Of a DNA stretch of 64,000 nt, positions 1 through 64,000 are shown piece after piece. The DNA is from Nigrospora sphaerica (lineage: Eukaryota; Ascomycota; Sordariomycetes; Amphisphaeriales; Apiosporaceae). Numbering within the stretch: position 1 is the first letter of the stretch; the number at the start of each line of letters is the position of its first letter. Both the position numbers and the translations under genes were made by a program. The DNA lies in NCBI GenBank assembly GCA_018287875.1, contig JAGVVL010000027.1:496001-560000 (forward strand), in the 5' to 3' direction. The notes beneath the pieces were generated by a model. That model worked only from the letters and a program-made list of their open reading frames with translations. It was not told the DNA's origin and made no database searches.

Positions 1-21
1 TTCCCTTAGCCTCGTCTCACT

Positions 22-1215
22 ATGGCACTCCGTCTATCATCGGTTCTGTCGTGGGCGATGTTTTCGCCCCTGGTCCTGGGACTTGCAACAGGCGATCGTT
101 TCTGGGGACAACCCTTTCCACGGGCCTCTCTGGCGCCAAACAATACGAATACTACTACTGTCACCAACGATGATATGCATACCCAGGCAGAGACGCCACG
201 GCTGCCGTACGACCCTAATACCAGCAAGTATTGCACTTACTGGTTCGATTACACCGACAGCCGTGTGACTTGCGACCAAATCCCTTCGCAGTGGGTAATC
301 ACCAAGGAGGAGTTTCTACGCTGGGTGAGGCGATCCGACCATTTTCCACCCGCAGGACAGCTGACTGCCTCACAGAACCCTTCGCTGACGCCGGAATGTG
401 GCAACTTCACATTTGGTCGAAGCTACTGCGTGGAGGTCACCGGAGAGCCACCCGTTGCCACCCCTTCGACCACTACGGCCGCACCCCCCCAAACCACCCA
501 GCCAGGAAACGGGATCCAAACGCCCCAGCCCATTCAGGATGGCATGGTCGATAACTGCGACGCCTTTTACCTCGTCCCCAGCGGCGCGGGCTGTGACGCC
601 ATCGCCCGCGCCCATGGCATCACGCCGGCGCAATTCCTGGCTTGGAACCCCATGGTCGGTGCCAGCTGCGGTGGTCTTTGGGCCAATGCCTACGTCTGCG
701 TGTCCGTTATCGGGCACACGCCGACGACGACAACAGCGGCGCCGCCCACGACGACGCCCACGACGACGACTAAGCCGTCCAACGGCATCGCGACGCCGAC
801 GCCAACGCAGCCCGACATCGTCGACAACTGCGATGCTTTCTACTTCGTCGCCGCCGGCGAGGGGTGCAGCGTCATCGCGCGCAAGAACGGCATCACGCTG
901 GACCAGTTCGTGGCCTGGAACCGGGGCGCCGGCGGCACGAGCTGTTCCGGGCTCTGGGCCAACGCCTATGCCTGCGTCTCCGTTGTGGGTCATACGCCCT
1001 CGCCGCCCAACAGCGTGCAGACGCCCACGCCCATCCAGAACGGCATGGTTAGCACGTGCAAGACGTTCCATTTCGTACTCGAGAACCAGACGTGCGCAGC
1101 CATTGCCGCCCAGTATAAGATCAGCGTGAGCGATTTCGTCAAATGGAACCCGGCCGTGGGAAGCAACTGTCAGGGCATGTGGGCCAAGACATATGCTTGT
1201 GTTGGTTTGCTGTGA
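22..1215 (+). CDS. Secreted multi-LysM domain protein
   Basis: A single-exon protein of 397 residues. Residues 1 to about 22 form a hydrophobic signal peptide (LSSVLSWAMFSPLVLGLA), so the product should be secreted. Three clear LysM modules lie at about 179-227, 270-321 and 346-395, each with the pattern C-x-x-F/Y...GxGC..IA...GI...F..WN...C..LWA.aY.CV. A more divergent cysteine-containing module sits at about 68-137. Thr/Pro-rich linkers at about 145-165 and 233-262 separate the modules, and the Pro-Thr repeats are probably O-glycosylated. LysM domains bind chitin and related N-acetylglucosamine polymers. Without a catalytic domain this looks like a LysM effector or cell-wall-binding protein that could shield hyphae or mask chitin fragments; that role is inferred from the family. 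The start was chosen because it is the first ATG and directly yields the signal peptide. Confidence 0.88.
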   Translation: MALRLSSVLSWAMFSPLVLGLATGDRFWGQPFPRASLAPNNTNTTTVTNDDMHTQAETPRLPYDPNTSKYCTYWFDYTDSRVTCDQIPSQWVITKEEFLRWVRRSDHFPPAGQLTASQNPSLTPECGNFTFGRSYCVEVTGEPPVATPSTTTAAPPQTTQPGNGIQTPQPIQDGMVDNCDAFYLVPSGAGCDAIARAHGITPAQFLAWNPMVGASCGGLWANAYVCVSVIGHTPTTTTAAPPTTTPTTTTKPSNGIATPTPTQPDIVDNCDAFYFVAAGEGCSVIARKNGITLDQFVAWNRGAGGTSCSGLWANAYACVSVVGHTPSPPNSVQTPTPIQNGMVSTCKTFHFVLENQTCAAIAAQYKISVSDFVKWNPAVGSNCQGMWAKTYACVGLL

Positions 1216-1483
1216 TGAGTGGTCCTTAGATGTTACCATGTCTTTGTTGAAGTTGATGGTGTCTTTGTTACATTTTATGAAATCCAGTTTGTAGACAGTA
1301 TAGTAGATTCTTTGCAGTCGATATGAAGATGCGTAAAAATTGTCATTAACCTCTTCGTATCGGAGCATCCTGGCTGTTACGGCATGGGTACATAGGTACA
1401 AGGGCGTGGGAACGCATGTACCATTTACACCACTGGCTGGCGAGATAAAGACGGGGGATAACACAGCCGTGCCATAATTTGCA

Positions 1484-4400
1484 TTAAGCTGCCAAGTGAC
1501 GACGAGCTCCCCATTGCTCGAGCAGTTTGGTGACCTCTCCATACCCCCCTGCAATATCGAGAGGCATCCTTTGATAGAGGTTCGCGATGTTAGGGTCGGC
1601 GCCATTCTCGAGGAGTATTCTGACGGTACTGACGTCACCTTGGCGAGATGCCCAATATACAGGTGTCCGACCACCTTGGTCCGTGGCGTTCACATCAGCC
1701 CCGTTTGCGACGAGCAGTTTCGTCACTTCTGGGTGGCAGTGCCTTGCCGCTATATGAAGGGGTGTCTCCGAAGTATTGCTCGAAGCCTCGGTATTAGCGC
1801 CGTGCTCGAGGAGTGTTCTCACCATTTCGACAGACCCGTTGAGAGATGCTGAATGAAGAGGTGCCCAGCCCATTCGATCCGTGGCCTCCACATTGGCCCC
1901 CTTCTCGGCAAGCAGTTGAACTATTTCTTGGTGGCGACGATTCACGGCCTGCATAAGAGCCGTCCAGTTGCCTTTCGACAAGGCCTCGATATTAGCGCCC
2001 TTCTCGAGGAGTAGTCGAACTAATCCGATATTCTCTTTCTTTTGGGAAGATGCCCAATGGAGAAGTGTTCCGTGGTTGCCGTACTCGGCGTTCACATCGG
2101 TGCCCTTTGCGACGAGAAATTCCACCACTTTGGCGTCTCCTGACCATAAGGCGAGGTCAAGAGGCGTTTCCCTTCTTGCCATAATGGCGTGTATGTCGGC
2201 ACCTGCTTCGATAAGCATCGCGGCATGTTCCGTGTGCCCTTTTATCAAAGCATGGTATAGAGGTGTCCACCCGCTGGGATCTTGGGCATCGACATGAGCA
2301 CCCCGGTCAATAAGTAGTCTTGCCATTTCAATGTTTCCCACATCCGAAGCGAGATGAATTGGCGCCACTCCACTACTGTTGGTGGCATCTGGACTAGCGC
2401 CTTGGTCGAGCAGTAACTGGGCTGTTTCGATGTGCCAACCGCGGACGGCGTAATGAAGAGGCATAAAACCCTGTAGATCTGAGATCATCGGTTCCGCGCC
2501 TTTTTCGAGGAGGATTTTGGCCATCTTGCTGTGACCTTCTCTCGAGGCATAGAAAAGAGGTGTCATACCGTCGCTATCCACAGGGTCTAGGCCGGCGCCT
2601 CGATTGACGAGGAGCTCAGCCATTTCGGTTGTATTTTTCTCCGCAGCGTGATGGAGGGGTGTGAGGTTTGAGTTGAGGGTGCCGCTGATAATACCGTTGG
2701 TGCTGTTGACATCGCCCCCTCTGTCAATGAGTATGGAAGCTAACTCAACGTGTTCTCCCCCTGCAACGTAGAATAAAGGCAAGAAGCCCTTTCCGTCTCT
2801 CAAGCGAACATCAATGACTTCTGTGGCACATAAAATTTTGAGCAGTTCCTGGCCTTCAGACCCGACAACGTAGGAAAGCACGCTTTGCTTCCTAGAGAAC
2901 CGGAAGTCTCTTCCGAAGAGATTGAACCACTTTTTGCTCGGAGAGAACGGCATGTCAGGAATTGAAAGCAAAGGATCCGGCACCCGCCTTCCGCTTTGGC
3001 GTTCAATTAGCGCTTGTACGGCGTTTGTACACTTCAAAGCAAGTGCAGCGAAAAGCGGTGTTCCGTATCTCTCCTCTTCCACCTGAAAACAGGAGCGGTC
3101 TTCTTGTTCAATGCTGATGAGTGCGCCAAAGTCGCCATGGGATAAGACGTAGAGAAGGCTGACGTCCGACGTGAACCAACGCACGTGGTGTTGCTCGAAG
3201 ATGTTGTAACACTTGACCCATGCAGCGAGAGGAAATGCGGCGAGAAAGTCGGTTTGGCTGCATGTGCCATGCTGGGCTTTGTCGGCATGGTACAGGACGC
3301 CTTGGATGGCATACTCCAAGAACGGATATCTTCGGTCAACGTCGGTTCGGCGGTCTTGATTTCCTTCTTTCCGGGGTCGCTTCGGTACCTCGAGTGCTGC
3401 AATAGCACGAGAAATGTGTCCACATGTTATATATGCGAAGCAAGCTCGCTTCAGTGTGTCGTGGCTTTGCCCTTCGAGATGCGCGCTGTCACCTTGCCAA
3501 ATCGCTTGAAGGCCGTTGTCCTTCAACAGGAAGTCTCGTACCGACTCGTGGATGAACTGGATCGTAGGAAGTTTCGATTTTGTGGATTCTGCCAGCCCCT
3601 TGGACTTGTCGAGAATGAACTTTGCGATGTCGTGATCGGTGATATCCTCGGTATGACAGTCGGCCAGGCTCTCGGGCTCGACCCCTGCCAATACTGCGAA
3701 GTACAGTTGTCTCGGGGAAAGTGGCCGCGTCGCGAAGAGCACCCACTGAATACAAAGTAGGAGCCCGTTTGCATTGCGAGTATCGCGGGTAAGTATGTCA
3801 CGAAAAAGCGCATGTAGGTCTCCAGGAATTTGACGAAGTCGATTGCGAAGCAAGTGCTTCTGGCCGGTATCGCATTCTTTGTTGAGGATGTCCACCACAA
3901 GAACAACCCACATGAATACGCCCGATGCTTTCTCTTGCAGGTCGGAACGGATCTGCTCCGAAAGCTTGCCGCCCCCAATCTGCAAGGCACTGTCGAGATA
4001 CTTTGCAATGTCGCCGTGATGCTCGTCCTTGTCTTCGAGAACGATGCTGCGTCCTTTCGGGACGGTGATGTGAGGATAATGCCTGCTTGCAAAGCAAACA
4101 CGGAATCGGCTTTTGGTGTCACTGAGTTCGCTCAGAAAACGAATCATGTCCCGGACCTCCTGTTCCTGGCACTCATCCAAGGCATCAATGAAGCAGACAA
4201 GCGACGTTTCGTCAAGGCCGTCGAGAGCTTCCTCGAATAGCTCTTTGAGGAGCTCGACATTCCATTGCGGCTGGCCGTTGCGGAATCGATCGAGAATTCT
4301 CTGAAGGCTCGGGCGCAGTCGGAGCAGTTGTACCAGCAGCGATTGATACAGCCCAAGAGTCGACTTTTCCATGTCTTCGCCTCGGGCGTTGAAAAAGAAG

Positions 4401-5038
4401 GATATGATGATCCCCTCGGATCTTGCCCGATGAGTCTGCTTGAGCAAGAACTTCATGAGGGTAGATTTACCAGCACCGGGTTTTCCTTTAATCCACAGGA
4501 AGCTCGCCTGGGACTGTGTACTGTCATCTCTGGACCATTGCAGGTATTCGGGGTCTCTGAGGAACCATCGGCAGGTCTTGGCGTGTGCTTGCTTGATGCT
4601 CATTTGGCGGGTATCCATCTGAGGAAATTGTAACGAATCCAAAAGCACCCGTCGACGTTCCACAAGTCCATTATGATCCCCATGGCTCTGAGCGACAGGG
4701 CCATAGTGGTTGTTGTTGATGTTGATGTCTCGAGCAACGCCGATCTGGCCATCGGTGTTCTGGATACCTTGGCCGGTAAACCAGTTCCGTGCCCCATGGT
4801 AGCGCTGATCGGAGTCCCCGGGGGCGTAGGCCTGGCTTCCGCTGCTTGACCCGGCATTGTCAAGTCTTTGTCGTTTCGGCGCCGGCTCCGACTCGTCTTG
4901 TCCGCGCATGAGCCCGCAAGGTTTCGTGGGCCGCAGGTCTCTCAAAATAGTAGGGGTAAAGAGCCCCAAGTTACGAGTCAAAGGCGGTTCCGCGGTAATT
5001 GGGTTGAGGCGTCGTCCTCGATCGCGCAACACAGACAC
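1484..5038 (-). CDS. NACHT-ankyrin NOD-like receptor with N-terminal short glycine/asparagine motif
   Basis: An open frame of 1184 residues without introns. A short motif at about residues 85-112 (F-T-GQGIQN...G-I-G-V-A-R-D-I-N-I-N-N-N) precedes a NACHT-type NTPase with Walker A GKPGAGKST (about 185-193) and Walker B LVCFIDALDEC (about 280-290). About 13 ankyrin repeats fill residues 755-1175 (for example the pattern TPLHHAAEKN...LLVNRGA). This is a STAND/NLR: ligand recognition by the repeats drives nucleotide-dependent oligomerisation. There is no N-terminal effector domain, only the short motif. The same motif ends the divergent PNP-like protein at 6047, so this protein is likely the sensor half of a pair. 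An in-frame ATG at 4909 (M-R-G-Q-D-E-S) gives a more typical fungal NLR start than the ATG at 5038, so the first 43 residues may not be translated. Confidence 0.9.
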   Translation of the reverse strand: MSVLRDRGRRLNPITAEPPLTRNLGLFTPTILRDLRPTKPCGLMRGQDESEPAPKRQRLDNAGSSSGSQAYAPGDSDQRYHGARNWFTGQGIQNTDGQIGVARDININNNHYGPVAQSHGDHNGLVERRRVLLDSLQFPQMDTRQMSIKQAHAKTCRWFLRDPEYLQWSRDDSTQSQASFLWIKGKPGAGKSTLMKFLLKQTHRARSEGIIISFFFNARGEDMEKSTLGLYQSLLVQLLRLRPSLQRILDRFRNGQPQWNVELLKELFEEALDGLDETSLVCFIDALDECQEQEVRDMIRFLSELSDTKSRFRVCFASRHYPHITVPKGRSIVLEDKDEHHGDIAKYLDSALQIGGGKLSEQIRSDLQEKASGVFMWVVLVVDILNKECDTGQKHLLRNRLRQIPGDLHALFRDILTRDTRNANGLLLCIQWVLFATRPLSPRQLYFAVLAGVEPESLADCHTEDITDHDIAKFILDKSKGLAESTKSKLPTIQFIHESVRDFLLKDNGLQAIWQGDSAHLEGQSHDTLKRACFAYITCGHISRAIAALEVPKRPRKEGNQDRRTDVDRRYPFLEYAIQGVLYHADKAQHGTCSQTDFLAAFPLAAWVKCYNIFEQHHVRWFTSDVSLLYVLSHGDFGALISIEQEDRSCFQVEEERYGTPLFAALALKCTNAVQALIERQSGRRVPDPLLSIPDMPFSPSKKWFNLFGRDFRFSRKQSVLSYVVGSEGQELLKILCATEVIDVRLRDGKGFLPLFYVAGGEHVELASILIDRGGDVNSTNGIISGTLNSNLTPLHHAAEKNTTEMAELLVNRGAGLDPVDSDGMTPLFYASREGHSKMAKILLEKGAEPMISDLQGFMPLHYAVRGWHIETAQLLLDQGASPDATNSSGVAPIHLASDVGNIEMARLLIDRGAHVDAQDPSGWTPLYHALIKGHTEHAAMLIEAGADIHAIMARRETPLDLALWSGDAKVVEFLVAKGTDVNAEYGNHGTLLHWASSQKKENIGLVRLLLEKGANIEALSKGNWTALMQAVNRRHQEIVQLLAEKGANVEATDRMGWAPLHSASLNGSVEMVRTLLEHGANTEASSNTSETPLHIAARHCHPEVTKLLVANGADVNATDQGGRTPVYWASRQGDVSTVRILLENGADPNIANLYQRMPLDIAGGYGEVTKLLEQWGARRHLAA

Positions 5039-6046
5039 GGTGTGATGAGACAGTGCGGAGAGGGTTCGAGCAGGCGCATAAGTCGGTAACAGTGCGATGG
5101 CGATATACAGCCCCAGCGGTCAGTGATGGTTTGGAGCGAAGGAATTTATCGCGGGTTTCGTGTTTCCGACAAGACGAGGCTTCGTGCTGACGCTCTCAAC
5201 GGGAAGGAGGGGTCGAACGACAGGGGGTTGCAGCCACTCACGTGGAGTCAGTTGGCGCATCGTTGCCAAGGGGAGGCCTCCGTGGAGGCTTTCTTAAGCA
5301 CCCAGACCACATTTTCCATTTCGCTATAGATACGATGCACTGAGAATTCGCGGTGCTTCTCGCGGCTCGCTGTTGGAAATGGATTATCTCTATGTGAATC
5401 TGCTGAAATAGCAAGCATGCGGATACCTTCTAAACAGGCTTCCTTACCAAGTAAGGCTGGCACTAGATCAACGATCCGTTTATGTGGAACGATCCGAAAT
5501 CCCTTTTGTGTCTCCACCTGATGATAGAGAGAATCCATTTCTATCCAGTAACCAGACGGATCTGATGCGCAACGGGTCGGTAGGTAGGGGTTTAATGGAC
5601 AGGAAAGGGTCAAGAGAAACACGGCTGCATAGGCCGTTGGCTAATCCCAAGATGGGCGCCACACCCGCTTTGAACGGGCGCGCTTACTGTTTGCTTGTCA
5701 TCTGCCACGACTCGGCTTGAAAACCAGTTCCCCGACCTCACCCAGCATGTAGCCAAGGCCGTTTCCCCAGACGCAGTATCAAGGCCGGGCGGGCAACAGC
5801 ACCCCTCGTCTACGCGGGACGGCAGGCTGAGCTGTTTACAAGCCAATCAATGCACAGCCATGCCTGTAGGCTACTGTGCATTGCCTCGTTCACACAGCCT
5901 TCACAACGAATGTCTTTGGCTTCCCAACTTCATCCATGCTTCGCGCCAGCATTTACTGAACTTGATGCCATACCGTACCCGGTCGCATTCACCGCCGAGA
6001 CGTGAACTCTTCCCCAGTACCACGACAGTAGCATCACGCTCTCAAG
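5039..6046. promoter_or_regulatory. Divergent intergenic region between NLR and PNP partner
   Basis: About 1 kb separates the divergent starts of the NACHT-ankyrin receptor and the PNP-like protein. I see no convincing gene in it. It must hold both promoters, so the two genes could be co-regulated. I could not identify a specific operator. Confidence 0.45.
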
Positions 6047-7147
6047 ATGACGGACCATGAGGCTTACACAGTCGCCGTCGTCTGTGCCATTGGCTACGAG
6101 ATGAGCGCCGTCCGCTACATGCTCGACAAGGAGCACCCGCGCCTCCCCATCAAGGACGGGGACTCCAACATGTATGTCCTCGGCGAACTCTGCGGTCACA
6201 ACGTCGCCCTCGCCTGCCTACCGGGCAATCAGGGCAAGGGTGCGGCGGCCATCGTCGCGACGAACATGGCCCGCTCGTTCCCCAACATCAAGTGGCGCTT
6301 CCTCGTCGGCATTGGCGGCGGGGTTCCGAGCAGCAAGCACGATATCCGCCTGGGCGACGTGGTCGTGAGCATGCCCGAAGGCCCCTACGGCGGTGTCGTC
6401 CAGTACGACCTGGGGAAAGACAAGGACGACGGCTTCCAGCTCAAGGGCTTTTTGTCCGCTCCGCCTGCGCTGTTGAGGAGTGCGGTCGAGCGGATGAAGT
6501 CGGATCACTTTCTCGAAGACAGCAAGGTCGAAGAGTACATTGCGGCCCTGTTGAACAGAGGTCGTCGCCTGGGCGTCTATGCCAGGCCGCCCGCCGACAC
6601 CGATGTCCTATTCGACGTAGACTACCATCATGGCCCAGCCCTCTCGACGTGCCAGGAATGCGACAAGACGAGGGCTAGGCCACGACCTGCCCGGTTTTCT
6701 CCCCATCCAGAAATCCACTACGGTCTCATCGCCTCCGGTGACCGAGTCATCAAGAGCGCCGCGAGCAGGGACAGGGAGGTCCGACAATTGGGTGACGTCC
6801 TCTGTTTCGAAATGGAGGCTGCCGGCTTGATGACGGAGTTCTCGTGCATTGTGATTCGCGGCATCTCGGACTATGCCGACTCCCACAAGAACGACTGCTG
6901 GAACTACTACGCTGCTGCCGCAGCTGCTGCTTGCGCCAAGGAGCTGCTATCCTACATCGATCCCGAGAAGATCGGTACAGACAAGCCTCCATCGGCTGAA
7001 GCCGCCAATGTGCAGAGCCCGCTCGGGCACTCTTCCGGTTTCCACGGCCAGGGGATACAGAACGTCGGTTCGGGAGCTATTTCCGTTGGCAGGGACATGA
7101 ACATGAGCCTGCATAGACCGACCGGTGGTTCCAGAGGCGGCTGGTGA
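6047..7147 (+). CDS. Stand-alone PNP_UDP-type nucleosidase domain protein with C-terminal amyloid-like motif
   Basis: A single-exon protein of 366 residues. Residues 5 to about 300 form a purine nucleoside phosphorylase/5'-methylthioadenosine nucleosidase-like fold: YTVAVVCAIGYEMSAVR at the N-terminus, GIGGGV, HYGLIASGD, CFEMEAAGL (substrate-binding F-E-M-E) and IRGISDYADSHK with the catalytic-type Asp. In fungi this domain is a common N-terminal effector of NLRs. Here it stands alone and is followed at about 334-353 by G-Q-G-I-Q-N-x-G-S-G-x-I-S-V-G-R-D-M-N-M. The divergent NACHT-ankyrin receptor carries a very similar motif near its N-terminus. The simplest reading is an effector enzyme, perhaps a nucleosidase, recruited or switched on by that receptor. 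Enzymatic activity and substrate are inferred from the family. Confidence 0.87.
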   Translation: MTDHEAYTVAVVCAIGYEMSAVRYMLDKEHPRLPIKDGDSNMYVLGELCGHNVALACLPGNQGKGAAAIVATNMARSFPNIKWRFLVGIGGGVPSSKHDIRLGDVVVSMPEGPYGGVVQYDLGKDKDDGFQLKGFLSAPPALLRSAVERMKSDHFLEDSKVEEYIAALLNRGRRLGVYARPPADTDVLFDVDYHHGPALSTCQECDKTRARPRPARFSPHPEIHYGLIASGDRVIKSAASRDREVRQLGDVLCFEMEAAGLMTEFSCIVIRGISDYADSHKNDCWNYYAAAAAAACAKELLSYIDPEKIGTDKPPSAEAANVQSPLGHSSGFHGQGIQNVGSGAISVGRDMNMSLHRPTGGSRGGW

Positions 7148-8079
7148 TGCAATGTCGCATGGTGTATCTTTGCTGATATCGTATCACCCCCCAAGATCTC
7201 CATTCCGTACCAGAGACCTTCTGCTTCGAGCGCTATCGAATGTTGTGATTCATCGATGCATCTTCACGGACAAGGTTGATCCCCTCTTCACTTGCCGCTG
7301 TTTAGGTTCCTGGGCCCAGTGGCCGTCACCGCTTCTTCCTTTTGGACGGAACGGCAATCACGCATATTCCTTGCAGTCAATCTGGGCACATGTGTGCTTC
7401 ATGAAACGACGGGACTGGGTTCACGCGCGGCCCGTCGCCGCTGCTACTTCTGCAGTTGTGTCCGCTCGTCACGACCCATTGGGTGCGGACTCACAAAACC
7501 CAGCGCAAGCTTCCCCATTCCCCATGTCCCATTCTCATCGCGATCCGGTATGGATGCACGTCGCCACGAACGCTTGGAACCCAGATCCTTCTTCGTGTGC
7601 AGCGCAAAATTGTCCCTCGAGCACAATTTCCACGTACGTCGTGATTCCCGACTTCTCAACCCGATCAAAGGACATGGGGCTTTCGCCTTTCCCCACGTGC
7701 GCCCCATCTCCAAGACCTGCGCCGGCAAACGCCCCTCATTCCCGGCTCCATACAGCAAGCTTATCACGAAGGGCGCGCCAAGCGACCATGCGACGAAGCC
7801 GACACCGGTCACCTCCTCGGGGGATCCATGTGAAATGCGATGACTGGCCGCGCCCGAAACGAAGCGCCAGGTGGAGTCGGTTCCCCGCGAACGCGTCCCT
7901 TGGTTTTGTCGTCGGAGATGCTCCCGCATTGGAGTCGAGCTTCATTGACCGCCAGCAATTAGTCAGTCCGTTCCGGGAGCGCGCCGGTGTCGGGCCGCCC
8001 CCCCACGCAACTTCCCGTGCTTGGCGACCCCGTGATCCAGGTACTTAAAGAGCCGTCATCGGTTTCGCCAGCGGGTGCC
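7148..8079. other. Intergenic, no gene seen
   Basis: This stretch lies between the PNP-like gene and the MFS gene. Open frames exist on both strands, but none has recognisable domains or exon signals. It presumably holds the PNP 3' UTR and the MFS promoter. Confidence 0.4.
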
Positions 8080-9481
8080 ATGTCAAAACATATCGTGATC
8101 CCGCGCTGCCAGACACCATTCATCATGTCCGTCGAGCTACGCCAGCCGGGCGAGGAGGGCGTCTTACGCCACATGGATGACACCAACGAGGACGACACAA
8201 GGCAGCTCCTGCCGCCCGTCGATACTGGCCCTGCGGCATGGAAATATCTGTTCGGCAGTTTTGTCATCGAAGCTGTTCTCTGGGGTGCGTACCGAGCCTA
8301 CCGAGCGCTCACCCGCTGTCCGGCCTCCTCCCGTGCTGATTGATGCCGCCGCAGGCTTCCCCCTCACCTTTGGCGTCTTCCAAGACTACTATTCGAAACA
8401 GCCGCAGTTTGAGAACAAAGACGACATCCCCATCATTGGTGCCGTCTCCACCAGTGTCTACTTCCTCGGCGCCCCGGTGCTAAGCCCCTTGATGAAGCGA
8501 TTTCAGCGGTGGCAGCGCCACCTGGTCGTTGCGGGCTGTGTGACATGCGCCCTGGCGGTGCTGGCCGCCTCCTTCGCCAACTCGGTCAATGGCCTCATCG
8601 CCACGCAGGGTGTCATGTACGGCATCGGCTTCGCCATGCTGTACTTCCCCGTCCTGCGCATGCTGGACGAGTGGTTCGTGCGCCGCCGAGGCCTGGCCTA
8701 CGGTCTGCTGTATGGCGGCGGCGGGCTTTGCGGCGCGGGCTTGCCGTTTCTGCTCGAGGCCCTGCTGTCGCGGTACGGGTATCGTACTACGCTGCGTGCC
8801 GTTTGCGTGGCCCAGTGCATCCTGGTCGCCCCCATCCTTCCGCTGATCCGCGCCCGCCTCCCTACGCCCAGCAACAGCAGGCTGGCCGCCATCGACTGGA
8901 GCTTCTTCCGGCAGCCCCTCTTCTGGTGCTTCGCTCTGTCCAACTTGCTACAGGGTCTGGGCTACTACATCCCGTCCCTTTTCCTGCCGACCTTCGCCTC
9001 GGACATGGGACTCTCGGGGCTTATGGGGGCGCTGCTGCTAGCCGCGCACAACCTGGCGACCGTCATGGGCCAGGTCAGCTTCGGCTACCTCTCGGACCGC
9101 GTCGAGAACGTTCTCATCCTCGTTTTCTTGTCCTCCTTCATCTCCTCCGTGGCCGCCTTCGTGATCTGGGGGCTGGCGCACTCCCTCGGGCCCCTCGTAG
9201 CCTTCGCTCTTGTCTACGGCTGGTGCGCAGGCGCCTTTCCTGTCTTCTGGCAGAAGTTCGGCTCGACCCTGTCGCACGATCCTCAGCCCGTCCTGAGCCT
9301 CATGGCCTTCGGTAAGGGCGTCGGCAACATCGTCATCGCTCCCATCGCCGCCGCCCTGACGACGCAGCCCGTTAGCCTCGGCTACGGCTTGGGTAAGTTC
9401 CAGGCCCTCATCGTGTTCCTCGGCGTCTCCATGTTCTGTTCTTCGTTGGGTATCCTGGGCTACCCGCTGAAGCGGCGTTGA
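8080..9481 (+). CDS. Major facilitator superfamily transporter, monocarboxylate-carrier-like
   Basis: Two exons: from 8080 (or the in-frame ATG at 8125) to 8284, then 8355-9481. The 70 bp intron starts GTGCGT, ends CAG, and has a CTGAT branch site just upstream. Splicing restores W-G-F-P-L-T-F-G-V-F-Q-D-Y-Y, the first membrane helix typical of fungal MCT-like carriers. The product is 428-443 residues with a hydrophilic N-terminus and about 12 hydrophobic segments, including the MFS-type loop in GQVSFGYLSDRVEN. It probably moves a small organic solute across the plasma membrane; the substrate cannot be deduced. The protein ends ...SLGILGYPLKRR. Confidence 0.85.
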
Positions 9482-9629
9482 AGTTCCCTTGGAAAGGGCA
9501 CGAGATTGTGAGGTAACGTCTCGTACGGCCCGTTGCCATTTTGTCATGCGAGCACCAAAGGCTTCACCAGGCAGCACTGGACGGCCCAGCAGCGTCTCAA
9601 CAGTACATATAAATGTTATTAGCTATTAA

Positions 9630-11366
9630 TCATCTATCGCGACGAACTTCAAATTCGTGCTTGACCCGTATTACCGAGTCTTCATGCGCTTCCGCCCGGG
9701 CCGTCTGGGAGGTTTCACCGCCCACGACCTCGACGGAATGGCGGGGACTGGTATAAACTCGCTCGGGATAGGATACAGAGCTACCCAAACGGTGGTTGTC
9801 GTCTTGAGCGTCATTTCTCTTGGTGTTTGTAGTGCTGCGGGCGTCCGAAGTCTGTTCCTGGTGGTCCTGGAGTTCGATGCTGCTGTCGGACAGGGTGAGG
9901 AAGGCGCTGCTGCCGGCCTGGGGCTCGGCCGGGTTGACCATGAGCTCCTCATCGGCGTCGCCGCCGATTGGGGAAAACTGCTTGGTGCCGCGACGCGTCG
10001 CGCGGGACCGGAGGCCGGAGCTCTCGAGATCCTTGGGCTTCCGGCTGGCGCTCATGTGATAGCTCGACGACACGTGGTGCGCCGTGCCGAAGATGCGGGG
10101 CATCCACTTGCCGAACAGGGGGCGGAGCGTCGGCAGCGCCGAGCACACGATGCCGCTGCACACTTCGGCCACGGACCAGAACTGCGCGCGTCCCTGTGAG
10201 CCGGGCGACCTGGGTACGGGAGGGCGCGAGGGAGGGAACGAACCTGGGCATCGGCAGCGATCCACGTTATGTCCACTGCTACCATGAGATACTGGATACG
10301 AATGACGCTGACGGCACAGGTACTATGCCACGCCTTTGTTAATGCTCGTTCCCCTTGCGCCGAGCCGTGGACGAGACCATGTCGGGGCGACTTACAAGAA
10401 CCCCAGACCAAAGATGCCAGTCAGGGCAATTTTCTGATTCCGCGGCAATTTCAGGCCCTTGACCATGGGAAGCGGCAAGAGGAGAACAAGTATGTCGCTG
10501 ATGATGTTGCCGGCAGCGTTCATGTACCCTGCGTCCGGTTCGTATCAGCCATTCTCCTGTCCCGGAAGGGCTTTTCCCAAAGGAAGAAGCTCGCGGCACT
10601 TACAGCCCACAATGGACGTGAGGCATTTCGTATCCGGGCCCGGCTCCCAGAAACCCGATACGGGCGTACACTGGAAGACGGACAAGAGGATTTGGGACCT
10701 TGACGAAAACTACGATGAGCAAAAGGGGGGACCAGACTGGGGGAGTGACCTACAAGGACCAGGCCGAGACGAGCCCGGCGACGATGACGACGGCTCTCCG
10801 CATGTTCTTGAGCGCCATGATCCGGTAGTACTGGGCGAGAAAGCAGAGCCTGACGCACAGGATGTTGATGTTGTACAGGATAATGACGACCCAGAACGTC
10901 TGCGGAGTCGAGGGACTTAGCGAGGCCTGCACAAAGGGGACGAGCATAGGGGAGACGAACGCGCATGAAGTCGGGGAAGCCGTTGGGCTGCGGCAGCAAT
11001 CCGATATGTTTTCCGAGTCCCTGGCTGGCCACTAGACAGGGCGCGACAGAGAGTGGTTAGCCCATCCGCACTTGTTTTCGTCTTCTTTCCCTCTCCACCA
11101 TCCGGGTGCCCCGGAACGGACGTCGACGGGCCCAACCAACACGTACTGACAAAGGAGGCGGCGCCCAAGGCGAAGAGGAAGACGAGGGAGACGAGGGCGA
11201 TCCAGTCGTCGGGGCCGATGTTGCGGATGACGACGGCGCGCGAGTAGAAGCGCAGGCAGACGGCGGCGGCGCCGAGGCCCATGAGGACGGCGACGACGGC
11301 GATGACGTGCTCGGTCCGCGACTCGGGCAGGAACAGCTCCGGCGTCTTCTCGGGACTGATGTCCAT
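9630..11366 (-). CDS. PTH11-type seven-transmembrane integral membrane protein
   Basis: Reconstructed exons on the minus strand are 11366-11147, 11031-10961, 10926-10754, 10698-10604, 10528-10396, 10322-10244 and 10193-9630, giving 444 residues with all phases consistent. Hallmarks of the rhodopsin-like PTH11 family are RIVNIGPDDW-like text (here IRNIGPDDW), GLGKHI, an FQCTPVSGFWEPGPDTKC segment, WYMNAAGNIISDILVLLLPLPMV and IRIQYL. The C-terminal tail of about 180 residues is cytoplasmic and Ser/Asp-rich. PTH11-like proteins are putative surface-sensing GPCR-like receptors; no ligand can be assigned. One oddity is that joining exons 2 and 3 needs a gap of only 34 nt (10960-10927, GTTCGT...CAG), shorter than normal introns. 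This is either an unusually small intron or an indel. Confidence 0.82.
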
Positions 11367-14300
11367 GACGGGCAGGGAGGGCGGTGGGGTTTCTTGAGGG
11401 TGGTGTTTCCTTTCTTCTGATCCGGCCAGACTTTGGTACCGCCTTCCCCCGTGGAAGAAGCTCCCTCGGGAGAAGGACTGGAAAAGGCAAACGAGGTGCG
11501 CCGGGCCGCCCGTTGTGTTTTGTACAAAGGGTCCCCCTCGTCCCCCAACCCTAGGGCACCAGTCGGTAGTCGGCTGTTTCGCTCCCAAGTCCGCTTTGGC
11601 AAAGCCGGACTCCGCCCACGGCACGCTCAAATCAATGCAAACGGTGCAACTGCGGGGACGCGCGCAGCTTGTATCGGGTAGTTTCAAGGCCGTGGAATGA
11701 TTTTCTCTGGGTTCCACCGGAAGCCGTCATAGACCTCTAGGTTCATACGGCGTGCGCGTATATAAACCGCCAGCAGGGATAACGTAGCAATCCCTGTGTC
11801 CCTGTGTGGGATTCGGTCGGTCCTGTCGCCCCCGGCTCCCCTTCCCATGAACTGCGAAGCAGTGCGTCGAGTATGGCCCGCTGTGACCGAACTATACTAG
11901 CTGATGCTACTCACCGCTGCACGTCAGCTGGGGGGCGGGTTGCTGCCATGCTGTTGTCTACAGGGGACGTTTGTCCCATGGCTCTGGCCGGGGAACGACG
12001 ACAGCCTCGAGGGGGAAGGGGCTGAAGAGGGCGACCGCAGTCGGGATACTTGCCCAACTCCCCGCCGGCCCCTCCCACGCCACAAGAGTCGTACGGAGGC
12101 GGCTTGTCTTTTTTAAATCCAGTCCCGGCCGTCGGGTCAGCTCGGCGCCATGACATCCGGTCGGCTAAGTGCCCGGGTTTCCCCCTCCTGCCTGGCGTTT
12201 GAACCCCTGCCCGATCTGTCATGGCCGAGCCGGAAACAGGGCTGGGGCTTTCCGGTGCCCAAACCCAGGGGGTGGGGGGCCTGAGCGTCGGGTAGCGTCG
12301 CCCTCCTCGGGTGGGAGGATGGGCGCCGTGGGAAGCCGGAAGTCTAACTCGGACACAATCCCCTGCCCGGGCAGCGGGGCTGGCGGCACACCGGGACGTG
12401 GCCTGCTCTGCCTCTATTAGTACTTGGTCCGGTTCTAGGCTGTCCGCGTTCGCGCGTCGGCCGATAGCGCTGTTGACTTCGGCCGTGTAGTTTCGCAGTC
12501 AGGCGGTCCTTTTTTCTTCTTTTCTTCTCTTTTAAGGGTCCTTTGCGGTCTCCGCCAGGGAGGGGACCTGCGTCGCCAGCCTCGGCCCCTCTTGGTCACC
12601 ATCCCGCTTCTTTTTTGGCTTTGGCCAGTGTTTTTCAGGCGTGTACCCGATGCGGGCACCAGGCAAGAGGCAGAATAGCGCTTGGAATTGATGCTGGGCT
12701 CGGTGGCCTAGCGGGTAGCACCTGAGCTTAGCAGCCAGTACGGGATGGCGGACGAGCGAGGTTGCGAGGGTCCGGTCGCGACATGTATCGTACGAATGCT
12801 ACATCATGTAAATAGATAAAAATGTGGCGCCCCCCCCCTTGGCTGACATGGATCCATTGGTAGGGTGCCCGTCTGGGTTGGTTCCCCCTTGCCCCTTTCT
12901 CGGTGGAGCGGGGCGATTGTTAACTGTCACATCGATTGAAGAAATACGATCTACTTTTCTTTCTTGGATCTTCCTTACTCAGCAAGGTGGGGAACCAGAG
13001 TCGGGAAACGGCCGCTAGGTACTCCAGACGTGTCCGAGGCTCTTGATGAATACGCGCCCGGGGGTGGAGAGCGATCCAACGGGGTCCCCACGAGCCTGTT
13101 CTGCTGTTTCTCCAAGCGGACCTGAATTTCTCGCCTCAAACAAGTCCGCGACCTTCACTGGGAGGAGGGCCATTGGTCGGCTTCGAGGGGGCGGTTGTGG
13201 CAGTGTGGCAGGCTGTGACGTGAGGGGTGTGTGGACGGGTTCCATGTGCTGCAACGACAGATTGTACCTCTGGCAGGCGGGCGGAATTTGGAATCAGACC
13301 AAAATTCGCAGTGGAATGTTCTGTCACGGCACTTGGCAGGTGCTGCTGCACCCACAGCGGGGCGGCCGAGGCATAAGGGGCATCCATGGCAGAGGGAAAG
13401 GGTTCCCTGGAGAGTGGGTTCTAATGCTTATGGGGAGCCGCATGTGGCAACGCGTGGGATGAAGGATAATGAAGGATGAAGACCTAGCGACGCGGAGGCG
13501 TTTCCGTCACCAATCGATTTCCAACATCGAGGGACACTGAATACCCATGTTCCGAACGCGCTGGAGACGGGTCCCGGAGGGGCAGCACCAGGCAGATGGA
13601 TCCATTGGGCCGTGTGTGGAGTGGGATGGAAGTTGGCCCTGGTTTTCTTTGTCTTGGGAGGGTTCCAGTATTTGAGGTGCGATCGTGCCTTCACTGATCC
13701 ATCGTCGCAAGGTTCCGTGACCTAAAAAGAGGGGGGAGGCTCGTTCTCTTGATAGCCTTTCGGCCCGTTGCGGCTATCCATTGATCAATCAATCCGATCA
13801 GCGTCACTCACGATGCCCCCGGCGGGTGAGAACCATTGATCATTCAGCCGATCTGTCAGTTTTCGGTACTGAGTGCCGGGCTCCGACAGGCTGCCAAGCT
13901 GGGGGATCCCTTGTACGCGACCGCAGTCGAGGGGCAGCGCACCGGCAGGGAACCAGCCTGGGACGTCCCCGATCCCACGGCTTGGTTCGCCACTGAAGCG
14001 ATTGGGTCAGCCAGAAACAGGATGCTCCCGCCCGGGCCCAGCCCAACGTGCCCAGAGAACTTTTCTTCCGTCTCTCGCTCGCCTTCGGTCCCCGAGGGGG
14101 CCCACGGCGCCCACATCGTGGTTGAGCCTCGAGGAGACGGCACCAGGGAGGAGACGCGCCCACCAAGCAGACGGCCCTCCTACCGACGGCGGGGCGGGTG
14201 AGTGACGCACGGCTCCTCCGGGGGGCCTAGATTACGAGACGAGCCCCTACCACGGCCATTGGAGCCGCACGCCCATTCGTCTCGCCCGGGCTCTTCTCTG

Positions 14301-16206
14301 GAGTCCTTTTCCAGTTGCAAAGTCGTTCTGGTCTGGCATCTTGCGCCTCATGCGCGAGTCAAGGCCCTTGTCCCTAGGTGCGTGCGTCCCGGATGGGACG
14401 TGCTGGGTGGGGCCGGCTGGCGAACTGATCTCCATCTTGGGCATCGTGTGCTTAACCGGCTAGCCGGTACCTCGGATCCGACTGCAAAACCCCGCCATCC
14501 CTTCTCATCCAGGACTGTCCGCATCCGTCTGTCCCCATCGCAGGCCGCGCGCCGGCCATCGCTCCCGCCCTCGCCTGTCCAGGACGCGGATCGCACGCTG
14601 TCTCGAACGACCCGTTCCTCGCCTGCGCGTGGCGCACGCCTGGGTCTTCAGCCGTACGGCGCCAAGGGCACCCTTTTCTCAGCCCTCGCGAGACGCGCAG
14701 GGTAGAGACACGATACCCGGCCCCGTGGTATGAAAGCTGCTCATCCCAGGCAAGTCACCGCCCAGCCGCCGTGGGAAACTCGACGATGTGCCGGGAATCA
14801 CTAGCTGAGCCTCGGCTACTAGCGTGGACCTTTGTAGCCAAGGCATCTGGGATTGGGTGCCACCGCTCGCTACCAAACCTATCCAAACCATGTTGCACGC
14901 CTGGCTCTGTGCTAAACTCGTCCATCGGCACTATATCTGCGGGGAATTCCCAGGTAGCAGCCCCCCAAACCCTGCCTTCTGCGCCGAAGCTATCGCATGC
15001 AGCATCGGCCCAGTGTGACGCCAATGACCAATAATGGGGACTACTAATAAACGAAGTCGACAGCGCCAGCGCCATCACGCTCAGGGAGGGCGTATTGCTA
15101 ATGCGGTCGGACTCGCGGCTATACCTCTTCGCACTCCTACAGCACTCATCGCTAATCTCCTAGTGCTTCCAGGACATTTTATCGACCCTTGTCAAGACAC
15201 TGGGCTACGGTGGGTAACACTGCGACGCTGCTGGTGACGACGCCCATCTTGACCGGCACGTATTTGATGTCGCCGGTGACATTGCAGGCATCGGACCACT
15301 TCTGTGAATACGGCCGCCCCACCATCAGTCCGATGACGGTATCAGTCGTGGGCAACATCGTCGGCGTGGTAGCGCTCAACGCGGCCGTGCTCTTCTTCGC
15401 CTCATGTCCCATGAGTGTCGTCTAGACCTACCAAATCCTCTCAGCCTGCGAGTCCGACAGCGTCCCCCGCTCCCCCCTGGTCAAGCGCAACGTCTGCGCC
15501 TTGCTCAGCACACGATTGGCAACGATGCCAACGCCTACGGCACCCACACAAGGCCCGCGGTCTCTACCGGCGGATCGGGCATGGCGGCCTTGCACTCCTC
15601 GCGCCGGCGATCCGTCTAAGACCGATAGGGGGCAATATAAACCTTGATGCGAAGCAGAACACCAATGCTGAAGGTAGTATGGCTTCTCGTTCTTGGCATG
15701 GTGGCGTTGACGATAGAGTGCCCGGACTCAGAGTACGTCCCGTACACATCCTTGGAGAGGGCTCCGGCCTTGCCACCATTGAACGCAATTGTCAAGCCGG
15801 GTTCCCTTCGAGTTTTGAAATTGATTCGGACTAGGATCGTCGCTCTCGGGCTGCATCCCTAGGGTAAATGCCCCTGGAGGTTGCACTTCCAGTCCCGACC
15901 TTGCAAGACCAAGGCGGGACTCCAGCAGCTCGCGCAAACCGGGCACGGAAAACATTATCAGGTTTTCACTATCTCTCCGCACCTGCTCGCCGGACCACTG
16001 CGGTGCTCGATGTTCTTGATCAACGGTTCCCGTGGAGATCATTACTTTCTCCAACATCTCCGTTAGAGCCTTCTCGCATTTTATGCAATACGACCATCAA
16101 AGGTCGCAGCCCTCGTCTCATTCGCAATCCGCCGCCAGTCCAGTACCAAACAGCGAGCCGATGCCTTCTCCGGGCCGCAGAGCCAATCCAAAAGACGGAA
16201 GGCTGC
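11367..16206. other. Gene-poor stretch with no supported gene
   Basis: Nearly 5 kb with only short, mutually contradictory open frames. Two minus-strand patches look faintly protein-like: 14756-15078 and 15179-15412 (the latter reads M-G-H-E-A-K-K-S-T...). Neither shows a domain nor can be joined by plausible introns. A tRNA-like A-box occurs near 12698 but has no acceptable B-box. I cannot support a gene here. Confidence 0.4.
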
Positions 16207-17318
16207 CTAGATGTAGTCATGGACGACAAAGTCATCCGGCTTCGGCTTTACCGTGCCCTGCTTGGGGACCGGGATCGTCTTGTCCTTCACAAAACTCCGC
16301 ACCTTCTCGTAGTCGCTACATGTGTGCATGCGGGCCATGTCGCCCGTCACACGACCCTCGCGCCCAAGCCACAATAACGGGGTGACACCAATGTCGGCCG
16401 TACACTGAAGACGCAGACGGATCACCTCAACACAGTGATCTGGAAATCCCACGCCGTGCGGTCAGCTCCACGTTCGGCTTTGATCATCGGGGTTCCGAGC
16501 GGTGGCCCCGGGGTACGGGGGGAAAAGGGGAGAGATGACACGTACCGATATGCAGCTGCACATACTCCTCGGGCCCGTCGCAGTGTGGCGGTCCACACGT
16601 GGCCCGCGTGTGCTCAATGTTGTAATACAGGTTCATTCGGAGAAGGTTGAGGCAATGCATCTGGTGGATGGCCTCGACCTTTACCGGGAAGCCCTCGAGT
16701 CCCAGCTCTGGGTTGTCGAAATAGACGTGCCGCGCCGGATCGAGTGCTGCCTGTGCTGCGTCCTCGCGCGCCACGAGGAGGAGCCCCGAGTCTATCAAAT
16801 GTCAGCAGGCAGCTACCCGTTCTCGCCAGTGATGGTCGGATGGGAGAAGAGGTCTGGATTCCAGACGGGGAGTCCGCACCAACTTGCGTGTACTCGTACC
16901 ACGCGGCATCTGTCGCGTTGGAGCTGTGCTGCCGGAATATGTTGTGTTCATGGTCGTAGAAGGTCACGTTCAGAAGCTGGGGTTGCGGCTTCGTCACAAG
17001 ATGCTCGACAACTCGCGGTACACCTGTCGGCGGGTGGTTCACCGGTAATGGGCAGCCACTTCGCAGCGGCCCCAGGGCCGCCAGGAGCGTGAGCAGGTTC
17101 GTCGCACCCAGGACAACCACGGCGGCCACAAGGTAGCGGTTGGTTCTCGGCCCGGCATCCTGCCACGGCCTCGGAACCGCCCGTCTCCGAGGCGTGCCCG
17201 CCTCGCTGTCGGCGTCGGCGGCGGCAAACTCTTTCGTTAACAAGCCGACGCTGTCCGCCGCATCGCGCTCTGGCGATGATGAGGACAAGGATGAGGACGA
17301 GGATGAGGAAGACCGCAT
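16207..17318 (-). CDS. UstYa-family (DUF3328) oxidase, RiPP cyclisation candidate 1
   Basis: Three exons on the minus strand (17318-16880, 16791-16546, 16439-16207) give 305 residues. A Ser-rich cytoplasmic N-terminus is followed by one membrane helix at about 62-83 (YLVAAVVVLGATNLLTLLAAL). Two HxxHC motifs, the signature of this family, lie at about 189-193 (IHQMHC) and 227-231 (LHIDHC). The second is created exactly by the last splice junction. Downstream text DHCVEVIRLRLQC...DIGVTPLLW is also typical. UstYa-type proteins catalyse oxidative cyclisation of ribosomal peptides such as ustiloxin and asperipin, and related side-chain oxidations in other peptides. A repeat precursor at 19410 and a second family member at 18029 lie beside it, which supports that role here. 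The first intron boundary (donor GTGCGG) is the least certain. An upstream in-frame ATG at 17507 exists but looks less likely. Confidence 0.87.
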
Positions 17319-18028
17319 GGCTTCTGTAGCTTTTGTTTTGGCTGCGAGATGGTTGTCGGCGGTAGGGTCAGATGAGAGATGACCACGGTTCTTTGGTCTC
17401 GACTCCGAGGGAAGGGAGAGCTTCGAGACCCCATTTCCCGGCGTGTTACTATCTCCACACCGCGAGGTCAATTCGACAGCAGCTCGGCGCGCACTGAAGC
17501 CTTCCAATCTTGGTTGTCAGCAGAGGCCAAGCCCTCTTCGACGACACCGGCTACGCTCCGACAATCCCCGGGGTGCCGTTGGGGATCTGCCAGCTTCCTT
17601 ATACGGCAATCGCCGGCGTGCCGGAGGATCGTGCATGCATTTGCACCTTACACGACAGGGCGACGATGTTGTGGCAGAAGCTGGCCTATCACGAGTTGTT
17701 TGGATGCCAAACATTGGTGATGACCATATCAGCGGACCGCTCCTATGTTCCTTGGATGCAGCCCCCGCGTGTCGCTATCTCCCCGCTTTGCCTATCTCGC
17801 CTTGGCGTTCCACGATGCCGTCAGCTTATATTGGGGTACGGCGAGTTGCCTGTTAAAGCGATTCGAAATCCTATGTGCATATGAGAAGCTTCAAGTAATC
17901 GTTTCTGATGGGGTGCCAAGTGCTGGTGAGGCAGTCGAGCTTCTACACTCTGCTTAGCGGCCAAATCCTTCACGGAGCTTCGGCCCCGTCCTCATCTCAG
18001 ACTGCTGCAATCCTGCCATCCCCGACCC
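17319..18028. promoter_or_regulatory. Spacer between the two UstYa-family genes
   Basis: About 700 bp lie between the start of one UstYa-like gene and the stop of the next, both on the minus strand. It should hold the promoter of the downstream gene. No further gene or clear regulatory motif was recognised. Confidence 0.35.
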
Positions 18029-18842
18029 TTACCACGCCGTCTTTCGGCAACGATAGAAGCCCAGCTCTACCTCATTCACGTCATGCGGGCCCTCGCAGCC
18101 AATCTCCAATTGGTCGGCGCAGTGCTCGGTATGCTGCCGTGGTCGGTCGTCAGCGCACACAACTTGCAAAAGTCGTGCTCAGTGCAGGGCGTGTGGACGG
18201 GGAAGGGGGTCACTTACGTGCATGCTGACCGTTTTGTTGTCCAGAAATTCCATGCGATTGGTGACGGCATATTGCAGTTTGCGCCACTGGAAGAGACAGT
18301 GGGCACCGTGGTATCTGGTGGGCGTGTCCGCCGGGTCAGCGAGCGTCGTTCCGGCACGACGGTAGTAGTTGGAAGCCCAAAAGGCAGAGCTTTCGCGCGT
18401 GCACTTACCGCGGGGTGTAGACCGTGATATGTGTCCCCGCCCACAGTTCCTCGGGTCGGAGCGCTATCGTCATGTTCTTGTCGCGGTACCACGGGCGGTC
18501 CTCGAAGACGGGGTGCGCCGCCGTCAGTTCGGGAAACACACACGCTGGCGGCATCCAGCCGTAAAACAGCGGCTCCATGACGCACCCACGCTCGCGGGCG
18601 ACGGCCGACGAGCGTCCGCAGTAGTTCCAAGCCTCGGCCTCTACCTCGGCCGCCGTTGGAGGCGTAAATACCGCTCTCTGAGTTGCGACGGCCGCCAGGG
18701 CGAGGAGTAGCGTTGTCAGGCCGCCTGCGCCGAAATGCAGCAGTTTGGAACGCCAAAGGCGGCGCGGAGGTGGGATACTGGCTGTCGAATCGGCCAGTGG
18801 TTCATATGCGACTTCCTTGTACGGCTCGTTGCTCGACTTCAT
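18029..18842 (-). CDS. UstYa-family-like (DUF3328-type) protein, RiPP cyclisation candidate 2
   Basis: Three exons on the minus strand (18842-18409, 18314-18218, 18133-18029) give 211 residues; all phases agree and donors are GTAAGT or near. One membrane helix at about 34-56 anchors the protein. The lumenal part has the conserved text EAWNYCGRSS, GCVMEPLFYGWMPPACVFPE and HPVFEDRPWY. Two HxxHC motifs follow: H-G-A-H-C at about 147-151 and H-T-E-H-C at about 178-182, each just after a splice junction. It ends ...DVNEVELGFYRCRKTAW. I recognise this as the divergent short branch of UstYa-like proteins. Two such oxidases commonly act together on one precursor, and this gene lies about 570 bp from the divergent precursor start. 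The assignment to the pathway is inference from motif and position. Confidence 0.85.
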
Positions 18843-19318
18843 GATGGCCTTGTCCGAGGGTTTGGCGTGAGGCGGAAACGGCGAGATGAAGCATTTCGCA
18901 GGCGAGTTCCATATATCTATGTTCTCTGTGGAGATCTACTGCTTGGCATCAACATTGCACGAGGAAGACTGTGCAGTCCCCTGCCCCACCCACTGGGCAT
19001 CAGACCGACTACTTGGCGCCGAAAGGGAGGAGGGGAACTAGTCGCCCTGCCGCCTCGCCGGTAGGATTCCGCTACTACCAAATATAGAAGGAGGCCATGT
19101 CCTATCTCTTGGCTCTGTCAAGTCGTCGGGATGGTGTGCCCGACAGGCGTGACAACCCCTCCCTTTACTGGTGCTGCAGATACAGGGCATGCCGCTGACA
19201 TCTAGTGGGAAAGCATGGAAGAGGGGATAGGGCTTGCCGAGACGGAGCCCCGCGACGTACCAGGGCTCAAGGGAGGGAACTGGGGAGCAAGGCTGCCCCC
19301 AGTTATGAGGCCTAGCAT

Positions 19319-19324
19319 TATAAA
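19319..19324 (+). promoter_or_regulatory. TATA box of the RiPP precursor gene
   Basis: TATAAA lies 86 bp upstream of the chosen ATG at 19410. It supports that ATG over the in-frame upstream ATG at 19215, which precedes the box. The region from 18843 to 19409 is the shared divergent promoter with the second UstYa-like gene. Confidence 0.55.
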
Positions 19325-19409
19325 GACGATAGCAGGTCCCATTTATGGATGCAGGTTCATGGCGTTTGTGCCTCCATACGCTTCCTTGTTTCCATTCCTA
19401 TCCATCGCC

Positions 19410-19991
19410 ATGAAGGGTCTTCTCCTCCTCAGCCTCGCAACCGCCGGTCTGGCCGCTCCGGTATACCAGGGTAGTAAGTGCTCCTCTTATCTCTCCGCCG
19501 AGGAATCTTACTTACGCGTGCGAAAAAGCGTCCTGGATTATCCCCGCCGGTGCCGAGGGCGAAACAGCCGTGGCCGAGAAGGCCAAGCGTGTATACCAAG
19601 GCAGTACGTTGCTCCCGCCCCTTGATGCGCCCCATGGTGGTGGCTGACCAGATGCGCCCAAGCCTCCTGGATCATCCCCGCAGGTGCCGAGGGCGAAGCA
19701 GCCGAGAAGGCGAAGCGCGTGTACGAAGGAAGTGAGTGACGCCTGCGGGTTGGAGACTTGTTTCCCGGGCCCGACCCATGCTAATTGCCGGCAGCCTCGT
19801 GGATTGTGCCGGCCGGCGCCGAGGGTGAAGCTGCCGGGAAAGCCAAGCGCGTGTACCAAGGCAGTAAGTAGCCTCGCCAGTCATGCGTCGCCGAGGGGAA
19901 ATACCAAGGGGGGGTTATGGCTGACACTTATGCTTCCTGCGCAGCCTCTTGGATTATCCCGGCCGGTGCCGAGGGCGAGACGGCGGTGTAA
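19410..19991 (+). CDS. Dikaritin-type RiPP precursor peptide with four core repeats
   Basis: Five small exons (19410-19473, 19529-19603, 19663-19731, 19795-19863, 19945-19991) encode 107 residues. Residues 1 to about 16 form a signal peptide (MKGLLLLSLATAGLA). The rest is four copies of a unit containing Y-[QE]-G-T-S-W-I-[IV]-P-A-G-A-E-G-E. The first three units end in A-K-R (Lys-Arg at 41-42, 64-65 and 87-88), matching Kex2 sites; the last ends at the stop. Each copy is interrupted by a phase-1 intron after the same Gly codon, with the Thr codon split in all four. Codons differ synonymously between copies while the peptide is nearly constant, so the peptide is under selection. Signal peptide, repeats, KR sites and adjacent UstYa genes together define a dikaritin-like precursor. 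The exact core ring is unknown; Tyr and Trp are the obvious cyclisation residues. Confidence 0.9.
19461..19991 (+). repeat. Four exon-intron repeat modules within the RiPP precursor
   Basis: The repeating unit is one exon of 69-75 nt plus one intron of 55-81 nt. Introns lie at 19474-19528, 19604-19662, 19732-19794 and 19864-19944. All four donors follow GGN-A and all four acceptors precede the rest of a Thr codon and Ser-Trp. Intron sequences have diverged while exon peptides are conserved. Confidence 0.88.
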
Positions 19992-21494
19992 GGTCGTGGA
20001 CCGCTAGGATAGCATCCTCTAAAGACCAGGTGGTCACTTGATTTGGCGCGTGGGAGTCATACGGGCACTTAGCGGCCGAGACTGGATGGCCGCAAGCACA
20101 AGGATATTGGCCCGTAGGCTGTAACCCCAGAATGAAAGATCTTTAACGGCATTTCCTGTTCTTTCGCTACCACTGACCGCAGACATTCTGGCTTGTCGAG
20201 GGGGCCCAACCTTCTCCATATGGGAGGGTTCCTGTAGAAGGCGGCGGGCGCAGGACGGGAAACCACGCCACTGCATCAACCTTGGAGGCGACAGCTTTGC
20301 TGTCAGATATGAAGAGATGAAGCGACGGGAATCAGTTTCAGCTTTTCAACGAAGTGGTACAGTAAGCAGGGAGTGGTGTTGTTGATGCATTTCTGTTCTA
20401 CTGCAGTTTACTACAAGTCCGATCTGCTGTCTGACGACCATGGTTTCGGAAAAGTCAAGTTCCGCTGACGGCCCCGGTGAATAGCGTGTAGACAAAGCAG
20501 CTGGTATGGGGCGCAGGCGACCTGTGCACGCGTCAGCTGGCGTGAAGTGGATGCATTACTTACGAATAGAGTGCGTGTGCAGCCCGTGGGCAAGCGTGAC
20601 GTGCGTTGACCTCTCGACACAAACCATCGCACCTTGATTGGGACGGGACGTTGTATCACCAGAATAAGATTGACGCGTTTCCCCCAGACCGCCAACGGGG
20701 CGCCATTGCCATGGCGGGCTAGGCAGGTCGTACCTGCGGCGGGCGAAGCATTTGCCAAGGGTACCCAAGTTTGGCTGTTGAGCCGCAGCCCGTCATCATT
20801 AGGCAACCGACGACCCATGGGTAAAAAACCACGGGACGAAGGTGAAGAGGGGGAAGGAGGGGAGAAGAACAGAGAGAGAGAGAACGAGTCCCGTATTGAT
20901 AAATGGCCCCAGCAAATCGTCCGGCCCAGGGCGCAAGGGGCGTTTTTGGCTCGGACCCATGGCGACCGGGGGCTATGGAAGCTTCTAATTACGTTCCGTG
21001 CTACTGTGTAACAAGCATGGACAGCAGCTTGGCCAGCCCCACGTCCCCGGCCGGCCTCGTGTTGTATCCATCCCCTCGCCGGCAGGCAGCAGGAGAAAAA
21101 AACCAAACGGTCCGGGGGCGGGCGAGGAGAGGAAAAACCTACCCCACAATCTTAGTAACCAGCGTTTCTCGGGACCTCGAGCTCTCTTACGCAAGCAAGC
21201 AAAAGCATCCCCCGTGGATCCGGGAGCCTCCACCCGCCGAAAAGACACTCGCGTATCGCAATTTGGTGCGACGAAGCGCGCGCACACGCCCCCCCACCCC
21301 CGCGCGCGCCCGGTAGGGAGCAGGTTCGCTAGTCACTCGTATAGCGGTGGTGCTCGCTAGGCAACCAGCCCATGCTCTACCATGGGACCCCTTTCCCCCC
21401 TTCCCTCACGGGACTGCTGCGCCCGTTGAGGGCGTCCGGGGGTTCGGGGTCTCGATCGTGGGCTGGCTCTTCTCTCTCCGGGTAGCGAGAAGAA

Positions 21495-21514
21495 AGAGAG
21501 AGAGAGAGAGAGAG
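21495..21514. repeat. AG dinucleotide microsatellite
   Basis: A pure AG run read directly from the sequence. Confidence 0.9.
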
Positions 21515-22581
21515 CGCCCGCGCCCCCCTTTTCTGGCGTCACGGGGCTGCGCGATGGATGGAAGGAATGAAGTGGTAAACGGCCCGAAGGATGCAAACTA
21601 AGCATAATTCCCCTAAACCCCCCGACGAACGAACGGATGGACGGAGCAAATGCCAGGGCGGTCCCACAGCCGATGACAGCCCGCCAGGCTCGTCTGTTCC
21701 CGCTTCGGCTCTTTGCTTCGGTTCGCATCTGCTGCTTCCCGCGGCCCCCTCGGACGCAGGCGCTTTTCCCGTCCTCGTCCAGTGGCCTTGTTGTCCGTCC
21801 GTCTTACGTGTCCTACGGTCCTCTCGGCGTCTCCCATTCTGGCTTTGGTTGGTCAGTCTCCAGAGTGTCCACCGAGGGGGGAGTCGTATGCCTTCGTTAT
21901 CCATGAGGGTGACGTTTAGAGAGCAAAGGAAAAAGTACAGTGTCGAAGGACGAGCTAGGTATCTATCCACAGCCTGGAACCACTTGTGCCGAGAGGTAAG
22001 CCCACCCTTTCCTCCACTCTTCCATCCGGTGCCGGCAATGCAAGCGTTTGCGATCGGCCGCATAGGCCACGCAATTGATGCCTCCTGGTCCGAGAAGAAC
22101 CCCCAACTAACGAAAGAGGCCATGGCCCAACATCCCTTCTTGACGGGCGATCCTATAGTCAAATCCACTTAAGGGGTCCTAAGGCAGCGTACCAGCCCCA
22201 AAAGAGCCGCCCGCCCTTTTCTTCCGCAACCTGACGACTATCATGAAAGGAAGCCCGGAATAGAAGGTACAATCGCCCAGCATATGTGTGTGTATATGCA
22301 CTTGCGCCTGCTGGCCGTTGATTGACATCACCCCCCCCGGTCGCGCTTCCCCGGGCTTGGTTTCCGACGACTCTCTCTCACTTTCCCTCCGGCTTTTGCG
22401 TCCTGCGGCACTTGCAGCCGATGCAATGTGGCAGCCGCAGAAGGTGCTTGCCGTCGCGGCTTTTGGGTGAGTTTCCGACCTGGGTTTCGATTGCTTGGCC
22501 CCTCTTCACACCCTCCGCGAGCTTCTCCTGCATTGCATCCCGCTCTTGGCACTGTCACCCCCACACAGAAATCGCCCGCCT

Positions 22582-22598
22582 CACACACACACACACAC
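22582..22598. repeat. CA dinucleotide microsatellite
   Basis: A CA run, continuing into imperfect CTCA units, upstream of the GT90 gene. Confidence 0.88.
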
Positions 22599-22960
22599 TC
22601 ACTCACACGCCACCCATCCAAACTTTCCTTTCTCGGCCTCCCGTTCCCATGCCCGCAGGCGCCACCAGCCAAGACCCCAATTGCCCGCCGCCTCGCCCCG
22701 ATTGCTGCGTCGTCCGCTGACTCCAGCCCCGTGTCTTGGGCTGCGCGTTGCACAGAATCTTGTGCTTCTCGAGCGCCTTGCTTACCTCACGTTTCTACAC
22801 GAGTGCCGCTTTCGGTACGTTGAAATCCCCCCCATAGCATCTTTTGCATGGCCGCTTCGCCGGCGCCCGCTTTGCCTCTCCGGCTCCGTCTTCGCCTCGC
22901 CCCGTCCCGCCCCGCCCCGGCAATCGCCGACGGTCTTCTTACTCTAATCCCCCCGACCAG

Positions 22961-25845
22961 AGCGGCCCTTCCACTTCTCCATTCTCACGTGTGTGCTCCT
23001 GGGCGTTGCCCTGCGATTCTGCGCTCAGCTCGCCCCCGGTCGCCATGCGTCGCGCTACGACCTCCCACCCCAGTTTGACGCCGAGCTGCCCGGCTGGCTA
23101 AGCAACGCCCTGCGCTGCCTTCCGCCCGCCCGGCCGACGGCCCAATTGAGGAGGATTCTCGAAACCTTGTGGGCGCGACCTGTCCATGTCTTGTTCGTGG
23201 CCAGCGTCGCCGCGCGGACCGTCCTGTTCTGGCGCGTCGTGAGGACGATACAGTGTTCTTGGGACGGCCTCCCTGTAAGTTGGCATGGCCCCGCCCGGAA
23301 CCGTGCCGCGGCGGCTAACCCATCATAGGCGCTGCTCCCTTTCGTCCTCACCGTCTTCGACGCCTTCCAGATGCGGCCCATCGTCCTCCCGCGAAACGAG
23401 CTGGAAATGCCGACGCGGTCCCAAAAAGCCGGCGTCACCTCTTATGCCGTCACGGCTCTGGTGTGGGGCATCTCGGCCACGGACACCCTGTACCTTACCG
23501 AGCGCAGAACAGGGGCAATCTGCCCCCCGGGAGCCTGGGAGAGCATGATACCACTGGCGCAATTGGTCTTGCTGGCCATCGATGCTTCTATTCTGCGCCA
23601 GGTCGCAAAGATGCGCCAGCGCTCGGAAGAGAAGCACGTGTCATGGCATGTGCTGGGTGATGATTTCTTGGCCTGTGCTGGCCTGCTAGCCTTCATGGCC
23701 GTGTGGTCTTGTATCGACCGTAATTACTTACGTTGGAACCTCTTTCTCGACCCTGTTTCGGCTAGGCATCTGGTGGTAGACAGTCTCCTCGTCTCCGTGG
23801 CCTTCTTGGCCGCCACGTACCTCCTAGGCACGTTCCACCCCACGGCCGTCGCTCTGGCTGCCATGAGCGCGAGCCTTGTCTTCCACGTGGAGAGTGAAAT
23901 ATTCAAAGGGACTATGACGGCCGTGTGGGCCGCGTGGTCAGACCTCATCACTGGCGCCGTGGTTTTCCTCGGCGCGGGAATCCTGTGGCAGAACGCTCCC
24001 CAACCCCTGGGACAGCCACAGGCGGCAAGCAGCAGCTCCTCGTGCAAGACCAAGTGCGGGGGTTGTGCACTGCTGGCCTTTGCGACGGTGATTTTCCAGA
24101 TTCTGTGCCAAGAGCCGGGTCATGCGCAGTCCGAAACCATCGGCGACGTCATTTCGAATGCCACAATGGAGTCTTCGAGGTGGATGGCGAACGCGAGGAA
24201 GAGTAAGAGCTTGGACGAAGCCGTGGTCGAGTATAGTAAGAGATACAGGATGCCGCCGCCGCCTAACTTCGACAAATGGTACGCGTATGCCACTTCGGTC
24301 GACTCGCCCGTTATAGACGACTTTGGACAGATTCATTCTGACCTGCTCCCGTTCTGGGGCGTGCGACCAGCCTTGCTCCGCCAGCGAAGCGTGTACCTGT
24401 TGGAGCACCCCGACTTGTCCTTTGGTGGCATCATCGTCCGGGACGGCAAGGTCGAGGTATCCCCCCATATCCACGGCACGCACAGATGGATGATGGATGT
24501 TACCAAGGAGATGATTGAACCGTTCGCCAAGTGGCTTCCCGATATGCAGCTGGCTTTCAACTTGGACGACGAGTGTCGTGTCTCTATTCCGCACGAAAGC
24601 CGCGAAGCCTATGCTGCTGCGGGACGGGCCTCGCAGGCTCGTCTGGCGGCCAAGCCGAAGCACCGCGGCTTCAGTCTTGAGCAACAGCCGCCTTGGCCTA
24701 CCGACTACCTACAGGACACCGAGGAGAACCGGAAGCTGTGGAACAAGACGTCCCCTTGGTTCCAGAACTGGTCCAAGTCGACCATGTTCTACGAGTGGGT
24801 GGCTTCAACCTGCCCCCCTGACGCTCCGGCCAACCGCTTTCACTGGTGGAACAGGAAGGCCGAGTGCGCTGAGTGTTCGGCGCCGCACATGGCGGCCGGC
24901 GTGGTGGCGAATTGGACCCTGTCCGGGGATCTCTGCCACCAGCCCGACTTGGCCTACCTCCACGGCTTCCTCGCCGCGCCGTCCGCCCTCGTGGGCACGC
25001 GGGCCCTGCTGCCCGTCTTCAGCCAGAGCCGGCTGCACAACTTCGCCGATGTGCTGTACCCCAGCCCGTGGAACTTTGGTGATAAGGTGGTCCACGACGA
25101 GAGTCGGGACGTGCCCTGGAAAGACCAGCTAAACAGCGTCTACTGGAGGGGCGCCGCCTCGGACGGCTACGCCACCCGCGGCGCCTGGGAGGGCTTCCTT
25201 CGGGCCCGCTTCGTGCACATGGCTCGTTCCATGGGCGCCTTCCTCCAGCTACCGAGCGCCGTATCCGCCGCCGCCGCCGCCGGGCGTCCGGCGGGGACCC
25301 CCGGCGGCCCTCCCATCGCCGTCAACGTGTCCTTCGTGGGGCCGTGGTCGCGGTGCGACGGGCGCGACTGCGACCTCGAGCAGGCGGCCTTTTACGATGC
25401 CGGGGCGGGACACGGGCGCTCGCCGACGCCGCCGCCGCCGCCCGTCGGCTTCCAGGAGCACTGGCGCCACCGCCACCTCGTCGACCTCGACGGCGCCGCC
25501 TTCAGCGGCCGCTTCCTCCCGTTCCTGCGCAGCCGCGCCCTCCCCTACCGCGCCGCCCTCTTCCGCACCTGGTGGGACGAGCGCGTCCACGCATGGGCCC
25601 ACTTTGTGCCCCTCGACGTCCGCCTCGCCGACCTCTGGCGTCTCGTCGCCTACCTCGGCGGCGCCCCCGGCCCCGCCTCGGGCCCCGGCGCCGCCGCCGC
25701 CGAGCGCATCGCCGCCGACGGCCGCCGCTGGGCCGCCCGCGCCCTCCGCAAGGACGACATGCGCATCTACATGTTCCGCCTGCTGCTCGAGTGGGGCCGC
25801 CTCGTCGACGACGGCCGCGAGGAGCTCGGCTACCTGTCGCGGTGA
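22961..25845 (+). CDS. GT90 family CAP10-like membrane glycosyltransferase
   Basis: Two well-supported exons are about 22961-23274 and 23329-25845, joined by a 54 bp GTAAGT...TAG intron at a codon boundary. A 5' exon ending at 22466 is possible but unproven. The N-terminal half has about eight hydrophobic helices (ALLPFVLTVFDAF, MIPLAQLVLLAIDASIL and others). The C-terminal half is the CAP10/GT90 catalytic region: FDKWYAYA, HQPDLAYLHGF, RLHNFADVLYPSPWNF, VYWRGAASDGYATRGAWEGF and a final KDDMRIYMFRLLLEW. Cryptococcus relatives are capsule-associated and beta-1,2-xylosyltransferases, so transfer of a sugar (xylose in the best-known members) onto glycans in the Golgi is likely. A Gly/Pro-rich insert at about 25400-25450 is unusual. 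A functional link to the RiPP locus is possible but unsupported. Confidence 0.85.
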
Positions 25846-26244
25846 GGCGCCGGGACCAGCGTCGCCCTCGAAAGTTTTTTATCCTCGAAACCTTGATTCA
25901 CAGTTGCATCGCGTTCGGCGTTGATACTACGGGTGCGGGCGTTTAGCGGCATGGGTCGCTGCTTGTTTCTTGGTTTCTTTTCTTCTTTTCCAACGCAGCT
26001 CGTATACACGAAGCCACAACGAGACTGCATTCACTGCCGGGGGGCGCATCGGAATGGGGCGCGAGGCTGCTGCCGAACCAGCCGTGCACATCCAAGAGAC
26101 CGAGACGGTGCTCGTACAAAATCAACACAAGCATAATGCCGTACATTCCGTTTCATTACATCGTAGCTATACCATGGAACGTATCCCGTACATGAGGCCC
26201 TGGGGTTGACCCGAATCCAGCACTCTTGCCATCCTTGACAGGAT
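25846..26244. other. Convergent 3' region between GT90 and OPT genes
   Basis: About 400 bp between two convergent stop codons. It presumably holds both 3' UTRs. No gene was seen. Confidence 0.45.
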
Positions 26245-29200
26245 CTAACGGAACTCGCCCACGCCGGGCCCAAAGAACTCGCCCTCGCCCAGCTTCAAGA
26301 GCGTGCATGCCTTGTCCTCGCAGCCCTGGTTCTGGGCCGTGTTGCCCCACCACTCGGGCAACTCAATGCCGTTGTATTGCAGGGCGAAAAAGCAGATGAG
26401 GGCGCAAATGGCAATGGCGACGCTCCACGCCGCAGACAAGACAAAGTTGTACTTGGCCCAGAAGGCCAGGTAGCGCTGCTTGGTGAAGACCCACGAGAGG
26501 TAGCCGATGGGCAGGGCGGGCAGGAAGTAGCTCAGGTTGTAGGGGGCCCAGTTGATAGGGCCATAGACCAACACGACCGGGTGGATCTGGCGCAGAATCG
26601 CGTTCTTGGGGAAGCGGCGCTGGATGTAGTAGATGCCGCCGGCGATGACGACGCCGAGCGGCCATCCGATCAGCGTAGCCGTGTAGGGGGCGCCGGCGCC
26701 GAAAACGCGCGAGGGGCCGATGGTACCCCACATGACCGACGCCGTGAAGAAGGTGTTGATGCCCGGGCACGTGAAGCGGAAGGGCGCGTCGGCGGTGCAG
26801 ATCTTGGGCAGCGACATCTGGAAGTTGAGGATGGCGGTGCAGACCAAGGTGGACACGAGCGTCGCGATCATCTGCGCCCAGAAGGTCTGCCGCGGCGGAA
26901 TCTTGATGTAGTGCGCCATCTTAAGGTCGTTGGTGAACCAGATGGCGTGCGCGCACGTCACGTAGCCGAAAGACTTGAAGAAGTTGAGCGACGTGGCATT
27001 GCCCTCGACCCACGCGCCGCCGATGAACTCGGCCAGCACGTTGAGCGTCACCTCGATACCCGTCATCGACTTGACGATACCCACGGGGACGATGAAGATG
27101 AGGCAGAGCACCAGACCGTAGAAAACGACGCCCGGGCTCGTGTTGGTCGGGTACGCCGCCACGCCCGCCACGCCAAAGGCGATGGCCACGACCAAGCAGA
27201 TGCCGTACCACCACTCGGGCACCTCCTTGTAGCGCTGCATCAGGCGGTTGTGTACATCCTGGTACTGGCCGGCCTCATTCTGGCCCTTCTTGCGGAACGA
27301 GCCTATGAGGCTCTTGACTAGAAGACGAGCGCGTTAGCTTTTTCCCTCCCACGAGCCCCTTCAAACCTCCAGACGCCGTGGGGTAGTTACGTACAGCCCA
27401 TCTTGACCTCGAACCAGTGGTTGAGAACAATGTAAGTCAGCGTCGCCGTGTAAACGGCAAAGAAGAAGATATAAACCATCAAGTTGCCCGCCGCCATGTA
27501 GGCAGGAGAGTAATTCCGGTACTTCTCCACGTCGAGCATGCCTTGCGAGTCAGTAGCGCGCGACACGTTGTAGAGCGCGCCCGTGTTGTCGTAGACGCGG
27601 TTTGAGTTGATGGGCAGGTAGCCCGTGTTCCAGGTGTTTGTGTACCAGATAGCCGCGAGAACGGGCATCGTGAGCACCATGCCCAGGACCTTGTTGGCCG
27701 TGGAAAAGAAGGGCACCATCAGCGGGTCCGTGTTGTCGTACGCCATCAGAGTGTTCCAGTCAAAGGTAGAAAGGGGGTTCAACTACCGAGACGGCCAGTC
27801 AGTCGCATGCAAACACAGGGAGGAGGAGTGGCCCACTCACGCCTAGGCCGTTGTTGAAGCCCGTGATAACATTCAGGTTCAGGTTGTTCGGCGCGATCCA
27901 CGTCATCCAGCTGAAGATGCTGAGGACGGGGAAGATGTAGTACGGGAACCAGTAGTAAACAAACATGGCGGCGAAAGCCACCACGAAGAACTTGTATCGA
28001 GACATCGAGTACATCTTGTTGAACCATCCCTTGACCGGGCTGTTGGTGTCGTCGTGGAACGACTGGTTGAGCGCAATGGTGACGAGCGAGGCCGGCCAGC
28101 TGCGGGTTCATTAGCCGACGAAGCACACGTCACGGCCTAGTGTCGCCGACTTACACGCAGTACGAGGGGTAAACCAGGAAGCGGCGAGCAATGCCTGCCA
28201 TTCCGTAGCCGATGAAGTTGGTGCCCAAAGCCAAGAGGATTTGGTAGCTGAAGCTGCCAGCCCACGCCTGGTTGTAGTAGTTGGGCAACTTCTGGACCCA
28301 AATAATGTTGGCCGTGTAGGGCGCGTGAAAGCCCACATTAGCCATGATGGTGATCAGCATGTGTTCCTTCTTGTTGAAGGGGCCTAAAAGAGCACACGGT
28401 CAGCGTCAATTGAGAACCACGCCCCGCGCAGAGTCGGGTTCCAGGGGCTTACCAGGGTTCAGGCTGTGACGGGTGCCAAACAGCGTAACGCCCCAGTCGG
28501 GGAGAAAACTCTCGAAGAATTTGCCGCAGGGGTAGGCCAGCAGCTGGGCGACGTTCGCCTGAAGATAGATGGCGGGCTGACGGGGGTCGAAGAACTGGTT
28601 GATGAAACCCAGGGCTCCGGCAAAGAAGATGCCAATCACCCAAGCACGAATCGTAGAGCAGGGCATGGTGGGGTCGTCACGGTTGCTCACAACGGCGCGC
28701 ACTTCGGAGTAGGGGCTGTTGTTGGTGATCATGGCGGCTTCGAGCTTCATCTCGTAGATGAGGTCCTCGTGTTTCTCGGGGTTCTCAAAAACGTCATCGT
28801 TGCCTGTCGCGTCGGGTTAGCCTGGACGCACGGGCGGCGCGACGGGGATGGCTTACCGAGGAACTGCTCAATCTTTTCAATGATGGCAATAGGGAAGTTG
28901 GGGTCCCGGTGGTGGATCTTGTGGACATTGGTCATCAGGGCGCGGACCTCGTCGAGGGTCATGTTGCCAGCGACGGCCTTGGCTTCGGCGTAGTCCTCGT
29001 CGGTCATGTTGAAATCACTGCGACCCGTCGGTCAGCACGAGGGGGGAGGGAATGCGCTCCGGCAGGCATGGACGCTTACTGTTCGATTTCAACATCAAGC
29101 GGCTGGTCCGTGGCGACCGGGCCCTTCTCGCCGTGCTGTGCGCCATTAGCTGTGTGTCGCGGGCGTGGTTGCCGATGGCGTGGGGAAGGGGATAGTACCG

Positions 29201-29348
29201 ATGCGGTCTTCTCAAGAACACCGCCCACCCGGCCCGAGGGCGGTGTGGACGGCGACGGGGTCTTCTCAATAACGTTGGACATGACGGGCGTCAGTGCGTC
29301 CTTGGTATTGACAACGGGCCTCTCGAAGGGGTGAGTAGGAGAGATCAA
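26245..29348 (-). CDS. OPT family oligopeptide transporter
   Basis: Seven exons on the minus strand (29348-29080, 29017-28857, 28803-28453, 28383-28155, 28099-27841, 27782-27395, 27317-26245) join in phase to give 909 residues. Family landmarks include SEVRAVVSNRDDPTMPCSTIR, FFDPRQPAIYLQANVAQLLAYPCG, FNKKEHMLITIMANV, a GYGMAGIARRFLVYPS segment, SRYKFFVVAF and PPRQTFWAQMIATLVSTLVCTAI. There are roughly 14-16 membrane segments and a polar N-terminus of about 100 residues. OPT proteins are proton-coupled importers of small peptides, glutathione-like compounds or metal chelates. The exact substrate is not deducible. It lies 6 kb from the RiPP precursor, so a role in handling short peptides is conceivable, but OPT genes are common in fungi. 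A later in-frame ATG at about 29282 is an alternative start. Confidence 0.93.
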
Positions 29349-32300
29349 AGGGCCGTCATGGCACGCCGGAGGGGACGTCGGGGTATTAAGGCCGGCTGGT
29401 TATCAGCAGGCGACGGCGAGGAGGATTGCAACGGTCGGCCTATCAGTGAATTGCCTGACGAGCTTCCGTAATAGGCAAAAAGGAATGGAGGGGAGCATGG
29501 GTCCTGGTCCTGGCCAGCTCCCCGTCATGGATCTCGTAGGGTGCAGTTGGGCTAGTAGGGGTGCAAAGCGAAGGGCGTCCGGCAGGGTGGACGGGTCAGG
29601 CCTACCCCAGCACCGTGTAGACGCGAGCGGGCACACGGGCAGAGGCCCGGGAGTGGAAGAGGTACCTCTGGAAAGGCGCCCACACGTATCGAGCATGAGA
29701 TGTGCGCTGCAATAACGCGGGCGTACGGGGGGGCGGGCCACATCATGCGACCATACCCCGGAGGCGATGGCTTGATTGCTGCTAGCAGAAATTGACTTGT
29801 TGGTGCGGGGGTCTTTAGCAGGGTCGTCCGTCGCCATCCATCCCTGGGCGACCGGCCGGACGGGGTATTGTCCTCCATGCCTGCCCCATGTATTTTGGGG
29901 ATGGCTGAAGAAGAAGTGGCCTGGGGGAGGAAGACGAGCAGCACTTGCCTCTCCCTCTTTCCTCTTCTCTTGCTGTCTTTATCTGTCTCTATCCACTTGT
30001 CACTTGTTCATCCCACCCGAGTCTTGAATCGCGAAGTACTGAGTAGTGGCCCCCCCCTCCATCCCTTGTCATGAGCCCCCATTCATTGCCATGAGGCTGG
30101 AGGGCTGGTTGCGGATACGCGCGCACGGGCACGACCGAAGCTAATTTCGCCCGCCTAACTTTAATGCGCATGGTATTCGGTAGTAGTTGCGGTGGTAGGA
30201 AGCCATGGGCGGCCGTCAAGAGCAGATGGCAGTGCGTGGTCGCAGCCACCGCGATTCGCATGCAGAGGTCACAGCGGCAGCCGCTGCAGCTGTAGCAAAC
30301 CAGCTAGGCGTGCGGTGGTTTCTCGGTGTCATTCAGGATAGTGTATCGCCTTCGGAGGCGGAAGCGAGCTAGGCTTTCTGCTGGCTTCTTGGCCGCTTGG
30401 CCGCATGCGCGACGGCGCTGGGCTTTCGAGAGCCACGAGCAAGCGGCAACACGGCAAACCCCCAATAATTATGGCTGGACGGGGGCGACGAGGGGGGGGC
30501 AACCCTTGTAAGGATCCTGGTCCCCTAGTGATGTACAAGCTTCTCGGCAACACGACTCAAGACGTCTTGGGGCCTGCTAAGCACTTATTGGCCGATGCTT
30601 AGCAAGGGAAGCTCAGCATCGGTGGCCAGCCACCCGGCCCTTGGCCGACTTGGCCACCATTGGCATGGGACCTCTCCCTCCAACCCCTGCATCGCGCAAC
30701 AAGTGCGAGCCATTCTGGGCGTGCAGACTCGGTGTCATGCCAGTCTTGCCTGTGGACGGCGTGCTGCCAATTGCCTTCAACCCGCACGACGGCTGTCCAT
30801 GGTTTGGTTAGCAGCCGGCCCTACCGACCTGGCTAGTCTCGGGAGCACGCGCGCCATGTCTTTCATCCAACGGCCACATGGGAAGCTCCCGCCGTCCATC
30901 GGCTCTGCTGCGGCCGAACTTCTCGAAGGAGGAGGGGCCCAGGAGCCCGCGTGCATGCATGGACATACGACATACGGCGTGCGCGCGTGCGTGTGTGCAT
31001 GTGTGTGTATGACAGCGCCAGCCTGTACACCAATGGGTGGTAAAAGGGGGGGGGGGTTTGGTACAAGCCGAGGTTCGGTCTCGCGGGTACGACTAAGAAA
31101 CGAATGCAACGTTCCGACAAGGCCAGAGGACGTGGGGAGAAAGGCAAAACCCAAGGGCCGGACGTGCCGGCCTCCCCAGGCAGCTTCACACTCGCACCTG
31201 GCGGGTGCCCTGATTGGCGGGAGCGCTTCCGGTCAAGAACGGCGATAATCGGTCGCACTGGCGACCCGATCGCACGGGACCAATTGAACGCTGTGCGGAT
31301 TGGAAGGCCATCCAGTGCCCCCCTATCGGCTCCCAAACAGGCAACTTCCTCCTCCTATGGCGGGGAAAGTTCCTGGCGGGTTCACCTGATTGTGTTGCGT
31401 GGTTTGGCGAGGTGATGTCGTGTGCCTCTCCAATGGCTGTCTGCCTTCCTAAATCGGTTGGCACCGGCGGACGCCACAGTATCACAGGAGACGGGAAGGA
31501 GCCATCCCGAGCTAGGAACCTAAAGTAAGGGATACCTAGTTGTAACGGGCACCTTTCTTCCCCCCACCGTGGGCGTCTAATCAACTCACTACGACCAAAC
31601 CAACTAGTGCCGTGTAAAGACAAGCACGCGCTTTCTTTTCGCCTCGTCGACGATTGGTGACTTGGGGGGTAAGAGAATGCAAGTCTGGAAGCAACTCGAA
31701 GACAGTGCCAGCGTTATACCCGACGACGCCATGCCTAGGCAGGGCAATTCCCAGAACCCATCAGTGGAGGCAAGGGGCGCACGCCGTGGCGCACGATAAC
31801 GAGTTCGCCTCCATTTTCCTTCTACTGTAGCAGGCCGGTTCGCCGGTAAACAATCCACATCTGGAAGGAAGCTTGCCTTTGTTATCACTAGATCCAGCCT
31901 CCAATACCACCGCCGGCAATGCGGCTACCTGGGCGGGTAGTTAGCTAGGTTGTCAGATACATGCCGGGGCCCGTCTCGCTGTATCTCCAGCCCCAGCCAG
32001 ATTCAACCTCGTCCGTAGCAGCCGTGGCCGCCTCTTCGGCCCGGCTCAGATCGCCAGTCAATTGGCCCACCCGCGACGGAGCCGTACACCACCATCGTCC
32101 CTTGGAGTGCTGAAGTGCCCATGGATGAGACTCATGAACGTCCAGTACATAGGTCCATCCTCGGATCGGTTCCCGAGGAAAGTTCCCCCGCCATCGGCCC
32201 CGCAATCTGGTCCAGGAGAGCCTTACCAGTTCGCAAGGCGGCCGTCGCCAGGAAGTATCCTGGTGGATCGCAAGTCAGCCAGTGCACCGCCGGCCCCCGT

Positions 32301-35300
32301 CGGTCGGGTCACCGTGACGCTGCTCTCGTCCCTTTGTCCCAGTCCTGATAGCAGGAAACGGGTCTGTCCGGGACCAGCAATGGAGCCCGAGCTCAACCAT
32401 GGCGGAAAGCTATCTCCATTATTGTGGGCGCCTGTTCACCCCAATTGGGCGGTACAGTGCCTTCATTGCCGCTCCGCAGCACCAAGCGCAACCTCAGCAT
32501 CGCTACTTGGGACAGAAATAACACTTGCGCCGCAAGGGAGCGCGCTACCCACTGAAACGCCCTACGCTCTTTTGTCATCCAAAGCCCGGAGGGGCCCGGC
32601 TCCATACAATCAGGCGAACCGGCCCTCCCTCCAGCGCCAGGACCATCGTACGAGCCTCGGAGCCGGCGCCGGATCGGACCCCGCGCTGCCAAAAAGCGGC
32701 AAGTTGGGCAAGCGCCGTGTTGTCAAGACGATACCCCCATTGTCAGTGCTCCTTAGTATCGCCGCCCGCCAAACGCGTGCTGATCCGGGTGATACCGCGC
32801 GAGGCACACGGAAGAAGCGCCGCCCTCGACTGATTGGGGGAAGGCCCACCACATGGCGTGGGATTTTATCCCGCTGGACCACTACCCCAACTTGGGATGT
32901 GACGGGATTATTTCATGGCACCTCCTGATGTCGTTGTCAGCGGCAATCCTACGCTTGCTTCGAGATGCTCTGTGGGAGATGACGTAGCAAAAACCAAGTC
33001 GGCCATGGTGATTTACCCGATGTGCCATTGGTCGATGGCGAGTGATTGCGGAAAGGGAGGAGAGGTGAAGCCATCGGGCTCTGGTTCTTTCTCCGCTTCA
33101 CTGGGTGGTTGGAGAACGTATGACACCCCTCAAGTTCTAGGCTCGGGTTCTGGACCAATGCCCGCCCACCCTGGTTTGAAAAAGGCCGGGGCTCGCTTCA
33201 ACGAAGACGGAGGGCGTAGGCGCCACTCGGTTACGTTAAGATGCAAATAGACAGCGAATCAACCCGGGGCCAGCAAAATGACCTTACGGATTGAGAGTTC
33301 CGCATTCAGCTCGGGCCGTTGGGGCTCCAGTTTGCAGTGGTGGATAAGGGAGGTGGGGTGGGTGATTGGAGGGGAGCAGAACGACGAGGGTCTCCGCGAT
33401 AAGGACGCCAGGGATGATGGACATGGTTCTAGCCCGTGCCCTCGGTGTCATCGTATCTACACTGAATGCAGTGTTGGCAAAGCCGTTGTTCCCACACCGT
33501 GCGTCGTGGAATCGCAGTTGCAAAGACGCCGACTCGCCCGTCGGCCGCTGGTCCGGTAACCGGAAGGCATCGCTTCGTTCTCTGCGCCGGTCCAACTTGG
33601 GTGGTGGGTGGTGGTGTGGGAGCCTGGCTCGCCTGGGGCCGGAATGGAAGCCAAGGCCGGCGAACCCGGCCTTTTGCCACGCCGTAAAGCTTATCTTCGG
33701 TACGCCAAACGCCAGTTGCGTGGCATCCTGACATCCAAGACTCTTGGAAAACGCCCGGCAAGACTTGGAAGAAGCTTGTCGCGACCACGAGGGCGCTTGG
33801 CTTCTCCCTCCCACGTTCTAGCTCGCCCTCGATTCCGAGGGGTGGGCACCCCCGCGAGGAGGGGGTGCGCGTGTGCGGCCTTGGCTGCTTGCTGTCGACC
33901 GTCGCAACGCCCGCGCTTCTCGGTTGCCGGCAACAGCTGAAACGAAGGCAGGTCTGAGGGGATCCGAAGCCCGAAGCAAGCGCAGCCCCGGCGCCTAGGG
34001 CACGTCGCAATCAGTGGAATCGCCTTCGCCGCCAGGGGCAGGCAGAGCGAGCTAGGTCGGATGAAGAAGGCGAGACTTGTGTGGCCGTGTATAAGAGAGA
34101 GAGGTCAGTACCTCGGGTTGCTTTGGGGTGAACGGTGATGTTGGGGCAGGCGGTCCGCCCCCGCAGAACGGTGCAAGGTGCGTGATGGGTACCTCTTTGA
34201 TACCGTCGACGCATCGCGTGCCTTGATTATCTACCTACCGCAGTTATTCTTTGGTGGTTAAATGAAGTATGAAAGTACCCCAGCTAGCTCAGCAGCGGTA
34301 AACTCGCCAACGTCGGTGTCCTGTCGTTACGAATACGTTGTCTGTTGTGTGGGATGGCCCTTGGTAACGTCACTTGGGTTTCCGCTCCTGGGGGCCACGG
34401 CTCTGTGGTGTGTAGGGCTGCTTCGATGCCGGGCGGCGCTGACTCTGTGCGTAGCTAGACTATCCTTTCCGTCCCAGTCTCAGTAATAGTTTGTAGTTCT
34501 TTGCACTTGACGTCTCTGTTCAGCTCCCATCTACACTTATCTTACAACTCCATTATTTCGCACCACGGTTTATCTTGCACCACTGTTGACCTTACATCTC
34601 TGTTCAGCTTACCTCTCTGTTTACCTTACACGCTGTGTACCCTCGACCAATATGTATATTTATTGATGAGGTGAAGCATGGGGTCAGAGCCATGTGTAGA
34701 GGAAGGCGTGCCCCTCTGCTAGTCCTGGCAGCGAGGGGCAGCAGATGTATTGCTCTATCTGCCGAATCAGCCATAATGTACCGCGCAGGACCCGTCCAAT
34801 AAAGATCTTGTACCTCCAGTTCTGGACCCAGGGTGCTCTCCACGCATCAAATGCTGGACTCAATCCGGCCACGGAGACTTCGACTGATATCGCAAGATGT
34901 TCCGACATCTCCAGAACGACCGATGCACATGCTGCGAACACCGAAACACATAGTCCACTGCCGGAAGACGCGAAGGCACCAGGCCCAATGGGCGAAGTTC
35001 GACCCCGAACCGAAAACCCTAGAGGAATACTGGCAATGGCTAATACACGATCCGGAAAAGTTCCAGCTCTTTGTGACTGATGCGTGCCACCACGGGGGGG
35101 GGACAATAACCTAGTCTGCTAAACTGGATACCGTGTACATACATAGGCTATTAAGAACAGGATCTGTCAACTGGCAGGTCCCCTACCTTTTACGCATCAG
35201 TGACGCTAAATAAATACTATGAACACATATGTCCATCACCGTTAGGTCGTAGAGGGTAATCCGCATGGACCAGTATCTATCGAGACGGAGAAAGCGCTTG

Positions 35301-36680
35301 GAACTAGCTCGCACGGAGAAGTCACGGAGACGTTTAGACCAAAGGATTGCCATTAAGCTTGACATGCAGGATATCTCTTATACATGTAGATAGACTCTCG
35401 CACGCCAGATGCCCCTTGAGAGGCGGGACACTGTCCCAGTATGGTGATAATACATCCATCAATCCATCCATCCATCCGTCATGGTTGAGCTGCTACCGTC
35501 AACTCTCGGCGCGCTTTCTCAAACTAGTGCTAAAGGCGCGACTAGAGAAGGCACGCTGGAGCATCACAGCCCTACCGGAAGCCCAAGCCGACGAAGCCCG
35601 TCGCCTAGCCGCGTCTTAGCGGTTTGAACGACCTCCATAAATCCACTTCCTGCTGAGCAAACGCCTCTGCTCCATCGAAAACCCTCCGCTCCATCTAGAG
35701 ATATTGGCCTCGCAACCCGACCGCGCACTAGACCGGCTTCTACGCGAGTATGGTGCGCTTTTGCCCACGAGCGTCGCCGCGATGATCCCGAACGCACCAT
35801 CTTCTCATCCACCGCCAAGCTCGCTGTCGGCGACGTCGCCCTGGCTTTCTGCGCATATAAGTCGCCCATGCCCTGGGCTGGAAACCACTTGGCCTCGTCG
35901 TCTTCGTCCGCCGACCATGGTTATCGTCGTTAGCTAAGACGAGTCTCCCGCCCGTCCCCGCGCTTGTCGCCCCGCCCATCGTCCCGTCCGCCTCCACACC
36001 TGCAGGCCCCGCGCAAGAAGGCGCCGTGGACTTGGAATTGGGAGACGCGGTCGACGACCAGAACGGTGACGACGATCATCACGAGGACCAAGAGGCCAAC
36101 GGCGAGGATCTCAGCATTCCATGGAAAGCTGAGGTGGGGGTCTGCCAAGCGGGTCTCATTCTTAAACAGCTTGCAGGCAGGCTAGGGCTTGCGAGCTAGC
36201 AGGGTGGGGGTTGAAGGCCACGGAGCGCATGGGCGGTGTTGTTCACATCCGTAGGCTAAAGCAAACTCAATCTCCATAGCTTATATGGAAATCATTCCAA
36301 GCTTAGAGCACCATCGTCAATTGTGGGAGGGTGGCCATGGCGGATGCACGGCCTCATATTCCATACATCTTGTCGTGTGAATAGCCGATGATTGGACAGT
36401 TGCGGTCGCGCACGCCAGGTCGCGCGGGGTTGACCTGTGTGCCTCGTCAGCCGCACCAGGCTGGCAGCGACGATGCTGTCTGCTGATGGTCCGCTCCTTG
36501 GGCGCAGCCAGTTCCATCTTTGGGCTTCCACTCCTCATCACTCCGAGGCGTCCTCGCTGCCAGAACAGTGCCTCGAAAAGGGACACGAAAACGGCCGCTG
36601 AAGACAGGAAGTCACTCGAAGATCTTTGGATCTGCGACACGCCGACCTAGGCCGCGAACGATCGGCTGCGCTAGTCCGTC
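29349..36680. other. 7.3 kb without a supported gene
   Basis: Only short competing open frames occur. The first few hundred bases should be the OPT promoter, and the last few hundred the promoter of the PNP-NLR. A plus-strand frame at about 35860-36200 has codon-like, Asp/Glu-rich text ending D-L-S-I-P-W-K-A-E-V and may be a decayed gene end, but no start or domain is visible. Short ATCC tandem units lie near 35455-35478. Confidence 0.4.
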
Positions 36681-39600
36681 ATGGCCACGGGACGCGCCGG
36701 CACGCGCACCGTCCCGCTACCCCAAGGCCGGCCGCCACGACCGACGACCGGGCGCGACTTCGCTATCGCCATCTTCTGCGCCCTCCCGCTCGAAGCCGAT
36801 GCTGTCCTTGCCCTATTCGACCACCACTGGGACGACGACGGCCCCACGTACGACCCCGCCCCCGGCGATCCGAATACCTACTCGACCGGCGTCATCGGTC
36901 TACATAATGCCGTGCTCGTGCACATGCCGGGCATGGGCAAGGTAGCTGCCGCCGCGGCCGCAGCACGTTGCGGATCTACCTTTACGAATGTTAAGCTGGC
37001 TATCGTCGTAGGCGTCTGCGGTGCTGTCCCTTTTACGACGGGCGGAGAGGAGATCGTGCTCGGCGACGTTATTATCGGCGAAGGCGTGGTCCAGTACGAT
37101 CTCGGGCGGCGGATGCCAGAGGGATTCGTACGAAAGAACACACTACAGGATTCGCTCGGGAGACACAGTGCCGAGGTTCGCGGGCGACTGGCTAAACTGA
37201 AAGGCGTGCACGGGCGGGCGAAGCTGCAAGAGAAGACAACCGTCTACTTAGTTGCGAGCCAGTGCAAGACTGCTCTACCAGCCCCGTATCCTGGTGCCCA
37301 GCATGACAAACTATTTCAAGCGACGTACCGGCACGTTACTGACGGGAAGCTCTGCGATGAGTGCGGGTGCAATGGGCCTCTCGTGCCACGAAGTCGCCTC
37401 GAGCAGGGCAGTACGCAGCCTATGGTTCACATCGGCCTAGTCGCATCGGGCGACACCGTGCTCAAATCCGGCGAAGACAGAGACACGCTGGCCCGGCAGG
37501 ACGGCATAATAGCGTTCGAGATGGAAGGCTCGGGGGTATGGGACGTCTTTCCGTGCGTGGTGATCAAAGGCGCGTGTGACTACGCGGACAGCCATAAGAT
37601 GAAGGCATGGCAGCGGTACGCAGCGGCGACCGCGGCAGCGTGCATGAAAGCGTTCCTGGATTCCTGGCCGCCATCCACTTCCTATTCAGGTATGTGCGTT
37701 CCCGTCATCGAGTCCAGAGGAGACTAGTAGGCCTCTGGACTCTTCAGACATTCGCTGATTCCGTTAGGGCCGCGACCAGTCCCCGAACCGCGAGCAGTCC
37801 CTGAGCTGCGACCTATCTCGAGACACACTGACGGATCCACGTGTAGGTTAACCCACCAGCTGCATTGTTCCTATCTTTAAGCATTATGGTCACTGCTGTT
37901 CGCCACGACAAGAGGACTTGGCGATGCTAATGTTCTGTACACAGCATCCCAATACCTTATCCCGCTTCTTCGAAACCGCAAGTTCACAGGCCGGGATGCG
38001 ATCCTTAAGGGACTTCAGCAGAAGTTGTTCATCGATAAGGAGTGCCAAAAACTCGCCATCGTCGGACTCGGTGGCGTCGGTAAGACCCAGATTGCCTTAC
38101 AGCTTGCCTACTGGGTGAAGGACAACCAGCCCGACTATTCGATCTTCTGGGTACCGATCCTTAGTCACGCCAGCTTTAAGCAAGCGTACCTAGAGATAGG
38201 AAAGAAGCTCGGTGTTCCTACGAACATTGACGAGGAAGACCCGAAGGAGTTAGTACGGCGATACCTCAACTCAGACGAGGCGGGACGATGGCTCCTGATC
38301 GTTGACAACGCGGACGACATAGAGATGGTGCTCGGATCGAACGACGGTATCGACCAGTACCTCCCGGAAAGCGACAACGGCCTGACGCTGTTCACTACCC
38401 GATCGAGCGAGGTGGGCCAATCGGTGGCGGGAAGCGATGTGGTCGAGCTCCACGAGATGGATCCATCGGAGGCCATGGACCTCCTAGAGAAGTCGCTTCT
38501 TCGGAGGGAACTCACCCAGGACAAGGCTATCGCAATCAAGCTGCTGCAAAAACTCGAACATTTACCCCTGGCGATCACACAAGCGGCCGCGTACCTGAAC
38601 TGCAATCGACAAGTGACAATTCGGAGGTACCTCGAACTCCTCTATGGTACGGAGCGGGACATGGTAGGGCTGATGAGCCGGGAGTTCAAGGACGCGACAC
38701 GATATCGGGAGTCGAGGAACGCAGTGGCGACCACATGGCTCGTGTCCTTCGACCAGATCCAAAACATTGACAACGTTGCCGCCGATTTACTGTCCTTCAT
38801 CTCGTGTATTGAGCCGAAAGCAATTCCGCGCTCTCTCCTCCCAGACACCGAGTCAGTGGAGACGGAGAGCGCAATCGGCACGTTATGCGGCTACGCGTTC
38901 CTCGCTATCCGAGAAGATGAGGAGCTGTATGACATGCACAGCCTCGTGCATTTGGCGACCAAAGTGTGGATCAGGAAAGCGGCACGCACGGAGGAGACGA
39001 CGGTCCAGGCTCTCCAGCATTTGGTGTCCATCTTTCCATCGTCGGACCGCGCTAACCGCCTCGTACGGCAAGCATACCTTCCTCACGCGTTCCGGCTTCT
39101 TAACGGTAGCGAAGCGTATCGGGTTAATGAGCGGTTCGATCTTTATTACCAGGTTGGAAAGTGCTTATATATAGACCGGCGTTTTAAGGAAGCCGTGCGA
39201 TGCTATGAGGAAGTCGTGCGCTGGGAGAGTGACACGCTTCTGGATAAGGATAACGACCGACTCGCGTCCGAGCACGAGCTCGCAAGGGCATACCTTAACG
39301 CTAGGCGGATCCCGGAGGCGATCGAGATGTTCGAGCACGTGGTGGAGATGCGGAAAGAGACGCTCGACGAGAGGGATCATTCTCGACTCGCGTCCGAGCA
39401 TAACCTCGCGAGCGCATATCTTAACGCCAGGCGGATCCCGGAGGCGATCAAGATGTTGGAGCACGTGGTGGCGGTGCGGAAAGAGACGCTCAACGAGATG
39501 GATAACGAACAACTCACATCCGAGCACGAGCTCGCAAGTGCATACCTCGACGACAGGCGGATCCCGGAGGCGATCGAGATATTGGAGCACGTGGTGGCGG

Positions 39601-40340
39601 TGCAAAAAGAGACGCTCGACGAGAGGGATCATTCTCGACTCACGTCCGAGCACGAGCTCGCAAGGGCATACCTCAACGCTAGGCGGATCCCGGGGGCGAT
39701 CGAGATGTTCGAGCACGTGGTGGAGATGCGGAAAGAGACGCTCGACGAGAGGGATCATTCTCGACTCGCGTCCGAGCATAACCTCGCGAGCGCATACCTT
39801 AACGCCAGGCGGATCCCGGAGGCGATCAAGATGTTGGAGCACGTGGTGGCGGTGCGGAAAGAGACGCTCAACGAGATGGATAACGAACGACTCACATCCG
39901 AGCACGAGCTCGCAAGTGCATACCTCGACGACAGGCGGATCCCGGAGGCGATCGAGATGTTCGAGCACGTGGTGGCAGTGCAGAAAGAGACGCTCGACGA
40001 GAGGGATCATGACCGACTGACGTCCGAGCACGAACTCGCAAGGGCATACCTCAACGATAGGCGGATCCCGGAGGCGATCGAGATGTTGGAGCACGTGGTG
40101 GCGGTGCGGAAAGAGACGCTCGACGAGAGGGATCATTATCGACTCGAGTCCGAGCACGAATTCGCAAGGGCATACCTCGACGATAGACGGATCCCAGAGG
40201 CGATTGAATTACTAGAACATGTGGTGGCCATTGAGAAGGGCTTACTAAAGGAGGACGACCCCGACCGCATGGTATCTGAACATTTACTAGAAGAGGCATA
40301 TGAGATGATGAGCGACGGGTCATCGGGGCCTAGTCCATGA
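36681..40340 (+). CDS. PNP_UDP-NB-ARC-TPR NOD-like receptor
   Basis: Three exons (36681-37689, 37768-37842, 37945-40340) join in phase to give 1159 residues. Donors are GTATGT and GTAGGT, and a CTGAT branch site precedes the first acceptor. Residues about 25-325 are a PNP_UDP nucleosidase-like effector domain (FAIAIFCALPLEADAVLALF, GVCGAV, AFEMEGSGVWD, GACDYADSHK). An NB-ARC ATPase follows, with Walker A GLGGVGKT at 402-409 and Walker B WLLIVDNADD. From about residue 796 there are eight and a half TPR units of 42 residues. This is a classic fungal NLR architecture, thought to act in non-self recognition and regulated cell death. Unlike the 6047 gene, effector and sensor are in one chain. The repeat array is highly homogeneous, and a repeat element begins 6 bp after the stop codon. 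Confidence 0.93.
39245..40305 (+). repeat. 126-bp tandem TPR-coding repeats
   Basis: Eight to nine units of 126 bp encode TPR copies of the form RL-[AT]-SEHEL-A-[RS]-AYL-[ND]-x-RRIPEAIEM-[FL]-EHVV. Units 1-3 and 4-6 are near-identical in order, so a 378 bp block appears to have been duplicated. Confidence 0.92.
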
Positions 40341-40346
40341 TGTCGT

Positions 40347-41018
40347 TGATACGAATATTGGCTAGCAACCGTATAGGGTGTCAATTGAGTAAATAAGAAG
40401 GATGCCCTTCTAACTATGAGTAGGGAAGATAGGAGGACATTATACCTACTATCTAATTATGAAGCCTCCTGATTAGATTATCAGATGATACCTGTCGTCC
40501 TGAGACGTTACACATCATCACTTTTGGCCCCCTAGCCGAGGGGCCTTAAAAACATCGTGCTACATAAGCGATTCCTGGCTACCGAACCACTGTGGGCGTC
40601 AATAAACCGACCCACACACCAACCTCGTTATCGACCACTCTCCCTATCCCTCACCGGAGGAAAAGAAGACATCAATGCTCGCTCGTTTAATTCGCCGGTC
40701 AACCCTCGCGGCACGAGATACACCGAGATACGACTACCTAGAACAAGGGGTAGGAATAGAGGGTCTTTAGAAGGGTACGAAACTATAGGCTAGAAGGCTG
40801 GATGTCGAGTCGGAAGGCCAGAGAAATGATGAGCCAATAAGGCATGGAGCGGCTTCTATAAGCTTGCCACGTCACATATCCCCTAGGAGAGAAGTAGATA
40901 AACCACGGTAGCAGCGGTCCTACGCCAACATTAAACAATAGTAAACAAACAAACAAATAATAACACACACACACACACACACTGTATCACGTGGTTCCGC
41001 CTGAGACTTCACGTATCA
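40347..41018 (-). repeat. Long copy of TGATACG/CGTATCA-ended repeat element
   Basis: About 672 bp bounded by TGATACG (40347) and CGTATCA (41012-41018). Both outer parts match the short element at 46213-46414, here in the opposite orientation. The interior, including an AC microsatellite at 40963-40982, matches the copy at 50737. No transposase is encoded, so it is a non-autonomous element. Confidence 0.75.
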
Positions 41019-41447
41019 CCGACGCCCCGTCCCCAACGGCATCACCTAAGGAGGTCGGCAACCCCAAGGGCAACGAACTCCATTACTATAACAGCTGCGA
41101 GAAGACCAGCCACGAGCGGCTCGATAACACGATCCTGAATTTCTGCAACGAGCTCCGCGACATTCACAGTTCAAGGTCCTTAATTTTAGAAGAGGAGTGA
41201 CGACGGAGCCGTGTGGTTTGACAAGAATGGTTTGTTGGGCCGCAAGTAAGAGGTGTGCAGCTAATACATCGAAGTCAATTTCCATGGAAAGTCCGACTGC
41301 CAGTGGAAGTATAACTACGATGAGTGTCGCAGATATCTCTTAGTGCCAGTGGACAGCTGCAACTGTGGTGGCGTCAATGGGAAGCAGGGTGGGACGGTGG
41401 ATAACTCATGCTATTCATGGCGTATTGACCCGAATCACATGTTCTAA
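41019..41447 (+). pseudogene. Remnant of a killer-toxin-like / GH18 chitinase C-terminal domain
   Basis: Plus-strand frames give conserved pieces: LHYYNSCEK, LNDFC-like text (here LNFCNELRD), AVWFDKNGLLGR, then DCQWKYNYDECRRYLLVPVDSCNCGG, NGKQGG, CYSWRIDPNHMF and a stop at 41445. This Cys-rich text is what I know from the C-terminal domain of fungal killer-toxin-like GH18 chitinases and related small secreted proteins. The frame is broken by shifts and by stops near 41200-41245. No chitinase catalytic region is present. It directly abuts the end of the 40347-41018 repeat, so insertion of that element may have removed its 5' part. It is unlikely to make protein. Confidence 0.6.
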
Positions 41448-41536
41448 AACGATGAGCGTTAGCTAGAGTGTTATGTAGAACACGCATTATCAACGAACTG
41501 CAGGGCAGAAGAGGCTCAGTCTCCATACCCAACCGT

Positions 41537-42319
41537 TCAGATGTTAACGGACTCCTCGAGGTACCCATTTTGGAGGAACGGGTTCCGCGCCATATTCCCT
41601 CGCCAGACTTGCTCGGGCACCACGTCCAGGGTGTCCATGAACATTAGGACCATGAGCTTCGTCGTGGCCGGCAGGGCTTCTTCATACTCAACATCCCCGC
41701 TCGCCAATAAAATATCCCCGCGTAAGCCCATCAGCCAAGGGTGCACTGTGGAAACGAAGTCGTGCACCGTAACGAAGTCATCCTCCGTTGCCGCCCGCAC
41801 CGTGATCTTCACATCCTTGTCACTGGGTGCCTTTTTCCCGCAGCATTCTAGCAGTTCGGGCTGTTCGTAATCATCGTCGTCCTCGTTCTGGTCGCTAAGG
41901 CTTTCCGGCGGAGGACGTGCGTCTGTATGACGCTTATGGAACCCGAGCCAGGTGTCCAGCCAATCATTGAGCTGCTCAACACCTATCGTAATAGAGGAAA
42001 TCTTAGGCTCTGCGACAGATGTCCGAGCTATGGCGTGCCAAGTTCCAGTACCATTGTCCCGGTCTGCTATTGTCGCGTCCGGAGACGAGGGGCCGAGGTA
42101 ATATGGCTCAGGCGCCGGGGCCTCTGGGTCCCAGAAATCGTTTTGCATGACCGAGAGGGCCTCTTCTAGCGGTCCTTCAAGGATCCAGTAGAGACGCTGG
42201 GCATTTCGGCTAAGAATGCAGCTTATTTGGTTATGGTGAAGATCGATGTAGGAGGGAAAACGGGGCATTGAGCCCTGCGCGTAGGCGCCATCATCGGTAG
42301 AATCCAGATTAGTGACCAT
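41537..42319 (-). CDS. Conserved-looking protein of unknown function, 260 residues
   Basis: A single-exon open frame with coding-like composition. It starts M-V-T-N-L-D-S-T-D-D-G, has no signal peptide or membrane helix, and includes an acidic stretch (SDQNEDDDDYEQPELLECC at about 145-163). It ends VWRGNMARNPFLQNGYLEESVNI. I do not recognise a domain. The N-terminal part (PSYIDLHHNQISCILSRNAQRLYWILEG) reads like a globular protein. It lies between two repeat copies in the receptor island, which says nothing firm about function. Confidence 0.6.
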   Translation of the reverse strand: MVTNLDSTDDGAYAQGSMPRFPSYIDLHHNQISCILSRNAQRLYWILEGPLEEALSVMQNDFWDPEAPAPEPYYLGPSSPDATIADRDNGTGTWHAIARTSVAEPKISSITIGVEQLNDWLDTWLGFHKRHTDARPPPESLSDQNEDDDDYEQPELLECCGKKAPSDKDVKITVRAATEDDFVTVHDFVSTVHPWLMGLRGDILLASGDVEYEEALPATTKLMVLMFMDTLDVVPEQVWRGNMARNPFLQNGYLEESVNI

Positions 42320-43148
42320 GGCAGGATAAGTCTCAAGGTTAAGGAAGAAACACGCGAGAAGAAGAAATGAAAAAAGTGAGGGATAAGTTGTCGGTGGTGG
42401 AATTTATTAATAGGTACGCTGTAGCCAGCGGGGGGGCTAGAACCACAAGCCACATGAGCCACATATCAGAGATAGGCCACTTCGGGACTGGGCTCTTAGG
42501 TCGGCGTAGATAAGCCACCACTTTACGCCGCTATCTCATTCCGGTGCCAACTCGGCTGAACTGGCACGTAACCATATTCCAATTACTTAGGGCGCCGGAT
42601 GTAAGGAGATGCGGGCTTCGTTTCTGAGGACTCAATGCACAGATACGGAGGCCTGAGCACACTGCCGTTCGGACATGCCGTCATGAGATACTCTTCTAAA
42701 CCATGAGTATCTGATTCGTATTACGCCCATGCGGGCTATTGGGGAGGCACGACGGTGGATCCTAAGCCCACTTGAGGGTGTCGGGGTGCCACATTGAGGT
42801 ACTCAACCGCGGCGTCCTCTCCATAGATTGGGAGGCGCCGTTACGGTCGCACGGAAAGCTTAGTGTGGGCGTCGAGGACTGCTTGCTTTGCCTCCCATGC
42901 CCCTCGCCCTCTTCATTGGGGCGCCCAACGTCGGCATGTGCCCGTAGGCCGACCAACTTGATCCGCCTCAGCGGAAAGAACGAGACAGCTCCGCTGCCTG
43001 GCTCATGGTCCCGGACGAAGGGCGACACAGGGAGGCGATGCGGTCCGAGGCTTAACGGACCAACTGCGACTTGGGGCTCTTTCATGGACAGGGCTCGGGC
43101 ACGTAGTCTAGTGGGTGGTTTATGAACCGACTGCGAGTCGGGGCTTCT
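42320..43148. other. Intergenic, no gene seen
   Basis: Open frames around 42760-43125 exist on both strands but lack recognisable domains or splice signals. Confidence 0.35.
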
Positions 43149-43325
43149 CGATACGCATATTGACAGGCAACCGTTTAGGGTGTCAGTTGAGTAAAGAAGA
43201 AGTATGCCCTTCTAACTATGAGTAGGGAAAGCAGGAGGACATTTATACCTGTTATCTGTTCAGGAAGCCTCCTGATTAGAACATCAGATAATATCTGTCC
43301 TCTTGGGACGTTGCAAAATATCACG
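43149..43325 (-). repeat. Truncated copy of the TGATACG-type repeat
   Basis: It matches the outer region of the 46213-46414 element in reverse orientation (for example AGGGTGTCAGTTGAGTA and AGCCTCCTGATTAGA). It lacks the CGTATCA end and runs directly into a gene fragment. Its own outer end is degraded to CGATACG. Confidence 0.72.
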
Positions 43326-43770
43326 GCGTCAACGTAGGCCGTACCTTGCTCGCACAGGGGGTGGCCAACACTCTGCTCACCGCCATCTTCGCCCAGTAGC
43401 GGACAGTCGTCGTGAGATGAATTCCACTTGGCAGGGGCGCCCTGGAGTATCGCTTGCACGTTTTTTCGTTTCTGATATGCCGCACTGTTGACGTCAAAAG
43501 GCCAGGCGTTTGCGCTGGCAGGATTCGCGCGGTAGTTCTGCACCGGCCAGCCGTACACCATGAACATGCTAGACGATTCCGTGGTCTCGTCAGTCCGTTC
43601 TACAAATTGATACACGGGGTGCATGTCAGCACAAGCGGCTGTCACCTACGGCTCATTTTCCATAACGCGGAAACCATGGTCTTGGGCTGTTCTGTAGCCG
43701 GCGAATGCGCTGTTCGAATAAGTCGCTACCCCAAGGATTTGCGATCAGCACGAATTTCAGAAGATTGCGC
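43326..43770 (-). pseudogene. Truncated gene fragment fused to a repeat element
   Basis: Minus-strand reading gives plausible protein text in segments: YSNSAFAGYRTAQDHGFRVMENEP, an in-frame TAG, then VTAACADMHPVYQFVERTD, FMVYGWPVQNYRANPASANAWPF and AAYQKRKNVQAILQG. The text continues to about 43326 and then reads on into the repeat, which supplies an artificial C-terminus and stop at 43175. The internal TAG follows CCG and could be a CAG changed by C-to-T. I do not recognise the family. Confidence 0.5.
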
Positions 43771-44455
43771 AGATACTGTGTGACGGGAAAAGTATCAAAC
43801 AAGAGAAACAGGCCTCCCGAAGCACAGTGAGCCACCAGGGGTTTGGCTGTCGAACTGTAAGATGGAAAACGATGGACAACGCAATCTCGCTTGGTGTAAT
43901 GTGTCACCCGTCGGGCCGCTGCGTGTGGCGCTGCTTTTTCCAGGAACTGTGGATGGGTTGGACGGGGTACTTGGTTGAAGTGATGTTGGGCGGCTCTTTA
44001 ACCAGGCGAGAGAATGGGTTGGGTGTGATGGGATGTGATGCAAGGTGCATCTACAAGTACATGTTTGTGTGCTAAGCAACTTCGGTGGAGACAAGTAATA
44101 CTGAATCTACCACGATTGTCTGGAAGATGTACATATTTGCATAATTCGAGCCAATCATCGATCGCCTTCTCATCTTCCCACAAAAATCTCGCGATTCCTA
44201 ATTTGGAGGCGTACCCATGCATACATACTTGTTTCCACGGCTCAAATGTACATGGAGGCTCTTATCGCTAGCCACCTTCTTTGTTCGCCCCGGGAGCTTA
44301 ATTCTACTCCGTAAACGCTGCTGCGACCTAATATGACAGGGTCCAATGTGCACGGGTTCCTCAACGACACGGCTTGCCGACAAACCTGATTATTTCTGAG
44401 CGCCCATCTCTCTGCTGCTCAGATTCACCGACAAACATCCTCAGGCCCGCCCAGC
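43771..44455. other. Intergenic, promoter of the 44456 gene
   Basis: No gene is supported. It may include a little more of the decayed fragment's 5' part on the minus strand (an open frame reaches 43907). Confidence 0.35.
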
Positions 44456-46010
44456 ATGAGTGCCCAGTCTCCCCTCGTCCTCCCGCCCGGCGCCTCGCCG
44501 TGGCGAGTGACGACGTTTCAACCCATCCGACAGGCCCAGAACGAGGGCGGCATGGACTTTGAGCGCTGCGCCGCACTGCACAACGAACTCATGGAGACGG
44601 GCTGGCTCCAGTCCGGCAAGCTCCTCCCTCCCGACGCGGAGCCAGACGTGCAGAACGATCCTCGCGTGCTCCCGCGGCAAACCTGGTTCCACTACCACGG
44701 CGATGCCGCCAACGACGTACGAGAGTACCTGTCACCCTCATTAACCGCCTTCCTTGATCAAGCTTGGACGAACGAGGGGCATTCGCTCTTCTACTACGTC
44801 TGGGGTCTGGCCTCCCCAGAGTACCTGTGGTTAAACTGGGAGAACGACCAAGACGTCCCAGTGGAAGAGGCCGCACTAAACCCGTATCGCTACCTGACTC
44901 TTTACGGCGCGAACGGAATTTCGTCAGAGCCCGATGGCCTTATGTGAGACAGACAACACCACCCTAACGTGGACACTTACTAACGCCGCATGTTCACTTC
45001 GTAGCTTTGATCAGCAGGAAAATAAGGCAATCATGCAAATGTCCATCTTTGACTCGGCTATCACGCAGAATGGCCGGCAGCAGTGGCACCCCCTCGAGGT
45101 CGTCCTAAGTGCTTGGCTAGACATGGTGGACGCAGGCAAAGTGCAAGCCGTAGAGCCCCAAGTCGAGGTCTCGAATGAAAAGTTCGACCCTTGGATCATA
45201 CTTGGCTATAGCGAGAGTCTGCTTAAAGATGCCCTCGAGGCGTGGGACGCCCTCCTGTCCGCCATCGAGTCCCGACGGGGTCCCGCTGCGTCCTCGGAGG
45301 AGGCCGACGAGCCGCTCGTACCGGTCGCTGTTCTGGATGCCGCCGCCATCTCGTCCGGCTTCGCTCGCGCCTTTCTGACCCAGGCACGACGGCCGTCCTT
45401 CCAGCTCATCGCGCCGGGGCTGAGCCTCCCGACCGCGTCGTCCTTCGCCCGCCAGCCGTTCAGATCCGTGGAACCAGACCCGCCCAACGAAGACCCGGAC
45501 GATCCCACCGTCCAGTTTCCCATCCTGCTCTTCGCGTCACCCGACACCTTCCGATCGCCGCCGGGCTCCGATACGCTGACGGGCAGCGACCTGCCCTTCG
45601 CGTGGCCCTGGTGCCAGGTGGACGCGTACAACGCGGGCCTCTACCTCACCGACTCGGACCGCGCGTCGCTCTCCTTCGACGACGGCGTGCGCCTGGTGAC
45701 CCCGTTCGGGCTCGGGGCCCAAGGCTACGCACGCACCGCGGACGGCGCCCGTTTCGGCGAAAACAAAGAGGCCCGAGGTCCCGTTGGCGCGCCGGGGCTT
45801 TCGTTCCACTCGATGTTCCAGCCCGGCTACTCGCCCTTTATCGAGTCTCATGAGGCTCGACTGGCGCAGGTCTTGCGGGCGTGGACCCGCCTTGTTGAGC
45901 GCGGCGTTTGGGAAATTGGTTCGGACGGGGTCCTGGACGGTATGGACAAATGGCTCGAGGCCGACACCGCGGCTCGTTGGATGGATTACGTTGTTCCTAT
46001 TAGCTGGTGA
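44456..46010 (+). CDS. Hypothetical protein of 497 residues
   Basis: Two exons (44456-44943 and 45005-46010) with a GTGAGA...TAG intron of 61 bp join in phase at Leu-Ile-Phe. The protein has no signal peptide or membrane helix. Composition is globular, rich in Trp and Pro (SPWRVTTFQPIRQAQNEGGMDF, WFHYHGDAANDVREYLSP, LFYYVWGLASPEYLWLNWENDQ, DLPFAWPWCQVDAYNAGLYLTD). It ends WMDYVVPISW. I do not recognise a family and see no catalytic motif. It lies upstream of the HET-NLR on the same strand, separated by a 202 bp repeat and about 800 bp. Confidence 0.75.
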
Positions 46011-46212
46011 ATTAGGAACTTTCAAGTCACTCATTTGGTTGACATAATAGGAGAAAACCACTGGCCCTTACGACGGCCACTACATCACCCCAGAGAAGTT
46101 CAAGATATCCAGCCCAAGCCTTTCTAGTGAAGGTCCTTGGACACCTTTGGATCCAGGATGCCTTTGGATGCCTACCTAGATGCCTCTCTAGACACCTCAC
46201 TAGATGCTTCCG

Positions 46213-46414
46213 TGATACGTGAAGTCCTGGCGGACCATGTGATGATGTGTAACGTTCTAGGAGGACAGATGTTATCTGATGATTTAATCAGGAGACTTCC
46301 TAACAAGATAACAGGTATAAACGTCATCCTATTTTCCATATTCATAGTTAGAAGGGCATCCTTCTTCTACACTCAATTGACACCCTACACGGTTACTAGT
46401 CAATATGCGTATCA
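46213..46414 (+). repeat. Short MITE-like element with TGATACG/CGTATCA ends
   Basis: 202 bp bounded by TGATACG (46213-46219) and CGTATCA (46408-46414). Its two halves match the outer parts of the 0.6-0.7 kb copies at 40347 and 50737. It therefore looks like an internally deleted derivative. Confidence 0.78.
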
Positions 46415-47257
46415 GTTGGCACTAGTCCGTTCTGCCACCCAATTGCCCTTCACAGTAGCTGCATTTCGTTTAGCTGGAGTCGCTTATAGCCGTTCGTCTC
46501 GTCTCCTCATTTGGACTGAACGCGCTCCGGTAGCTTCCGAACGGGCGAATGGATCACAGAAGCAGGCTGGAATGTCTTGTGGCTCGGGTGCGATGCCCTA
46601 TGAGGCGGACTGGAGGGGCGCACGTCGTCTCTGGGCTTCGCGATTCCGTCTATCGGTTATTCCGAAGCGGTGCCGTCTGTCATGGTCAGCGAATACCGAG
46701 CCAAGGGCTTTTAGGTACCAATCGATATACACACGGAGTGGTCCTTTGTAGGTCACGTGGCTTTTTACATGATGTAGAGCAGTGGCATGCGGAGGTCATG
46801 GGTTTTGTGGTGGGCCATGCTCGCATTGCGAACACTACCGGATGACCACGCGCGCGGGTTATGGGAGCCAGTTCCCTCTACGGCCAGCACCGCATTCCCA
46901 CACTAGGGTTTACGCTACGAGCCCGTCATATGCACCGTGCTGGTCAATTTACACCTCAAAACAATGAAACATAACACGCAATTAACCACTGCGAGCCAAC
47001 TAGACGGTTCATGGTAGCCATGAGGCACAACAGCGGGCGTGAGGATGACAGCACGGGATAACTCGGCTGAAAACTAGCAGACGCAAGGTGAATCAACCGA
47101 CCAACCACAGCCCGCCAAGACGCAGGCAAAGCGCCACATCAGCAAGGCGATGCCAAGAGCGCAGCCTGCTATCGCGTGAACGATTCTGCCCTTCGAGCTG
47201 TCGTCCCCAATCTGACCCCGGATCGTCTTTCACCCATCTCGAATGCTCTGACCCGCG
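46415..47257. other. Upstream region of the HET-NLR, no gene seen
   Basis: About 840 bp with short open frames only. It presumably contains the promoter of the HET-NB-ARC-TPR gene. Confidence 0.4.
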
Positions 47258-50200
47258 ATGCGTCTCTTGCAGATAGAGCACGGCGGGCGCCTAAGCCTGA
47301 CCAAGGACCTGATCGACAACATTCCCCCGTATGCTATTCTGTCGCACACGTGGGGCGACGATGACCAGGAGCTCACTATCCAGGACGTCCAGCAGCATAC
47401 TGGTCAGCATAAGGCGGGGTACAGGAAGCTTACGTTCTGCGGCGCGCAGGCTGCCTCGGATGGCCTGCAGTACTTTTGGGTCGATACGTGCTGCATCGAC
47501 AAATCGAGCAGCGCCGAGCTGACCGAAGCGATCAACTCGATGTTTCGCTGGTATCAGAACGCCGCCCAGTGCTATGTTGATCTGGCCGATGTCTCTGCAG
47601 GCGCCGGAAGCGAGGTTGAAAAGCCGCTGGGCGCACTGTGGGCTGGGGCCTTCCGGAAAAGTCGGTGGTTTTCGCGCGGCTGGACGCTCCAGGAATTGCT
47701 CGCTCCTAAATCTGTCATATTCTTTTCGGTGGAAGGCCGACGCTTAGGCGATAAGACGTCGCTGGAGGGGCTCCTGCAAGAAATCACGGGGATTTCAATC
47801 GATGCCCTTCGAGGGCAACCGCTGGGCCAGTTCAGCGTGCACGAGCGATTCTCTTGGATGAGAAGCCGTACGACGAAGCGTCCAGAGGATCGAGCATACT
47901 CGCTACTTGGAATCTTTGACATTTACCTGCCGTTAATCTACGGTGAAGGAGAGGAAAATGCATTCATTCGACTGCGGGGGGAGATTCAGAGGCGTTCACA
48001 AGGCACCGCCGGAACTACCCCAGGTAAGTCCAGCTACTAAAATGACGTCGCGACCTCTAATGCTTTTCGATAGATAAACATGACGCCCATTTCATTGTAC
48101 CATTTGGACAGAATGAAAACTTTGTGGGCCGTGAGTCTATTCTACGGCAACTTATCGGGAGGCTGCCGCCTACCACATATCCTAATACGTGCCAACGGAC
48201 CGTTATCGAGGGTCTCGGCGGCATCGGGAAAACGCAGGTCGCCATCGAGGCGGCCTACCAGGTCCGCGACGCACACCCCGAATGCTCCGTCTTCTGGGTC
48301 CCGGCCGTAGACATGGTCATGTTTGAGAACGCCTACCGCGATATTGGCCGAGCCCTCGGGGCAAAGGGGATTGAGGACGATGAAGCCGACGTCAAAGCCC
48401 TCGTGAAAGCGGCTCTTAGTCGAGGCGACGCAGGACAGTGGCTTCTTATTATCGACAACGTTGATGATGCACGGCTATTGACCGACGGCCAGATGATGTC
48501 CTATCTACCTTTTAGCCGGGAGGGCTCAATTCTGTTCACTACCCGGAACCACCAAGTTGCAGCCCGACTGGATGCGCGACAGGGTGCGCTCAGGCTCGAT
48601 CCCCTAGACGATTCCGAGTCCGCTCAGCTCTTACACCAGGGCCTCCAGTCGAACCAGAAAGGCGACCCCAAGAGCACGACAGACCTGTTAGACTACCTCG
48701 TCTATCTACCGTTAGCTATCCGGCAGGCCTCTGCATACATGACGTCGAATTCACAGGTAACAGTGGCCCGTTACCTAGGTTACTGCACATCGAGCGACCT
48801 GGGCATGATTAAGATACTCAGCCGGGACTTCGAGGACCAAGACCGGTACGAAGCGATCCGGAATCCGGTGGCAACGACATGGCTCATTTCTTTTGAACAA
48901 GTCACCCGGGACGATCCGCTTGCCGCGGGTTATCTTCGGGCGATCTGCTACTTCGAAGAAAAGGATATCCCTATCTCTTTACTCCCAGCTGGCAAGGATG
49001 AGATGGAGAGGGACGAAGCCATCAGCACCTTAAAGGCGTACGCATTCCTTATTGATCGGGACACGCCGGATCAATTCGACATCCATCGGCTCATACGCCT
49101 GACGATGCGGAACTGGCTATGTACGCGCGGAGAGCAGAGCCGGCAGGTTACAGATGTGATTCAGCAGCTCTCAGAAGCGTTTCCGTGGCCGACGCACGAG
49201 AACCGAGACATATGGACATCCTACTTGCCCCATGCGCAATCGGCGCTTGGGTTCCGTGGCGAATGCACGGAAAGGGAGGCTCTGGGTTCGTTACAACATA
49301 ACGTTGCTAAGGGATACCACTTGCTTGGTAAATATGCGGAGGCACAGGAGATGCACCGGGCGACACTGGAACTGAGGGAAGGGGTGCTGGGCCCCGAGAA
49401 CCCAGACACACTCGCTAGCATGGACAATCTGGCCAACGTACTCTCCAGCCAGGGGAAGTACGAGGCGGCGGAGGAAATGCATCGGGCGACACTAGAACTG
49501 AGGGAAAGGGTGCTGGGCCGTGAGAACCCGGCCACACTCTCCAGCATGAACAACCTGACAATTGTGCTCTCCAACCAGGGGAAGTACGAGGCGGCGGAGG
49601 CGATGCATCTGGCGACACTGGAACTGACGAACACGGTGCTGGGCCGGGAGAATCCGAATACACTCGCCAGCATGAACAACCTGGCAGAAACATTTCGACA
49701 CCAGGGGAAGTACGAGAAGGCAGAGCAGATGCATCGGCGGGCACTCGAACTATGTAAGGCGGTGCTAGGCCGTGAGAACTCGTCCACACTCGACAGCATG
49801 AACAACCTGGCCAACGTGCTCTACAGCCAGGGGAAGTACGAGGCGGCGGAGGAGATGCATCGGGCGACCCTGGAACTGAGGGAGAAAGTGCTAGGTCGGG
49901 AGAACCCGTCCACACTCACCAGCATGGACAACCTGGCTCTTATGCTCTCCAGCCAGGGGAAGTACGAGGAGGCAGAACAGATGCATCGGCGGGCGCTCGA
50001 ACTATTTAAGGCGGTGCTAGGCCGTGAGAATCCGGATACACTCAGCAGCATGAACAACCTGGCCATCTTGCTTAGGTACCAAGGAAATTACGAGGCGGCG
50101 GAGGAGATGCATCGGGCGACATTGGAATTGAGGGAGAAAGTGCTAGGTCACAAGAACCCGTCCACACTCGACAGCATGAACAATCTGGCCATCGTGCTTA

Positions 50201-50601
50201 GGAACCAAGGAAAGTACGAGGCGGCGGAGGAAATGCATCGGGCGACATTGGAACTGAGGAAGAAGGTGCTAGGCCGTGAGAACCCGTCCACACTCAACAG
50301 CATGAACAATCTGGCCATTGTGCTTGAAAACCAAGGAAAGTACAAGGCGGCTGAGGAGATGCATCGGGAAGAGTTGGAGCTCTGTATGAAGATTCAGGGG
50401 CCTGAGAACCCGGATACACTCACCAGCATGTACAACCTGGCCATCGTGCTTAGGAACCAAGGAAAGTACAAGGCGGCGGAGGCGATGCATCGGGCGACAC
50501 TGGAACTGAGGGGGAAGATACTAGGGCCAAAGCACCCCGATACGCTCTCTAGTATGGACAGCCTGGCAGAAGTGCTTAGCAATCTGAAGACCCATAGCTA
50601 A
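47258..50601 (+). CDS. HET-NB-ARC-TPR NOD-like receptor
   Basis: Two exons (47258-48023 and 48074-50601) join in phase across a 50 bp intron with GTAAGT, a GCTACTAA-type branch site and TAG. The product is 1097 residues. The N-terminal HET domain shows its three signature blocks: YAILSHTWGDDDQEL, YFWVDTCCIDKSS and WFSRGWTLQELLAP. An NB-ARC ATPase follows, with Walker A GLGGIGKT at about 302-309 and Walker B WLLIIDNVDD. From about residue 660 there are nine full kinesin-light-chain-type TPRs (LGRENPxTLxSMxNLAxVLxxQGKYEAAEEMH). HET-domain NLRs trigger heterokaryon incompatibility and programmed cell death on non-self recognition; the trigger here is unknown. The ORF is intact. TGATACG-type repeats lie on both sides in the same orientation. 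Confidence 0.94.
49371..50590 (+). repeat. 126-bp tandem TPR-coding repeats of the HET-NLR
   Basis: Nine full 42-residue units plus degenerate ends. Units share long near-identical stretches at nucleotide level, indicating recent duplication or gene conversion. The sequence is unrelated to the TPR array of the 36681 gene, although the period is the same. Confidence 0.9.
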
Positions 50602-51172
50602 GCGGACGAGGCCCTTTAGCACGCAGAGGTTAAAAGGATGTAAGTCCAACCAATTGACTGAACGTTGCCTCTTATCCCTCAGCAGTGCCTCAAAACGGAG
50701 AAACCGGCGGACATGCTAAAGCGAGATTTCCTCTAGTGATACGTGAAGTGCTGGTGGACCACGTGATGATGATGATGTGTGTGTGTGTGTGTTATTTGTT
50801 TTTCTTTTCTTTTCTTTTTTTTTTTTATAAAAAAATCGTTTACGTCGGCGTCGGTCCACTAGTACCGTGGTTTATCTACTTGTCTCCCAGGGGATATGTG
50901 ACTTGGAAAGCTTATAGAAGCCACTCCGTGCCTTGTTGGCTCATCATTTCTCTGACCTTCCGACTCGACATCCAGCCTTCCAGCCTCTTTACTCGTCTCG
51001 TGTTATCTGCCCCTAGTGTTGAACTGGGGCCCGTCGTAGTTAGGTGCTAGCCTTTTGGAGTCATCCCAACTCTTGTGTATTCCGGAGCCGTGTATGGCTG
51101 CGCTAGGTTGCGCTGGTATCGTTTGCCTGGTGGTACATGATGATGTGTAACATCCAAGGAGCACAGATATTA

Positions 51173-53033
51173 AGTTCGAGGACCCCCATTCGGGCCCCCC
51201 CCACTTTCGGGCCCCCCAAAAATCAGCCAGCGAAAACCAGCCCTATCAATAGAACTTCAAATATAGCCTTAATTAATGATAACTCTAATACACGAACCAG
51301 CCTCACTTAGGCTTTCGCTGTCACTCTCTTCATCTAGACCACTTTCGGCTTCTCCGACCGCCAATTGAGCCCGGTGGATGTCTTCGATATTCGCGAACTT
51401 CGAATTGGGGCTTAAATCCACCTTCTTCCTTTTCCTTGGTCTGATAGTGTCAATCCTAGCTTCGAGAGCTTGAATTTGCCTTTGAGCAGTAGGTAATTGG
51501 ACGTTCTTCTTATCAAAGGCCTTTTGGATCTTCCGGAAGAGTAGTCGTTGTGTGGTTGAGTGTTTAGCTAGCTGGTTCAAAAGCTGTACTTGGTCCTTAA
51601 AGTCCGACGTCTTCTTTAGAGTCGACTAAACCACTGTAGAAGTATGGGATGTTTTTTGAGGTGTTGAGAACTCTCTATTTAAGTAGGATCTCTTCGAATT
51701 TGTCGTATCGGGTGTTGATTGTTGTGCATTTTGAATTAAATTCCGACTGAGAAGCGGTTTAGCCATATTAACTGGCCAGAGACCGGCGGCTTTCCATCTA
51801 TTCCGGATATTCTGACTGGTAAGGCCGGCTAGGCGAGCCTTCTTATAGCAGGCAAGAAAATTCCGCTTACCAACTATCGTCGAGTCCGTTAACTGAGTTA
51901 GAAATCCGAGCTCTTTCCGGTACGCCGATTTTAAAGAACTGAAAATGGCTAAATCGAGAGGTTGGAGGACGTGAGAGGTATGCGGGGGTAAGAAAAGAAG
52001 ATATATCCGATACGAGAAGCATTGGAACATAAAATCAGTCGTTGTATAGCTGCCATAGCCGTCCATCACGAGTAGGCGGTACTCGGAAGGGTCCTCGGGG
52101 GCGGTATTCGGGATAAAGACTTTCTCGAGCCACTCGAGCGCTGTTTGGTCTGTAATCCATCCGTTTTCGGTTGCAGTGAACTGCCAGCCTCCGAATTGGC
52201 TTAAATCGAGCGGGAACCATTGCTGCTGAACCGTCTTGCCCTTAAAAATGACTAATGGGGGCAGGGCATGGCCTTGGGCGGAGATGCATTCGATAAAGGA
52301 CGTCTAGACACGAGAACTAGGCTGCTTCTTTCGGACTGAGCGCTTTTCCGAACCTCCAAGTACTAGACCGTTAGATCCAGCACCTTCTAGGAGCCCTGCT
52401 TTATCTATATTGTAGCGGTTAGCCGGCTTCACCCTCTGGATCTCCGGTAACTGAAGATACTGGGACCATGGTCGAATTACCTCGACTGAGGCGCCATTAA
52501 CACGCTGTGAGTCGATAGACCGGCTCTTATGGACCTGTACAGCTGGGTTCCTGCGTAGGAAGGCCTGCAGCCACCTCTTTCCGAGTGGCTCGCTGTCGCC
52601 TTGAGCCCGGAGGATACGTTCGGCGAACTCCTTCACTTAGGCGTGCGAAGGTGGAAGCCCTAGGGCAGCTTGGGTAAGGATCCAGGTCGTAAGCAATTCT
52701 TCTTGGACTGGTCTGAGCCTCTGTTGGTATGCGAACGCATCTGACCTGCTTTGTTGGCCTCGAAGTCTGTTTTGTAGTGTTGATTTCGGTATGCCGTATT
52801 CTCGCGCAGTCTGCTTAATTCCGTGCCCACTCGTAACGGAGCTAAGGGCCTTTTATATATCTTCTTCGGAATACTGTTTTATATTAGCTATAACTGTTAT
52901 AATATGAGTTTATAGAAAGATTGGACGCCAATTGAGTTCAGAAATAGAAAGAACGTCCGAAAGGCCGAAAATTCGGTGGCTGGTTTTTGGGGGGCCCGAA
53001 AGTGGGGGGGGCCCGAATGGGAGTCCTCGAACT
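51173..53033 (-). mobile_element. Fot1/pogo-like Tc1-mariner DNA transposon, 1.86 kb
   Basis: Terminal inverted repeats begin AGTTCGAGGACCCCCATTCG at 51173 and are mirrored at 53033. They continue through a C-rich tract for about 55 bp. A TA dinucleotide flanks both ends, as expected for a Tc1/mariner target duplication. The internal minus-strand frame encodes a pogo-like DDE transposase now broken by stops. The element is inserted inside an older repeat copy. Confidence 0.9.
51269..52880 (-). pseudogene. Degenerate pogo/Fot1-type DDE transposase
   Basis: One continuous minus-strand frame carries the family order: helix-turn-helix psq (GIKQTAREYGIPKSTLQNRL), CENP-B-type HTH (GKRWLQAFLRRNPAVQ) and a DDE_1 core. 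In the core the first acidic site reads N-I-D-K-A-G, the second V-M-D-G-Y-G-S and the third L-Q-P-L-D-L-A-I-F. Four in-frame stops lie at 52853-52855, 52637-52639, 52304-52306 and 51626-51628 (TAA, TAA, TAG, TAG). Each becomes Gln (CAA or CAG) by reversing a single C-to-T change. The text beyond the last stop runs on to 51269. The copy cannot make a full transposase. Confidence 0.88.
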
Positions 53034-53189
53034 TACCTCATGATCTAACCAGGAGACTTCCTAATTAGATAGCAGGTATAAATTCCCTCCTACTTTCCCA
53101 ATTCGTAGCTTGAATGGCATCTATATTCTTTACTCAATTGGCATCCCATATGGTTGCCTGTCAATATGCTATCTGGTGCCCACGCCCTG

Positions 53190-53762
53190 TCATGTCTGGT
53201 GTTCTTTCGACATCGGGAGAACGAAACTCGCAAAGCCCACGACCATAATTGCGAAGCCTACTGTCTCAAGGTAGGGCATGTGGACCGAGAAGCGGATGCG
53301 AGACCGCGAGTGCGAACAGGCGTCGCCGTGGTTGCGGAACGTCGGGCCCGACGCGTGGAGCCGCCGAAGCCCCAGGAGCCCGTTGGTCGCCGGGCGCCCC
53401 GCCGCCCCCTGCAGCTCGCAGTGCGTGTTCAATCCGGCCCGGCTGCCAGCCGGCGCCGGGCGGGCCCTTGCGGCCTGCTGGTCCGGTTTGTTTTCGTCTC
53501 CGTACCCGTGCGGCACGCGCTTGCCGAGAAGGGCCGGGGTGCTGGCGGTAGCCACGGCCCGCCGGGTAGGCCCCCCACTTTGCTTTGCAACCTTTTCCAA
53601 GTATTCTTCTAGGTTCAAGTTATGAAAGATGAGCGGCTCATCCAGAGAGGGCGCCATGCCGTGATCCCGGGCGAGGACTGAGCCGAAAGCCGGTTTGGTC
53701 AAGACGGAGTGGCTGACTGCGAGAACAGCAATGGCGAGTACGGAAACGGAAAGAGGAGCCAT
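53190..53762 (-). CDS. Putative small secreted protein, 190 residues
   Basis: The single open frame starts with a signal-peptide-like segment (MAPLSVSVLAIAVLAVSHSVL). The rest is Arg/Ala/Gly-rich with few cysteines and a Lys-Arg site at about 80-81. A hydrophobic segment (TVGFAIMVVGFASFVL) near the C-terminus could be a membrane anchor. The stop lies only 18 bp from the end of a repeat element, so the natural C-terminus may be lost. No family was recognised; the gene could also have unseen introns in its middle. Confidence 0.45.
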   Translation of the reverse strand: MAPLSVSVLAIAVLAVSHSVLTKPAFGSVLARDHGMAPSLDEPLIFHNLNLEEYLEKVAKQSGGPTRRAVATASTPALLGKRVPHGYGDENKPDQQAARARPAPAGSRAGLNTHCELQGAAGRPATNGLLGLRRLHASGPTFRNHGDACSHSRSRIRFSVHMPYLETVGFAIMVVGFASFVLPMSKEHQT

Positions 53763-54139
53763 CAGGATAGCAAGTAAAAGGCGGACGACTGTTGATTGGA
53801 GATGAAAGGCCGAGCTCCGTCACACTGCATCGACCAAGGAGATACTTTCCTTTCCATGGATTTGGTATCGATGTCACTTCCATAACGCACGTCTACACTA
53901 GGGGGCTATGTTACGAGGCTGTATGAACGAACACAGCAGGGTGAGGCTGAGGTAGCGGGCGAAATAGAATTCATTATGTGGAGGATGCGGATATGGCGGA
54001 TGGGATTTCTATATAAGCTAAAATCATGCCATGAGCCGCGATATTCTAGGGCCCTGCTTTAAATATCCCGCTTCGGAATCGCCGGCGAGGGAACTCCCGG
54101 TTGACCTTCAGGTGGCGCGTGACCCCAGCACTGCGTCCA
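53763..54139. other. Intergenic, no gene seen
   Basis: About 380 bp upstream of the 53190 gene and downstream of the 54140 gene. A TATATAA-like stretch near 54010 is present, but its role is unclear. Confidence 0.4.
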
Positions 54140-55265
54140 TTAAACCGCGCCCTGGAAAAAAGTGACCCGGAAGCGCCCGTTGTTCGAGTTGATAACGGGA
54201 TTGATGTCGTCGTCGAGGTACACATCCCATGGATCGAGGTGTTGGGCCTCCCAGCCCTGGGTGAAGAGGTTTCGGTCGGGGCCGGTGATCTTGTCGAGGC
54301 ACCACGAACCGTCCGTCTTCTGCGCCCAGGCTCCCGGGGGGGCGTTGGGAAGCAGGTCGAGAACGAATCCCTTGATGTTGCTTGTGCCATCTAGCGTCTG
54401 GAACGACGCACCCCCTCGCTGTCAACAAACGCCGAGCGCAAGGCCCAAGGCCCGGGGAGGAGCAGGCAGACGCACTTGAATGATGGCGGCGCCGTCGTTG
54501 CCTTGCAACAGCGAGATGTCGCCCCACGAACTGCCGTCCGGGTGCCAGTTGACTTCGGCCCACGTGCCCAGGAGGTGCTTCTGCCCGTCCAGGTACGTGA
54601 AGTCGCCCCGCACGATGCGGCCCTCGAACGTCGGGCACAGCGTGACAAAGGCCGCCGTCCAGGGCGCCAACTGCGAGCCGGGGCGTCAACACACTCTCGT
54701 GGGGGTGGGGGTGTCCGCGACCTACAGTCAGGTACTTGTAAGGCACGTAGTCGTGGTTGTTCTCGTAGAAGAAGTACATGGTCCCGTGGACGCGGCCGTG
54801 GCTGAAGCCGTCGCTGTTGACGACGTAGACGCCGGGGCCGCCGGTATCCGGATCGCCCGCTTTTCCCCGTCTACTCAGCGGCGGGACGCGGCGCAATGAT
54901 TAGGAGAACTTGCCTGTCCATACGGGGGGTTGTGTCTGTCGGGGAGCGAGAGTTAGTCATCCATCCCCAAGATAGGACGCACCTGGATGCATGGGTAGAT
55001 GCACAAGAGGAACAGGTGATTCTTCCGTGGGCCCCGACGGCGAGCCGGCATCATCATGCAGAGGTCTCTCGGGCAGTAGTCAGGTACCAACCTCGTTATG
55101 ACAGAATACTTGTGTGTGGTTTTCGACCACGTGGGCATGGATGCTGGAGGTTGCGCTTCCAGCTTGGACGCGGAAACGTCGGTGGATGGCGGTAGGGGAT
55201 GCCGTCGCGTGAGGCCACAGCAGCACCGCGACTGTCAATATATGTAACAAACGCGTATTTTGCAT
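54140..55265 (-). CDS. Secreted conserved protein of unknown function
   Basis: A multi-exon minus-strand gene. The last exon is 54397-54140 (ending ...NGRFRVTFFQGAV), preceded by 54670-54476 and by an exon ending at 54726. The first exon, 55265-55088, starts M-Q-N-T-R-L-L-H-I-L and encodes a signal peptide (LLHILTVAVLLWPHATA). Joins among the last three exons are in phase; exon structure between about 54880 and 55088 is unresolved. Characteristic text is VYVVNSDGFSHGRVHGTMYFFYE, FVTLCPTFEGRIVRGDFTYL, SWGDISLLQGNDGAAII, GSWCLDKITGPD and DPWDVYLDDDINPVINS. The pattern suggests an all-beta extracellular protein of a fungal family I have seen only as hypothetical. No function is claimed. Confidence 0.7.
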
Positions 55266-56395
55266 TATGCGAACAGGCCAGGGGGTCTCGGTTGCAGCCA
55301 AGATGACTCGTGTTTCTCATTTCTTGACAGCTCACACTATAGAGGCGGCCGGATCGCGGAGGAGGCATCCAGGGAGCTTGGCGACTAAGCGATGGGCGAG
55401 AAAGCATAGGACCCACGATTACGTGCCCAGCCCAGGACAGCACGTTGTCCTAGATATAGAAAGGGGAACTGCGGACTTCCCGAGGCAGCTTCGCGGGTCC
55501 ATTTTCCCCATCCCGTGGGCTGGTTATACGAGCGCATGGGTGTTGAGCATAGATCACGGCACATGCCACGCCACCCGATGAGTCGTACCTGCCCTTTTGG
55601 TCGACTCCCCGACACGTCCCTCCCACATCACGGAAAACAGCCATTCAGGCCTGCGCCAGCAGACGAACCTCTCAGCCCGGCAGTGCGTTTCCAACCCGTT
55701 ATCCATGGGCCCCACGTGCTGGCCCGGCAGATTTGCTGGCCGGGAGCCAAGACGAGCCCGTTGTCGGCACAGTAGCGAGCCGCCTTGGGTTTTCCATGGC
55801 CCGTCGCGTCGCACCCGCACGCCTTTGATCTCACGAATGCCTACTTGGGGTGCCACGGGACACGCTTCGTGAATGTCCGATGCAAGGCACGGCAGCAAAA
55901 AGGCTGTCGGTCCTACGTCTGCCGCGAGGCCAACTTGCGCTGCCATCGCACCCATCGTGATCCTCTTCGTGCTGCGTGCGCAGCCCGGAGCCTCGGAACT
56001 CGAGGTGGCGCCATCGCATTGTGTTCCCCAGCATGGACAGTCCGAGTTTGTGCTGTCGAGTCACAGGTTTGGTCTGGACAGCGGGGCCTTATCCCTACAG
56101 ACTCCCATACTTCGTCCAGATGATCGGTCACTGCATCATGTAGGATGGACCGAGTGGCCGCTTTTGATGAGAGACGGAGCACCAGGATGCAGCTGTGTCA
56201 CGGATAATCGAACAGACACTTGGCTCCGGAAAGCTGCGTTCCCATGCCGGACCACGGGTATTGCAGGTCAAGGTAGACATTAGTTATATTTCGTGTAATA
56301 TGTGTATCATCATGGCTGCCACGCTCCTGATTGTAGGTACCAGGGTCGCACAAACCACGCGCAAATTCGTTTCCTGGTACTTGAACGCCGCCGAC
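55266..56395. other. Intergenic, no gene seen
   Basis: 1.1 kb between the promoter side of the secreted gene and the 3' end of the acetyltransferase gene. Overlapping short frames only. Confidence 0.4.
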
Positions 56396-58012
56396 TCACT
56401 CACGCAGCCCCTCGAAGCCGGCACGGAGGGATGCGCAAATGCCATCGACGATGGAGCCCTCGTCCCCGGACACGCCGAGGGCGCCCTCTTGCCACGTTAC
56501 GGCGATGGTCATGGGGCCCCCCTTGACCGTGTCGACGTTGAAGTCGAGGGGCGCATGGAGCACATTGCCCGGCTGGGCGAAAATGACCTTGGCGATGGTG
56601 TACCCGCCCTGCTGCTGCCGGGCTTCCTCGTCGGCGACGTCGAGCACGCCCAGGTTGCTCACTTCGTACGACGAGTCCCGCCGGCTGCCCAGCTTGCCCT
56701 CCAGCCACCCCCGGACGCTGGGGGCGTACCTGAGCAGGCCGAGGGGCTGGTCCTCCCGCTTCGTCGCGCTCTCGGCCAGGGATCGCGTCATCGCCCTCGC
56801 CGAGTTCCACATGTCCTCTCCCGCGGGCGCGCTGGTATCGACGCGCGGGTGCACCGCCTACCACCCTCCTGGTTAGCATCGTCCACGCTCGACATTGAGG
56901 CCCCTTACATAACAGCCCGAGGCGAAGTTGCCCCATTCACCAACCGTCGCCCCAACAGACGGGCGCATGCTCACGGCGGTTCCGGACACGAAGTTGGTGA
57001 CGGCGCCGTCGCGGATATGGTGGCTCAGGGCGCGGACGACGAGCTGGTGGATGGTGCCCGTCATCTTGGTGTCGTGGGCGCGCGAGACGCGGGCGGCGCG
57101 GGCCACGAGCGGCGCCGGGATCTCGACGATGCGCAGGCGGCTGCGGTGCGTGGCCGGGTCGAAGAAGGCGTCCCGGCCCGTCCACGTGCCCTCGTCCACC
57201 GTGCTCGCGTGCGGCCGGACGCCGAGCCAGTCGGCCACGAACTTGGGCAGCAGCACGGCGAGGAGCGGCGGCAGGAGGAACGACCACGAGATGGGCAGAC
57301 GCGCGGGCGTGTCGAAGGGCTCCGGCAACGCGCGCCGCGGCACCTCGATCAGCGTCGTCGACGCGTCGCCGGCCCCGGACGGCGGCGCCGCCCCGTCCCG
57401 CAGGGCGGCGAGGAACACGCGGTGGAAGATGTTGCCGCACAAACCATCGCCGATGCTGTGGCAGAAAACAAAGGCGACGAGACAGCGCGACGTCGGTGTT
57501 GGGCCGCCCCGCGAAGGGAGCGGACAGACGGCGATGCACCACGGCGGGCGATGGGCGGGCCACTGGCCATCCAGAAGGGGCTGCAGACGGGCCTCGAGCC
57601 AACTGGCCTCGTCGCCGCCGTTCTCGTCGCCGCCGTCCTCGAGGACCACGACGTGCTTGTCCACGTCGACGGTTCCGACGGCGGCGTAGTGGGCCTTCTT
57701 CTCGTCGGCCGGGTTCCGAACGACGACGGAAAGCCACGGCAGCTGCTCGACGCAGCGGCGCAGCGGGCCGGCGAAGGTGCGGGCCGAACGGGGGTCAAGG
57801 CCGCCCCCCGGAGCTGTCGGGAACTCGTACACGGCGCCCACGAGGATGCCGTGGTAGAGGCCGAGGTTCTCACGCGCAATCATACGCCGCTCGCTGGGGC
57901 CTGGGGGGAACCGCCGCCGCCGCCGCCACGGTCAGTGACTTGTTGGTAGGGGGCGGACCGAAAAAGGTGACTTACTGGCGTGGCGCAGCATATCGTCGGC
58001 CTGTTTGGCCAT
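56396..58012 (-). CDS. Alcohol acetyltransferase-like (AATase/ATF family) acyltransferase
   Basis: Three exons on the minus strand (58012-57976, 57900-56909, 56857-56396) join in phase to give 496 residues, the usual size for the family. Donors are GTAAGT and GTAAGG. The start gives M-A-K-Q-A-D-D-M-L-R, followed by ARENLGLYHGILVGAVYEF. The HxxxD catalytic motif is H-S-I-G-D-G at about 160-165 in the segment VAFVFCHSIGDG, and the later GEWGNFASG segment fits the family. Such enzymes transfer acetyl from acetyl-CoA to alcohols, sphingoid bases or secondary metabolites. The substrate is unknown. No neighbouring biosynthetic gene suggests a pathway. Confidence 0.85.
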
Positions 58013-59123
58013 TTTCTTCTTCCGGTACGAGGTTGTGGGCCGTCGAATTGTTGATGGTGATTTCTCGCAGTCTTAGTGCGCCAGCTCTAAGCGACCGAAC
58101 CAGAGGCTGGGAGGCTTGCAGATAAGTCCGTGCCTATATGCGAACAACCAACGGGGTTTTCGCGATGAGCGAGGGCCGACACTCCCAATTCGTATACGTC
58201 GGACCTTTTGACTCGCGCCAGGTCCCAGTCCCGGCGCGACATGGATTTCGATCCTCCAGGCGGCCTCTCCGCCTCCCACGCGGCTTGGGACACGCGGCTT
58301 TCACACCGTCCAGCGCAATTGCTCTACAGACAAAGCCGGTAGTTGTGACGGTCTTCGTTTGGCTGGACTACCGGGTATCCGGTATCGGACCCGCTTCAAG
58401 CGTAACGACTTTAGAATGCAGCCTCTCGTGCACTAGACTTCAAGAATACTAATAGTAATTATCGCCCGGCCAGAGTGGGGTGGCGCACCGGGAGGCCTCG
58501 TGCCCATGTGTACTTGCATACTCAAAGCGCCCTCTCCATGGAAGCTGGAAACCGGTTATATGCGAGCGCGCGCGCGCATCTCTCGGGGACAAGGCCCGCA
58601 AGAGCCCCAACGAGCCGCAGGAACATCGCCATGGTCGCCAGCCACGGGAACAGGATTCCCATCCACGACCGTCCTAGAGCAGCAGCCGGCGCACCAAGGC
58701 GAGCCCGCGCGTGCTCGTGGAGAGGCACGGTGGGTAGGGGAGGCTTGGGAGGTTAGCTGAAGGCCGGAGGAACAAAGCAAGAAGCGTCTAGGAAAGAACC
58801 GCCACAAAACCCGGTTTACTAACCCGGGACCGGTCAGTCGTGAGCCCCGAACATCGGGTGGTATGAGAAGAGGAAAATGTGGGGGACGGTCCAGACCCGT
58901 GCGTCCATCACGACATCGACGTGGTTGGGAAACATGGCCGATATATCGGGGACACTGTCTAACTCGATGCCTTTTGATGCTACCAGCACAATCATGAGAT
59001 GCCATATACACAAACGCCGCGTCAGCCCGGCCCGCTAGTAGACCAGACATCTCCACCCTGAGATAAAAGAGACCCATGCTGCGCTGTATGAGATCTGCTG
59101 CACGCTCGCACAGACCCAACCGC
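58013..59123. other. Intergenic, no gene seen
   Basis: 1.1 kb between the start of the acetyltransferase gene and the 3' end of eIF3b. No coherent coding frame or RNA gene was recognised. Confidence 0.4.
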
Positions 59124-61346
59124 CTACTGCACAATCTCCTCGGTTTCCTCCTCGACCTCTTCGACCACCTCCTCGATGACCTCGCCCTCGGGCTCGCCCT
59201 TGGCCGCCACGGCCTCGGCGGCCTTGGGCAGGCCGAGGTACTCGCGCTCCTCCTCGAGCTCCGCCTCGACGTCGGCGCGCCAGGCGTACCACTCGTTGAG
59301 CATGCGTCGCCGCGACTCGACGAGCTCCTGGTCCGCACCCGCCACACGCTCGGCATCCTCCTGCTCGAAAATCCTCGAGTACTCGCGGAGGTTCTTGCGG
59401 ATCTGCTTCTGCTCGTCCTTGGAGAGAAGCGTGGGGGGGCGGGGCCTCCAGGCCCACTGCTTGAACTTCTCGACCGGGTCCTCGCGCAGCACCTCGCCCT
59501 TGAAGTCGTACACGTGGTAGCCGTTCTCCATCGAGTGCTTCCAGGCCGACGCCCACGAGGCCACGAAGCGGCCCGACGGGTCCCACGCCAAGTCCGTAAC
59601 GCCGTAGTGGTCAGCCGTGTTCATGAGCTGCAGGTTCGCCGTGAGGTCCTTGTCGCTCTCGGGCTTCTCGCCCTCGAAGTCGAGGTCGTAGAAGTCGAGG
59701 TCGGAGCTCTGCGTGTTGGCGATGGTGGCGACCACGACGAAACGGCCGCGGGGCGACCAGTAAATGCTGTTGCTGTTCTTCTTCTCGAGCGTGCGCAGGT
59801 GCTTAAAGTTACCAACCGCGTTGCCCTTGGCCTTCTCGGGGCAGAAGAACGCCACCGACGTCTTGGGCGGTACTGCTGTCTGGCCAACAGGCTCGGTGGT
59901 GGTGATAATAACGAAGCGGTCGCCCTTGGGCTCCCAGGCAAAGTTAATGACGGTGTCCTTGATGGTGTCGACGACCTCGACCGGCACACCCTTCTCCTTG
60001 ACGCGGAAGATCTCGAGCGTGGTGGCCTGGCTCTTCTTGGACTTGGAGTGGCGGTCGACCTTGACGGCCAGGTAGGTACCCTCCGACTGCCAGTGCAGCT
60101 TGGCGTCGTTGACGCTGAACAGGTTCAGCGAGCGGACCACCTCCTTGGACGGTATGCTCATCAGGCTGACCTTGGCCGGGTTGCTGCCCAGCTCGGGCGT
60201 CCAGAAGCAGAAGAGCTGCTCGTATTGCTTGTTGCCCTCCCTCTGCACCGTGGCGGGCGCCCACTCGAAATCCATGACACCCTCGATCTTGATGGTGGTC
60301 TTGTCGAGGAGTTTCATGCTGGGGAGCTCGTAGACGGAGATGGACTGGCCCTGGGCCAGGCGCGCGACGTACTTCTCGTCGGCCGACCACTTGAAGGCGG
60401 GCCAGGGGAACTTGGGCGGGACCTTGAGGCCGGCGGCGTCGAGGGTGGCGGGCATGTCGAGGTTGGCAAAGGACCGCAGGGGCTTGCCCGTCGCGACGTC
60501 CCAGATGACGTAGTTCTTGCCGTCGTCGTCGATGGAGAGCTGGGGGTGGCCCTCGTCGGGTATCGAGATGGGGCGGTTGGACCATGTGACGACGTACTTC
60601 TCGCCGGGCGAGAAATCCAGCATGTTGACGAAGGGGTGGGCGAATCGGCGCTGACGCGACCAGGACGCGCCGCCCCAGAGCTGCACACCTTGGGCGTGGA
60701 CCGACGTCAGGTAGGTACCCTGCGGCGACCACTGGATGAAGCTCTCGGTCCAGTGCTGGCGGTCGACGACGTTCTCGGGGTTCTCCTTCTCGTTGTTCCA
60801 GAAGATGCCGACGGCCTCGCCGCGGTACATGGCGAACTGGTCGCGGCCACGGCCGCTGGGGTCGGCCAGCCAGGAGCGCAGGTGCTCCTGCTCGTGGAAC
60901 TCCTCGATCTTGGGGGGCACGTACTCCTCGTCGATGCGTCCCTCGCGGCCGAAGCGCTCAATGTCGGTCATCTTGTTGACGCGGAGCGTGTGCTTCTTGT
61001 CGAGGGGCACGAGGTCGAGCTGGCGGGTGGCGGCGGCGGCCTCGGCCGGGGACGAGTACTCGACGAAGGCGAAGCGCATCGACTTGCCGTCCTCGCCCAT
61101 GGGCATGAAGACATTGTCCTCCTTGATGTTGCCGACGGTGCGGAGCTTCTTGAGCAGGAACTTGACGAGCTTGGGCTTCTGCTCCTCGTTGACCTCGGGC
61201 AGGCCGTCGATGACAACAAAGGTGTCGAAGCCCTGCTCGAGCTGGACCTCGTATTTCTCCCTCAGGTCGGAGAAGTCGATCTCGGTCTCGTCGTAGTCAT
61301 CTTCGTCGACATCTGCGTCGCGCAGATGATCAAAGGAGGGCGCCAT
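59124..61346 (-). CDS. PRT1: Translation initiation factor eIF3 subunit b
   Basis: A single-exon protein of 740 residues. An acidic N-terminus ([14 protein letters not shown]) precedes an RRM at about 40-125 ([31 protein letters not shown]). A long beta-propeller region follows ([68 protein letters not shown]). The C-terminal helical part ([20 protein letters not shown]) binds other eIF3 subunits in known orthologues. eIF3b is a core scaffold of the eIF3 complex on the 40S ribosome. Length and motifs match fungal orthologues closely. The gene is divergent from CCT2. Confidence 0.97.
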
Positions 61347-62400
61347 GCTGGGTGGTAGGGAGCCTCTGTCGCCGTGGACGTGCTGCTGATCGGGGCTTGC
61401 AAATCTGAGAAGGTGTGCGAATGCAGGCCGTGGACGGGGGTCGGTTTGTGGATGGGCGAGTGGATTCGGCGTGAAAAAATGCCCCGCGCGCGGTTTGGTG
61501 GTGAGATGGGTGGTCGGGCTGGGGCCGGAAAACAGGTATCCCGGGCGCTGCTGATTAGAACACGAGGCGCGTCGTGCGTGGGAAGGGCAGTAAAAGAGGC
61601 CCGGTTCGAGGTTCTGCTGGGAAATAGGCAGTCAACCAAGTCTTACAGTGCCGGCGAGGATCCTCGTGGCCAGTCTCAGCGCTATGCTCGTGATCGCAGC
61701 GCAGTCGGGTCGTTTTTGCTACGAATCCGAGAAATTTCGGGCGGGCTGGATTGTGTGGCGGCTAAACACTAATTCCAGTGGCCGAGCCCCGCGTCCGCTG
61801 ATTGGGCAGAGGCAAGTGGCCTGGCGGGGTCGCAGTTGAGCGCAGCAAATGTGAGCAGCCTGGATGCGTGCAGCAAGCAACCCGTTCAGCGGTCACGGTA
61901 AGCAAGCTCGGTAGCCGGGTGGGAGCCTTGCAGACCGTGGCGGAAGGGGGTTGGAACCTCCTCCCAGCAAGGGGAGGGAGGGATGGATGGATCTAGAGGG
62001 ACAAGAGGGGGGCCTATGGAACAGCGGACAACAACAGAGAGCCTCGTCAGGGGAAGGCTGCGGTAGGTACCTACCGAGTAGGCAGCTCGTGGAGTAGAAG
62101 TGCGGTCTGGCGGCGGCGGGAGCCTTGTAGCCTTGGGGAGCCTTGCTTATTAGTGGTGCTGGACCGTAGCAGCTCTGCCTGCCTGCCGCCTGTGCCCGCC
62201 TGTCCCTTGCCCGCCCGCATCTCATCCCACCCCCCAAAAAAGTTCTGGACCGGAAGAGCTAGAAGCTCTCGACAGCCGCCACACCGGATTACCTCGAAGA
62301 ATCTTGCTTGCCGGCCCTCTGAGAAACGGACCGACGATCTACGACGACCAGGAGCATCCGGTTTCCCCGACTTCTTCTTTTTGTCCCCAGTACTGTCAGC
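61347..62400. promoter_or_regulatory. Divergent promoter region of eIF3b and CCT2
   Basis: About 1.05 kb between two divergent housekeeping genes. It contains pyrimidine-rich tracts near 62200-62400 just before the CCT2 ATG, and GGATGGATGG-type runs near 61980. No gene was seen. Confidence 0.5.
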
Positions 62401-64000
62401 ATGGTGAGTGCGAGCAAAGCCCCCCCCGCCTGGCCCAGGGAGGGGCCGCCCGGTCAGGGGAGCCCGTCGCTAACGAAGGACGCATTCGTGCCCAGGCGAC
62501 CCAAATCTTCGAGGAGGGCACCACCCAGGAGAGGGGAGAGAACGCCCGTCTCTCGGCCTTCGTCGGCGCCATCGCCGTCGGCGACCTCGTCAAGAGCACC
62601 CTCGGCCCCAAGGGCATGGACAAGATCCTGCAGTCGGCCTCGACGGGCGAGATCATGGTGACCAACGACGGCGCCACCATCCTCAAGTCCATCGCCCTCG
62701 ACAACGCCGCCGCCAAGGTGCTCGTCAACATCTCCAAGGTTCAGGACGACGAGGTCGGTGACGGCACCACCTCGGTCGCCGTCCTGGCCGCCGAGCTCCT
62801 GCGCGAGGCCGAGCAGCTGGTCAACAAGAAGATCCACCCCCAGACCATCATCGAGGGCTACCGGATAGCCAGCCAGGCCGCCCTGCAGGCCCTCGAGCAG
62901 TCGGCCGTCGACCACAGCAAGAACCCCGAGGCCTTCAAGAAGGACCTGACGGCCATCGCCCGCACCACCCTCAGCAGCAAGGTCCTGGCCCAGGACCGCG
63001 AGCTGTTCGCCAAGCTGGCCGTCGAGGCCGTCCTGCGCCTCAAGGGCTCCGCCGACCTCAGCCACATCCAGATCATCAAGAAGGCCGGCGGCAAGCTGAG
63101 CGACTCGTACCTCGACGAGGGCTTCATCCTCGACAAGAAGATCGGCGTGAACCAGCCCAAGCGCCTCGAGAAGGCCAAGATCCTGGTTGCCAACACCAGC
63201 ATGGACACGGACAAGGTCAAGATCTTTGGCGCCCGCGTCAAGGTGGGCTCGACGAGCAAGCTGGCCGAGATCGAAAAGGCCGAGAAGGACAAGATGAAGG
63301 CCAAGGTCGACCGCATCAAGGCCCACGGCATCAACTGCTTCATCAACCGCCAGCTCATCTACAACTGGCCCGAGCAACTGTTTACCGACGCCGGCATCAT
63401 GTCCATTGAGCACGCCGACTTTGACGGCATCGAGAGACTGGCCCTCGTCACCGGCGGCGAGATCACGTCTACTTTCGACCACCCCGACCAGGTGAAGCTC
63501 GGCCACTGCGACCTGATCGAGGAGGTCATGATCGGCGAGGACACCCTCATCAAGTTTTCGGGCGTGGCCGCGGGCCAGGCCTGCACCATCGTGCTGCGCG
63601 GTGCCACGGACCAGCTGCTGGACGAGGCCGACCGGTCGCTGCACGACGCCCTGGCCGTTCTCTCGCAGACGGTCAAGGAGCCGCGGACGACGCTGGGCGG
63701 CGGCTGCGCCGAGATGCTGATGGCCAAGGCCGTCGAGGGCGCCGCCACGCGCGTCGAAGGCAAGAAGCAGATGGCCGTTGCGTCTTTCGCCACGGCCCTG
63801 CGCCAGCTCCCCACCATTTTGGCCGACAACGCCGGCCTGGACTCGAGCGAACTCGTCGCCCGCCTACGAAAGGCCATTTACGACGGCATGTCGACCTACG
63901 GCCTGGACCTGGCGACGCCGGGTGGCGGCATTACCGACATGCGGGACCTGGGCGTCATCGAGAGCTTCAAGCTGAAGAAGGCCGTCGTGTCGTCAGCAAG
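62401..64000 (+). CDS. CCT2: T-complex protein 1 subunit beta (CCT2), 5' part
   Basis: The first exon contributes only the ATG (62401-62403). A 92 bp intron (GTGAGT...CCCAG, CTAAC branch) follows, and exon 2 begins at 62496 and is open to the window edge. The encoded text is group II chaperonin: [35 protein letters not shown] (nucleotide-binding), [28 protein letters not shown] (the GDGTT motif), and later [21 protein letters not shown]. These identify the beta subunit of the eight-membered CCT/TRiC ring, which folds actin, tubulin and WD-repeat proteins in the cytosol. About 500 residues are present and the C-terminus lies outside. Confidence 0.96.

Follow-up and report, generated by a model that had tools for sequence, protein, structure and literature searches.

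A repeat-peptide precursor gene with one intron per predicted core, beside two UstYa-type genes of Nigrospora sphaerica

A small precursor gene and its neighbours

We analysed a window of 64,000 nucleotides (C18:496001-560000 of the 51.6 Mb genome of Nigrospora sphaerica), in which a first-pass annotation had proposed a dikaritin-like RiPP precursor with four repeated units, three of them ending in Lys-Arg. Re-splicing reproduced its coordinates, splice sites, 108-codon frame and units: the predicted spliced frame is 324 nt with the stop and encodes 107 aa. The starts of two UstYa-type genes, UstYa2 and UstYa1, lie 0.6 and 2.1 kb upstream of the precursor on the opposite strand. The features, in window positions, are as follows.

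About 6.1-6.9 kb: phosphorylase-superfamily match (Pfam scan)
8.1-9.5 kb: MFS transporter (Pfam scan)
About 10.4-11.3 kb: rhodopsin-like gene (Pfam scan)
16207..17318, minus strand: UstYa1, UstYa/DUF3328 gene, 305 aa; exons 17318-16880, 16791-16546 and 16439-16207 including the stop
18029..18842, minus strand: UstYa2, UstYa-type gene, 211 aa; exons 18842-18409, 18314-18218 and 18133-18029 including the stop
18843..19409: spacer of 567 bp between the divergent UstYa2 and precursor genes
19410-19991, plus strand: precursor gene, five exons, spliced ORF with its ATG at 19410
19410..19473, plus strand: exon 1, signal peptide MKGLLLLSLATAGLAA and the first VYQG, ending after base 1 of a Thr codon
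19474..19528, plus strand: intron 1, 55 nt, phase 1, GTAAGT...AAAAAG
19529..19603, plus strand: exon 2, 75 nt, phase 1-1, TSWIIPAGAEGETAVAEKAKR and VYQG
19604..19662, plus strand: intron 2, 59 nt, phase 1, starts GTACGT, ends AG
19663..19731, plus strand: exon 3, 69 nt, phase 1-1, TSWIIPAGAEGEAAEKAKR and VYEG
19732..19794, plus strand: intron 3, 63 nt, phase 1, starts GTGAGT, ends AG
19795..19863, plus strand: exon 4, 69 nt, phase 1-1, TSWIVPAGAEGEAAGKAKR and VYQG
19864..19944, plus strand: intron 4, 81 nt, phase 1, starts GTAAGT, ends AG
19945..19991, plus strand: exon 5, TSWIIPAGAEGETAV and the stop; last unit, without KR
23.3-25.8 kb: GT90 (Pfam scan)
26.2-28.8 kb: OPT transporter (Pfam scan)

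With the predicted splicing, the precursor protein reads MKGLLLLSLATAGLAA-P-VYQGTSWIIPAGAEGETAVAEKAKR-VYQGTSWIIPAGAEGEAAEKAKR-VYEGTSWIVPAGAEGEAAGKAKR-VYQGTSWIIPAGAEGETAV. It carries an N-terminal secretion signal, judged by hydropathy alone (the hydrophobic stretch begins at residues 3-5 and the best 12-residue window starts at residue 4), and four units of the form V-Y-[QE]-G-T-S-W-I-[IV]-P-A-G-A-E-G-E that are split by dibasic sites, with KR after three of the four. There is no cysteine. In each unit an intron splits the same Thr codon between bases 1 and 2, and because exons 2-4 measure 75, 69 and 69 nt, each could be skipped or repeated with the frame kept. A TATAAAG read by eye at 19319-19325 lies 85 nt 5' of the ATG. 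The Glu and Val variants of the earlier annotation both exist, but not in separate units: because both fall in unit 3, the cores come in two versions, VYQGTSWIIP (three units) and VYEGTSWIVP (one). Their computed [M+H]+ values are 1163.6095 and 1150.5779 unmodified, and 1161.5939 and 1148.5622 after loss of two hydrogens. Residues 61-106 match Pfam DUF2793 above its cut-off (31.9 versus 27 bits, E 1.2e-7), which probably reflects a fortuitous resemblance over a short stretch, and this identity was set aside.

Both neighbours contain the HxxHC(x)nHxxHC arrangement of DUF3328/UstYa-associated RiPP enzymes (HQMHC and HIDHC in UstYa1, HGAHC and HTEHC in UstYa2), and each has an N-terminal hydrophobic stretch of membrane-helix length. 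Their splice sites were chosen by hand; those of UstYa2 are borne out by the alignment of its homologues. UstYa1 matches PF11807 with an E value of 9.7e-34 (117.6 bits versus a cut-off of 25), which places a UstYa gene beside the precursor. UstYa2 falls below the same cut-off (13.0 versus 25 bits, E 0.096) and so does not gain Pfam membership; in its family, 2 of 23 members match PF11807 at E<=1, the best at 0.03. A paralogue elsewhere in the genome, G000:C33:3764075, matches UstYa2 with 35% identity (E 1.2e-13), and the same place has an overlapping PF11807 match of 27.6 bits, which is over the cut-off; it thereby ties UstYa2 to the UstYa1 family. On its motifs, its topology and this bridging paralogue, we place UstYa2 as a UstYa-type protein.

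At E<=1e-3 we found 83 UstYa2 homologues, in genera that span several Ascomycota orders (for example Xylaria, Hypoxylon, Apodospora, Trichoderma, Dothidotthia and Mollisia). A pair of HxxHC motifs, at a constant distance of 31 residues, occurs in 34 of them, one motif in a single homologue and none in 48. The CLFQW stretch of UstYa2 exon 2 is present in 33, and 32 of these carry both motifs. Among the 50 without CLFQW, 17 stop at the exon-1 boundary landmark, 20 have no landmark and 13 continue otherwise, two of the last group with two HxxHC motifs. In a predicted model of the homologue P0011 (mean pLDDT 68.6, from a 22-sequence alignment), a long N-terminal helix covers residues 30-54, and helices at 143-159 and 172-184 start at or just before the HxxHC motifs; these modelled helices are in keeping with the description of the DUF3328 protein CctR (PMC12435403). 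The model had no PDB match at E<=0.001, and its weak, partial Foldseek matches (best E 3.4) were set aside. The UstYa2 profile also matched superoxide dismutases (best E 4.3e-4, over 44 profile positions in the HxxHC region), again weakly and in part, and these matches were set aside too.

For a tyrosinase of the UstQ/PhomQ kind, none of the 62 matches in the genome falls in the window, and six-frame Pfam scans of 5.1-27.8 and 28.8-33.7 kb returned no methyltransferase, S41 peptidase or zinc-finger regulator. The rest of the window was covered by eight chosen ORFs. Such scans can miss short-exon or remote genes: over 16.2-20.0 kb they found UstYa1 in two pieces and missed UstYa2. The transporter and GT90 genes are not supported as cluster members, lying beyond 4.5 and 2.9 kb without Pfam matches, although they may belong to it. 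The dikaritin-like reading of the earlier annotation is supported by the KEP plan of the precursor and by the adjacent UstYa genes, but the tyrosinase and methyltransferase of phomopsin-defined clusters were not found nearby, and so we call the system dikaritin-like rather than a strict dikaritin. The asperipin cluster, which is grouped with the dikaritins, is likewise described without a tyrosinase in PMC6514808. By its sequence, the precursor is a DUF3328-linked KEP.

Farther out, the window holds three NLR-like frames, one with ankyrin repeats and an NPHP3/NACHT-type NTPase (1487-5119, minus strand) and two with NB-ARC and TPR repeats (37881-40337 and 48061-50598, both plus strand); a phosphorylase-superfamily frame at 36675-37724 directly precedes the first NB-ARC frame.

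Selection on the units and a core shared with relatives

Comparing unit with unit over 16 codons, in six pairs that are not independent, we counted synonymous differences at 40.5 of 70.5 sites (pS 0.57) and nonsynonymous differences at 7.5 of 217.5 (pN 0.034). Given this disparity, the repeats look old and selected on the protein of the spliced reading. With splice ends removed, the introns were no more alike than shuffles in five of six pairs; the likeness of introns 2 and 4 exceeded all but 0.4% of 500 shuffles, a figure uncorrected for six tests. A 26-base degenerate unit pattern, TGGATNNTNCCNGCNGGNGCNGAGGG, had four matches in the 51.6 Mb genome, all within the precursor gene, and its reversed control had none. 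A genome-wide search found no second precursor copy: of six matches, five lay inside the precursor gene and one, G000:C33:1446347, was at chance level (E 1.09; 60 flanking bases inspected) and was rejected. On this sequence evidence, the precursor is a real gene, an open frame under selection with predicted splicing.

The first precursor search returned four relatives at E<=1e-3 (P0001-P0004), from two lgn ORFs, Pseudomassariella vexata (Amphisphaeriales) and Apodospora peruviana (Sordariales). A profile search that scored the 7996 candidates sharing most words brought the number to 11 at the same threshold, adding Xylaria scruposa and jgi, lgn and ena ORFs. Conservation of the repeats in related genomes was the test that the first-pass annotation had set for itself, and these relatives in other fungi bear it out; together with the two UstYa-type genes upstream, they support its dikaritin-like RiPP precursor.

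What the relatives keep is [WY]-x-[VI]-P-[AP]-G-x-E-G-E and not the VY[QE]GTSW stretch; the residues before the aromatic vary freely among them. In the window gene together with the 11 relatives, 23 units have a GxEG preceded by eight residues; 4 of these 23 belong to the window gene itself. An aromatic [WY] at position i with [VI] at i+2 occurs in 23 of 23, a count that overstates conservation because the profile contains this stretch and the counting demanded GxEG. Position i is W in 11 and Y in 12, i+2 is V in 20 and I in 3, i+3 is P in 22 and A in 1, and i+1 is variable. Adding the weaker hits P0095-P0097 and P0099 gives [WY]-x-[VI] in 27 of 27 units; P0098, too short before the motif to be included, also reads YIVP. 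The octamers preceding GxEG take 16 distinct forms, 8 with W and 8 with Y. The informative part of the rule, as read from these sequences, is the exchange of W and Y at one place with V or I kept. This aromatic-x-beta-branched spacing is that of the Tyr-to-Ile link in ustiloxin and phomopsin, whose cores are YAIG (PMC6514808) and YVIPID (PMC7099791) and whose ring links Tyr to an internal Ile (PMC9233826).

The relatives also point to a shared gene structure. P0001 and P0003 read VYLG-SKC..., then SWVVPAG or SWIVPPG, a sequence that seems to run on through an intron located where the window gene has intron 1. In P0005 and P0091-P0098, all 10 sites after NAL fit a phase-1 GTRAGT donor, as deduced from the protein. 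With all codons taken as equally frequent, a single site would fit by chance with a probability of about 0.006; the sites are related to one another, and the E values of P0095-P0098 exceed 1e-3. The apparent read-through and the donor-fitting sites suggest that an intron in each unit is shared by the family.

Five of the 11 relatives appear to share a contig with a UstYa2 homologue, judged by equal contig size and the same source or organism, from lists that give the longest contig of each cluster only.

P0001/P0017: apparently shared contig, 2859; close linkage within 2.9 kb
P0003/P0007: apparently shared contig, 8941; close linkage within 8.9 kb
P0002/P0006: apparently shared contig, 3698523; same contig only
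P0004/P0014: apparently shared contig, 4490349; same contig only
P0089/P0013: apparently shared contig, 644296; same contig only

For the other six (P0005 and P0090-P0094), those lists show no UstYa2 homologue on a contig of equal length.

A proposed pathway and the competing readings

We propose, with good confidence, that the locus specifies a ribosomal peptide, released by Kex2 from a repeat precursor and oxidatively modified by UstYa1 and UstYa2 from the adjoining genes; these copper-enzyme-like genes probably tie the peptides into rings. The five exons would be spliced to yield a secreted precursor of 107 aa. Signal peptidase would free the first unit, and Kex2 would cut after KR and Kex1 trim, as in the known pathway, to leave VYQGTSWIIPAGAEGE...A peptides (computed [M+H]+ of the Kex2/Kex1 peptide VYQGTSWIIPAGAEGEAAEKA, 2148.0607). 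UstYa1 and UstYa2 would then act on these peptides in the secretory lumen by copper-dependent oxidation, both reading the conserved PxGxEGE tail as a recognition sequence. Trp7 would be joined to the beta carbon of Ile/Val9, matching the i/i+2 arrangement in ustiloxin and phomopsin; Tyr2 perhaps forms a second link. A further protease would finally remove the tail, releasing modified VY[QE]GTSWI[IV]P peptides. With the exact link left aside, the steps as far as the two oxidising enzymes are the most secure part of this proposal and very probably correct. The bond between Trp7 and Ile/Val9 as such is put forward tentatively, at somewhat less than even chances.

Tryptophan lacks a phenol oxygen, and an ustiloxin-like ether therefore cannot form on Trp7. 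Trp cross-links occur in moroidin, a plant burpitide. Victorin, another UstYa-type RiPP, has a ring from a non-phenol aromatic side chain (Phe to Leu; PMC9233826), which shows that no phenol is needed on the residue from which such a ring starts; its core differs from the present one, and its Phe is C-terminal. Paired HxxHC motifs bind two coppers in CctR, a dicopper, O2-dependent DUF3328 enzyme (PMC12435403). The UstY family is reported to be active in vitro, with the asperipin ether link (PMC12186524). Plant burpitides, made by BURP-domain cyclases of another enzyme family, also combine a dicopper site of four planar histidines with repeated recognition-plus-core units (PMC12435403, PMC12186524).

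The strongest competitor keeps the same pathway and places the cross-link at Tyr2, whose phenol oxygen would bond to a beta carbon in the manner of asperipin and ustiloxin, leaving Trp7 as part of a recognition region. Ustiloxins, phomopsins and asperipins are all linked through Tyr (PMC9233826), Tyr2 is present in all four window units and in P0001-P0003, and Tyr occurs in 65.6% of DUF3328-linked KEP repeats versus 38.2% of those without DUF3328, whereas W is not enriched in the figures of PMC7329392 (20.5% versus 24.5%). Yet Tyr2 is missing from the more distant relatives (ALFDTW in Apodospora, SFIGIY and NFDGIY in Xylaria), and all 23 counted units carry an aromatic residue at the site aligned with Trp7; we regard the Tyr2 link as unlikely, though a serious contender.

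Less probable still is that UstYa1 and UstYa2 act on the core chiefly by hydroxylation, dehydrogenation or another oxidation and close no ring. One phomopsin study reportedly implicates DUF3328 proteins in the installation of dehydroamino acids. Hydroxylation, halogenation and isomerisation have also been ascribed to members of the family (PMC12435403), but a fixed aromatic-x-beta-branched spacing is what would be expected of a ring-forming substrate.

That the product is a linear, pheromone- or hormone-like secreted peptide, with the UstYa genes as chance neighbours or acting on another substrate, is very improbable: many KEPs do yield linear peptides (PMC9769878), the Ala-Pro that follows the signal peptide might, by eye, be a STE13 site and six relatives showed no UstYa2 homologue on a contig of equal length, but almost all pheromone-annotated KEPs, with three exceptions in PMC7329392, have no DUF3328 neighbours whereas here two adjoin, the UstYa2 pairing recurs in the other five relatives on their apparently shared contigs, and the precursor has no cysteine.

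Place among known systems and related loci

The proposed ring-forming system shares with ustiloxin UstA and phomopsin PhomA a signal peptide, repeated cores, KR sites, DUF3328 genes beside the precursor and an aromatic residue with a beta-branched one two places on (PMC6514808, PMC7099791). It differs in having Trp for Tyr at the putative ring position, a GxEGE tail and one intron per unit, and in the lack of a tyrosinase in the window and of methyltransferase and peptidase domains in the scanned 5.1-27.8 and 28.8-33.7 kb. Like the asperipin-2a cluster (aprA, aprY, aprT and aprR), it is small, without tyrosinase, and pairs a precursor with UstYa-type enzymes (PMC6514808). Here, unlike in that cluster, there are two UstYa-type genes, no reductase in the scans and a nearest MFS gene whose end is some 10 kb away from the precursor, beyond the rhodopsin-like gene; the asperipin core, FYYTGY, is unrelated.

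DUF3328 neighbours, mostly right beside the KEP gene, were recorded for 22% of catalogued KEPs, and 1758 such KEPs had been counted in 2020 (PMC7329392). The catalogued DUF3328-linked KEPs (Umemura 2020; Le Marquer 2019) include a P-3, W-with-P type beside DUF3328 genes (PMC7329392), which the present precursor resembles; motifs such as EDYXI and YVW[G/A][G/S] (PMC6339444) are unlike its core. This precursor type may already be listed in the two catalogues (PMC7329392, PMC6339444), with which it was compared through their printed motifs. Six unit strings (for example VPAGAEGE) were absent from the searched literature, which comprised open papers without supplements, and in the same literature we met neither a Trp-linked UstYa peptide nor a precursor with an intron in each core. 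The system is thus of a known kind, a DUF3328-linked KEP, of which its core, its tail and its UstYa2 subfamily make it a variant.

Other loci of the same genome contain repeat precursors near UstYa genes. An unrelated one (L032; G000:C7:2198000-2207900, about 2090-1000, minus strand) has UstYa-linked repeats KYSDYG|KYNYKTYGDYGKYKRDAAPEVEARTD with a phase-1 intron per repeat, read by eye, and we therefore rejected the view that the window precursor alone has an intron in each of its repeats. Five further precursors near UstYa matches (L023, L026, L028, L031 and L033) have their repeats in one open frame each: GGTIYKKDEGELEAATR, KRAYLVSYPEEDDKVA, AGWLYIKRDGKDNNVDAAATR, SIYEDPKTATLPYAPG and APHHKTKGGKGRKQQRDVDE, respectively. 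L019 may hold a second precursor of the L028 type, its plus-strand read resembling the L028 antisense read. At L035 (G000:C5:1312000-1321900, near 3282, minus strand), repeats VEDYVGGFEVEKR are accompanied by tyrosinase matches (C5:1317661-1323877) and UstYa matches (C5:1314182 and 1321888), and by its sequence this locus looks like a cluster of the ustiloxin/phomopsin type. PF11807 had 52 matches genome-wide at E<=0.001, of which many probably represent different exons of a single gene, and UstYa-family or UstYa2-like matches form groups at G000:C9:394779-403762, C10:3524938-3531198, C12:7720327-7726256 and C13:1223109-1236803.

As a further suggestion, a little more tentative than the Trp7 bond itself, the window precursor and its relatives may represent an as yet undescribed lineage of UstYa-linked RiPPs, with a tryptophan-based fungal counterpart to the ring of ustiloxin and phomopsin. 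This ring would link the Trp of position i, or in some relatives a Tyr, to the beta carbon of the Val or Ile two residues on, and would be made with no tyrosinase, by one UstYa protein and one of the UstYa-like subfamily, from precursors with interchangeable exons of one core each. If true, UstYa ring chemistry would extend from Tyr and Phe to Trp, and [WY]-x-[VI]-P-[AP]-G-x-E-G-E would be a simple rule for finding more such precursors. Gene callers can miss these precursors because an intron cuts every core, and, since Pfam mostly misses the UstYa2-like subfamily, genome mining may overlook their clusters. With two enzymes and one small precursor, the locus would offer a compact system for asking which UstYa protein makes which bond.
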